NCBI GenBank assembly: GCA_020850475.1
Contig: JADZEO010000035.1
Span: 1-43,113 of the forward strand
Direction of reading: 5' to 3'
DNA from: Bdellovibrionales bacterium
Lineage (GTDB): Bacteria; Bdellovibrionota; Bdellovibrionia; Bdellovibrionales; UBA1609
Length of the DNA stretch: 43,113 nt
Shown: piece after piece, positions 1-43,113 of the stretch
Layout: each line of letters opens with the position of its first letter
Position numbering within the stretch: the first letter of the stretch is position 1
The notes under the pieces: generated by a model
Told to the model about the DNA's origin: nothing
The model's database searches: none
What the model saw: the letters and a program-made list of their open reading frames with translations, nothing else
Position numbers and translations under genes: made by a program

Positions 1-525
1 AACCGGATGAGGTTTGTGGTCCGCTTGCTCACCGACGATCAAGAAGAAAACAAAAATCAAAACCAAAAAAATATTTCCTAATATAACCGTTAACCCTCCC
101 GTCACCTTCTGGAACACCGAAAAGATCGGCAGCCCCCGCACCCGCTCCAACAGACTGGCCTGATCCACTTGATATCCCATCTGACCTGCACGCTCGAGCA
201 GGGACTGGAACATTTCCAGAACCCGGGTTTTATAGACATCCGCGCCTTTGACAAAATTTTCGATCGACAGCCCGATGACCGCCACCGTGGCAAGGCACAA
301 AATTGCGACGACCAAAAAGGCGGTCGTCACGGCCAACCAGCGCGGAAAATGTCCCCGGTATTGCAGCCAGCGAATCGCCGGAGAGGCGACGGCAAAAAAG
401 AAAATACTGAAAACAAAGGGCAATAAAACCGTTCGCGTGTAAATGAGCGCGACTGTCGCTGCCACCGCAGTCAAAAAGAGTAGACAGTACTGCGAAACTC
501 GAGTGTCGAACTTGGACTCAACCAC
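1..525 (-). CDS. AI-2E/PerM family permease, 5' part only
   Basis: Reading the minus strand from a GTG at 523-525 gives about 175 residues that continue past the left edge of the window. A GGAGG sequence sits a few bases upstream of the GTG and supports this start. The protein opens with a short charged segment, then a pair of hydrophobic helices (about residues 14-50), another hydrophobic helix (about 64-85), a soluble stretch (about 90-140), and a further hydrophobic helix at the cut edge. This pattern fits the N-terminal half of the AI-2E transporter family (UPF0118; PerM, YdiK, TqsA), inner-membrane permeases of usually 340-370 residues. Substrates in the family range from autoinducer-2 to sodium/proton exchange, so none is assigned here. 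It is transcribed divergently from the exported protein that begins at 639. Confidence 0.7.
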   Translation of the reverse strand, partial: MVESKFDTRVSQYCLLFLTAVAATVALIYTRTVLLPFVFSIFFFAVASPAIRWLQYRGHFPRWLAVTTAFLVVAILCLATVAVIGLSIENFVKGADVYKTRVLEMFQSLLERAGQMGYQVDQASLLERVRGLPIFSVFQKVTGGLTVILGNIFLVLIFVFFLIVGEQADHKPHPV

Positions 526-638
526 CGAACCTCCCTTGGTTGCGGAACCACCTAATTCTCGATGGGAGTCTGGCCCTTGTCAAACTCCTCTCCGCCACGA
601 GCATTGACCCCAGATACTCCAGAGCATAACATGAGACT

Positions 639-1703
639 GTGCGACAACTCGCTTTCATTTTGCTTCTTTATTTTGCCCAGGTGGCATGGGCTCAGCCCCC
701 CGCCACTCCGCAAATTCGTTCGACTGACACGAATCAGGCTGAGCAGTCATTTCTCGAACAAGCGGACGTGAAACAGCAAAAACTTTCCCGCTCGTTAGCC
801 AACCTTTCGAACTCCATCGATTCGTTTTTTGGTAACACCCGGATCGACGAAGAATCTGCAAGTAAAAGTCGCATTCGCATCAACTTGATCTCGGCTCTCA
901 CCGACGGCGAGGGCGACAGTTACGATGCCAACATTCGCACTCGTATCGCTCTGCCCAACACCGAACGAAAACTCAATCTCGTAGTGCAAAACCTTTCGCG
1001 AAGTTTCACCGAAGACCAGGAAAGTGGACAGGCCGAGAATATCGCCCAGTCCGTCGACAATGAGGACCTTGGTGCCGCTCTCCGATATCAACCCGAGAGC
1101 GACAAAGAGTGGAGTGTGGGTACGGATGCTGGTATTAAACTCGTCTCTCCACTCGATCCCTTTGTGCGCTTTCGCGTTCGCCGCAGTTGGTGGCCGGGGG
1201 CCTGGGAAATCCGCGCCACCGAAACGGTTTTTTGGTTCAAGTCGGAAGGCTACGGGCATACCGAATCGCTGGATTTTGACCGACCCCTCAATGCTGACTT
1301 TCTCTTTCGTTTTGCCAATCAAGCTTCGTGGCGACGCCTTGACCTGCAATACCAGTTTGATCACTCACTCAATTTGTTTCAGCGGGTCAGTGACCGACTC
1401 GGCATTGCCTATTTTGTGCGCATGCACGGCAGTGACGTCCCAGCCGTTCACGTCGAATCTTACGCAACGGGGGTGAATTTTCGGCGGCGAATCCACAAAG
1501 AATGGCTCTTTTTCAACATTCAACCCGGTGGCTCCTGGCCACGCGAGGAAAACTTCACTTTTGTGGCGTCGATCAGCTTCAAGCTCGAAGTGATCATCGG
1601 CCAGGAGGAGGGCTCGGTTGCCGCCGAATCCACTCCACCGCGAAATCCACCAGACTTCTTTGTGGCATCAACCGACACGGCGCGAGTCCAACCTGGCGAG
1701 TAA
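639..1703 (+). CDS. Exported hypothetical protein, possible outer-membrane beta-barrel
   Basis: The 354-residue product begins with a signal peptide (hydrophobic about residues 4-16, cleavage likely after Ala-Trp-Ala at 18). A Gln/Ser-rich stretch follows, then a long region of alternating polar and aromatic residues with many Arg-Trp pairs, as in amphipathic beta strands. No family is recognised. The start is a GTG: an in-frame TAA at 627-629 rules out anything longer, and there is no clear SD. A Pro-rich tail ends the protein. The last 110 bases overlap the 3' end of the convergent AAC(3) gene, so part of this tail is antisense to coding sequence. It is probably exposed at or beneath the outer membrane; the barrel assignment is inferred from composition alone. 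Confidence 0.65.
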   Translation: MRQLAFILLLYFAQVAWAQPPATPQIRSTDTNQAEQSFLEQADVKQQKLSRSLANLSNSIDSFFGNTRIDEESASKSRIRINLISALTDGEGDSYDANIRTRIALPNTERKLNLVVQNLSRSFTEDQESGQAENIAQSVDNEDLGAALRYQPESDKEWSVGTDAGIKLVSPLDPFVRFRVRRSWWPGAWEIRATETVFWFKSEGYGHTESLDFDRPLNADFLFRFANQASWRRLDLQYQFDHSLNLFQRVSDRLGIAYFVRMHGSDVPAVHVESYATGVNFRRRIHKEWLFFNIQPGGSWPREENFTFVASISFKLEVIIGQEEGSVAAESTPPRNPPDFFVASTDTARVQPGE

Positions 1704-2418
1704 TAACCTGATGAGTTTGAGTCTCGAAGTCCCGTCCAATCAGAGGAAATAACTCCGCCTTGGATTCAAGTTCAACAAAGCCGACCCACTTGCGTTGGCC
1801 CTGTTGCCAAATCGCCGAGGCCTGATTGATTTCATTGTACCCACCCGCTCGTTCCTCGGCCAAATGAAGACTGGTGTTGGAGTTCCAATCCACCCCCACC
1901 ATGAGCACCAGTCCGTCGTTTTTGTAAAGGGCCGAGAGAGGTGATTGCTCGCCGAATGGGTGACTCAAGGAGTGCTGCGCGATCATTTCTCGGGCGCACT
2001 TACCCCAAGCGCAAAACGACGACATCGGGTGCTGGCTCCTAACAACCCCGGGCAGAGTGCGGAAGACCTCAGCCACAACTCCCATTCCTCGAGTGGGCGT
2101 CCACTGCGGATCAAAGGGCGGCATCGAATCGCGAATTGTTGGCCACCAGCTACGAGGCACGGCCGGATTGCACCAATAAGAAGGCTCAGAGTTCTCCGCC
2201 GTGTGGGCAGGCATCACCAAGGTTCCTTCGGGCGTTAGAACTTCCATCAACGACTGAATCACCGTCACTGCACCACCGCAAACCCAACCGAGTGAGCTCA
2301 GTGACGAATGCACGAGGACCGTCGCGCCCGGTCGCAGTCCAAGAGCGTTCCATGCGGCGACCAAATTCTCGCCGCTGAGAGGATGAGTCGATTTTTCCAC
2401 AACTGCTTTTTCATTCAT
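1594..2418 (-). CDS. AAC(3)-family N-acetyltransferase
   Basis: The 274-residue protein matches the AAC(3) aminoglycoside 3-N-acetyltransferase family (antibiotic_NAT; usual length 260-290). Family features visible are LVHSSLSSLGWVCGG (about residues 35-49), the TLVMPAHT segment (about 66-73), TPTRGMGVVAEVFR (about 107-120), the SQHPMSSFCAWG block (about 128-139) and NTSLHLAEE with the expected catalytic His at 185. Such enzymes transfer acetyl from acetyl-CoA to the 3-amino group of 2-deoxystreptamine aminoglycosides. Many chromosomal members act on other amines, so resistance is not proven. The ATG overlaps the stop of the upstream RNA methyltransferase gene in an ATGA, so the two are probably translationally coupled. 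The 3' end overlaps the convergent exported-protein gene. Confidence 0.85.
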   Translation of the reverse strand: MNEKAVVEKSTHPLSGENLVAAWNALGLRPGATVLVHSSLSSLGWVCGGAVTVIQSLMEVLTPEGTLVMPAHTAENSEPSYWCNPAVPRSWWPTIRDSMPPFDPQWTPTRGMGVVAEVFRTLPGVVRSQHPMSSFCAWGKCAREMIAQHSLSHPFGEQSPLSALYKNDGLVLMVGVDWNSNTSLHLAEERAGGYNEINQASAIWQQGQRKWVGFVELESKAELFPLIGRDFETQTHQVITRQVGLAPCRLMPQRSLVDFAVEWIRRQPSPPPGR

Positions 2419-3305
2419 GATGAAACCTCGCTCTCTTCTTCCTGCCGACGAAGGACGGCAAAGTACAAGGGTCCAAAACCGCAGGCATCCGGCAGATGCA
2501 TCCAGCCCAGAGTGGTGCGTTCAGCGAAGGGGCTGGGCGCTGGTAGTTCGACAATTTCCACCCCCGACTTGCGCTCAAGGGCGCGCGCCACGACCAGGTC
2601 GTTCTCCTCAGGGCTCAAAGCACAGGTCGAATAGACAATCCGCCCTCCGGGTTTAACTGCCTCGATCGCGGCGGCCAGCAAGCCATACTGTTTCTTGGCC
2701 AGGGACTTAATTCGCTTGGGCTTCCACTGCGCCAGCTCCTTGGCATTCTCAATCAAGTGCCGCTCCCCCGAACACGGGGCATCAAGCAACACCCGATCGA
2801 ACGACTTCTTCGCCGCCAACCCAAAGCGGATGCCGTCTTGCCCACGAACAAAAATCTGCGGCCGGAGTGACCGCGGAACATACTGTTGAATCACCTTGGT
2901 CAACCGAGCCCGCCGGCCCGCCGAGAGCTCATTGGCGTCGAGACGCCCATCGTTGCCAAGGGCCTGTGCCAAAACTAAAGTCTTACCCCCCGGAGCCGCA
3001 CACATATCGAGGACATGATCGCCCGGCTGTACTGCTAAGGCCTTGGCCACCAGGACTGAGGCCGGGTCCATAACATAGTAAATCAGATTTTGCTCCTGAT
3101 TGCGCAGCTGCACCCAGTCGGTGCGCGACGGAATGTACCACCAAGTCTTGGCCAGCCAGTCGATTTCTCCCTCGGAGTCGCCGCCGAAGGGAGCATAGAG
3201 CACCTGCTTTTCTTTGGCCTGAAGCGCCTCGCGTAACCGCAGCCAACGCAGCCCATAGAGCTGCTGGTAATGCTGGTTAAATTCCGTCGGAAGCTCCGAA
3301 ACCAA
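2415..3305 (-). CDS. RsmB/NSUN-type RNA m5C methyltransferase
   Basis: This 296-residue protein is a class I SAM-dependent RNA (cytosine-5) methyltransferase. Motif I is HVLDMCAAPGGKT (about residues 97-109), motif IV is DAPCSGE with Cys178, and motif VI is STCALSPEEN with Cys228. The two cysteines are the product-release and nucleophilic residues of the NOL1/NOP2/Sun family. The length and the absence of an NusB-like N-terminal domain resemble NSUN3/4-like and RsmF-core proteins rather than full RsmB. The substrate is probably rRNA, but the site cannot be read from sequence. The start is a TTG with an AAGGGG sequence 7 bases upstream. It is the first gene of a two-gene operon with the AAC(3) gene. 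Confidence 0.88.
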   Translation of the reverse strand: MVSELPTEFNQHYQQLYGLRWLRLREALQAKEKQVLYAPFGGDSEGEIDWLAKTWWYIPSRTDWVQLRNQEQNLIYYVMDPASVLVAKALAVQPGDHVLDMCAAPGGKTLVLAQALGNDGRLDANELSAGRRARLTKVIQQYVPRSLRPQIFVRGQDGIRFGLAAKKSFDRVLLDAPCSGERHLIENAKELAQWKPKRIKSLAKKQYGLLAAAIEAVKPGGRIVYSTCALSPEENDLVVARALERKSGVEIVELPAPSPFAERTTLGWMHLPDACGFGPLYFAVLRRQEEESEVSS

Positions 3306-3385
3306 TAGACGACCCCTTAATTCCTTCTTATCATTTCTCTGTTCACATTATTCAGCAAAATCCGAGTCGAATCCAGGAGGAAACC

Positions 3386-4222
3386 ATGATGACTTTTCGA
3401 CTTCAAACGCTTTGTGCCTTGTTGGCGCTTTCAACCTTGGTCCCGGCAGTCACTCAAGCCGAGGATCTGAACTTCAACAACATTGACAAGGGCGACTTGG
3501 AAAAAGTGATTGGTGACTTGTCGAGCAACTTCGCGCACACCACGGTCAGCGGTGCCAGTGCACTCGGAGCCGTCTTTGGTTTTGAGTTTGGTCTGGTCGG
3601 TGGTGTTTCATCCACTCCTGGTATCGATAAGCTGGTTAAGGAAACTGACCCTAACGCCGATGCCGCGGGACTGCCTCATGCGGGTTTGATCGCCATGTTC
3701 TCCGTGCCCTTCGGAGTCACGGTTGAAGCCAATATCATTCCCTCCTTCGGAAGCGATGAGTTCAAATTTTCCAACACCGGTATCGGGGTTAAGTGGACCA
3801 TGACCGATGCCGTGCTCTCCCTGCCCTTTTCACTCGCGGTTAAGGGGACCATGACCAAGACCGAACTCGATTTTGAGACGGTGATCAACAATGCCAGTAC
3901 GGGCAACATTCCGGTTAACTCCAAACTGAACATGAGCGGCACCACCACGGGTTTGGCGGCGGTGATCAGTAAGAACTTTTTGTTTTTTGAACCCTATTTT
4001 GGCTTAGGCATGGTCTCCACCGATGGTGACCTAAAGGTGACCGGAACAGGAACCATCTTCGACACCACCCTCACGACGGGACAGTCAGCAGGCGCTAAGA
4101 ACTCCGGCAGCCATCTATTTTTGGGAGCTGAGCTCGGCCTCTTATTTTTTAAACTGGGAGTTGAGTACAGCAAACTCATTGATGCCGATCGCTACACTGC
4201 TAAGTTGTCATTTTATTTTTAA
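3386..4222 (+). CDS. Exported beta-barrel-like protein (DUF6588-like)
   Basis: The product has 278 residues with a signal peptide ending near Thr-Gln-Ala (about residue 25). A short polar segment leads into Gly-rich alternating strands: a VFGFEFGLVGG block, FEPYFGLGM, HLFLGAELGLLFFKLGVEYSKL, and a C-terminal strand ending in Phe, typical of outer-membrane barrels recognised by BamA. The pattern resembles DUF6588 proteins, whose function is unknown. AGGAGG lies 5-8 bases upstream of two adjacent ATG codons (3386 and 3389), so either may be used. It is followed after 18 bases by the uracil methyltransferase gene and may share its transcript. Confidence 0.7.
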   Translation: MMTFRLQTLCALLALSTLVPAVTQAEDLNFNNIDKGDLEKVIGDLSSNFAHTTVSGASALGAVFGFEFGLVGGVSSTPGIDKLVKETDPNADAAGLPHAGLIAMFSVPFGVTVEANIIPSFGSDEFKFSNTGIGVKWTMTDAVLSLPFSLAVKGTMTKTELDFETVINNASTGNIPVNSKLNMSGTTTGLAAVISKNFLFFEPYFGLGMVSTDGDLKVTGTGTIFDTTLTTGQSAGAKNSGSHLFLGAELGLLFFKLGVEYSKLIDADRYTAKLSFYF

Positions 4223-4240
4223 TCATTATTAAGGTCATTC

Positions 4241-5365
4241 ATGTCCGAGTTCAATTGCTCGCTTGCTCAACAATGCGCCGGCTGCCCTTGGTCGTCGATT
4301 CCTTTTGTCGATCAGGGTCCGCGCAAGGCGGACGGACTTCTTCATGAGCTTAAGAGCATCGGCCTCGAGTTCGCCAAGCGTCCGCAGATGGTCAGCCTCG
4401 GTCCCCAGGGGCTCCGCGACCGCGCCGATTTGGTGATTGTCAATCAACAGGGCCGACCGACGATTGGCCTTTACCATCCCGAAGAAAAGCGCATCACTGA
4501 CATCGCTGACTGCCACCAGATTTCGCCGCCGTTGGCCCAGTGGTTCCGCGAATTTCGACAAGATTTACCTTCGATCAAAAAAGGCTCGGTCCGTTTGCGG
4601 GTCGCCCCCGATGGCCAGAGGGGGATTTGGCTCGATTTTGCTAACGCTGATATTAAGACTCTGCTCGATGAGGACCAGTGGTTGCGTCGGCTTAAGGCCA
4701 AGGCCGTCGTTGAGATCGGTCAAAGAAAAAAGCGCCTGATCGAAAAAGACGGACGCCTCAAGCTGGGCGATCCCGTCCTTTACCCGTGGTTCTCGACTGA
4801 GCTTAACGGCCATCCCACTCCCCTCTTTTCGTCCATTGCCAGCTTTACCCAACCCGGAGTCAAAGCGAATCAGCGCTTGGTTCAAACAGTCGTCGAAACC
4901 GTGCGCCGCCTCGGCGGACAGCGATGGTTAGAATTATTCTGTGGCCTCGGCAATTTCACCTTGCCCCTCGCGGGCCAAGGCCTCACGGTGACGGCCTACG
5001 AAGTTGAAGAACTGGCACTTGAAGGGCTCCAGTTGGCTCTCGGCAAACTACCCGAACGCCCTCCGCTCCACTTTTTTGCGGCCAATGCCTACCGCCTTTC
5101 GGCTTTGCCCTCGTTGCTCGAATTCGACGGGCTGTTGGTTGACCCTCCCCGTTCGGGCCTCAAGAATGTCCTCGAACACCTTCGCAATCACGCCCTCAGC
5201 GCCCGCCCTCAGCGGCTGGTCTATGTTTCTTGCTATACCCCAGCGCTGGTCCAAGACCTCCAAACACTGAGCGACCTCGGCTACCAAATCGACTCTATTA
5301 CAGGTGTCGACCAATTCCCTCAGACTCCCCATTGTGAATGGGTGGTGGCCCTGGTTCGGTCCTGA
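4241..5365 (+). CDS. TrmA/RlmC-type RNA (uracil-5-)-methyltransferase
   Basis: The 374-residue enzyme carries Cys6, Cys12, Cys15 and Cys91, spaced like the [4Fe-4S] ligands of RlmC and RlmD. The SAM site is ELFCGLGNFTLPLA (about residues 231-244), LVDPPRSG lies at about 299-306, the nucleophile is Cys331 in VSCYTP, and Glu368 near the C-terminus is the expected base. The QPGVKAN segment (about 204-210) is the usual family QxN region. These enzymes make 5-methyluridine in 23S rRNA or tRNA. The C-x5-C-x2-C spacing is that of RlmD, but there is no N-terminal TRAM domain, so the protein looks RlmC-like in architecture. The exact target uridine is not assigned. Confidence 0.88.
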   Translation: MSEFNCSLAQQCAGCPWSSIPFVDQGPRKADGLLHELKSIGLEFAKRPQMVSLGPQGLRDRADLVIVNQQGRPTIGLYHPEEKRITDIADCHQISPPLAQWFREFRQDLPSIKKGSVRLRVAPDGQRGIWLDFANADIKTLLDEDQWLRRLKAKAVVEIGQRKKRLIEKDGRLKLGDPVLYPWFSTELNGHPTPLFSSIASFTQPGVKANQRLVQTVVETVRRLGGQRWLELFCGLGNFTLPLAGQGLTVTAYEVEELALEGLQLALGKLPERPPLHFFAANAYRLSALPSLLEFDGLLVDPPRSGLKNVLEHLRNHALSARPQRLVYVSCYTPALVQDLQTLSDLGYQIDSITGVDQFPQTPHCEWVVALVRS

Positions 5366-5470
5366 TCGCCTTCCCTATTCGCCCCCAATCGTGGTCGTAT
5401 CTGAAATCCTAACCAAAAATAAAGGTTCTGTTTTGCTTTCACTCCAACTCTGTGGCAAACCTAACACCCT

Positions 5471-7288
5471 ATGAATATTCGCAACCTCGCCATTATTGCC
5501 CATGTTGACCATGGTAAGACGACCCTTATTGACGGCCTCTTCAAACAGACTGGGGTCCTTCAAGGACGTCAAGACGTCGAAGAACGGGTCATGGACTCCG
5601 GCGAACTGGAAAAAGAACGAGGAATCACCATCACCGCCAAAAACGCCTCGCTCTCGTGGAAGGGCACGCGGATCAACTTGGTGGACACTCCCGGGCACGC
5701 CGACTTCGGCGGTGAGGTGGAACGAGCGCTTTTCATGGTCGATGGGGCTCTGCTTTTGGTGGACGCCGCTGAGGGCCCGCTTCCGCAGACGCGGTTTGTG
5801 TTGCGCAAAGCTCTCGAACGAGGACTCAAAATCATTCTAATTATCAATAAAGTGGACCGCCCCGATGCCCGCATTGAGGAAGTTGAAGAAAAAGTCCTCG
5901 AGCTCTTTTACGATGTGGCGACCGACGAGAACCAGGTTCAATACACGACGTTTTATGCCAGCGGCCGCAACGGCTGGGCCTCGCTTGTAAAGGGCCAACA
6001 AGGAGAAAGCTTTGCTCCTTTAATGGATCGTATTGTTGAAGAAATTCCCCCACCGGCCGTTGATGCCGACCAACCGTTCCGGATGATTGTCGTTAACCGC
6101 ACCTTTAATACCTTTTTGGGCCAAATTGCCGTCGGACGGATTCAATCGGGTCGGGTCAAAGAAGGCCAACGTGTTCAGCTAATGGGCGAACAAAAAAACC
6201 TTCCCTTTGTGATCACTGCCCTCGAAACGTTTGCGGGCCTTGGCACAGAGCGGGTTAAGGAACTCAGCGCCGGAGATATTGCGCTGATTGCAGGAGCAGA
6301 AGCCCCTCGCATTGGCGATACCATTGCCGAGATGGGCGTAACTGAGCCTCTCCCTCGAGTGAAGGTCGACCCGCCCACCGTGGCTGTGCGAATTTCAGTT
6401 AATACCTCACCTTTTTCGAACCGCGATGGCACTTATCTTACCAGTCGCAAACTGCAAGAGGTTTTAGAAAAGGCCTGCTTGCAAAACGTGGCACTCTCGC
6501 TCGAACCGACGGAGTCCAACGAGGTTTTTCTGCTTAAAGCGCGAGGCGAGTTGCAAATTGTGATTGTACTCGAGGAAATCCGCCGAGCGGGTTACGAGCT
6601 CATGGCCGGTCGGCCCGAAATTCTGCCAGTTGAAAAAGACGGACAAAAGTGGGAACCCGAAGAGCAATTCTTTATCGATATTCCTGACTCGATGATGGGA
6701 AAGGTCACCGAGATTCTCTCCAACCGGGGCGGTCGACTGCAGAATATCGAAAAATTCGAGACCTCCTCGCGGATCCGTCTGGAGTTTGACATTCCTTCGC
6801 GCGGACTCATCGGCTTGCGTTCGGCTCTACTGACTGAAACGCGCGGTGAGGCCATTTATTCGAGCACCTTCAAGCGCTACATCCCTTACCAAGGCAAGCG
6901 CTTTAGCCGCGCCAACGGCGCTCTCGTCTGCGACCGCAACGGGGCCACCACCGAGTATGCCTTGTTTGGGCTCGAAGATCGCGGCCGACTCTTTGTCGAA
7001 GCCGGCGTGCCGATTTATGAAGGCATGATTTTTGGCGAAAACAATCGCCTTAACGACATCAATGCCAACCCCACCCGCGAGAAAAAGCTCACTAATATGC
7101 GAGCCTCTGGTTCGGATGAATCTACGAAGTTGGCACCGATTAAGCCCATGGGATTAGATGAAGCCCTCGAATGGATCGATGAAGACGAGTGGGTCGAGGT
7201 AACGCCTAAGAGTATTCGCGTCCGCAAGATCATCCTCGCGGCCAACCAGCGGCACATCATTCGCCGTCCGCAGGAAACCGAAGAATAA
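5471..7288 (+). CDS. typA: Translational GTPase TypA/BipA
   Basis: The 605-residue product is full length for TypA. GTPase motifs are G1 AHVDHGKT (residues 10-17), G3 DTPGH (72-76) and G4 NKVD (125-128). They are followed by domain II, an EF-G-like domain (about 300-380), and the TypA-specific C-terminal part with [18 protein letters not shown] and DGRP/RANGALV-type segments. TypA is a ribosome-associated GTPase that helps 50S subunit assembly and stress adaptation. The start is an ATG without a convincing SD, which is unusual among its neighbours. The gene ends 8 bases before the stop of the convergent membrane-protein gene and has no room for a separate terminator. Confidence 0.97.
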
Positions 7289-7296
7289 AACTGAAC

Positions 7297-8142
7297 TCAT
7301 GACTTGGAATCTGAATCGTCGTAGGAGCCCGTGATCCGCACGTCATCAGTTGAATCGGGCAATTCAAGATTTGGATCGACAGGTTGATGTTCTCTTATCA
7401 CCTGAGGCACCGAGCCGGTGAAATTAAGACTCGGATCGGGCCGAGCCGGATGCGCCTGCACCGCACCCGCCAGAGGATCTTCGCTGATCAAGAACATCCC
7501 ATCAAAAGCATTGTACCAGGTGAGCATCAACAAGGTGCCAACGGGAATATAAGGCACATAAAACTTGCGACTCAAATCGTACAGCAAAATCCCACTGCCC
7601 CAGAGAATGAGAACCACAACGAAGTTGAGTCTGACCGCGCGGACGGTGAGGGCCACAGCCTGGATAAAGTTATGCTGCGAAAACAACATGACCGGGGTTA
7701 CCCCGAAAATAATAAACAAATTGAAAGTGGTCGCCAAAATGACCACCGTATTGTGAAACTCCAGAGTCATTTCGTACTTCAGCGGCTGGCGATACATGTA
7801 CTCCGCTGCTCCAATGAGACTCCACGCGAGCATGCTAAAAAAACTCGCGGGCATCAGGCGAACCGCGAGGCGGCTCTCAGAAAAGGCGAAAAACAAATCC
7901 CACCAAGTCAGAGCTTTGTAACGGACAATTCGAAAAACCAAGAGATAGGTTCCCGCCACCAGAATGGGCAGCAAAAAGCCCGAGAAGATGCGGGCAAAAG
8001 GAGAAAAGGACGAGGGGAAGAGGCCGAAAAGCGCAAAGAGGCCAAAAACACCGCATAAATAGAGGGGTTTTTTGCGAAAAATCCGCCAGCTCTTCTTTAA
8101 CCAACGAAGAGCCTCGCGGGGCTGAACCACCTTTGCGACCAT
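7297..8142 (-). CDS. Multi-pass membrane protein of unknown function
   Basis: The 281-residue protein has a basic amphipathic N-terminus followed by about six hydrophobic helices (about residues 28-45, 50-72, 95-112, 130-155, 168-188, 198-215). A polar C-terminal tail of about 60 residues, rich in Pro, Asp and Ser, is likely cytoplasmic. The N-terminal arrangement, an amphipathic helix with LKKSWRIFRKKPL then helices, resembles BPSS1780-family and other DUF inner-membrane proteins, but no function follows. GGAGGGG lies about 10 bases before the ATG. It faces typA tail to tail and is divergent from the CBS-domain gene. Confidence 0.65.
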   Translation of the reverse strand: MVAKVVQPREALRWLKKSWRIFRKKPLYLCGVFGLFALFGLFPSSFSPFARIFSGFLLPILVAGTYLLVFRIVRYKALTWWDLFFAFSESRLAVRLMPASFFSMLAWSLIGAAEYMYRQPLKYEMTLEFHNTVVILATTFNLFIIFGVTPVMLFSQHNFIQAVALTVRAVRLNFVVVLILWGSGILLYDLSRKFYVPYIPVGTLLMLTWYNAFDGMFLISEDPLAGAVQAHPARPDPSLNFTGSVPQVIREHQPVDPNLELPDSTDDVRITGSYDDSDSKS

Positions 8143-8189
8143 CTAAATGCTGCTCCCCTCCCAACGAAAATTAAACCACGCTCCTACCT

Positions 8190-8205
8190 TCCCAACAAGT
8201 TGGGA
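8190..8205. promoter_or_regulatory. Short inverted repeat, possible operator
   Basis: Two perfect 7-base arms (TCCCAAC and GTTGGGA) are separated by two bases in the intergenic space between the divergent membrane-protein and CBS genes. The symmetry and short spacing suit a dimeric regulator site more than an RNA hairpin. No regulator is identified, and the site could be chance. Confidence 0.3.
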
Positions 8206-8320
8206 TCTTAGACTGGATTAACCACTAAATAGGGGGGCTCGGCTGGGAGCGTAATTTTCCAACTTCCCCCTACCTTCGTCCGGACTTTTCTGGCAGCATG
8301 GCCGGTCCTTGGAGGAAACG

Positions 8321-8689
8321 ATGAAGACGGTCGGTGAATACGCGACAAGCCTGCCCCACACAATTGGCCTAAAGACCTCAGTCGACAAAGCTCGCCAGAT
8401 GATGGAACAGCACCACTGCCATCACTTGCCCGTACTCGAAGGGGGTAAGTTGGTCGGTGTTATCAGCTCTGCGGATTTGGTCCAAGCCCTTGATGACCTC
8501 GCGATGGTCGGGGATATCATGACTGACGAGCCTCTTATCGTGAATCCCGGGGATCGCGTAAAGGATGTCGTCGGTAAGATGCTAAAGAACTCCTGCAGCA
8601 GTGCTATCGTCGCCGCCAAGGGCAATTCACCTTGGTCGATATTTACATCCGTCGACGCGATGAAGATTCTGTACGAGGTAATGCCTTAA
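8321..8689 (+). CDS. CBS-pair domain protein
   Basis: The 122-residue protein is essentially one Bateman module. CBS1 spans about residues 7-58 (TIGLKTSVDKARQMM, HHLPVLEGGKLVGVISSADL) and CBS2 about 64-120 (VGDIMTDEPLIVNPGDRVKDVV). CBS pairs bind adenine nucleotides and act as energy or redox sensors; stand-alone members often control partner enzymes or channels. An upstream in-frame TTG at 8309 exists, but GGAGG at 8311-8315 places the true start at the ATG 8321. It lies upstream of nrdJ, with a separate promoter region between them. Confidence 0.85.
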   Translation: MKTVGEYATSLPHTIGLKTSVDKARQMMEQHHCHHLPVLEGGKLVGVISSADLVQALDDLAMVGDIMTDEPLIVNPGDRVKDVVGKMLKNSCSSAIVAAKGNSPWSIFTSVDAMKILYEVMP

Positions 8690-8707
8690 AAATAAGCATC
8701 TCTGAGC

Positions 8708-8740
8708 CCTGACGCTTCGATTCAGGATTAATGTTTTTTA
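8708..8740 (+). terminator. Weak terminator-like hairpin after the CBS gene
   Basis: A 5-base stem (CCTGA/TCAGG) with a 9-base loop is followed by T-rich sequence (ATGTTTTTTA). The stem is short and the T-run is not immediate, so termination would be partial at best. Confidence 0.25.
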
Positions 8741-8787
8741 AAGTTGTTTTTTTGTGACCACTCGCAAATGGGCTCTCGGCCTCATTT

Positions 8788-8835
8788 TGACGATATATGG
8801 TGATTTTGGATGGTCCAGATCACTAGATCTAGGGG
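8788..8835 (+). promoter_or_regulatory. Pair of NrdR-box-like sites upstream of nrdJ
   Basis: Site 1 at 8788-8803 (TGACGATATATGGTGA) and site 2 at 8820-8835 (TCACTAGATCTAGGGG) each match about 11-12 of 16 positions of the NrdR consensus ACACTATATATAGTGT. Their starts are 32 bases apart, so the gap of 16 bases is the spacing known for tandem NrdR boxes about three helical turns apart. NrdR is the nucleotide-sensing zinc-finger/ATP-cone repressor of ribonucleotide reductase genes. The position just upstream of nrdJ makes this a strong inference from context. Confidence 0.6.
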
Positions 8836-8844
8836 ATATTTTTT

Positions 8845-8873
8845 TTGACACCAAAATAGCACCATGGTCTGTT
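8845..8873 (+). promoter_or_regulatory. Candidate nrdJ promoter
   Basis: A perfect -35 hexamer TTGACA at 8845-8850 is followed after 17 bases by TCTGTT, a weak -10. It lies 10 bases downstream of the second NrdR-like box and about 85 bases upstream of the nrdJ start. The poor -10 keeps confidence low. Confidence 0.35.
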
Positions 8874-8957
8874 TGAAGACACACAGAGTGAGGAATCACT
8901 CGCAAACGACTAAGACATTTTCTTAAAAAAGCCACATCGAGAGAAAGGAACTGCGGT

Positions 8958-11900
8958 ATGGATAGTCTTCTCAAGGAAGAAGGAAGGAACAAACAGTCTC
9001 TTAAGGCAAAAGGTAGTGCCATTCATAAAGAGACTCGAGCCAGAATGGACGGCTCCAAAACCACCGGCGGGCAAACATTTCAGCCATTCTTTGTGCCCAA
9101 AGGCCAGGATCCCTACCAAATGGTCGAGTGGGTGACCCGCTCCAGTAAAATCAAAGACACCCAAGGTGAAGCGGTGTTTGCGATGAACAATGTTGAGGTC
9201 CCCAACACCTGGTCTCAACTTGCGACCGATGTGGCCGTAAGCAAATATTTCCGCAAGGCCGGAGTACCGGGCACTGGTCATGAGACCTCGGTGCGACAAC
9301 TCGTCCACCGCATTGTCCATACTATCCGCAATGCCGGCGAAGAATTTGGCGGCTATTTTGCGACTCCCGCCGATGCCGAGCGTTTTGAAAAGGAGCTCGC
9401 CTTTATTTTGTTAAATCAGTATGGCGCCTTTAACAGCCCCGTTTGGTTTAACTGCGGTCTGCACCATGAATATGGTATTGAAGGCTCGGGCGGCAACTAT
9501 GCCTTTGATTTCAAAACTGGCGAGGTCGTTGAGCTGCAAAACTCCTATGCCCGCCCTCAGTGCTCGGCCTGTTTTATCCAGTCGGTCAATGATGATCTCA
9601 TGGCCATCTTCAATTTGGCTCGTCAAGAAGCTCGCATCTTTAAATATGGATCCGGCACGGGTACGAATTTTTCTAAGATCCGTGGACGCCAGGAAAAACT
9701 CTCAGGTGGTGGCTATAGCTCAGGCCTGATCAGCTTCCTCGAAGTATTGGATCGCGGCGCTGGCGCCACCAAGTCGGGCGGCACCACTCGTCGGGCCGCG
9801 AAGATGGTGAGCCTCGATATGGATCACCCCGAAATCGAAGACTTTATTAATTGGAAAGTTCGCGAAGAGCGCAAAGTTGAAGCGCTCGTCAATGCGGGCT
9901 ACACCAATGACTTCAACGGCGAAGCTTATCGGACGGTGGCTGGACAAAACTCCAACAACTCGGTTCGCATTCCCGACAGCTTCATGAATGCGGTTCAAAA
10001 GGACGACTCCTGGAAGACCACGGCGCGCACCAACGGCGAAGTGATCAATACTTACCGGGCCAAAGATTTGTGGCGCCAAATCGCTTATGCGGCATGGAAG
10101 TGTGCCGATCCGGGCGTGCAATTTGATACGACGATTCAGAAGTGGCACACCTGCCCTGAAACCGATCGTATCAACGGCAGTAATCCTTGTTCTGAGTACA
10201 TGTTCCTAGATGATTCCGCATGTAACTTGGCCTCACTGAATTTGGAAAAGTTCTTGAATGCCGATGGCAGCTTTAATGTTGAAGCTTATCGCCACGCCAT
10301 TCAGATTGTGTTTACCGCTCAAGAAATCTTGGTGGACCTGAGCAGCTATCCGACGCAACAAATTGCTAAGAATAGCCACGATTACCGTCCTCTGGGTTTG
10401 GGCTACGCCAATCTGGGAACACTCTTAATGGTTAAAGGTCTTTCTTATGATAGCCCCGCCGGACGCGCTTGGGCTGCGGCCTTGACCGCGATCATGACGG
10501 GCGAAGCGTACAAAACGAGCGCCATCATGGCCGGCAGCAAGGGACCATTTGCGGGTTATCAGGATAACGCTCAACCCATGTTGCGCGTGGTTCGTCAGCA
10601 CGGTGAAAAGGTCAGGGAGATCGACAACTCGCTGATCCCCGCAGAACTCGCTCAAGCCGCGAGCGAAGCCTGGGCCGAGGCCTACGAGTTGGGTAAGATC
10701 AACGGCTATCGCAATGCTCAAACTTCAGTCTTAGCGCCCACCGGCACGATCGGACTGTTGATGGATTGCGATACCACCGGGGTCGAACCTGATTTTGCTC
10801 TGGTTAAATTTAAGAAATTGGCCGGTGGCGGTTATTTTAAGATCGTCAATCAGTCCGTACCACGAGCCCTCGCCTCTCTCGGCTACAGTGAGGGCGACAT
10901 CAAAGCCATTATTACCTACGCGGTAGGAACGATGAGCCTTGATGGCGCTCCCCACATTAACAGCGAAGCACTCAAAGCCAAGGGTTTTACCGCTGAGGAT
11001 TTGACGAAAATCCAAAAGGCGCTGCCAACCGCTTTTGATTTGCACGCCGCAATCGCTCCGTGGGTTCTCGGCGAAGAGACCATGAAGCGACTCAAGCTAA
11101 ATACCGAGTCGGTGACTTCAGGTGAAGAAACCATCCTCGCGAAATTGGGTTTTACCACCCAGCAAATTCGCGAAGCAACTCTGGTCATCTGTGGTCGCCA
11201 GACGGTCGAAGGCGCTCCGCGCCTCAAGGCCGAGCACCTGCCGGTTTTTGACTGCGCCAACAAGTGCGGCTCCGAAGGCGAGCGCTTTTTGGAACCCATG
11301 GCCCATGTTCGCATGATGGCTGCCGTTCAACCTTTTATCAGTGGGGCGATCTCAAAAACGGTCAACCTTCCTCATGAGTCGACCGTAGAAGAGATTGAGC
11401 ACATCTATGAAGAGTCCTGGAAGATGGGACTTAAAGCCGTCGCGGTTTATCGTGACGGATCTAAGATGAGCCAGCCGTTGCAAACTGCTAAAAAAGAGGA
11501 AGAAGCCAAACCCGAGGCGGTTTACACCGAAGCCGAATTTAAGGCTGCGCTCGCAACCGCGCTGAGTATGGCACCGGCGCGCCGCCGTCGCCTGCCGCAG
11601 AAACGCGGCGGTATCACGGTCGAGGGCCGAGTCGGTGGACATCAAATTTACATTCGTACTGGTGAGTACGATGATGGCCGTCTCGGTGAGCTTTTCTTTG
11701 ATATGCATAAAGAAGGCGCCACCTTCCGCAGTCTGCTCAATTGCTTTGCGATCTCTTGCTCACTGGGTCTCCAGTACGGCGTTCCTCTCGAAGAGTACGT
11801 AGATAAATTTACGTTTACTCGCTTCGAACCGCAGGGCATGGTCGACCATCCGAACATCAAGCAAGCCACCAGCATCTTGGATTATATTTTCCGAGTGATT

Positions 11901-12230
11901 GGCATGGAGTACTTGGGTAAGACCGACTTTGTCCATGTGAAGCCGATTGAAGCGGCTTTGGCCAAGAATCAAAACGGCCATGCTCACGCGGAACCTGAGG
12001 CGGAAGAATCCCCAGCCCCAACTCAGCTCAGCCTCTCCGCCGAGCGCGCGGCTGTCAGTCAAAAGCCTGCGGCCATCGAGGACCCCAGCTCCCAGCATGA
12101 CCCTCTGGATTCTCACCTGTCGAAAATGATGGGTGACGCTCCGATGTGCACTGACTGTGGCCACGTCACCGTCCGCAACGGCAGCTGCTACCGCTGTCTC
12201 AATTGCGGCAGCTCGATCGGCTGTTCGTAA
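8958..12230 (+). CDS. nrdJ: Adenosylcobalamin-dependent (class II) ribonucleotide reductase
   Basis: The 1090-residue protein is a long class II RNR that reduces ribonucleotides to deoxyribonucleotides using an adenosylcobalamin-derived thiyl radical, with no need for oxygen or an NrdB subunit. Visible landmarks are [10 protein letters not shown] (about residues 155-164), the CSACFI cysteine segment (about 201-206), [13 protein letters not shown] (about 232-244), [20 protein letters not shown] (about 410-429, radical-site finger loop) and [20 protein letters not shown] (about 594-613). A TSCPD-type domain lies at about 890-990, and a Cys-rich zinc-ribbon-like tail ends the protein ([13 protein letters not shown], final GCS). 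AAGGA 8 bases before the ATG supports the start. NrdR-like boxes precede it and a strong terminator follows. Confidence 0.96.
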
Positions 12231-12258
12231 ACTGCTGAACTTTATTAGTTTGATCCCC

Positions 12259-12296
12259 AAAAAGGGCGACCCTCCGTCGCCCTTTTTGTTTTTTGC
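12259..12296 (+). terminator. Rho-independent terminator of nrdJ
   Basis: A perfect 12-base stem (AAAAAGGGCGAC paired with GTCGCCCTTTTT) closes a 5-base loop and runs into a T-rich tract ending near 12294. It begins 28 bases after the nrdJ stop codon. Confidence 0.92.
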
Positions 12297-12316
12297 GCTG
12301 GCCCGCGGGTAATTCC

Positions 12317-12370
12317 GATTCGGTGTCGGCGTCCGAGTCAGTGTCCGTGTCAGTGTCGGTGTCGGTGTGA
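12317..12370. repeat. Hexanucleotide tandem repeat, nine imperfect units
   Basis: Nine consecutive 6-base units match the pattern GNGTCN: GATTCG, GTGTCG, GCGTCC, GAGTCA, GTGTCC, GTGTCA, GTGTCG, GTGTCG, GTGTGA. On the minus strand this would read as alternating Asp-Thr/Ser. No coding gene with an SD covers it, so I treat it as an intergenic microsatellite. Confidence 0.8.
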
Positions 12371-12402
12371 TCCTTAAACTTATCCAGCATCCCGGCCGTG
12401 AC

Positions 12403-12422
12403 CCGAAGGCGCGAGGCTTCGG
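12403..12422. repeat. Short inverted repeat downstream of the hexamer tract
   Basis: CCGAAG at 12403-12408 pairs with CTTCGG at 12417-12422 across an 8-base GC-rich loop. There is no T-run. Together with the hexamer tract it shows that the 336 bases between nrdJ and mazE hold repeats and regulatory sequence but no convincing gene. Confidence 0.35.
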
Positions 12423-12512
12423 AATAACCAATAAAAATCAAATGTTTGTTTTGGGATGTTATCTCTAGGGTTTTAACTTAGACCGGGCCCCAAAGAAACC
12501 CTTAATTTACCC

Positions 12513-12541
12513 TTGATAAAAGTATAAACATTGTATATACT
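12513..12541 (+). promoter_or_regulatory. mazEF promoter with overlapping inverted repeat
   Basis: TTGATA at 12513-12518 and TATACT at 12536-12541 are separated by the ideal 17 bases. An inverted repeat, AGTATA at 12521-12526 with TATACT at 12536-12541, overlaps the spacer and the -10. That is where a MazE or MazEF autorepressor would be expected to bind. Confidence 0.6.
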
Positions 12542-12566
12542 TATCGTAATTAGGCGAGGTGTGCCG

Positions 12567-12803
12567 ATGTCAGTAAAAGTACAAAAATGGGGGAACTCAC
12601 TCGGAGTTCGAATACCCAAGACGGTAATCGAAAAGGTAAATTTAAAAGAGAATTCAGAAGTGGAAATCGAGTCTAAGAACGGAACGATTATCATTTTCCC
12701 GGCAAAAAAAGAGTACTCTTTAGATTCACTGCTGGATCAAATCACCAAAAGCAATTTGCACTCAGAGGATGATTTCAAATCCGAAGGCAATGAGGTCTGG
12801 TAA
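12567..12803 (+). CDS. mazE: MazE-type antitoxin
   Basis: The 78-residue protein begins with the SpoVT/AbrB-like MazE fold: VQKWGNSLGVRIPKTVIEKVNLKENSEVEIE (about residues 4-34), which dimerises and binds DNA. The acidic C-terminal half (about 45-78, many Asp and Glu) is the flexible part that would occupy the MazF active site. Length agrees with MazE (about 80 residues). Upstream in-frame codons exist, but GAGG ahead of the ATG at 12567 and the family start favour this position. The stop overlaps the toxin ATG by one base, giving coupled translation. The gene is AT-rich compared with its neighbours, suggesting transfer. Confidence 0.9.
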   Translation: MSVKVQKWGNSLGVRIPKTVIEKVNLKENSEVEIESKNGTIIIFPAKKEYSLDSLLDQITKSNLHSEDDFKSEGNEVW

Positions 12804-13138
12804 TGAGCTATGTACCAAATCGTGGTGATATCGTATGGCTCAACTTCACACCGCAGGCTGGGCATGAGCAGATTGGAGTGCGGCCCGCCCTGGTTTTGTC
12901 CCCTGGAAAGTATAACAGAAAAACCGGATTAGCTGTTTGTTGTCCGATTACCTCAAAGGTAAAAGGATATCCTTTTGAAGTTACAATATCGGGAAAGAAA
13001 ATTAATGGGGCGGTTTTGTCAGACCACTTAAAGAATCTCGATTGGAAGGTCAGAAAAGCCAAGTTTATCGAAAAAGCATCTAAAGAAGTGGTAGATCAGT
13101 GTTCAATGAAAATTTCTGCTCTCATCATTCAAGACTAG
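12803..13138 (+). CDS. mazF: MazF-type endoribonuclease toxin
   Basis: The 111-residue product matches MazF/PemK in length and motifs: RGDIVWLNFTPQAGHEQIGVRPALVLSP (about residues 7-34) contains the loop and Arg of the active site, CCPITSKVKGYPFEV (about 46-60) supplies the conserved Thr/Ser strand, and VLSDHLKNLDW (about 70-80) is the usual hydrophobic/Asp segment. MazF cleaves mRNA at short sequence motifs; its cut site cannot be read here. It is expressed from the promoter upstream of mazE and is AT-rich like it. Confidence 0.92.
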   Translation: MSYVPNRGDIVWLNFTPQAGHEQIGVRPALVLSPGKYNRKTGLAVCCPITSKVKGYPFEVTISGKKINGAVLSDHLKNLDWKVRKAKFIEKASKEVVDQCSMKISALIIQD

Positions 13139-13375
13139 CCTATACCCTTGGGACGACCTGAAAAGCTATCCGGCGATTTTTTTAAAGATAATTTTGCCGA
13201 ATACCCCAGACTTGCAAGCACCCGAAACATGAGATCGGTTGAAATATCGCGGCGTCAGCGGTTGAGCAACGCCGTGATCCGGGGGCGCGAGAGCCCATCC
13301 ACCGGCCAGTCACCTTCGGCCTGACGGCCCGAGGGGCCGAGGCCCGAAACTCGACTTGCAATGGCTGAGGCAGTG

Positions 13376-14122
13376 ATGCCTTTACAGCCCCCCGCCATTG
13401 CCTCTATATTCCCTTCCATGGAAGTCGTGCTGAGCACCCAGCAAATCACCAAGGTCTACCAAATGGGCGAAGTTCAAGTTCACGCCTTGCGCGGGGTGGA
13501 TTTCGATTTGCGCCAGGGTGAATTCTTGGTTCTACTGGGCGCTTCCGGAAGCGGCAAATCCACTCTGCTTAATATTCTCGGCGGGCTCGATCGTCCCAGC
13601 GCGGGTCAGGTTTTTCACGGTAAAACTAATCTGGCTGAGGCGACCGACGACGAATTGACCCAATTTCGACGTCAACATGTCGGTTTTGTCTTTCAAATGT
13701 ACAATCTCATTCCTCGCCTGACCGCCTTGGAAAACGTCGCCCTCGTCACCGACGTCAGCGACCATCCCATGGACCCTATGCGGGCCCTCACTTTGGTGGG
13801 CTTGAGCGAGCGGGCCGATCATTTTCCGGCCGAACTTTCGGGCGGCGAACAGCAACGCGTCGCCATTGCTCGCGGAATCGCCAAACAGCCGGAAATTCTT
13901 CTGTGTGACGAGCCGACCGGAGCACTCGATTTTTCTACTGGGATCATGGTGCTCGAAGCAATCTCCCAAGTAAACCGGCAGCTCGGAACGACCACGGCGG
14001 TAATCACTCACAATGCCAGCATTGCCCAAATGGCCGACCGGGTGGTTCGCCTCGCTGACGGCAAGATCATCGAAGTCACGGAAAACCGCACCAAGCTCTC
14101 GGCCCGAGACATTCGATGGTAA
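13376..14122 (+). CDS. ABC exporter ATPase (LolD/MacB type)
   Basis: The ATP-binding subunit of an exporter of the LolD/MacB/DevA group. Walker A is GASGSGKST, the Q-loop region is [17 protein letters not shown], the signature is [14 protein letters not shown], Walker B is [12 protein letters not shown] and the H-loop is VITHN. Start choice is uncertain. The ATG at 13376 has GAGG five bases upstream and is used here (248 residues). The ATG at 13418 would match the normal family N-terminus but lacks an SD, and one at 13361 is also open. The 3' end overlaps the permease start by 7 bases, so the pair is translationally coupled. Confidence 0.92.
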
Positions 14123-16482
14123 AACATCTCGACCTCAAATTGGTGCGCGATCTTCTGCACATGAAAGCCCAAGTCTTCACCATTGCGCTCGTGGTCGCCT
14201 GTGGAGTCGCGGTGCTCGCTGGAATGCTCAGCACCTATGAATCACTCCTCCTTGCCCAAAATAGTTTTTACAACCATAGCCGCTTTGCCCACATTTTCGC
14301 CGACGTCAAAAGAGCTCCTCAGCATCTGGTGGCTCGGATTCAGGGTCTACCGGGTGTGAGTCAGGTTGAAGATCGCTTGGTCTTTGATCTGCTCCTCGAC
14401 CTGCGCGGTCGCGATGTCCCGGCGGTGGGGCGCTTTGTTTCGCTCCCTCGCGGCCAGCAATCGACCCTGAATCGCATTCAAATTCTCAAGGGCCGCTGGC
14501 CCCTGCCCACTGAGGACAACGAAGTTCTGGTCGGCCAGGCCTTCTTCGAATTCAACAAGCTCCAGCTCAATCAAGAAATCGCCGCCATGTTCAACGGTCG
14601 GTATCGCAAGCTCCGCATCGTCGGAGTGGCGGTCTCGCCCGAGTATATCTACGCCCTGCCGGGCCACAGCCCTCTCCCCGATGACGAGCACTTTGGAATT
14701 TTTTGGATTCGTCGCGAAGGTTTGTCCTCGGCCTTTGACATGCAAGGCTCGTTCAACAATTTGGCGCTCACGGTTTTGAGCGGCGCCAACGAGGCCGCCC
14801 TCAGTAAGTCCATCGATGACTGGCTCAAACCCTACGGCGGAGTCGGCTCCTACACGCGCAAACACCAGATTTCCAACTTGTTTCTCACCCAAGAAATTAA
14901 GGGCCTTAAAGTCCAGGCCACGATCATTCCCATTATTTTTCTTTGTGTTGCGGCCTTCTTGTTAAATGTGGTGATCGGACGAATTATCAACAGCCAGCGC
15001 GAACAAATCGCCACCCTAAAGGCCTTGGGCTTTGATGACCTGAGTATTGCCTCCCACTTTCTCAAATTTTCACTCGTCATCGTGGCCCTCGGGTTCTCGA
15101 TCGGACTGGCGGCCGGCTTTTGGCTGGCGGAGTCCATGACTCAGCTCTACACCCAGTTTTTTCGCTTTCCCGTGTTGGCCCAAACCATGCCGGCCTACAT
15201 TCCGGTGCTGGCACTGGTGGTGAGTTCCGCCTCTGCGCTCATCGGCGTGGCGCAGAGTTTGCGGTCGATTTTTAAAATGCCACCCGCCGAGGCCATGCGC
15301 CCCGCGATGCCGGCGGCTTATCACACCAGCTGGGTCGAGCGCTCCGGACTGCCCCGTCGCCTTACTAACGAAGGGAAAATGATTTTGCGTGGACTCAGTC
15401 TGCGTCCTCTGCGCTCGTTCGTGTCGACTCTCGGAATTTCCTTTGCCCTCGTCATCGTGATTCTCGGAATGTTTTGGAATGATGCCATCGACTACCTGAT
15501 GCACGTTCAGTTTTCGTTGATTCAAAAAGAAGATGCGACGGTAAATTTTGTCAAACCACTTCCGGTTCGCTCTTTGTATGCTCTCCAACAATTGCCGGGC
15601 GTGATCCATGCCGAGGGACTGCGGGCCGTTGCGGTGCGAATTCTTCACGGCCCCGAGACTGAAACCACCGCGATGATTGGCATCGGCCCCAATAACCAAC
15701 TCAAATCGGTATTGGATGTTAAGCTAAAGCCCATTCAACTCCCCCGAGATGGTTTAGTTATTAGCCAAACTCTGGCTCGCAAACTGGACCTCAAACCCCA
15801 GGATAACATTCGCATCGAAGTTCTCGAAGGCAGCCGCCCGAGCGGGGTCTTTCCGATCAGCGCCGTGGTTGATGATTTCTTGGGGCGGTTTATCTACACC
15901 CGGGATGAGTTTCTTCATCGCCTTCTAAAGGAAGGGCCCAAGGTCAATTCGGTGTTACTCAAAACCGACAGCGAGCAAAGTCAAAAGCTCTACACACAAC
16001 TAAAGGGTTTTCCGGCGATCGGTTCGGTCTCCTTTAAGACTGCTGCCCTTAAGACCTTTCAGGACACCAACGCTAAGATTCTTCTCGTCTTCGCCACCAT
16101 ATTGACGGCGTTTTCCGTGATCATCGCCTTTGGAATCGTCTACAACAGTGCGCGGATTTCATTAGCTGAGAGGGCGTGGGAGTTTGCGAGTCTGCGGGTT
16201 CTCGGATTTACTCACGGCGAAGTGTACCGAATGCTCATGGGTGAGATTTTGATTCTCTGTCTGATGTCACTTCCCCTGGGCTGGACTCTCGGTTACTATT
16301 TCACCCAATGGCTGATGAAGTACATGGCTCCCGAGGAGTTGGTCATCCCCATGGTTATTGATCTCAGCACCTTCACTTGGAGCGCCCTGACTTTGGTGGC
16401 CGCAGCCGCCATGAGCGCCTGGGTGCTATGGCGTAAGATTAAGCAGCTGGATTTTAATGAAGCCTTGAAAACGCGAGGTTAG
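14116..16482 (+). CDS. ABC exporter permease with two FtsX domains
   Basis: The 788-residue integral membrane protein has an N-terminal helix (about residues 18-40), a periplasmic MacB-core-like domain (about 45-260), then three helices (about 270-380). A second helix (about 430-455) is followed by another periplasmic domain (about 460-640) and three final helices (about 645-780). This duplicated FtsX layout belongs to exporters that work through large periplasmic domains rather than a transport channel. Sequence such as [15 protein letters not shown] and [15 protein letters not shown] shows the coupling-helix segments of both halves. It is encoded between its ATPase and a periplasmic adaptor, so lipid, lipoprotein, peptide or antibiotic export is likely, but the substrate is unknown. 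Confidence 0.9.
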
Positions 16483-16485
16483 TTT

Positions 16486-17385
16486 GTGGCTCGTAATCAA
16501 AATGATCGATTGAAAAAGTGGCTCATCTACGGCGGTCTCACCGTGGCGGTCGTCGGCGTGGTCATTTGGTCCCTCATGCCTCGTCCACTCCCGGTCGACA
16601 TGGCTCGGGTGGAAGTCGGCGACTTTGAACAACGCGTGGTCGAAGACGGCCGCACCCGGGTCAAAGAAAAATACGTGGTTTCCTCACCCGTTGACGGGGT
16701 TTTGCCGCGAGTGAAATGGAACCCCGGCGACCGAGTCAAACAGGGAGAGCCGCTGGTCTCGATCAAATGGGACTATGATCGCGTCGTCCACGCTCCGGCA
16801 AGCGGGGAGGTTTTGCGCATTCTTACCAAGGACGAAGGTTTTATCACCAAGGGCAAACCCATTCTTGAAATTGGCGATCCTCATGCCCTCGAAATCGTCG
16901 TCGACGTTTTGACCTCGAGCGCGATTTTGCTCAAGGTGGGCAACGAAGTTGAAATTGTTAATTGGGGCGGCCCGGCTCCCCTCGAAGGCAAAGTGGTACG
17001 CATCGAACCTTCGGCCTTTACTAAAGTTTCTGCCTTAGGGGTCGACGAGCAAAGAGTGAACGTGGTGATCGAAATCACCTCACCACGCGACACCTGGATT
17101 ACTCTTGGCGATCACTTTCAGGTGGAGTGCCGGATTCTGGTGAAACGCCTCACTCAGGTTCTCACTGTACCCACCGGGGCCTTGTTTCAAAAAGGTGGAA
17201 AGTGGTCGGTCTTTATCGTTCGCGGCGGTAAGGCCCAATTGCAAGCGGTGGATATTGCCGAACAAGGTCCGCTCAAATCAGTGGTTCAAGGAGGCCTGAG
17301 CGAAGCTGACCAAGTCATCCTCTACCCCGGCGACCGCATTGCCAACGATGTCCCGGTCATCCCCTCTCCCAGCAGCGCCGAATAA
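16486..17385 (+). CDS. Periplasmic adaptor (HlyD/MFP family) of the ABC exporter
   Basis: The 299-residue protein has one N-terminal transmembrane anchor (about residues 12-30) and a membrane-fusion-protein body. The split barrel-sandwich (lipoyl) domain is VVSSPVDGVLPRVKWNPGDRVKQGEPLVSI with the second half HAPASGEVLRILTKDEGFITKGKPILEIGD, and beta-barrel and membrane-proximal domains follow. It lacks the usual long alpha-helical hairpin, as in some MFPs of ABC systems. The start is GTG at 16486, three bases after the permease stop, with GAGG upstream. It would link the inner-membrane exporter to periplasmic or outer-membrane partners. Its stop lies within the left end of the large inverted repeat. 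Confidence 0.88.
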   Translation: MARNQNDRLKKWLIYGGLTVAVVGVVIWSLMPRPLPVDMARVEVGDFEQRVVEDGRTRVKEKYVVSSPVDGVLPRVKWNPGDRVKQGEPLVSIKWDYDRVVHAPASGEVLRILTKDEGFITKGKPILEIGDPHALEIVVDVLTSSAILLKVGNEVEIVNWGGPAPLEGKVVRIEPSAFTKVSALGVDEQRVNVVIEITSPRDTWITLGDHFQVECRILVKRLTQVLTVPTGALFQKGGKWSVFIVRGGKAQLQAVDIAEQGPLKSVVQGGLSEADQVILYPGDRIANDVPVIPSPSSAE

Positions 17386-17657
17386 CACCGCAACGCCTCC
17401 ACTGAACTCTCGACCTCCGCGAGCCCTTGGGCATTTAGCGTCCTGGGATTACTTACTTTTCATCCTTGGCCTCACGCACCTTTCGGCCGCGGGCGCGTCT
17501 TCGGCGTGCGCTAGCTCTTCGAGCCACCGCACGTCGGATACGCCCCGCGCGACGGTGAGGATTCGTCCAAGGATGAAAAGTAAGTAATCCCACGAGGCCA
17601 ATAAAATCAGGACTTGCGGAGGGTGGGAGTTCAGCGGGTGTGGTTGGCGGTTATTTT
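17379..17657. repeat. Large imperfect inverted repeat between convergent genes
   Basis: The arms are 17379-17469 and 17567-17657, each 91 bases and aligning without gaps, with roughly two thirds identity. The inner 26 bases are perfectly complementary (17444-17469 with 17567-17592). The outer parts are clearly related at CTGAACTC and CCTCCGC. The 97-base centre has smaller complementary stretches (CCTCAC with GTGAGG; CGTGCG with CGCACG). The ends reach the stop codons of the adaptor and VOC genes. It could form a huge transcript hairpin that ends transcription from both sides, or be a degenerate MITE-like element. Neither can be decided here. Confidence 0.85.
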
Positions 17658-18043
17658 TTGGATTGGGCCAGGGCGATGATGTGGCCATCAAAGTCCTGAA
17701 CATAGGCGACTGTATCGCCCCAGTCGCGCATGGCGAACTCGCTTAGCACTCGAGCCCCCTCTTTGACGGCACGTTCAAACATCAAGGTTGGATCTTCGAC
17801 CACCAGGTAAAGTTCCGCTTTGGGAATATTTTCGCTTTCAGCGGGATTACGAATCGCCTCACCCAACAATTTTTTTATTCCCACATTGGGCATCAGTCCC
17901 AAAACGGCCGGCCCGCCCAACAAAAACTCGGTCATTCCGGGCACATCAAGGACAGGTTTGGTCATCAAAACTTTCGCGTAAAAATCGCGACTTCGTGACT
18001 GATCCGCAACGAACAAAATGGTATGAACCCGGTGTATTCGCAT
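17651..18043 (-). CDS. VOC (glyoxalase/bleomycin-resistance fold) protein
   Basis: The 130-residue protein has the paired beta-alpha-beta-beta-beta pattern of the vicinal-oxygen-chelate superfamily: HTILFVADQSRSRDFYAKVL at the N-terminus, AELYLVVEDPTLMFERAVKEGARVL (about residues 76-100) and WGDTVAYVQDFDGHIIALAQ at the C-terminus. Members include glyoxalases, dioxygenases and drug-binding proteins. His5 and the second-half residues could bind metal, but the specific activity is not predicted. AGGG six bases before the ATG supports the start. It is convergent with the exporter operon and divergent from the LuxR-type regulator. Confidence 0.85.
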   Translation of the reverse strand: MRIHRVHTILFVADQSRSRDFYAKVLMTKPVLDVPGMTEFLLGGPAVLGLMPNVGIKKLLGEAIRNPAESENIPKAELYLVVEDPTLMFERAVKEGARVLSEFAMRDWGDTVAYVQDFDGHIIALAQSKK

Positions 18044-18106
18044 TTTGAACCCTCACTAACGAGCTGAAACCTGGTAATAACGGTGCGCGAGACTACCAAA
18101 CCTCAC

Positions 18107-18135
18107 GGGGTTTCACCATAGCAAAGGTAAACCCC
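18107..18135. repeat. Imperfect hairpin in the VOC/LuxR divergent region
   Basis: GGGGTTTCACC at 18107-18117 pairs, with a one-base difference, with GGTAAACCCC at 18126-18135. The hairpin sits in the divergent promoter region and lacks a T-run, so it is more likely a regulatory or untranslated-region structure than a terminator. Confidence 0.35.
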
Positions 18136-18194
18136 TACGGGGACATGGCCGCAGCCTGACCTTGGGACTTTCCAGAAATTCCCCAGCCAAGTAT

Positions 18195-18224
18195 TTGACA
18201 ATACCTCCCTAACCAGGCGAGATT
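18195..18224 (+). promoter_or_regulatory. Candidate promoter of the LuxR-type gene
   Basis: A perfect TTGACA at 18195-18200 is followed after 17-18 bases by the weak -10 CGAGAT or GAGATT. A transcript from it would start just before the SD sequence GGAGG at 18232-18236. Confidence 0.3.
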
Positions 18225-18241
18225 AGCGCGCGGAGGTTGAT

Positions 18242-18751
18242 GTGAGTCAATCATTAGAAGACATTCTAACCCATGCTGGTATTGCGATTTGTGTAACGGA
18301 TCTTGACCGTAAGATCATGTTTCAAAACTCGGAAAGCAACTCGGTCTGCGGATCTCGTCCTCATGTGAATTGTCCGTCGGGAGTCTTTGGGACTTGTAAA
18401 ATTCCCTTGGAAGACGTCAATTCCCATTTGGGTGTTCGCCAGTGCCCCGGCGATCGAATTAACAATCGCCTCTATGATGTCTTCATGGTCAACACCGGGA
18501 AGAACTTGATTACTTTTTCCATTCCTCTCACCGAGATGATGGAAAATGAGATGGCCAAGTACCGCCATCACAACCTGACTCATCGAGAAGTGGAAATCGT
18601 TGGCTTGGTTTTGCTCAAAAAGTCCAACCAAGACATCGGTCGAATTTTGCACATCTCAGAAAATACCGTCAAAACTCATCTGAAAAACTTGTACCGCAAA
18701 CTTCCGGTCCAAGAGCGCAAATATTTACGCGAGTTGCGTCCGCGCGAGTAG
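18242..18751 (+). CDS. LuxR-type HTH regulator with Cys-rich PAS-like sensor
   Basis: The 169-residue protein has a GTG start with CGGAGG 5 bases upstream; an overlapping ATG leads straight into a stop. Residues 1-100 resemble a small PAS domain (ILTHAGIAICVTDLDRKIMFQN is a typical PAS opening). They carry five cysteines at 17, 36, 44, 52 and 68, enough to bind a metal or Fe-S cluster or to form disulfides. Residues about 110-160 are a LuxR/GerE helix-turn-helix: LTHREVEIVGLVLLKKSNQDIGRILHISENTVKTHLKNLYRKL. There is no receiver domain. It is therefore a one-component transcription factor whose signal is probably redox, gas or metal. The target genes are not evident, though the divergent VOC gene is a candidate. 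Confidence 0.85.
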   Translation: MSQSLEDILTHAGIAICVTDLDRKIMFQNSESNSVCGSRPHVNCPSGVFGTCKIPLEDVNSHLGVRQCPGDRINNRLYDVFMVNTGKNLITFSIPLTEMMENEMAKYRHHNLTHREVEIVGLVLLKKSNQDIGRILHISENTVKTHLKNLYRKLPVQERKYLRELRPRE

Positions 18752-18781
18752 GCTCCGGCAGATTTCAGTTGGATCACAGAT

Positions 18782-19462
18782 TTAAGGACAAAGCAGAGTC
18801 GACTGCCATCCTGAGGCTTGTCGCTCGTAACGTCGTCGTTTGTGGAGACGAAAGGCACAGGCTTCCCAAAACTCAATGGCGTCAGGTTTTAACACCATTC
18901 CGCCCCAATGGGGTGGGCGGGGAATGGGGCCTTGGCCAAAGCGCTGCTCGACGTCTCGCACTCGTTGCAAAAGCTCGTCGCGACTTTTTACCGATCGACT
19001 TTGATCCGAGGCCCAGGCTCCCACTTGGCTGCCTCGTGGGCGGGTCCGCCAATATTCGTCGGAGATTTCCGGCGGAACTTTTTCGACCCGACCCTCGAAC
19101 CGCACCTGGCGCTCGGGGAGAGCCCAATGAAACACCAGCGCCGCCTGCGGGTTGCTTTCGAGTTCTGTCACCTTTCGACTCTGGTAGTTGGTGTAAAAAA
19201 CCACCCCGTCCTGCCAAATTCCTTTAAATAAGACCACCCGCGCGGAGGGGCGACCGGTGGCGGTTGCCGTCGCCAAGACCACCGCATCACCTTCGTGCAA
19301 CGACAAAGGGGGATAAAGAGTGCGCATCAGCTTACGCAGAGGGAACAAAAGTTGATCTGAAAACTGCGAGTCGCGCGAGCGGCCAGCGGCCTGATCGTAC
19401 CATTGGCGAAAAAACTCCAGGGGCGGGCACTCTTGATCGATGCTGTAATTCATCATTACCAT
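18782..19462 (-). CDS. pdxH: Pyridoxine/pyridoxamine 5'-phosphate oxidase
   Basis: This FMN enzyme makes pyridoxal 5'-phosphate (PLP) from PNP or PMP. The family blocks are LFPLRKLM, ATGRPSARVVLFKG, VFYTNYQSRKVTELESNPQAALVFHW, LPERQVRFEGRVEKV, the GAWASDQSR segment, and the C-terminal signature PDAIEFWEACAFRLHKRRRY with a final WQSTLLCP. A longer reading from 19498 exists, but E. coli PdxH is 218 residues. The ATG at 19462 gives 226 residues and has GCAGG upstream, so it is preferred. It is divergent from the tryptophanase gene with 83 bases between starts, which matches a need for PLP. Confidence 0.93.
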   Translation of the reverse strand: MVMMNYSIDQECPPLEFFRQWYDQAAGRSRDSQFSDQLLFPLRKLMRTLYPPLSLHEGDAVVLATATATGRPSARVVLFKGIWQDGVVFYTNYQSRKVTELESNPQAALVFHWALPERQVRFEGRVEKVPPEISDEYWRTRPRGSQVGAWASDQSRSVKSRDELLQRVRDVEQRFGQGPIPRPPHWGGMVLKPDAIEFWEACAFRLHKRRRYERQASGWQSTLLCP

Positions 19463-19545
19463 GAAGTAGCACCTGCCCCAGGGCTTTTCAATCGCCACGT
19501 TTGTCGGTAAGGTGGTGGACAGCCCCCAAAACCCGAGGATGTTTT

Positions 19546-20934
19546 ATGGAAATGCCCAAGCCCAAAACCATTTTTGAACCCTTTCGCATTAAGGTGGTCG
19601 AGCCCCTCCCCATAACCAATCCCGCCCAGCGCCTGCAGGCCCTTAAAAAAGCTCATTACAATCTTTTTACCCTGCCAGCTGATTGCGTAACCTTTGATTT
19701 GCTCACGGATAGCGGTACCAGTGCCATGTCGTCGACTCAGTGGGCAGGAATGATGGTGGGCGATGAGTCCTATGCTGGGGCCAAAAGCTTTTTTCGTTTT
19801 GCCGAAAGCATTAGCGACATCACCGGCCATCTTCAGGTCATTCCCACCCACCAGGGGCGCTCGGCCGAAGCTTTGCTCACGCAGGCCGCCCTCAAGCCGG
19901 GCCAGGTCGTAATCGGCAACACACACTTTGACACCACCCGCGCCAACATCGAATCAAAGGGGGGCATAGCTCTCGATTTGCCCGACCCCAGCACCCAGGA
20001 TTCTTCGCGCGAAGAGCCCTTTAAGGGAAATATCGACCTCGCTGCTTTGCGCGCCACGCTCGCCGAACGCGCCAAAGACATCGCCTTTTTGATCATGACA
20101 GTCACCAACAACTCGGTCGGCGGGCAACCGGTGTCGATGGAAAATATCAAGAAAACGCGCGAACTCCTCGCCCAACATAAAATTCCGCTCTTTATCGATG
20201 CCGCTCGCTTTGCGGAAAACGCTTTTTTTATTAAACGCCGGGAACGGGGTTTTGAACATCGCTCAATCAAGTCGATTGCCCAGGAAATGTTTTCGTACTC
20301 CGACGGCGTCCTGATGAGTGCCAAAAAAGACGCCTTCGGCAACATCGGTGGCTTTTTAGCTCTTCGTGATGAGGGCTTGGCGCAAGAAATCAGATCTCTG
20401 ATGGTGATCACCGAAGGCTTTCCGACCTACGGTGGTTTGGCGGGACGGGATATGGAGGCCTTGGCTATTGGCCTCCAAGAGATTCTCGACGAAGATTATC
20501 TTTCCTATCGCATCCGCAGTACGCAGTATTTCGGCGAAGGCATTGAGGCCGCGGGTTTTAAGGTCGTCAAGCCCTTCGGCGGACACGCTGTATACATTGA
20601 CGCCGGCCAATCACTTCCTCACTTAAAAGCACTCGAGTACCCGGGGCAATCACTCAGCGTGGCTCTTTATGAACACATTGGAATTCGCAGTGTCGAGGTG
20701 GGATCGGTCATGTTAGGGCGAAAAAACTGGGAGACGGGAGAAGAACTTCCGGCACCCAAAGAGCTGGTTCGGCTTGCCATCCCCCGACGAGTTTACACCC
20801 AAAGCCATGTCGACTATATGATAGAAATATTTGGTTACATCGCTCCGCAGATTCGCAACCTTCCCGGATATCGCATCGACTACCAACCGCAATTTTTGCG
20901 TCACTTCACTGCGAGATTTTCGCCTTTGCGCTAA
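19546..20934 (+). CDS. tnaA: Tryptophanase (PLP-dependent beta-eliminating lyase)
   Basis: The 462-residue protein belongs to the tryptophanase/tyrosine phenol-lyase family (471 and 456 residues in well-known members). The PLP lysine is expected at Lys261 in SAKKDAF, with the Asp/Arg pair at IDAARFAEN (about residues 217-225). Tyrosine phenol-lyase needs an Arg at the position that is Val385 here (SVEVGSV), and it has Phe where this protein has His453 (LRHFTAR). Both point to tryptophanase, giving indole, pyruvate and ammonia from tryptophan. Some stretches (YGGLAGRDMEALAIGL, NIGGF) look more like tyrosine phenol-lyase. The ATG at 19546 has GAGG 7 bases upstream. I see no TnaC-like leader peptide. 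A strong terminator follows. Confidence 0.9.
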   Translation: MEMPKPKTIFEPFRIKVVEPLPITNPAQRLQALKKAHYNLFTLPADCVTFDLLTDSGTSAMSSTQWAGMMVGDESYAGAKSFFRFAESISDITGHLQVIPTHQGRSAEALLTQAALKPGQVVIGNTHFDTTRANIESKGGIALDLPDPSTQDSSREEPFKGNIDLAALRATLAERAKDIAFLIMTVTNNSVGGQPVSMENIKKTRELLAQHKIPLFIDAARFAENAFFIKRRERGFEHRSIKSIAQEMFSYSDGVLMSAKKDAFGNIGGFLALRDEGLAQEIRSLMVITEGFPTYGGLAGRDMEALAIGLQEILDEDYLSYRIRSTQYFGEGIEAAGFKVVKPFGGHAVYIDAGQSLPHLKALEYPGQSLSVALYEHIGIRSVEVGSVMLGRKNWETGEELPAPKELVRLAIPRRVYTQSHVDYMIEIFGYIAPQIRNLPGYRIDYQPQFLRHFTARFSPLR

Positions 20935-20968
20935 TAACTCGGCTAAGGCAGACTTCAAGCCGCAAATA

Positions 20969-21001
20969 AAAACGGGAACCTCAAAGGTTCCCGTTTTTTT
21001 C
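20969..21001. terminator. Bidirectional terminator between tnaA and the cytochrome gene
   Basis: A perfect 12-base stem (AAAACGGGAACC with GGTTCCCGTTTT) has a 5-base loop, a T-run downstream on the plus strand and an A-run upstream. It can terminate tnaA and also the convergent cytochrome c gene, whose stop lies about 30 bases further on. Confidence 0.92.
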
Positions 21002-21032
21002 GAATCATTCCATTAAGGACTGATCGTCTCGA

Positions 21033-21320
21033 TTACTTCTTGATGCCACTGAAATAGGTCGCCAACTCCTCGATGTCCGCCGGACTCAGCATTGCTGCCA
21101 TGGGCTTCATTTCGGCGTTGTCGCGCTTGCCTTCTTTGAAAGCAGTCAAAGTAGTAACCAAGTACTCTTTCTTCTGACCAGCCAAGTTGGGGTATTTACC
21201 TTGAGTGCCGACTCCGTCTTTACCGTGGCAAGCAGCGCAAACAGCCAATTTGGCAGGCTCTTTGGCCATCGCGAGCGGGCTCAATACAAACATCAGAGCA
21301 ACAAAAATCGCTTTTTTCAT
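21033..21320 (-). CDS. Small periplasmic c-type cytochrome
   Basis: The 95-residue precursor has a signal peptide ending near Ala-Met-Ala (about residue 19) and one haem-binding motif CAACH (about residues 28-32). The distal ligand is probably Met in the EMKPMAAMLS segment (about residues 70-79). ATYFSGIKK is the C-terminal helix. It resembles class I cytochrome c553/c4-half domains that carry electrons to oxidases or reductases in the periplasm. It is divergent from the NnrS gene, with 174 bases between starts. Confidence 0.92.
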   Translation of the reverse strand: MKKAIFVALMFVLSPLAMAKEPAKLAVCAACHGKDGVGTQGKYPNLAGQKKEYLVTTLTAFKEGKRDNAEMKPMAAMLSPADIEELATYFSGIKK

Positions 21321-21494
21321 AAAAACTCCCTTAACGCTATCTATAGGTTCAACAGAGAACTCAACTTAACGCAAATCTCGTGCTGATTCAAAGGCCGCGA
21401 GGTCTGATCGAGTCCATTGACCTCGTGAGTCATGCGCTCCCTCCCAGGCCGGATGGCCTTTGCCCTTCCTCGGACCAAAGGATACAAGGGCCGC

Positions 21495-22676
21495 ATGAAA
21501 CCAGTTCAGCAGCAATGGAATTTTGATAGCCCCATTTGGGCTTTGGGGTTTCGTCCCTTCTTTCTCCTTGGCTCGATGAGCGGCCTCGTGTTGATGAGTA
21601 TTTGGATTTCTTTCCAGACGCTGTTTATTCCCGCGATCCCCTACTTTCAACCGGCCAGCTGGCACGCCCATGAAATGATTTTTGGATTTTGCAGCGCCAT
21701 CATCGCGGGTTTTCTCCTGACGGCTTCACAAAACTGGACCGGAGTTCCCGGTGTGCGCCACGCTCGACTCTTCACCCTGGTCATGATTTGGCTGGGGGGC
21801 CGACTGGGCGCCCAAGTTTGGCCTCATCCCAATGTGGTTTATGCGCTGGTCGACTTGGCCTTCTTTCCAGCTCTAGGCTGGATGCTATGGCCTTACCTCG
21901 GTCGCCCGGAACAAAAGAATAATCGCGTCTTCTACTTGGCCTTTCTCCTGCTATTCGTTGGCAACTTATTGATCCACCTTGAAGCGCTTAAATTTACCAC
22001 CGAGACCGAACCAACCGGCATCCGCTTGGGAATCAACGGCGTATTATTGGTTGTCGTTTTGATTGGCGGCCGAGTGTTGCCCTTTTTTGCTGGCCGCGCT
22101 TTACCGACGGCTCACATCAAGACCACCCTATGGGTCGAAAAAACAATTGTCCCGCTCACCTGTGGTTTTGCCGTTCTCGAAAGCTTGTTCACCAATCACG
22201 TTTGGCTGGCTCCGCTCGCCCTGCTCATGGCGGCGGCCCATGGCTGGCGCTGGTGGCAGTGGGGGCCTTGGCAAACGCGCACACAACCCATTTTGTGGGT
22301 TTTGTATGTCGCCTACTTCTTTTTGATTCTTGGATTTTTTCTCCAAGCTTTAAGTTGCTGGGAGCTCATCATGCCGTCGGTCGCCACGCATGCTTTTACC
22401 GTGGGTGGTTTTAGTTTGATAATGCTCGGGATGATGTCGCGAGTGTCACTCGGTCACACGGGACGCCCAATCCAAAGCACACCCATCATTGTTGCAGCCT
22501 ATGTCATTCTCCTGTGCGCAGCCGTGATTCGGATTCTGATTCCTATCGTCGCCGTGCAGTTCTATCGCGAAGCCATCACGATCTCGGGGCTCATGTTTGT
22601 TACGGCCTTTGGCATTTTCTTGGTAAAATACTTACCCATTCTCTGGTTGCCCCGGGTCGATGGAAGGCCCGGCTGA
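21495..22676 (+). CDS. NnrS family membrane protein
   Basis: The 393-residue protein is a polytopic inner-membrane protein with about 12 helices. Family features are the WALGFRPFFLLGS opening, WHAHEMIFGFCSAIIAGFLLTASQNWTG (His-rich helix, about residues 55-82), the GRVLPFFAGRALP block (about 197-209), HAFTVGGFSLIMLGMMSRVSLGHTGRP (about 303-330) and the conserved histidines. NnrS is a haem- and copper-associated protein that helps cells tolerate nitric oxide and other nitrogen species. A longer reading from 21432 is open, but the ATG at 21495 has AAGGG upstream and fits the family N-terminus. Its last 45 bases overlap the 3' end of the convergent EamA gene. Confidence 0.9.
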   Translation: MKPVQQQWNFDSPIWALGFRPFFLLGSMSGLVLMSIWISFQTLFIPAIPYFQPASWHAHEMIFGFCSAIIAGFLLTASQNWTGVPGVRHARLFTLVMIWLGGRLGAQVWPHPNVVYALVDLAFFPALGWMLWPYLGRPEQKNNRVFYLAFLLLFVGNLLIHLEALKFTTETEPTGIRLGINGVLLVVVLIGGRVLPFFAGRALPTAHIKTTLWVEKTIVPLTCGFAVLESLFTNHVWLAPLALLMAAAHGWRWWQWGPWQTRTQPILWVLYVAYFFLILGFFLQALSCWELIMPSVATHAFTVGGFSLIMLGMMSRVSLGHTGRPIQSTPIIVAAYVILLCAAVIRILIPIVAVQFYREAITISGLMFVTAFGIFLVKYLPILWLPRVDGRPG

Positions 22677-23540
22677 AGTTTTTTCGAATTTGGTAAACAG
22701 CGGAACCAGCGAGACACTCAGTAGAATTACCAAGGCACCGCCCATCCCCATCAGACTTAACCGCTCGCTAAAAAAGATCCAACCGAAGAGGGCGGCAAAA
22801 ACTGACTCGGTTAAAAAAATCATGCTTACGATATGCGGTGGAATTTGCTGTTGCACATAGACCTGCACCGTAAACGCTCCGATACTTGAGAACAAACTCA
22901 AAAACAAAAACGCCGACAAGGCACCGGGCGGGACTAGGCTTTCCCAACTCCACAACCCGCCCAAGTCAGGTACCCCCGAAATCGCGAGCGCCAAGGGTAT
23001 GCCCATCACTCCGACATAAAGGCACTGTTGCAAATTAAAATCGATGGGATTTTCATTCTGGGCCAGCTGATCGATGGCAATAATGTGAAGTGCAAAAAGC
23101 AAAGCACTGCCCAAGATAAAAATGTCGCCCACATTAAAGTCCGTCCACTGCAAATCGCAGAGCAAGGCAATCCCAACCAGTGAGGCTCCAACCAGCGCCC
23201 AGTAGCCGCGATGAAAGCGCTGTCGAAAAATGATCGCCAGCAGCAACGGCGTGAAAATCGCGTAAAAAGTCGTAAAAAATCCGCTCTTGGCGAGAGTGGT
23301 ATAGCGAATTCCCACCGTTTGCATTTGAAGCCCGCCTAACAAGAGCATCGAACACACGGCTGCCGCGAGGGAAATGACCGCTTTGCGCCGGTAGATCAGG
23401 TAAGGTAGCGCTAGAACTCCGGCAAAAACAAATCGCAAGGAATTCGACCATACTGGATCAAAAGACACTAAGGTCCAGCGGGTCGCGACAAAACCAAAGC
23501 CCCAAATCAGGGTCGCTAGAACCAGCCAAAAAATTCTCAC
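22632..23540 (-). CDS. EamA/DMT family transporter
   Basis: The 302-residue protein has about ten hydrophobic helices in two EamA repeats, opening with LVLATLIWGFGFVATRWTL, a typical EamA start. The second repeat ends with TESVFAALFGWIFFSERLSLMGMGGALVILLSVSLVPL. Drug/metabolite transporters of this type export amino acids, metabolites or toxic compounds; the substrate cannot be read. The ATG overlaps the stop of the upstream DUF1648-like gene by 4 bases. Confidence 0.9.
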   Translation of the reverse strand: MRIFWLVLATLIWGFGFVATRWTLVSFDPVWSNSLRFVFAGVLALPYLIYRRKAVISLAAAVCSMLLLGGLQMQTVGIRYTTLAKSGFFTTFYAIFTPLLLAIIFRQRFHRGYWALVGASLVGIALLCDLQWTDFNVGDIFILGSALLFALHIIAIDQLAQNENPIDFNLQQCLYVGVMGIPLALAISGVPDLGGLWSWESLVPPGALSAFLFLSLFSSIGAFTVQVYVQQQIPPHIVSMIFLTESVFAALFGWIFFSERLSLMGMGGALVILLSVSLVPLFTKFEKTSAGPSIDPGQPENG

Positions 23541-24067
23541 GGCCGACCCGTTGATCGAGAACTGGCAGGGCCGGTGGGCGGCGGTTTACGAAAGGCCATC
23601 ATCAGCGCCACAGTCCATAGCAGAGTGAAACCAATAAAAATAGCCAAGGCCCACAAAAAAGAATCCGAAAGGCGCGGAGGGTTCCGCCGGTTGGCTTCCA
23701 CCACCATCCAGTTGACCACCATAAAAAAGAAAAAAACCGAGACTCCCATCATCGCCATCCAGTCGCGCAAGCGTCCCAAGGATGCCTCCCGACGCTCGGG
23801 CGCCAACCAGTATTCGCGATGGGGCAAATTAATCAGTCGAGTCGGAATCCAGCGGAAGAGAACGGGTAAGATGCCAAAACTTAAAGCCATCAGGGCGTAC
23901 AACACCATCATGGCGTACAGATGACCCTGCTTCGAGCTATAGCCATTGGCCAGCCCGTTTTGCCCAAAATGCGAAGCGACAACTTCGGGAAGATCTCGCG
24001 CAATCCAAAAGTGGTGCACAACACTTGTCACAAAAATGATCCAAAACAAATATTCGTTCTTCCGCAT
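23537..24067 (-). CDS. DUF1648-like membrane protein
   Basis: The 176-residue protein has an N-terminal helix (about residues 8-22) followed by the DUF1648 signature LPEVVASHFGQNGLANGYSSKQ (about 28-49). Three further helices follow at about 52-72, 105-124 and 136-158. DUF1648 proteins include SdpI-like immunity and membrane proteins; the specific role here is unknown. It is the first gene of a pair with the EamA transporter and divergent from the PhoD-like gene. Confidence 0.75.
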   Translation of the reverse strand: MRKNEYLFWIIFVTSVVHHFWIARDLPEVVASHFGQNGLANGYSSKQGHLYAMMVLYALMALSFGILPVLFRWIPTRLINLPHREYWLAPERREASLGRLRDWMAMMGVSVFFFFMVVNWMVVEANRRNPPRLSDSFLWALAIFIGFTLLWTVALMMAFRKPPPTGPASSRSTGRP

Positions 24068-24141
24068 GTGGTTATCTTAAGTTACTTGCATTCGTTTGAC
24101 TAGTGTCTAGAGGTACCCCATCCTCTATTGAGGAGACTCCC

Positions 24142-25575
24142 ATGCGTCGTGCCGCTCTTTTGTCGAGTTCGTTTTTTCTTCTGATCGCCTGTAGCTCAAA
24201 ACCTGTCTACAAAATCCCTGAACCAGGACTCCAGGAATCACTCAGCGGACACATGTTGCACCAATCGAAGTACGCTGAGCTCTGCAAACGGGGTCACGCT
24301 TTTGTTTGCGAAATCACTCAGCCCGACTGGCGCCAAACGGCGAGCCTCTCGATTTTGCAAGGCCTCACCTGGCTCGATGGAGCTTTTGTCAATGTGGTCG
24401 GCCTCAAAGCAGATCGAAGACATTATTGGGTTGCGACTCAAACTGGTGAAGCCGTGACTCTCAAGGAGATTCCTTTTAAGTCCGCAGCAATTCCAAATTC
24501 CGAGTGGGCAATTGAGTCCCTGGAAGTTCCTCTCGAGGGCGATGTTCATGATTTTCTGGTCGTCGGAGACACGGGAATTCTCGATTTGCGGCGAATTGAA
24601 GGCCGACCTCTTGGAAGCAAGCGCTTCCGTTTTGCCATTGCGTCTTGTATGGACGCCTCCCACGACCGAGAGCAAGACACCATTTGGCGGTCGCTCGGCC
24701 AAGACGACCCCGATTACCTATTTTTATTGGGCGACAACGTTTATGCCACCAAAGCGCTCAACGCCGGAGAAAAGGCTCTGGATCCTCAGCGCCTAACCCA
24801 GCAGTATCTGGCGATGCGCCGCCGTTTAGAACTTTATCGCTTGCCTAAACTAATTCCCACTCTCGCCATTTGGGATGATCACGACTTCGGGATGACGGAT
24901 GGAGACCGGACCAATCCTTACCGCAAAAAAGCCAAAGATGTATTTCAACTGTTTTTTGCTCAACCCCAGCGCGACAAGGTCTTACAGCATGGTCCCGAAA
25001 ATGCCGCGGTCTTTACTGGATACAATATGCAGATTTTTTTACTCGATGACCGCACCCAACGCCAACCGAACGGAACCGACCCCGGTGAGTTCGCCCATTG
25101 GGGTGCGCCCCAAGAAAAGTGGCTCCTCGCCAAGTGGCAGGAGTTCAACGGCATTTCTTGGCTTCTCAACGGGGGCCAATTTTTTGGTGCTTATCATCGC
25201 TTCGAGTCGTTTGCCGGTAGTCACCCTCAGAGCTTCGCCAAATTTCTGGCCAAGTGGCGTGACCTCAAACGCCCGGCGGTTTTGGTTTCGGGCGACCGTC
25301 ACCTCTCGGAAGTCATGGAGATCAACCCGCCCGACAGCCCCTTTAAAACGATTGAAGTTACCGCCAGCCCACTCCATGCTCGCACCTACCCATCGAAGTG
25401 GACTGAAATTCCCAACTCGCGCCAAATTGCGGGTGTTGATCTCAAAATCAATTTTGTGATTGTCGACGGGCAAACACTCCCCACCCAACAAAGCCTTGTG
25501 ATCACCGCCAAAGACAAAGACGGAGTCGCTCTGTTTAGCAAGAAAGCTGACATTGCTTGGTCCACTCAGGAGTAG
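24142..25575 (+). CDS. PhoD-like metallophosphatase lipoprotein
   Basis: The 477-residue product has a lipoprotein signal with Cys17 in LLIACSS, so it is anchored by lipid, probably in the periplasm. A Fe/Ca alkaline phosphatase D fold is shown by FRFAIASCMD (about residues 161-170), DYLFLLGDNVYA (about 189-200), the IWDDHDFGMTDGD metal block (about 239-251) and VLVSGDRHLSE (about 381-391). These enzymes hydrolyse phosphomono- or diesters. A longer reading from 24103 is open, but GAGGAG ahead of ATG 24142 and the lipobox fix the start. FolC follows after 6 bases and may be co-transcribed. Confidence 0.88.
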   Translation: MRRAALLSSSFFLLIACSSKPVYKIPEPGLQESLSGHMLHQSKYAELCKRGHAFVCEITQPDWRQTASLSILQGLTWLDGAFVNVVGLKADRRHYWVATQTGEAVTLKEIPFKSAAIPNSEWAIESLEVPLEGDVHDFLVVGDTGILDLRRIEGRPLGSKRFRFAIASCMDASHDREQDTIWRSLGQDDPDYLFLLGDNVYATKALNAGEKALDPQRLTQQYLAMRRRLELYRLPKLIPTLAIWDDHDFGMTDGDRTNPYRKKAKDVFQLFFAQPQRDKVLQHGPENAAVFTGYNMQIFLLDDRTQRQPNGTDPGEFAHWGAPQEKWLLAKWQEFNGISWLLNGGQFFGAYHRFESFAGSHPQSFAKFLAKWRDLKRPAVLVSGDRHLSEVMEINPPDSPFKTIEVTASPLHARTYPSKWTEIPNSRQIAGVDLKINFVIVDGQTLPTQQSLVITAKDKDGVALFSKKADIAWSTQE

Positions 25576-25581
25576 ACCTCT

Positions 25582-26889
25582 TTGTCTAAATACACCTTTG
25601 CCGAAGTTACGGACTTGCTTGCTCAACGCACCGATCGCCCCCGTACTCTCTCCGGGCGTGACCAAGCGCGCCTGGGGCTTTCACGTTTAGGACTCAATTG
25701 GGAACCCCTGGCGGCGCGCACGGTGGTGGTGGCTGGCACCAATGGCAAGGGCAGTGTGTGTCGAGCGCTGGAGCACTTTTTCCTGTCCGATTCAAAACCC
25801 GTTGCTCTGTTTACCTCGCCTCACTTGGTTCATGTCCGAGAGCGAATTCGTCTCAACGGAAAAGCGGTGACCGAAGCCGACTTTGTCCGGGCCTTTGGGG
25901 CGGTCGAAGCCGCAACCTCTGACCTGGCGCTCTCTCATTTTGAAACTTTGATTCTCATGGCGGCCTGGTTATTTCAGGCCAACCTCCCCCCCGATTCGGC
26001 GTGGTACATTTTTGAAGTGGGTATTGGCGGAACTTTTGATGCCACCAATGCTTTTGCTCATCAAACTTCGGTGATTACTGCCTTGGGTTTAGATCATCAG
26101 GAGCTTCTCGGGTCTTCACTCTTGTCGATTGCCCGACAAAAATTCGGTATCATCTCTCCCCACAGCAAGGTTTTCCACCTTCCTGGGTACCCACCTGAGG
26201 TTGTGGCTGAACTCCGTGAGCTTAAGACTTCACTGGGTTTGCATTTGCAACAAAGCCAGACTCCCCAATACGACGTCCGCGATGACTTTCCTCTGCCGCA
26301 GGAGCAAATTGAAACTCCCTGTGGACGATTTTCTTTACCCCTACCCGGGTTTCACTCGGCGCAAAATCTTCAGCTGGCAATCGAAGTCGCCGTCGGCCTG
26401 GGACTCAATCTCCGACCCGGGCTAAGTCAGCTTGACCAGCTCTATTGGCCAGGGCGACTGGATGTGCTTTCGACTCCTCGGCTCCCCTGCCCAATCCTCT
26501 TGAGTGGTGATCACAATCCTCTGGGGATTAAAGCCCTCGGCGAAACCCTCAAACATATTCCCTATCAAAATGTTCACTTTCTCGTCGGCATTGGGAAGGC
26601 CAAGGACCGCTCGGCGATTTTGCATGATCTCAGCCGGGTGCCAAGGAGCACTCTGCTGCTCACAAGCACGCCCTTTCGCGGCAGTAGTGATAAAGATTTT
26701 TCAGAGTGGATCGAGCGCGGAATTGGTTTTGATCCACTTCCCGCCAAGGCGCTGACCAGGATCTGGGCTCAGGCTCAAGCCCAGGACTTGATTGTGGTCA
26801 CGGGGTCACTTTATTTGGTGGGGCAAATATACCAACAGGCCCTCGAGGGTGGTTGGTTAACCCCCAAACAGACCAGTTACTTCGACTGA
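25582..26889 (+). CDS. folC: Folylpolyglutamate/dihydrofolate synthase
   Basis: The 435-residue enzyme of the Mur-ligase superfamily adds glutamate to dihydropteroate or folates. The P-loop is VVVAGTNGKGSVCRALE (residues 48-64). SPHLVHVRERIRLNG follows (about 79-93) with FEVGIGGTFDATNAF (about 144-158), and the Mur-type WPGRLDVL (about 290-297) and SGDHNPLGIKAL (about 307-318) segments. The start is TTG at 25582 with AGGAG 9 bases upstream, in the 3' end of the preceding gene. It ends 9 bases before the stop of the convergent XRE-type gene. Confidence 0.93.
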   Translation: MSKYTFAEVTDLLAQRTDRPRTLSGRDQARLGLSRLGLNWEPLAARTVVVAGTNGKGSVCRALEHFFLSDSKPVALFTSPHLVHVRERIRLNGKAVTEADFVRAFGAVEAATSDLALSHFETLILMAAWLFQANLPPDSAWYIFEVGIGGTFDATNAFAHQTSVITALGLDHQELLGSSLLSIARQKFGIISPHSKVFHLPGYPPEVVAELRELKTSLGLHLQQSQTPQYDVRDDFPLPQEQIETPCGRFSLPLPGFHSAQNLQLAIEVAVGLGLNLRPGLSQLDQLYWPGRLDVLSTPRLPCPILLSGDHNPLGIKALGETLKHIPYQNVHFLVGIGKAKDRSAILHDLSRVPRSTLLLTSTPFRGSSDKDFSEWIERGIGFDPLPAKALTRIWAQAQAQDLIVVTGSLYLVGQIYQQALEGGWLTPKQTSYFD

Positions 26890-26898
26890 ATTCAGTGA

Positions 26899-27204
26899 TT
26901 AATTCGCCTTGCGAGCGCGACGAACAGTGCGTTTTTTGTCGACCAAAAGAGCTTGGCGCAAAATCTGTTCTTGATACCGAAGAATTAATCCAATTAGCTC
27001 CTCGGGATTCATTCCATACAAACGCACCAAAACCGGGAGTGCATTTAGCGGCGGCGAGCAAAGGCCGCGCTCAAAGTTACTCACAAACTGCGGCGTCGAG
27101 TATCCCAGTTGCGATGAAACGTCGTGCTGAGTAAGTCCCGCAGCAATACGACGAGCTTTCAAGTAACTTCCGAGCGGCTTGTGCATTAGAGCATTTAGTT
27201 CCAT
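26899..27204 (-). CDS. XRE-family HTH regulator
   Basis: The 101-residue protein has an N-terminal Cro/C1-type helix-turn-helix: LGSYLKARRIAAGLTQHDVSSQLGYSTPQFVSNFERGLCSPPLNALPVLVRLYG (about residues 11-64). A helical segment and a strongly basic tail (KKRTVRRARKAN) follow. GGAGA 5 bases before the ATG supports the start. It is probably a stand-alone repressor or developmental regulator. It is divergent from the FMN-reductase gene, so the 270-base space between them may hold its operator. Confidence 0.88.
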   Translation of the reverse strand: MELNALMHKPLGSYLKARRIAAGLTQHDVSSQLGYSTPQFVSNFERGLCSPPLNALPVLVRLYGMNPEELIGLILRYQEQILRQALLVDKKRTVRRARKAN

Positions 27205-27262
27205 TATGTTCTCCGAAAAATATCTTAAAGCTTAACAAAAGATTGATCAGCCGCCAACTGTG

Positions 27263-27290
27263 TTTGAATTTTAGCGGTGCTTTCTATACT
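27263..27290 (+). promoter_or_regulatory. Candidate promoter of the FMN-reductase gene
   Basis: TTTGAA at 27263-27268 and a good -10, TATACT at 27285-27290, are 16 bases apart. A transcript would have a long 5' leader of about 180 bases before the ATG at 27475. Confidence 0.45.
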
Positions 27291-27318
27291 CTGCCACCAG
27301 CCAGGGCCGCGGACGTTA

Positions 27319-27441
27319 AACCAGGTCCTAACTCCAAACTGGTAGTCCTGGTTCGATGGGCCAAATGGTCTAGACCCCGTCCACACGCAGGGGCCTGATC
27401 GTGCGTCGTGTTATTGGTGTGCCCACGCATACAGGACCTGT
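27319..27441 (+). other. Structured 5' leader upstream of the FMN-reductase gene
   Basis: The leader contains a 7-base stem AACCAGG/CCTGGTT (27319-27325 and 27347-27353), the 10-base palindrome GGTCTAGACC (27367-27376) and ACAGG/CCTGT around 27431-27441. No tRNA or known riboswitch fold was recognised. It may be a regulatory leader or a small RNA, or only background pairing. Confidence 0.3.
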
Positions 27442-27474
27442 GAAAATTGTCGAAGGGTATTTTGAGAGGTGAAC

Positions 27475-28059
27475 ATGAACTACATTGTGGTTGGAACTAA
27501 TCGCCCTGAGTCCCGGTCGGGCCAGATCGCCAAAGTTGTACAGCAGCTTTATCGCGCCCAAGGCGAGTCGGTTGAGATTCTTGATCTCCAGCAGCTCGAC
27601 CTTTCCACCCTGACGGGCCGGCAGTATTGGCAAGACCAGCCAGCCCAAGTGAAGGCGTGGGTGGACTTGATTTCTCAATCTCGCTCACTGGTGATGATCG
27701 TTCCTGAGTACAACGGGTCCTTTCCTGGTGTCCTCAAGTATTTCATCGACCACTGGAAGTTTCCCGACTCTTTTGAAAGCCGCCCGGTTAGTTTTATTGG
27801 CCTGGGAGGTCGTTTTGGGGGGCTTCGAGCCGTTGAACACCTGCAACAGGTCTTTGCCTACCGCAACGCCTACTTGTTTCCCGAGCGGGTGTTCTTTATG
27901 AATTGCAGCAAGACCATTGTTGACGGCCAAATTAACGATCCCGTCGCCATGGATCTACTCCAGTTGCAGGTAAAGAACTTTAGCCGCTTTGTCGCAGCTC
28001 TTGAATCTGCGGGCTTGGATGCACTTTCGGTCGCCAAGCACCGAGCCAAAGGAAAGTAA
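27475..28059 (+). CDS. NAD(P)H-dependent FMN reductase-type flavoprotein
   Basis: The 194-residue protein has the flavodoxin-like NADPH-dependent FMN reductase fold. The phosphate loop is VGTNRPESRSGQIAKVV (about residues 6-22), and VPEYNGSFPGVLKYFIDHW (about 78-96) is the family flavin/dimer segment. GLGGRFGGLRAVEHLQQVF (about 109-127) follows. Members reduce FMN, quinones, chromate or azo compounds; the substrate is not assigned. GAGAGG six bases before ATG 27475 decides between it and a nearby upstream GTG. The pyroglutamyl peptidase follows after 5 bases. Confidence 0.9.
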   Translation: MNYIVVGTNRPESRSGQIAKVVQQLYRAQGESVEILDLQQLDLSTLTGRQYWQDQPAQVKAWVDLISQSRSLVMIVPEYNGSFPGVLKYFIDHWKFPDSFESRPVSFIGLGGRFGGLRAVEHLQQVFAYRNAYLFPERVFFMNCSKTIVDGQINDPVAMDLLQLQVKNFSRFVAALESAGLDALSVAKHRAKGK

Positions 28060-28064
28060 CCTCA

Positions 28065-28709
28065 ATGGCCCAGTCCCGAGAGCTTCCTCTGCTGGTGAGT
28101 TATTTCGAGCCGTTTGGCGGCGCCGACCTTAATGCCTCTGGGTTGGTCACCGAACTCATGGGACGTCCGGACGCTCCCCGTCTGGAGGTCATCTCGCTTC
28201 CGGTGTCGTTTGAAAAAGCCTGGCCCACCTTAGCTGCCAAACTTTTTGCTGGCACTGCCTATGGCGCGATCATCGCTCTCGGAGAGGCCGGAGGCCGCAA
28301 AAAAATTTCTCTCGAGCGAATTGGGATTAATTGGCAAGAGTCTGCGGCTCCCGATAATGACGGAGCCCAGCCCCTTGGCGAAAAAATTCTGCCCACCGGT
28401 CCCGATGGATGTTTTTCGTCCTTGCCCATCGGTGAGCTTCACCGCGATTTACTAGGCAAGACACCGCTCGAGATTGAGATCTCCAACTCAGCTGGTACGT
28501 TTGTTTGCAACCACTTGATGTACCAGCTGGTCCATTGGGCTCACCGCTCACGGGTACCAGCTGGTTTTATCCATGTCCCGGCTCTGCGTCCGAGTGATGG
28601 GGACTATTCGATTACCAAGGGCGCTTTGCTTACCACGCTGGCAAGCCTCTTCTCGCAAATAACCCATCTGGTTAATAACTCGTCTGCCCAAAACCCCCGA
28701 GGCCGCTAG
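28065..28709 (+). CDS. pcp: Pyrrolidone-carboxylate (pyroglutamyl) peptidase
   Basis: The 214-residue protein is a cytoplasmic C15 cysteine peptidase that removes N-terminal pyroglutamate from peptides. The catalytic triad is visible: Glu84 in GGRKKISLERIGIN, Cys148 in SAGTFVCNH, and His170 in AGFIHVPALRP. The opening LLVSYFEPFGGADLNAS is the usual family N-terminus, where VTGFEPFGG is more common. Length agrees with the family (about 215). It is probably co-transcribed with the FMN reductase. Confidence 0.93.
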   Translation: MAQSRELPLLVSYFEPFGGADLNASGLVTELMGRPDAPRLEVISLPVSFEKAWPTLAAKLFAGTAYGAIIALGEAGGRKKISLERIGINWQESAAPDNDGAQPLGEKILPTGPDGCFSSLPIGELHRDLLGKTPLEIEISNSAGTFVCNHLMYQLVHWAHRSRVPAGFIHVPALRPSDGDYSITKGALLTTLASLFSQITHLVNNSSAQNPRGR

Positions 28710-28773
28710 TTGCACTTGAAACCGCGAAGCCGACTTGATAGCCCTACCATGGGTGCGACTTGTGGAGGTTACA

Positions 28774-29469
28774 ATGCTTGTGCTTGGTCTTGATTTAGAG
28801 ACGACGGGACTCGACACGGAAAAAGATGAGATCATCGAAGTCGGCGCTGTGGTGTGGGATACCGACCGCCAAAGTCCCGTCAAAATTTTTAGCGAACTGG
28901 TTCAAACACAACTCCCCATCTCTGATGAGGTCACCAAGATAACCGGAATTACCACGGACGATGTCAAGGCCTGGGGAATCAGTCCTCAAGAGGCCCTGAT
29001 CAATGTCGAAGCTCTTGCCGGCAAGTGCAGTTACCTTGTCGCCCACAATGGCCTTGATTTTGACAAACACTTTATCGATCGGTACCTAAAGCTATTCCCC
29101 GACGTAAAACTGGATTTGCCTTGGATCGATACCATGACGGATTTGCCCTACCCAGACGATTTAAAAACCCGTAAGCTTTCCTATGTGGCGGCAGAGCATG
29201 GTTTTCTCAATCCCTTTTCTCATCGGTCATTGTTTGACGTGCTAACAATGATGAAAATCTTCTCGGCCTACCCGATTAAGGAAATTATTGAACTAACCCA
29301 GTCGCCCATGATGAGAGTGGTCGCTCAAGTGTCTTACGCCGATCGCGACAAAGCGAAAGGCATGGGCTTTCGTTGGGACCCCAACCGCAAGGAGTGGTTC
29401 AACGGTCTCAGAGAAGCACAAGTTAAACGGGTCGAGTTCCCCTTTCCCATTACCTGTGAAGTGCTATGA
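28774..29469 (+). CDS. DEDDh 3'-5' exonuclease with C-terminal DUF5710-like segment
   Basis: The 231-residue protein has a DnaQ/ExoX-type exonuclease domain. Exo I is LGLDLETTGLD with Asp7 and Glu9, Exo II is VAHNGLDFDKHF (about residues 89-100), and Exo III is HRSLFDV (about 151-157), giving DEDDh catalysis by two metal ions. The last 45 residues (RVVAQVSYADRDKAKGMGFRWDPNRKEWF) resemble the DUF5710 module found in DNA primase and toprim-associated proteins, which I recognise by its KGxGFRWDPxRKxWF pattern. The role is probably DNA repair or proofreading of an unknown polymerase. GGAGG before ATG 28774 rejects an upstream reading. It overlaps the next gene by 4 bases. Confidence 0.85.
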   Translation: MLVLGLDLETTGLDTEKDEIIEVGAVVWDTDRQSPVKIFSELVQTQLPISDEVTKITGITTDDVKAWGISPQEALINVEALAGKCSYLVAHNGLDFDKHFIDRYLKLFPDVKLDLPWIDTMTDLPYPDDLKTRKLSYVAAEHGFLNPFSHRSLFDVLTMMKIFSAYPIKEIIELTQSPMMRVVAQVSYADRDKAKGMGFRWDPNRKEWFNGLREAQVKRVEFPFPITCEVL

Positions 29470-30146
29470 GTCTTGAAGCCGACTGGGGTACCATCCGGAC
29501 TTACCGCAGTGACCTCCGGCTCATCGGCACCAACATCGGCGCGCGCATGACCATTATTAAAATGAATAATGGGGACCTTTTCATTCATAGCCCCATCCAG
29601 CTGACGCCACAAATTCGTCAGGAGTTGGATGACTTCGGGAGAGTTAAATTTGTGGTCGCTCCCAACGACTTCCACCATCTCTTTGTCAAAGACTACATGG
29701 CCTCTTATCTGGAAGCTGAGTTCTTGGGCTCGCCAGGTTTGCGCGCCAAACGCCCCGATCTCAAGTTCTCGCGTTATTTTAGTGATGAATTTGTGCCGGC
29801 CTGGAAGGGCGAGATTGATTTTGTGGTCTTTCGCGGCTCAAAGAATTTTCATGAGGTCGTGTTTTTTCATGTGCAAAGCCAAACGCTTATTCTCAGTGAC
29901 TTGGTGATGAACATGAAGGAACGCTACTCCTTTTCCGAGGCTCTCATCTTGTCAGCAATCGGCGTCCACCATCGTCTGGGACCTTCGCGCATAGTAAAAA
30001 TGCTGACCAAAAATCGCGTGCTGGCCCAGGACGCTTTTCGTCGAATTTTGCAGTGGCCCTTTAATAAGGTCATATTGGCTCACGGAACTCTCATCACAGC
30101 TGATGCTCGCAATCAAATGCGACAAGCTTTTGCCTGGCTCGCCTAG
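29466..30146 (+). CDS. DUF4336 family protein
   Basis: The 226-residue protein resembles DUF4336, a degenerate metallo-beta-lactamase-like family. IGARMTIIKMNNGDLFIHSPIQLTPQIRQEL (about residues 23-53), VKFVVAPNDFHHLFVKDY (about 60-77) and ILAHGTLITADARNQMRQAFAWL (C-terminus) are the characteristic stretches. The His pairs are retained, but the full metallo-beta-lactamase HxHxDH motif is not, so activity is uncertain. It overlaps the exonuclease gene by 4 bases, so the two are likely translationally coupled, and the Nudix gene follows after 23 bases. Confidence 0.82.
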   Translation: MSLEADWGTIRTYRSDLRLIGTNIGARMTIIKMNNGDLFIHSPIQLTPQIRQELDDFGRVKFVVAPNDFHHLFVKDYMASYLEAEFLGSPGLRAKRPDLKFSRYFSDEFVPAWKGEIDFVVFRGSKNFHEVVFFHVQSQTLILSDLVMNMKERYSFSEALILSAIGVHHRLGPSRIVKMLTKNRVLAQDAFRRILQWPFNKVILAHGTLITADARNQMRQAFAWLA

Positions 30147-30169
30147 TGCCGCTGCACTAAGGAGGATTT

Positions 30170-30607
30170 GTGGTTCGGGTCGTTGCGGGAATCATTTGGA
30201 ATCAGCAGGGTGAGATTCTTATCGGTCAACGCCACTCTGACTGCCGACATCTCGCTAATAAGTGGGAGTTCCCGGGGGGTAAACAGGAGAGCGATGAAAC
30301 TCCGGAAGAAGCGCTGATTCGAGAGCTGCATGAAGAACTGGGAATTCAGGTCGGGGACATCAAGTTCTTTAAGGACGTCCAATGGCAGTACAGCACGACC
30401 CGTATTCATATGTTTGCTTATTCGGTTCGCTGGCTCAGCGGAGCTCCCCAACCGCATGCCCATCAAGGACTGGCTTGGGTAACGCCCGATTCACTGTCGC
30501 AATATGATTTTGCACCCGCCGACTGGGAACTCGTTTTTAACTTAGACCCTCACTACCTGATCACAGCTCCGCAAAATAGCTTTCCATTGCCTGAACCGCA
30601 TTCATAA
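30170..30607 (+). CDS. MutT-type Nudix hydrolase
   Basis: The 145-residue protein carries a full Nudix box, GGKQESDETPEEALIRELHEELGI (about residues 38-61), matching GX5EX7REUXEEXGU. The opening RVVAGIIWNQQGEILIGQR is typical of MutT/8-oxo-dGTP diphosphatases and related (deoxy)nucleoside triphosphate pyrophosphohydrolases that clean the nucleotide pool. The start is GTG at 30170 with GGAGG 4 bases upstream. Its 3' end overlaps the convergent hypothetical gene by 47 bases. Confidence 0.92.
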   Translation: MVRVVAGIIWNQQGEILIGQRHSDCRHLANKWEFPGGKQESDETPEEALIRELHEELGIQVGDIKFFKDVQWQYSTTRIHMFAYSVRWLSGAPQPHAHQGLAWVTPDSLSQYDFAPADWELVFNLDPHYLITAPQNSFPLPEPHS

Positions 30608-31016
30608 GTGATTTCTTCTGAGCTTCAAACTCAGGTAGGGGTTCTATCTCAATATTGAGAGCTTTGGGCTTAAAGGTCGTGTGAGTGACGGCTGGACGAA
30701 GTGGTTTCCACTCGGAGGCAATCAGGTAGCTTGCCCGGCCTTGGATCAACGCCGTCTCAAACAAAACTCCTTCGCCCGACTTTACGGCAAATAAATAGGT
30801 GATCTCTTCTTGGTGCTTTAAGTAAATGCTTCCCACAAAAATGTGGCGCTCAGTTTCGTGCAGGGGTACGATTTGCTCATGCCCATTTTTGTCTGTCACT
30901 CGTGCCACGACGCGCTCACCCTCATACAACACCAGTCCGGAAAGCTCAAAGAGAGTGCGGATGCCGTCGCCCGAAAACTTGGTCGAATCGACAAACAAGG
31001 GATTGTTGCGTCTCAC
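30561..31016 (-). CDS. Hypothetical protein coupled to ParA
   Basis: The 151-residue protein has no recognised domain. A beta-rich core (LYEGERVVARVTDKNGHEQIVPL, then ERHIFVGSIYLKHQEEITYLFAV) is followed by PAVTHTTFKPKALNIEIEPLP and a C-terminal helix. The GTG at 31014-31016 overlaps the ParA stop in a GTGA, and GAGGAG lies 8 bases upstream; a TTG six bases earlier is also open. Tight coupling to ParA suggests a cargo or partner for the ATPase. The sequence does not resemble ParB: there is no HTH and no Arg-rich patch. Confidence 0.75.
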   Translation of the reverse strand: MRRNNPLFVDSTKFSGDGIRTLFELSGLVLYEGERVVARVTDKNGHEQIVPLHETERHIFVGSIYLKHQEEITYLFAVKSGEGVLFETALIQGRASYLIASEWKPLRPAVTHTTFKPKALNIEIEPLPEFEAQKKSLMNAVQAMESYFAEL

Positions 31017-31759
31017 TGCCAAATCTCCTCAGCCAGGGCCTCATAGGCCTTCGAAGCTTTAGAGCGCGGCTGGTAACGAATCACTGGCAGATGCTGGTGG
31101 TGCGACTCTTCGACCGAAATATTGTCAGGAATGTAGTTGGTAAAAATCTTAAGCCCATAGAGATTGCGAATCTCCTCGATGACTTCGCGAGTGATCTTAC
31201 GGTCTCGATACCGAGTGATCACGACCCCTTTGACGTCAACCCGGTAGCCAAGGCCGCTGCGAATGTTTTGTAAGGTCTCAAGAATCAACTCAATGCCCTT
31301 GAGCGAAAAGTATTCTGGACAAATGGGAATGATTACGTCCTGCGAGGCCATGAGCGCATTGACCGTCAAGAGCCCTAAGGAAGGCGAACAGTCGATCAGT
31401 ATCGCATCGTAACGTCCGCGCAAAGTTTCGAGCTTTCGTTTTAAAATCGACTCTCGGCCAAAGTGAGCCGAAATCTGGATGTCGACACCGCTTAACAAAA
31501 TGTCCGACGGCAACACATCAAAACCAAAATTCATGGAATGCACAATAGCGCTTTCAGGGGGAACACTGTTGACCAGCACATCGTGCACGGTGTGCTCAAA
31601 CTCCCGATCTCCAAAGACCGCCTTGGTGGCCGATGATTGGGGGTCCAGGTCGATGAGGAGAATACGGCGGCCCTTGTCAGCCCAAGAGGATGCTACGTTA
31701 AGTGAGGTCGTGGTTTTGGCCACTCCTCCCTTCTGGTTGATCACAGATGTCACATGCAT
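31013..31759 (-). CDS. ParA-family Walker ATPase, orphan
   Basis: The 248-residue ATPase has the deviant Walker A VINQKGGVAKTTTSLN (residues 6-21), Walker A' LLIDLDPQSSATK (about 33-45), Walker B AILIDCSPSLGLLTVNAL (about 118-135) and the C-terminal RSKASKAYEALAEEIWQ. These proteins move or place DNA or protein cargo by ATP-driven dimerisation on the nucleoid. No parB or parS is beside it, so it probably works in a chromosome-related or cargo-positioning role with the unknown protein encoded downstream. The ATG at 31759 has GAGGAG 6 bases upstream, which is why an 8-residue longer start was rejected. It is divergent from sppA. Confidence 0.92.
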   Translation of the reverse strand: MHVTSVINQKGGVAKTTTSLNVASSWADKGRRILLIDLDPQSSATKAVFGDREFEHTVHDVLVNSVPPESAIVHSMNFGFDVLPSDILLSGVDIQISAHFGRESILKRKLETLRGRYDAILIDCSPSLGLLTVNALMASQDVIIPICPEYFSLKGIELILETLQNIRSGLGYRVDVKGVVITRYRDRKITREVIEEIRNLYGLKIFTNYIPDNISVEESHHQHLPVIRYQPRSKASKAYEALAEEIWQ

Positions 31760-31987
31760 GATGAACTCCTCGATTGGACTCAACCAAAGACCGAATGCCC
31801 TGGCAAATCATTCTACCAAACACCTGGCCTAAAGGCGAAGGTCCGCGCCCCAATTTTTGTCCTCCCGTTAATTATGTTACGATTTCTTTCCGAGAATCTA
31901 GGAAAATCTCAGTTGGGGAGTCCAGCTGATTGCACTAATATAGATGCTCGCAAGGCTCATCAATAGAGACCTCAGGAGTCGTACAAC

Positions 31988-33784
31988 ATGAAAGCTTTCT
32001 TTAAGTCGGTTTTTGCAAGTGCCTTAGGAACTGTCCTGGGATTGGGCCTGCTCTTTTTTTCCGGGATGCTTTTGATGATCGTCATTGCGACTTTGTCGTC
32101 AAATCAAATGGGCGAAGTGGGTCTTAAGCAAAATAGCATTCTCTATTTTAATCTCAAAGGTCGCATCATCGAGCAAAAAGGGTCTTTTTTTGCGGATTGG
32201 GCGGAGGACTCGCCCTTTTTTAGTGGGCCGCGAACCCACGGTCTCTTTGAAATGCTCGAGTCCTTGCGCAAAGGCAAGACCGACGCCAAGGTTCGCGGTG
32301 CCTATATTAAGCTTGGTGATCTAGATTGCGGATGGGCCTCCATCGAAGCCCTACGACGCGCTTTTATTGATTTCAAGTCGGAAGGAAAGTTTGTCCACGT
32401 GTACGCCGAAAACTATGATGAGCGGACCTATTACCTTGCGACCGTTGCCGACAAAATTTATGTCTACCCAGAAGGCTCTTTTGAATTTAACGGCATTGGC
32501 GTCGTTCCCTTGTTCGTCAAAGGCACTCTTGAAAAGCTGGGAATTACTCCTCAGATCTTTAAAGTTGGAGAATTTAAGTCAGCCGTCGAAATCTTTAGTC
32601 AAGATCGCATGAGTCGCGAAAGTCGCGAGCAAACTTCCGAGTTGATTAACGACCTTTGGAATGTATTTATCCAAGAGGTGGGTAAGGCCCGCAACCTTGA
32701 GGCCTCGGTGCTTAATAAACTGGCCGCCGATCTTGAAATCACGCGCGCCGATCAAGCCATCGAAAAAGGTTTGGTTGACGAACCCGTCGCCGAAGAACAG
32801 GTCCTCGAATTGCTGCGCGGCTTGACTCACACCAAGTCCGATCAGCCAGCCCCTTTGGTCAGCTATTCCAGTTACTTTCATAAGTTGAGTGAACCGGCGT
32901 TTAATCTGAGTCACAAAAAGCGAATCGCGGTGATTTTTGCGGAGGGAGAAATCATTTCCGGCAATAGTAGCGATGAGTACATTGGCTCAGACGATCTGGT
33001 TAAAGCCATGCGCGAAGTCGCGCGCGAAAAAGACATCAAGGGCCTCGTCATTAGAGTCAACAGCCCCGGCGGCAGTGCTCTCGCCTCCGACGTTATCTGG
33101 CGGCAAACTCTAGAGGTTAAAAAGACCAAGCCCGTCGTTGCCTCCTTTGGTGATGTTGCGGCTTCTGGCGGGTATTACTTGTCTGCCGGCGCCGACTTTG
33201 TCTACGCCGAACCCAACACTCTCACCGGCTCCATTGGGGTGTTTGGTGTTATGTTCACAACTCAGGAATTTTTTAATCAAAAGCTCGGCATCACCTTTGA
33301 TCGAGTCCTCACTCATCCCTATGCGGACATCGGCGATGGTAGCCGTAACATGAACGACTTTGAGCGCAATAGAATCCAAGCGGAAGTGGAAAAGACTTAC
33401 CAGCAGTTTTTGCGAGTGGTTAAACAGGGTCGCAATTACCAGTCCCCAGAAGAGGTCGACAACGTTGCGCGCGGACGGGTGTGGTCTGGGATCCAAGCCC
33501 AACAAAATGGACTCGTAGACGAACGGGGCGGTCTTTACGAGGCGCTGGACAAAATTGCCGAAGTCGCCCAGCTAGGGGATGACTGGGAGGTGGAAGTCTT
33601 CCCTCGCGAAAAGTCTCCCTTTGAGCAATTCATGGAAGCCTTTGGCGAGACCTCCCTCTTCAAAAAACTTGTGAGTCTTCAACAGCCCGTCGAGGAGCTG
33701 GCGAAGCTTTGGGCCCGCTTGCCCCAGTGGCAACGTCAGGGCGGCATCCTCGCGCTCGACCCGCAACAATTTGTGATCCGCTAA
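31988..33784 (+). CDS. sppA: Signal peptide peptidase SppA, 67K type
   Basis: The 598-residue inner-membrane serine peptidase degrades leftover signal peptides. An N-terminal anchor is visible at about residues 10-36. Both halves of the duplicated S49 domain are present: the catalytic Lys is Lys197 in KVGEFKSAVEIFSQD and the Ser is Ser393 in DVAASGGYYLSAGAD, followed by EPNTLTGSIGVFGV. This is the E. coli-type Ser-Lys dyad in a full two-domain protein. No gene lies within 178 bases downstream, so it is probably monocistronic. Confidence 0.95.
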   Translation: MKAFFKSVFASALGTVLGLGLLFFSGMLLMIVIATLSSNQMGEVGLKQNSILYFNLKGRIIEQKGSFFADWAEDSPFFSGPRTHGLFEMLESLRKGKTDAKVRGAYIKLGDLDCGWASIEALRRAFIDFKSEGKFVHVYAENYDERTYYLATVADKIYVYPEGSFEFNGIGVVPLFVKGTLEKLGITPQIFKVGEFKSAVEIFSQDRMSRESREQTSELINDLWNVFIQEVGKARNLEASVLNKLAADLEITRADQAIEKGLVDEPVAEEQVLELLRGLTHTKSDQPAPLVSYSSYFHKLSEPAFNLSHKKRIAVIFAEGEIISGNSSDEYIGSDDLVKAMREVAREKDIKGLVIRVNSPGGSALASDVIWRQTLEVKKTKPVVASFGDVAASGGYYLSAGADFVYAEPNTLTGSIGVFGVMFTTQEFFNQKLGITFDRVLTHPYADIGDGSRNMNDFERNRIQAEVEKTYQQFLRVVKQGRNYQSPEEVDNVARGRVWSGIQAQQNGLVDERGGLYEALDKIAEVAQLGDDWEVEVFPREKSPFEQFMEAFGETSLFKKLVSLQQPVEELAKLWARLPQWQRQGGILALDPQQFVIR

Positions 33785-33852
33785 GCCCAACCTTTAATCG
33801 GCGCCAAGTCTGGTGGTGCCGTCGGAAGACGACAACTCGACTAAAGTTGGGC
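33785..33852 (+). other. Long-range stem after sppA
   Basis: GCCCAACCTTTA at 33785-33796 can pair, with one bulge, with TAAAGTTGGGC at 33842-33852. It encloses about 45 bases that hold a GGCGCC/GGTGCC stretch. There is no T-run, so this may be a 3'-end structure that protects or ends the sppA transcript. Confidence 0.3.
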
Positions 33853-33963
33853 GACTCTCTCAAATTGAGGCTGGGCGAGCCAAGGTTGCCAGCTAATTTG
33901 CTTGTCGGCAGGGGCGGACCTCGTTAGCCTAGAGACATAACTCACAACAGCGAGCGTACAACC

Positions 33964-34671
33964 ATGAAATCTATCAGCCTGTTTTGTTTGTCTCTTTTGC
34001 TGACTCTGCCCGTTTTTGGGCAACAAGTGAAGGTTCTCAAAGTTAAAGGTGACAAAGCGGTCATCAAAATCCCCAAAGATATGGATATCTCCAAGGGCCA
34101 AACGTTGACCATTGGCGGAGACGGTGAAGAGGGTGACGGCGAAGGTGGGGGCGCAGCCAAAGGCTCGGGCTCTCGCAACACGGCCTTAGCACTCGGTTTT
34201 GAAATGACCAGCATGTCCTCCGAAACCGAACTGGCTTCGGGCGCTAAGACCAGCGGCGATAGCAATGAGATCGCTCTTGATGTGACCTACGGATGGAACA
34301 AGGGCTGGGCCGAATATGGACCAGTCTTTGGATATGAGTCGTCCGACAATGGCACCACCAAGAGGACGGGATTTAGCCTCGGTGGTTACTTTGAGTACAA
34401 CTTTAAAACCAACAAGCCCGGTGAATGGATGATTCCCGCAGCAGGGGCTCAGCTCGCGTGGTCGCAGCTCAGTTCAGAGACTAACTCCGCCTCGGCTGAC
34501 GGCAATGGCCCGATGATTCAGATTTATTTTTCGTGCAAAATGTTTCCTTGGTCGGACAACTTCGCAATTGCGCCGATTCTTGGCTACCGCATGGTCAACT
34601 ATGACTTTAGCGCTTACAAAACGAGCATGAGCGGTCTGGTCCTCGCCGCGAGTCTGATGGGGTATTTCTAA
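33964..34671 (+). CDS. Exported barrel-like protein with Gly/Glu-rich linker
   Basis: The 235-residue protein has a signal peptide ending near Phe-Gly (about residue 19) and a short beta segment (VKVLKVKGDKAVIKIPKDMDISKGQTLTI, about 22-50). This is followed by a flexible Gly/Glu-rich linker (about 51-68) and a 165-residue region of amphipathic strands (DVTYGWNKGWAEYGPVFGYESS, GGYFEYNF) ending in Phe. This layout suggests a small outer-membrane barrel with an N-terminal periplasmic arm. No family or function is known. The SD is weak. Confidence 0.65.
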   Translation: MKSISLFCLSLLLTLPVFGQQVKVLKVKGDKAVIKIPKDMDISKGQTLTIGGDGEEGDGEGGGAAKGSGSRNTALALGFEMTSMSSETELASGAKTSGDSNEIALDVTYGWNKGWAEYGPVFGYESSDNGTTKRTGFSLGGYFEYNFKTNKPGEWMIPAAGAQLAWSQLSSETNSASADGNGPMIQIYFSCKMFPWSDNFAIAPILGYRMVNYDFSAYKTSMSGLVLAASLMGYF

Positions 34672-34681
34672 GAATTCTCCG

Positions 34682-34738
34682 GCCGCAAATAGCGCCAAAG
34701 CTAAATGCGGCATTCACCGGGGCCTCAGGCCGAGGCCC
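34682..34738. terminator. Two hairpins between convergent genes
   Basis: GCCGCA/TGCGGC (34682-34711, with an extra TAGC/GCTA stem) and GGGCCTC/GAGGCCC (34720-34726 with 34732-34738) lie between the stop of the barrel-like gene and the end of the response-regulator gene. Neither has a T-run, so they may work with Rho or as 3'-end protectors. Confidence 0.4.
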
Positions 34739-35393
34739 TCACCTTGTTGTGCCGCAACTCCTGCAGAGCGGCCTCAGTGTTAAGCAAAATCTCCAAGCGT
34801 TGTTCTAAGCGATCCATCAAGTCGTCAAACGAGTTGCCCGATTGATTGCTTCCGCTCACATCGATCATACTCTTAAGGTTTTCCACAATCTCTGGTGGAA
34901 GGTGAGCTTCGGTAATTAAGCGAAAGTTCGAGTAAACTTCACGCAGCTGCTTGGTGATTTGCCTAATCTCCAAGCGGGCCTTGCTGATCTCATGTTCAAT
35001 CAAGAGCTGATCTATGGCGCCAATCAAAACGTCGGTGCGAATGGGCTTTTCAAAAACCTTAAACACTCCGATATTCACCGCCTGAATCACACTATCTTTA
35101 TCGAGGTTTCCAGAAAGCAAAATCGAGGGAAAGTTCATTCCTTTTTCAATGGCCTGCGAAATCATTTCGGTCCCGGTTATCCCGGGCATCATAAAGTCTG
35201 AGATCAGCAAATCGGGCTGAGTCGACTTTGGATCCACAATGTAAGACAAGAAGGCCCGTGGACTATCAAAAGCCTTGGTGTCGTAGGTGTCCGACAGCAA
35301 GCTGGAGAACGTCTCGAGCAACATGGGCTCATCGTCGACAATAAAAATGAGGGGTTTCTTCTTGTGTTCTTTAAAGGCAGGCATAGTCTTCAT
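34725..35393 (-). CDS. Response regulator with C-terminal coiled coil
   Basis: The 222-residue protein has a complete receiver domain: acidic Asp20-Asp21 in IFIVDDEP, phosphoacceptor Asp66 in LLISDFMMPG, Ser94 in LLSG and Lys116 in VFEKPI. No DNA-binding or enzymatic output domain follows. The C-terminal 90 residues are helical and predicted to form a coiled coil (EHEISKARLEIRQITKQLREVYSNF), then DDLMDRLEQRLEILLNTEAALQEL. It is probably an adaptor or partner-binding regulator, perhaps a phosphatase/kinase partner. Of two ATGs, 35393 is chosen because GGAG is 7 bases upstream; 35399 is also open. No kinase gene is in the window. Confidence 0.88.
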   Translation of the reverse strand: MKTMPAFKEHKKKPLIFIVDDEPMLLETFSSLLSDTYDTKAFDSPRAFLSYIVDPKSTQPDLLISDFMMPGITGTEMISQAIEKGMNFPSILLSGNLDKDSVIQAVNIGVFKVFEKPIRTDVLIGAIDQLLIEHEISKARLEIRQITKQLREVYSNFRLITEAHLPPEIVENLKSMIDVSGSNQSGNSFDDLMDRLEQRLEILLNTEAALQELRHNKVRASA

Positions 35394-35607
35394 AGTCATA
35401 CTCCACTTACGTACTACGGTTTAATGACCTTTGAATCAGTCTATCAGGACCACCCACCCGCGGCGATAGACCACTTTGAGACAGGCGCGTTTCATTATGA
35501 ACTTTATTAGTAACTTCGAGGTCCTTACAAAGTTGAGATGGATCAATGTTAAGAACTTTTAATAAATTAACGCCATTTGCGATCACATTCTGGGAACTGA
35601 CGGATCG

Positions 35608-37716
35608 TCATTTGTTAGAGCGCTGGCAAAGCTCGTCTCGATATTCAGCAATAAACCTAAACTGATTGTCAAAATCAGAATCGAGGCTGCGATTACGGCC
35701 AAGATCCACCAAAATTCCCTTCACCTGATCACAACTGACTCCCTTTAACCACGCACCCCGAACCACTTCCGCGAGAGGGTTGGTTGGTCCCTGAGACAAG
35801 ACACCAAACGCAAAGATATCGCGAAAGTAGGAACAGGTGACATCGAGGTCATCTTCGAGAAGCTTGTGAATTTCCTCAGCCAGTTGGCCGTCCGTTTCGG
35901 CACCCAACTCGATCCCGAGTCTTAGAATCAGTTCGTGCGCAAGGGTCTCAATTTTCCATTCCTGAAAGGATTCCAACACAAAGTATTTTTCACGCTCAAG
36001 CAGGGTGAGCTCAAAGGCGATCACATCAAAGGCTAACTTGCGATTGGCCACATCTGGATCACGCAAAAAACGCAGGAGGTGCCGGAAAAATCGAGCATCG
36101 TACTCGAGGGCCCGCAGTCGGGCCAATTCATAGCCCAATACTTTTCTTCGCTCGCTAGGATTCAATTCGCCTTGAGCTTCACGAAAAAGGTCCTCACCTC
36201 GGTCATAGAGGTAGAACGCTCGCTCCGCGCGAGCAAACCCCTGAAGGGCCTTAACCCGCTCGCGCGCCAACCGCACCACCGGTGCACCCGGCAAAAACCG
36301 CGAAGCAAAAATATAACCTCGAATTCCCTTAAGTTCGTCCTCTACGCCCAAAGCCTCATCGAGCGACTCCGAGAAAATCATACTGGCGGTTTCAACTTTT
36401 TCATCCAGGATCATCTCGGCGAGCGCTCTTTCTGAAAGTTCGGAATCGATCATCCGATAGAACCGCGCATTCACCTCAAATCCCATCGTTAGATAAGCCT
36501 CCGCCAGGGCCGCCCGCGCCGGGCCGAATTCATTGAGCAAAAATGAGCGCCGCAGGCTCTTAAAGCCCTCCCTAACCAAACTGCAATCGGCTTGGTTCAG
36601 CAACGACCGAGCCCGGTCGTATTCCTGAGCGGCTTCGATTTTAAAATCGACGTTGCGAAGAGATCGACGAAACTCTTCAAAGGATTTTGGTGGCGCAGCT
36701 CGCCTGACCTGTTCCGTAAGACGTAGCATTCGATAGGCATTAACCATTCCATAGCCATTGCGACTGATCAGGTCTCGATTGGAGGGAAGGGATATTGAGG
36801 TTTGGCGAAAGAGCTCGTCGACTTGATCGTAAGTAATTTCTGGCAAAAGACTGGCAACGTTCATGAGGCTGCCCGCAACCAAGGGCGAAGCTCCGCTGGT
36901 TCCACTAAAGACCTCAGGCTTTTCATCGTCAACTGTCGAGTAGACGTAAAAGTCCGACGGTGCCAACACCATTATTTTTTTTCCTTGTACTGAAAAGCTA
37001 CTCACCAAACCGTCGGGGCTCATTGAACCAACAAAAACCGCCGGTAGCGAGTTCATCGCCATATTGATATCTCGGGGGTAATCATTGCCCGAGGCCAAAA
37101 CCAAAAGACGACCCTGATCAACCAAGCGACTCAAATTTCGGTAAGGTTCTTCGTGCGAATCCACGAGAATCGACAAGTTAATGACTTTGGCCCGCGAACC
37201 AGAAAACAAATCGACGGTCTTCCGAAAATCCTGATCTCCCCCACGTCCCGCCACTGCGACAATTTCTCCATCGAGGCTAGAGCCATAGCGAGGATGCAAA
37301 ATCAAATTGGTGACCAAGTTGGAATGGTCGGCATTGAACAACCAATTTGAAGGCCCCCATGGATTGAAGTCCCCTTCTTTGGTGATCCTTAGCACCGCGT
37401 CTTTAGCGACCTTAGGTTTTAGGTTTTTGGGAATGTATCCCGAATCAATTACTCCCAGACCGACAACCTGACGGTCCTTGATGGTCGCGAGTCTCTCTTT
37501 GGCGAGATCCGCGCCAATGTACTCCTGGGCCCACAAGGGTGTTAGCTTGCCACCCAAAAGCGGAGGCTCTGAGCCGAGATCAACGACTTGGCACTCATTG
37601 AGTCGGCCGGTAACGAGGGGCGCAGTAGACTTTGGCTGAGTACGACTCCGAGGCGTACACCCCCAAGTGGCGCTCATGATTAAAAGGAGGAAAAAAAATC
37701 GAGTCTTAAAAGTCAC
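35608..37716 (-). CDS. S8 subtilisin-like lipoprotein protease with helical C-terminal half
   Basis: The 702-residue precursor has a lipoprotein-like signal with Cys20 (SATWGC; the lipobox is imperfect at -3 and -2). The S8 catalytic triad is Asp91 in GVIDSGY, His131 in NADHSNLV and Ser274 in SGTSGASP, with the oxyanion Asn near LLVLASGND (about residue 211). The last 370 residues are largely helical, with Ala/Leu/Arg repeats resembling TPR-like arrays (ARAALAEAYLTMGFEVNARFY; AERAFYLYDRGEDLF), unlike ordinary subtilases. It may cleave periplasmic or surface partners, with the helical part as scaffold. The substrate is unknown. Confidence 0.88.
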   Translation of the reverse strand: MTFKTRFFFLLLIMSATWGCTPRSRTQPKSTAPLVTGRLNECQVVDLGSEPPLLGGKLTPLWAQEYIGADLAKERLATIKDRQVVGLGVIDSGYIPKNLKPKVAKDAVLRITKEGDFNPWGPSNWLFNADHSNLVTNLILHPRYGSSLDGEIVAVAGRGGDQDFRKTVDLFSGSRAKVINLSILVDSHEEPYRNLSRLVDQGRLLVLASGNDYPRDINMAMNSLPAVFVGSMSPDGLVSSFSVQGKKIMVLAPSDFYVYSTVDDEKPEVFSGTSGASPLVAGSLMNVASLLPEITYDQVDELFRQTSISLPSNRDLISRNGYGMVNAYRMLRLTEQVRRAAPPKSFEEFRRSLRNVDFKIEAAQEYDRARSLLNQADCSLVREGFKSLRRSFLLNEFGPARAALAEAYLTMGFEVNARFYRMIDSELSERALAEMILDEKVETASMIFSESLDEALGVEDELKGIRGYIFASRFLPGAPVVRLARERVKALQGFARAERAFYLYDRGEDLFREAQGELNPSERRKVLGYELARLRALEYDARFFRHLLRFLRDPDVANRKLAFDVIAFELTLLEREKYFVLESFQEWKIETLAHELILRLGIELGAETDGQLAEEIHKLLEDDLDVTCSYFRDIFAFGVLSQGPTNPLAEVVRGAWLKGVSCDQVKGILVDLGRNRSLDSDFDNQFRFIAEYRDELCQRSNK

Positions 37717-37913
37717 TATAAACCCGAGACCGTTAATTGTTACCGTTAGGAACTCTTTACAATTCCACTGACGCCAAAAGCCTCTAAAATCAAGGCCTTC
37801 GCTTAACCCTTATAGGTCTCATGGCTGAGCAAGCTAAGTGCCAACCTCAGCAAAATGCCGTTCTATATGGGATTGAGACTTTTAACTGATTATCGCGCTA
37901 GGTTCTCGTCTCC

Positions 37914-39299
37914 CTACAAATGCTGAAGTCGATCATGGACGACCTGACTCATACGCACATCTTCGAGCGGACGAATTTTGAAGCCGCTCTCCAAAACGCT
38001 GTCTCGCAATTCCAAGTACCTTTTGAGGCGAATCTCTGGGGAGCTATTTGAATTTTTCCAACCAGTACAGCCATCGGACTCTATTCCGTACCGAGTTCGA
38101 TTTTTATGAAGAGGTGTCTCAGACGTAACATCCGTCGGCGCAATACGAATATAATCAACCACGTCTTGAAACTGCCTCAACTCTTTGATCAAGGTCAGTG
38201 TTTGCTCGAAGTCCGCGTCGGTTTCAGTTGGGTATCCAACCATAAAAAAAAGATCGGCCTTGATTGATGAACTTCTTAAGTGCGTCAGAAAAATTCTTAG
38301 ATCTGAGTCTGAAAATCGCTTTCCCATTTCACGTCTAACTCGTTCGCTCCCAGACTCAATGCCGACCTTCAAAAGATAGCAGCCAGCTCGACGCAAAAGT
38401 TGAAAATCCTCTTCATGACTTTCACCTGCCTTGGGAATTTTCACAAACGCCTGCCAATAAATTTCCGAATTGAGATCAATCAAAGATCGGCAAATAGCTC
38501 GCTGGTGGTCGAGTGAACCGTTAAAGGTGCTGTCAGTAAAGCAGAAATGCCTGATTTGATAAAGGTCGATGCCATTCCTTACCTCTTTGGCGACCGAGTC
38601 TGGGGTCCGTAACTGATAAGAGCCCCAAAGAGACGAGACGATGCAGAATTGACAATTTTGGGTACAACCCCGCGAGGTAGAAATGTGTAGTGTTTGGCTC
38701 GTATAAGACCCAAGATCCAAATCTGAATAATCTGGCTGACAAAATCGCGAAGACCCAGCGGTCACCTCAAGAGAGTGCACCACATGGTGGCCCTTAGCCA
38801 CAGAGCCGTCGAGAATTCCACCAATAATCGATTCCCCGTATCCAAGGACGACATAATCAACCAGCTGTTTCTCTAGGAGATTTTTTCCGCAAAAATAACT
38901 GCCTGGCCCCCCCAAAATCAAGCGAAGGTCAGGCCGCTCGCGGCGAAGTTGCTCTGCTAGATGAGCGATCATCAGAGTATTACTATCAGAAAAGGCCGTG
39001 AACCCAACGTACCTAGGTTTGAGCTGACAAATCTGATCTATCCACTTTTCAATAAGATGCGCAACGGTAGGCTTTTGGAGGAAATCAAGAAAAGCTGATT
39101 CACTTTTGAACTCTCGATCGAGGCGAATCCAGTCTCCCGTGGAAAGCCCCTCCCGCTTAAGTTGGTGAAAAAGCTCGATGTTCCAATCAAGTACTTTTGC
39201 TCCCCATCCAAGACTTTTGGCAGCAGCAACCACCGTACTTGGCCCGAGAAGGGGACTCTCGGGGTTTGACTTAGGGACAGAACAAAGCACCAGATCCAT
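37914..39299 (-). CDS. B12-binding radical SAM protein
   Basis: The 461-residue protein has an N-terminal B12-binding-like Rossmann region (residues about 1-190, with PLLGPSTVVAAAKSLGW and LRLILGGPGSYFC) and a radical SAM domain. The domain has the CX3CX2C cluster motif SRGCTQNCQFC (Cys212, Cys216, Cys219), which binds the [4Fe-4S] cluster that cleaves SAM. LLKVGIESGSERVRREMGKR (about 313-332) and FFMVGYPTETDADFEQTL (about 351-368) are further radical SAM features. Members methylate or rearrange carbon centres in peptides, lipids, cofactors or antibiotics. The substrate is unknown. The small Cys-rich protein starts nearby. Confidence 0.92.
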   Translation of the reverse strand: MDLVLCSVPKSNPESPLLGPSTVVAAAKSLGWGAKVLDWNIELFHQLKREGLSTGDWIRLDREFKSESAFLDFLQKPTVAHLIEKWIDQICQLKPRYVGFTAFSDSNTLMIAHLAEQLRRERPDLRLILGGPGSYFCGKNLLEKQLVDYVVLGYGESIIGGILDGSVAKGHHVVHSLEVTAGSSRFCQPDYSDLDLGSYTSQTLHISTSRGCTQNCQFCIVSSLWGSYQLRTPDSVAKEVRNGIDLYQIRHFCFTDSTFNGSLDHQRAICRSLIDLNSEIYWQAFVKIPKAGESHEEDFQLLRRAGCYLLKVGIESGSERVRREMGKRFSDSDLRIFLTHLRSSSIKADLFFMVGYPTETDADFEQTLTLIKELRQFQDVVDYIRIAPTDVTSETPLHKNRTRYGIESDGCTGWKNSNSSPEIRLKRYLELRDSVLESGFKIRPLEDVRMSQVVHDRLQHL

Positions 39300-39873
39300 T
39301 TTCGGTCTTCCAAAATGTTGGTTGACTAAAACGGCACAAAACCAAACCCGTGTGGTTCTACACCGTCCTTCACCTTGAAGTATTACAATATCGAAGTGCT
39401 AAGGCTAATCAAATATCCAAAACTTGATAGCCTTGAAATGGCCGCTCGGATAGCGTCACGCTGAATTTAGTGTAAGCTTAGATTGGGTCGTCACCTGAAG
39501 ATCCAGGGCATCCTCGGCACCGCTTCCATTCAGCTCGACAGGCGAAATCCGCAGCATATCACGAAGCATTTGGCTGATCAGCCGACAGTTCTTGTTGTTG
39601 AGGTATATTGGTGCGATACGACCCCAAAGACTAGGGTGAAATCTTGTGCCTGATGCCGGTAATTGGCACCACACAAGCTAAAGAGTGGAATCAATGAGGT
39701 AAATGGTCAGGCATTTCTTACATACGAGTGTTAGGAAGATAACAGGAGAATATTAGGGGACTATTTGATATGTTGTATCAGCCAAGGTTGCTTAGGATGT
39801 TTTTCAGCGTGGGAATAAGTCCCGCCAAAGTCTTATGCAGCTAATTACAAACGCGGTGAATTTAGGAGTGTCT
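39300..39873. other. Mostly non-coding accessory stretch
   Basis: This 574-base stretch separates the radical SAM gene from the small Cys-rich gene. It holds one weak reading on the minus strand (39456-39674), short hairpins such as GGGA/TCCC near 39811-39824, and otherwise nothing that I can support. Confidence 0.6.
39456..39674 (-). pseudogene. Possible gene remnant
   Basis: A 72-residue open reading begins at a GTG without an SD, two codons after an in-frame stop. Codon use in the later half (residues about 30-60, CRLISQMLRDMLRISPVELN and following) looks gene-like, with mostly G or C at third positions. That suggests the C-terminal end of a former gene. No family is recognised, and it may be noise. 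Confidence 0.25.
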
Positions 39874-40167
39874 ATGAAAAAGATTTTTACTTTTGTCGGA
39901 CTGATGTTCTGTTTAGTGGCCCATGCAAACCCAATTCTTCCAACAGGCGCTTGTACTCCTGACGTTAATAAATACGGCGTCCCTTACCTTTGTGAGTGTC
40001 CCACTGGCACTACCTATGATAGCACTCAGGGCCTTTGTTTCTTAAGCCAAACTAGCCCCAAGGAGTGTACCCCAGATATGAGTCAATGGGGCGTTCCTTC
40101 GGCCTGCGCATGTGAAGATGGATATTTCTATCAACCTAAAGTTGGACTCTGCGCTCATAATAATTAA
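39874..40167 (+). CDS. Small exported Cys-rich protein with two exact Cys repeats
   Basis: The 97-residue precursor has a signal peptide ending at His-Ala (about residue 18). The mature part has exactly two repeats with spacing C-x12-C-x-C-x12-C, separated by 9 residues: CTPDVNKYGVPYLCEC... and CTPDMSQWGVPSACAC... All eight cysteines fall in this pattern, so it is probably disulfide-bonded or metal-bound outside the cytoplasm. The repeats resemble small EGF-like/TIL-like modules in appearance, but no known family is recognised. AGGAG six bases before ATG 39874 fixes the start and rejects a longer reading. It lies between a B12 radical SAM gene and a DUF1513-like gene. Confidence 0.75.
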   Translation: MKKIFTFVGLMFCLVAHANPILPTGACTPDVNKYGVPYLCECPTGTTYDSTQGLCFLSQTSPKECTPDMSQWGVPSACACEDGYFYQPKVGLCAHNN

Positions 40168-40223
40168 ATGAGATGCGTCTAGCCAGGCTCAAATTCACAA
40201 CGAGGCCTGAACGACGGCTAAAC

Positions 40224-41498
40224 CTAGATTTGGAAAAGGTGGATAGCCCAGTAGGTCTTATTCGTAAAACGCTGCACGACTTGGACGGCGTCGGGGTCAA
40301 AAACGACGACGCCTTCAAGTCCGCCGACGACTGCCACCAACCTGGAGTTTTTGATTCCAGTTACGCCTCGAACATCATACAGTCCCAGTTCCTGGGCGGC
40401 AATGTATGAAACCTTTCCCGATGACTCATGAATTCTCATAATCGTATCAGAGAATGGATAAGTAATATAAATAGAATCAGACTCTTTATGCCAGGTAATT
40501 GACTGAGGGCGCCTCTGTTTTAGTGGTTCCGACATCAATTCAGTAGTCGCACCTGTCACCGGGTTAAGGACTATAACAGGCTCAGGAAGTGCAATTCTCT
40601 TCTCGTAAACTTCATGGGAGCTCGCAAAAGCAACCGGCAGCTTCTGACCGCTGCGCGCTTCAAGTTCATTCAAGGCCTCTTGCGAAAACTTTGCGTATCG
40701 GGCTGTCGGCAAATATAGCATGCCAGAACTTGAGACGGAAAAGTGACTAAAAAACGCGTTTCTGGGACAAGGGAATTCCTTTACTTTGGTCATTGAATCC
40801 GGGTTATACAAAACAACTTTGGATCCAACATTGTCTCCCTCATACAGGGGATTCACGGTTTTTCCCGGTAGAACTCCACCGTAATATGAAATCGCAACCA
40901 AATTTTGATTTGGCAAATACTGCACGTCGTGTGGCAGTACTCCATCGGCGTCAAGAACATCTCTCCTCTTTCGCGTCTTGCGATCAACAATCAAGAGCTT
41001 TCCGGGGACCACACCAGGGTATGGCTTCTTTTCAGAATCTAATGCTGCTAAGGGTGCAACTATTTTATTCTCGTCGACGTAAACGTGACCTGACAGTCCA
41101 AATTCGCTTCCTACCGGTACAGTGTGAAGTACCTTCTGCGTGCGCGGGTTAAAGAAGAAAAGCTGTTCTCCCCAGCCGAGGCCCCCTCCGCCGGCAACAA
41201 GCCACTCCATCGGAGAAAGTTGCGTCATTGAATGGGCGAAATCAAACGGGACTGGAGTACTTGTTGAAGTCATAGTCGAAAAATCGAATACACCTTGGAT
41301 ACTAAATTTGGGAGCACCGCTTAATGACCCAGGTAAGTTTTTGCGCAATACAGACGCCCCATTGGTCCCATAGCATAAGAGCTTTCCGCCAAAAACGTCG
41401 CGTGGTGTTTCGCGAAGAAGGGGATTTGCACAACTCTCAATGGTGAGCGCTGAGCCCGCCATAAGTCCAGCCTTTAAAAAACCGCGCCTGGAACTCAT
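40224..41498 (-). CDS. DUF1513-like exported beta-propeller protein
   Basis: The 424-residue precursor has a Tat-like SRRGFLKAG motif and a lipobox-like TIESCAN near Cys23, so it is probably exported folded and anchored by lipid. The rest is a repeated beta pattern with HDVQYLPNQNLVAISYYGG, HFSVSSSGMLYLPTARYAKF and SDTIMRIHESSGKVSYIA, fitting the DUF1513 family (YncE-like propeller). DUF1513 genes often lie near iron or haem-uptake genes, but none is visible here. AGGAG 7 bases before the ATG is in the overlapping region of the upstream frameshifted gene. Confidence 0.8.
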   Translation of the reverse strand: MSSRRGFLKAGLMAGSALTIESCANPLLRETPRDVFGGKLLCYGTNGASVLRKNLPGSLSGAPKFSIQGVFDFSTMTSTSTPVPFDFAHSMTQLSPMEWLVAGGGGLGWGEQLFFFNPRTQKVLHTVPVGSEFGLSGHVYVDENKIVAPLAALDSEKKPYPGVVPGKLLIVDRKTRKRRDVLDADGVLPHDVQYLPNQNLVAISYYGGVLPGKTVNPLYEGDNVGSKVVLYNPDSMTKVKEFPCPRNAFFSHFSVSSSGMLYLPTARYAKFSQEALNELEARSGQKLPVAFASSHEVYEKRIALPEPVIVLNPVTGATTELMSEPLKQRRPQSITWHKESDSIYITYPFSDTIMRIHESSGKVSYIAAQELGLYDVRGVTGIKNSRLVAVVGGLEGVVVFDPDAVQVVQRFTNKTYWAIHLFQI

Positions 41499-41875
41499 TT
41501 TGTACTCCTCTTGCTACATAGAGTTCATTTGTGGAGCCGCAAAACATTTGCGTCAACGTTTGTTTCACTGCGTCTTGTTCCTTGGACGAGACGGCGTCTT
41601 TGTTCGCGCCACCTTCGACCGTGAAAGTCGGCCTTATCGCCAACTTCAGCACGTGATGGGTCCTTCACCTTGTGAGTACACACGCCGTTTACGTACTTGT
41701 CAATGACACCTGTCGTATGCTTTTCGGGCCGCCCCATGTGCGGCACATGAAACTGCGATTTGAAATCAGGCGAATATGCTACCTTGGGACGGTCATATTC
41801 GATGGTACCAATTGGCGTTATGAGCCGGGTACGGGATTGTGGGTCGGTTTCAACCACTTGCATTGTTAACTTCAC
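41437..41875 (-). pseudogene. Frameshifted hypothetical gene upstream of the DUF1513-like gene
   Basis: Two overlapping readings on the minus strand join into one better protein. The first reads well from about 41875 to about 41645 (MKLTMQVVETDPQSRTRL... to CTHKVKDP), then becomes Arg-rich and unlike coding sequence. The second takes over in another frame near 41652 (VLKLAIRPTFTVEGGANK... to QTLTQMFCGSTNEL), with good third-position G/C. A one-base change near 41655 would fuse them. The second frame runs into the start of the DUF1513-like gene. Function unknown; it could also be a sequencing error in an intact gene. Confidence 0.5.
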
Positions 41876-41983
41876 CTTGTATCAAAATGGGATCATACTT
41901 AGTTAATATAGCGTTTCCTTGTGGATAACGGTCCAGATTGAGGTTTTCTTTCGTTTGCGAGGTGTTTCTTTTCAGGTTGCGCT

Positions 41984-42011
41984 TGAAAACACTCCAGTAG
42001 TTCTGTAAACT
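41984..42011 (+). promoter_or_regulatory. Candidate promoter of the 42030 gene
   Basis: TTGAAA at 41984-41989 and TAAACT at 42006-42011 are 16 bases apart. The predicted start site lies about 12 bases before the ATG at 42030. Confidence 0.4.
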
Positions 42012-42029
42012 GTTGATAGTGGGGGAGTT

Positions 42030-42458
42030 ATGTTCTCTAGGCGTCGCTTGCTAGTATTGATATGTCTGATGGCTCCAGGTTTGCGGGTTCTTCTTGGTGG
42101 CAAGGGACTTCGTCCTTATTTTGAAAAGAGCTTTGTCTTTCATGGGCGAATTACTTTTCCAGAAGGTAAGGGGTTTGAAGATTTTAAAGAAGATCGTGCA
42201 AAATTCCTAGACTTTGATCGTTTAAATAGGGAGTTTGCCTCTTTCTCTGCCAGAAATGAAATCAGTGAGTTTAATACCTCGGTATCTGACCGTCATTTAG
42301 ATTACGTTCTCAAGTTTCCGAACCAAGAGTCTCTTGACAATTGGATAAAGAATGTCCCCCCGGCGACCCGGTTTAGCTTACTTGGCGCCAAGGCTCTCGG
42401 TTACCATCATGATGTTATTCATTGTGGAAAATTTGAAGAATCAGTATTTCTAGGCTAA
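42030..42458 (+). CDS. Exported hypothetical protein
   Basis: The 142-residue protein has a basic SRRR start followed by a hydrophobic helix (about residues 8-22), so it is exported or anchored. The rest is a mostly helical soluble region rich in Phe, Lys and Asp (GFEDFKEDRAKFLDFDRLNREF). No family is recognised. GGGGGAG lies 3 bases before the ATG, close for an SD. No neighbour gives functional context. Confidence 0.6.
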   Translation: MFSRRRLLVLICLMAPGLRVLLGGKGLRPYFEKSFVFHGRITFPEGKGFEDFKEDRAKFLDFDRLNREFASFSARNEISEFNTSVSDRHLDYVLKFPNQESLDNWIKNVPPATRFSLLGAKALGYHHDVIHCGKFEESVFLG

Positions 42459-42751
42459 GCGCTGGGCGGTCAAGAATGTTCTCTTCCGCTCTTTAAAATA
42501 GTGGCCTAAAGATTAGATGTTGCTTGAGAAGAGGTACAATCACGATTGACGTACCCGGACCTCTCAAGACCAGGAATTGGTAATTCTAAGAGTTTGTAAC
42601 GAGACCAGCCCGGGCTAGGTTGGCCCAGATAATTGGTTTTGGTTTGGTCCAGAAAGAAACCGTTCTAAACCAATAATGAGAAATACCACAGATAAAGGCA
42701 CCCAATACCTACGGATAGGGGTAAGGTTTGACATTCATGATAGGGCGATAA

Positions 42752-42913
42752 ATGGGGTTCACGGTACCAAATGAGTCCAAGCGAGCTATACTTAATGTCT
42801 TCGTGGCAATACGAACACATGATGATCCCTTCGAATATGGCCTCGAATTTATTGAAAGAAAATTTAAGAAGTTGCTAAGTGATGCAAAGATCACGACCTT
42901 TATTGAGAGATGA
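42752..42913 (+). CDS. Possible small protein, weak
   Basis: A 53-residue reading starts at an ATG six bases after AGGG and contains a helical Lys/Glu-rich stretch (FIERKFKKLLSDAK). Its TGA is in the same frame as the IS3-like remnant that follows. It may be a real small gene, or a degraded upstream part of that transposase gene. Confidence 0.25.
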   Translation: MGFTVPNESKRAILNVFVAIRTHDDPFEYGLEFIERKFKKLLSDAKITTFIER

Positions 42914-42985
42914 CGGACGCTATGTAATACGAAGAGGCCACACTCAACTCTCGGCGGAGGACCTCCCGCACCAGTGACTCTTAAA
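42914..42985 (+). pseudogene. IS3-family transposase C-terminal remnant
   Basis: Between the TGA at 42911-42913 and the IS481-like end, the reading gives NTKRPHSTLGGGPPAPVT, the typical C-terminal motif (YNxxRPHSxLGGxxPA) of IS3-family OrfB transposases. The preceding integrase-core DDE residues are absent, so only a fragment is left. The frame stays open into the following IS-like sequence, as expected if that element interrupted the gene. Confidence 0.5.
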
Positions 42986-42986
42986 C

Positions 42987-43113
42987 TGTACTTAGGTGAA
43001 AATTCTCGGACACTTTTCGATGAAGCCATCGCTTTTCATGCAGCGGTTTTTTCCTCAATCGGTTGGCTCATAAATTCACTAAAGGCCTGAAATGGTGTGC
43101 GCCCCTTGGTGCG
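42987..43113 (-). mobile_element. IS481-like insertion sequence, end only
   Basis: The minus-strand reading at 43036-43113 is the end of an IS481-type integrase (RTKGRTPFQAFSEFM..., then stop), fitting the RTHxGxxCxGRTPxQTF ending of the family. Downstream, a terminal-repeat-like end TGTACTTAGGTGAAAATTCT begins at 42987, directly after the interrupted IS3 remnant. Together they suggest an IS481 element inserted in an IS3 transposase gene, with the rest outside the window. Confidence 0.5.
43036..43113 (-). CDS. IS481-family transposase, C-terminal end
   Basis: The last 25 residues before the TGA at 43036-43038 include KGRTPFQAF, matching the C-terminal end of the IS481/integrase-catalytic family, where RTP(F/M)QTF or RTPxxAF follows the DDE domain. 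The gene continues past the right edge of the window, so its intactness cannot be judged. Confidence 0.55.
   Translation of the reverse strand, partial: RTKGRTPFQAFSEFMSQPIEEKTAA

Follow-up and report, generated by a model that had tools for sequence, protein, structure and literature searches.

Among dispersed bacterial sequences, the REP, BIME and REPIN elements, which occur with RAYT transposases, are short, structured, multi-copy intergenic palindromes that show a preference for gene 3' ends and may stabilise or terminate mRNAs. MITEs carry terminal repeats that are conserved between copies and match the ends of a transposon. The double-hairpin elements of organelle genomes (PMC5910586), compared here by title only, are reported as mobile hairpins of mitochondrial genomes. 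More generally, stem-loops are concentrated at the 3' ends of bacterial genes, and some of them belong to repeat families (Petrillo 2006, PMC1590033; PMC2267715). Hairpins can be created and maintained by template switching, in which one strand of the stem is a reverse-complement copy of the other (Monttinen and Loytynoja 2022, PMC8794818), and the available part of a further report concerns coding palindromes in the mitochondria of Nematomorpha (PMC6649704).

Analysis of a 43,113-nt stretch of DNA from a Bdellovibrionales bacterium (the window) indicates that a large palindrome between two of its genes belongs, as a worn copy, to a family of dispersed hairpins with about 150 copies in some Bdellovibrionales-type bacteria. 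The family is apparently undescribed; no account of it was found in the literature searched, which omits most subscription journals.

The inverted repeat of the window

The inverted repeat (17379-17657) is flanked by an adaptor gene (16486-17385, + strand) and a VOC gene (17651-18043, - strand), and its arms extend up to the stop codons of both. As the initial annotation had reported, it contains a perfect inverted repeat of 26 bp (17444-17469 / 17567-17592), here enclosing a centre of 97 nt. Outward of this stem the arms remain similar without gaps, at 73% identity over 17399-17637, with 8, 14, 8, 14 and 17 matches in successive 17-nt blocks from 17385 inward. The earlier description of gapless arms spanning the whole gap between the genes is therefore slightly generous, the outermost part being weak. 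Near-identical peptides had also been read from the two arms; the likeness is present (LASWDYLLFILG), arises because the arms form an inverted repeat, and has no further meaning, and a coding role was dismissed. RNA folding, a check suggested along with these claims, gave a strong fold, with a minimum free energy of -161.5 kcal/mol against -97.5 +/- 4.9 for shuffles (z -13), and the hairpin folds far more stably than shuffles on both strands (z about -13). No promoter-like or terminator-like site was detected in 17300-17750, and the window region had no match in Rfam 15 at E 1. The parts of this copy are the following:

17385-17443, + strand: outer left arm, decayed, pairing imperfectly with 17593-17651 (8-14 matches per 17 nt)
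17444-17469, + strand: inner left arm, perfect over 26 bp, from the inverted-repeat survey
17470-17566, + strand: apex (centre), the conserved structured core, from own-genome BLAST copies and a covariance-model match at 17474-17562
17496-17510, + strand: conserved apex stem, 5' strand, CGTCTTCGGCGTGCG, pairing with 17528-17542, with compensatory changes across copies
17514-17524, + strand: terminal hairpin GCTC...GAGC; other copies vary (GCTC/GAGC, GCCC/GGGC)
17528-17542, + strand: conserved apex stem, 3' strand, CGCACGTCGGATACG, pairing with 17496-17510
17567-17592, + strand: inner right arm, perfect over 26 bp, from the inverted-repeat survey
17593-17651, + strand: outer right arm, decayed, pairing imperfectly with the outer left arm (8-14 matches per 17 nt)

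With its apex intact, its inner arm perfect and its outer arm worn, the window copy is an old, decayed member of its family.

Copies and distribution of the family

BLAST searches of the own genome located the centre of the hairpin at about 11-12 further places, the matches covering the centre and not the arms, which are themselves without copies elsewhere in that genome. When these places were folded, every full copy proved to be the tip of a long hairpin with private arms. A survey of 725 kb of own-genome sequence yielded 14 inverted repeats with a score of at least 20, compared with a best score of 14 in shuffled DNA, and 11 of the 14 longest hairpins in this sample contain the centre, either whole or as a recognisable fragment.

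When searched with a covariance model built on the apex, first R1 and then R2, 13 of the 144 genomes in the class proved to contain the family, and extension to the phylum returned the same 13 among 369 genomes. Together these hold about 150 copies, with at most about 30 in any one genome, and they span 11 genera, three families and one order. The window apex matches R2 over 17474-17562 with 75 bits (E 1.6e-16). In a pattern scan of GTDB contigs, the sole source of true relatives was the MAG JAKFYE01 ('Bdellovibrionales bacterium isolate ND5_Bin_38_2', G124), of the same order as the window genome, whose 11 copies have nearly perfect arms of 37-52 bp and lie mostly between convergent genes. 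JAKFYE01 excepted, most of the 49 genome-contig pattern matches look like chance, as does the one viral-contig match, which sits in coding sequence. No match to the element was found in the plasmid collection, and 20 other loci produced only matches far below threshold in Rfam 15.

The family is unevenly distributed even within a genus. Genomes G018 and G019, which share a genus with the copy-rich G020 and G021, are without any copy by the covariance model, and one G021 element site is element-free in both, in intergenic DNA too diverged for base-level comparison. Such patchiness between species is as expected of a mobile element. In G007, several contig ends (L355, L357, L358, L361) fall within identical apex sequences; the element breaks assemblies, and the copy numbers of this genome are lower bounds.

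Architecture of apex and arms

In nearly every copy inspected, a conserved structured apex of 75-145 nt lies between two inverted arms of 23-91 bp. The apex contains the near-invariant elements GTCTTC...GGATACG, and its stem (17496-17510 / 17528-17542 in the window) displays compensatory changes. A C.U mismatch in it is also conserved, as is a U.G pair that none of the 18 sequences first aligned has lost. These stem features suggest a role of the apex as a folded single strand. The arms are AT-rich, the 5' arm being T-rich. Where the search model was confined to the apex, 64 of 66 matches in six genomes have arms of 23-91 bp, with mean identities of 0.92-0.98 per genome; the remaining two are an inverted pair in G031, where arms are present and interrupted by indels. 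The arms of the single G007 copy are 0.985 identical.

Variation within the apex was also seen. In G031 (L311/L312, L309) the apex is itself tipped by another long hairpin, whose arms are again matched and particular to the locus, such that the behaviour of the arms is seen inward of the apex too. In JAKFYE copies (e.g. L134 1494-1610) an extra apex segment, GCCGAAAGCAAT, is able to form pairs with TTGCTTTCGGC across the main stem; compensatory variants occur (ATGC/GCAT, ACGC/GCGT), and a pseudoknot or alternative fold is possible.

Other inverted repeats occur in the own genome. A second, different family, found at L048 17530-17622 (contig C10) and L079 15998-16175 (contig C21), has the common arm motif AAAGTAGCAGGCACCTTT. 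In the 682 kb of the own genome that were covered, 7 near-matches occur, whereas loci sampled from four other genomes contain none. Located between two co-directional ORFs, L067 11173-11234 (contig C8) is a loop-less, near-perfect palindrome of 31 bp without apex sequence.

Genomic location

According to rough codon-based gene calls around 122 copies, 107 adjoin a gene 3' end, the arm following the stop codon at a median distance of 15 nt. Sites between convergent genes are commoner than sites between divergent ones (44 to 15, p 2e-4), the latter again by rough gene calls and out of all 122 copies, and at co-directional sites the apex is oriented as the upstream gene in 45 cases and opposite to it in 18 (p 9e-4). 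The element is thus REP-like in being intergenic and in avoiding divergent promoter regions.

The initial annotation had also considered a very large terminator, a proposal not supported as such: at 17300-17750 in the window there is no terminator-like site, intrinsic terminators being recognised by a short GC-rich stem with a T tract after it, and some copies lie away from gene 3' ends. In G121, 4 of 7 left arms (three by strict criteria) begin where an intrinsic terminator has its T tract, no terminator being found by strict criteria on the right side, and the true terminators lie outside the arm. Such proximity is compatible with insertion close to terminators, with a function at 3' ends, or with simple tolerance. 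At a site between convergent genes that include mfd, two genera (G017, G010) each have an element, the arms being unrelated and the apex inverted between them, and the two could be separate insertions. This was the one shared site, and no orthologous pair was clean enough to demonstrate homogenisation of the arms in place. The pair L243/L232 was rejected as an orthologous site, the element lying at opposite ends of the gene.

Concerted change of the two arms

The two arms of one and the same copy have identities of 0.95-0.98 in the JAKFYE genome, G020 and G021, and of 0.90 in the window genome. Arms taken from different copies agree at 0.60-0.71, near the value of 0.62 for shuffled arms. Relative to the genome consensus in seven genomes, 1218 substitutions are common to both arms and 207 affect a single arm; for indels of at least 2 nt the corresponding counts are 122 and 58. 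When arms were re-paired between different copies as a control, about 2 indels in all were in common. Examples in the alignment include L224, L228 and L230, where both arms carry deletions of 4 to 8 nt. If compensation were independent, an identical multi-base indel would have to arise twice, which favours templated copying from arm to arm, and multi-base changes, indels among them, that make the arms identical are also what template switching in a quasipalindrome would leave. Together, these sequence patterns point to arms that would be matched by templated copying through template switching in the hairpin and not by base-by-base compensation.

Mismatches between arms cluster at both arm ends. 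On the apex-sense strand of 111 copies, G.U pairs, through which RNA compensation usually passes, make up 33 of 5537 arm pairs (0.6%), fewer than the 109 A.C mismatches; because part of the A.C excess consists of recurrent consensus mismatches (e.g. near AAATYTCT in G021), this asymmetry is not strong strand evidence. Copies of the own genome have mismatches at 51 of 412 pairs, a higher rate than in other genomes, as if correction or activity stopped there. In C137 of the window genome, a half-core has been duplicated or rearranged together with 14 nt of arm, possibly the scar of a template jump.

Candidate enzymes and mobility

Y1_Tnp is encoded in 113 of 141 genomes of the order irrespective of the element, and the element-rich G002 and G031 have no Y1 transposase match, so that the host transposase of a REP/RAYT system is not consistently present. 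Similarly, no reverse transcriptase match (RVT_1) was obtained in G002, G021, G024 and G010, the first three of them copy-rich, and the hosts thus do not share the enzyme of a retroelement or group II intron. No transposase is enclosed by the element in the copies inspected in detail, and no transposon ends were seen in the loci inspected; candidate transposase-bearing copies were discarded, as the inverted pairs of G031 enclose ordinary genes and the contig ends of G007 are assembly breaks. Terminal repeats conserved between copies and matching a transposon, as in MITEs, were not found, nor was a target-site duplication or exact empty site, the flanks being too diverged for base-level comparison. 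The suggestion of a MITE-like or REP-like element nonetheless comes nearest among the initial guesses: the centre is a dispersed, multi-copy intergenic repeat with a conserved fold and a patchy occurrence between species, but the arms are locus-specific and form no common terminal repeat that would define the element, and neither a transposase nor a target-site duplication was found with them.

Origin and upkeep of the hairpins

Taken together, these data make it likely that the elements constitute a family of dispersed, probably mobile hairpins, the private arms of which are kept matched by arm-to-arm rewriting. An element of about 180-300 bp comprises the conserved 75-145-nt apex, the recurring unit, held by two long inverted arms. 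Between copies the arms drift fast. Within a copy, one arm would serve again and again as template for the other, the most likely process being template switching in the hairpin as DNA is replicated, known as quasipalindrome correction. Elements accumulate just past stop codons, often between convergent genes, sparing promoters and coding sequence; judging from this position, the transcribed hairpin may help to terminate the mRNA or to protect its 3' end. Such correction appears to have lapsed in the outer arms of the window copy. A more tentative extension, which we consider possible and no stronger than that, is that the apex serves as a nucleus for continual templated rewriting of the arms, with a putative factor recognising the folded apex and moving the element or triggering the copying. 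Each copy would then keep private, perfectly matched arms, the wobbles and mismatches conserved in the apex would make sense on a folded single strand alone, and the elements would be a new class of bacterial repeat.

Arm matching could instead date from transposition itself, if a folded single strand, either DNA or reverse-transcribed RNA, had its second arm made on the first and later decayed. Many copies with perfect arms, patchy presence among species of one genus, the G121 copies adjoining T tracts beside intrinsic terminators and the orientation bias (45 vs 18) all agree with such an origin, which we judge unlikely: arms within a genome are near-random between copies (0.60-0.71), meaning that each copy would need to have jumped recently, and from a lineage both old and distinct, and the copy-rich G002, G021 and G024 are without RVT_1, as G002 and G031 are without a Y1 transposase. 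Less probable again is that the arms stay paired through selection for an extended double-stranded RNA near the mRNA 3' end. Compensatory evolution of this kind would suit the position after stop codons, the same-orientation bias and the conserved apex structure; however, it is at odds with multi-base indels in both arms together, and G.U pairs, at 0.6% rarer than A.C on the gene-co-oriented strand, run contrary to RNA compensation on that strand and would fit pairing of the other strand only.

The remaining explanations separate the apex from its arms, or this copy from other sites. Insertion of the apex into the loops of pre-existing long hairpins, such as large terminators, could account for copies that are often at 3' ends and in a few cases beside intrinsic terminators, but it is very improbable given that long hairpins without an apex are almost absent from the sampled genome (725 kb yielded three that are clear, of which two belong to another repeat) and that the terminator, where seen, is outside the arm and on one side only. 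The initial annotation had held that a repeat without copies elsewhere and without RNA 3' ends in the region would amount to a chance local duplication. That the window arms have no copies elsewhere is in line with a chance inverted duplication unrelated to other sites, yet the centre recurs in the own genome by BLAST and has many copies of the same architecture in 13 genomes, and because these copies exist, chance has next to no probability.

Comparison with known systems

Ordinary compensatory mutation does not easily account for long perfect stems whose sequence changes fast. With about 150 copies in 13 genomes, joint indels and substitutions can be counted, making the origin and upkeep of long hairpins testable in bacteria. 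The elements also give relatives of predatory bacteria a further repeat family, one that breaks assemblies (G007) and may shape mRNA 3' ends.

Like REP, BIME and REPIN sequences, the element is structured, multi-copy and intergenic and favours gene 3' ends; unlike them, it has a conserved centre with locus-specific arms and is present in genomes without a Y1 match (G002, G031). With MITEs such as Correia/NEMIS and ERIC it has in common that it is small, non-coding, dispersed and patchy and carries inverted repeats, whereas its arms vary more than any other part of it and neither a parent transposon nor a target duplication was found. It is rated as an intergenic hairpin repeat, REP/MITE-like in behaviour, and not as a tested member of either group. 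We know of no matched private arms in the stem-loop families of bacterial gene 3' ends introduced above. Those families resemble the element in comprising 3'-end stem-loops, some of which form repeat families (PMC1590033, PMC2267715), and Bdellovibrio is not mentioned among them by Petrillo 2006 (PMC1590033). As far as the available text of the two reports extends, RNA genes (PMC8794818) and coding sequence (PMC6649704) contain perfect stems or palindromes as seen here, the difference being that the present hairpins are a multi-copy bacterial repeat with stems of about 50 bp.
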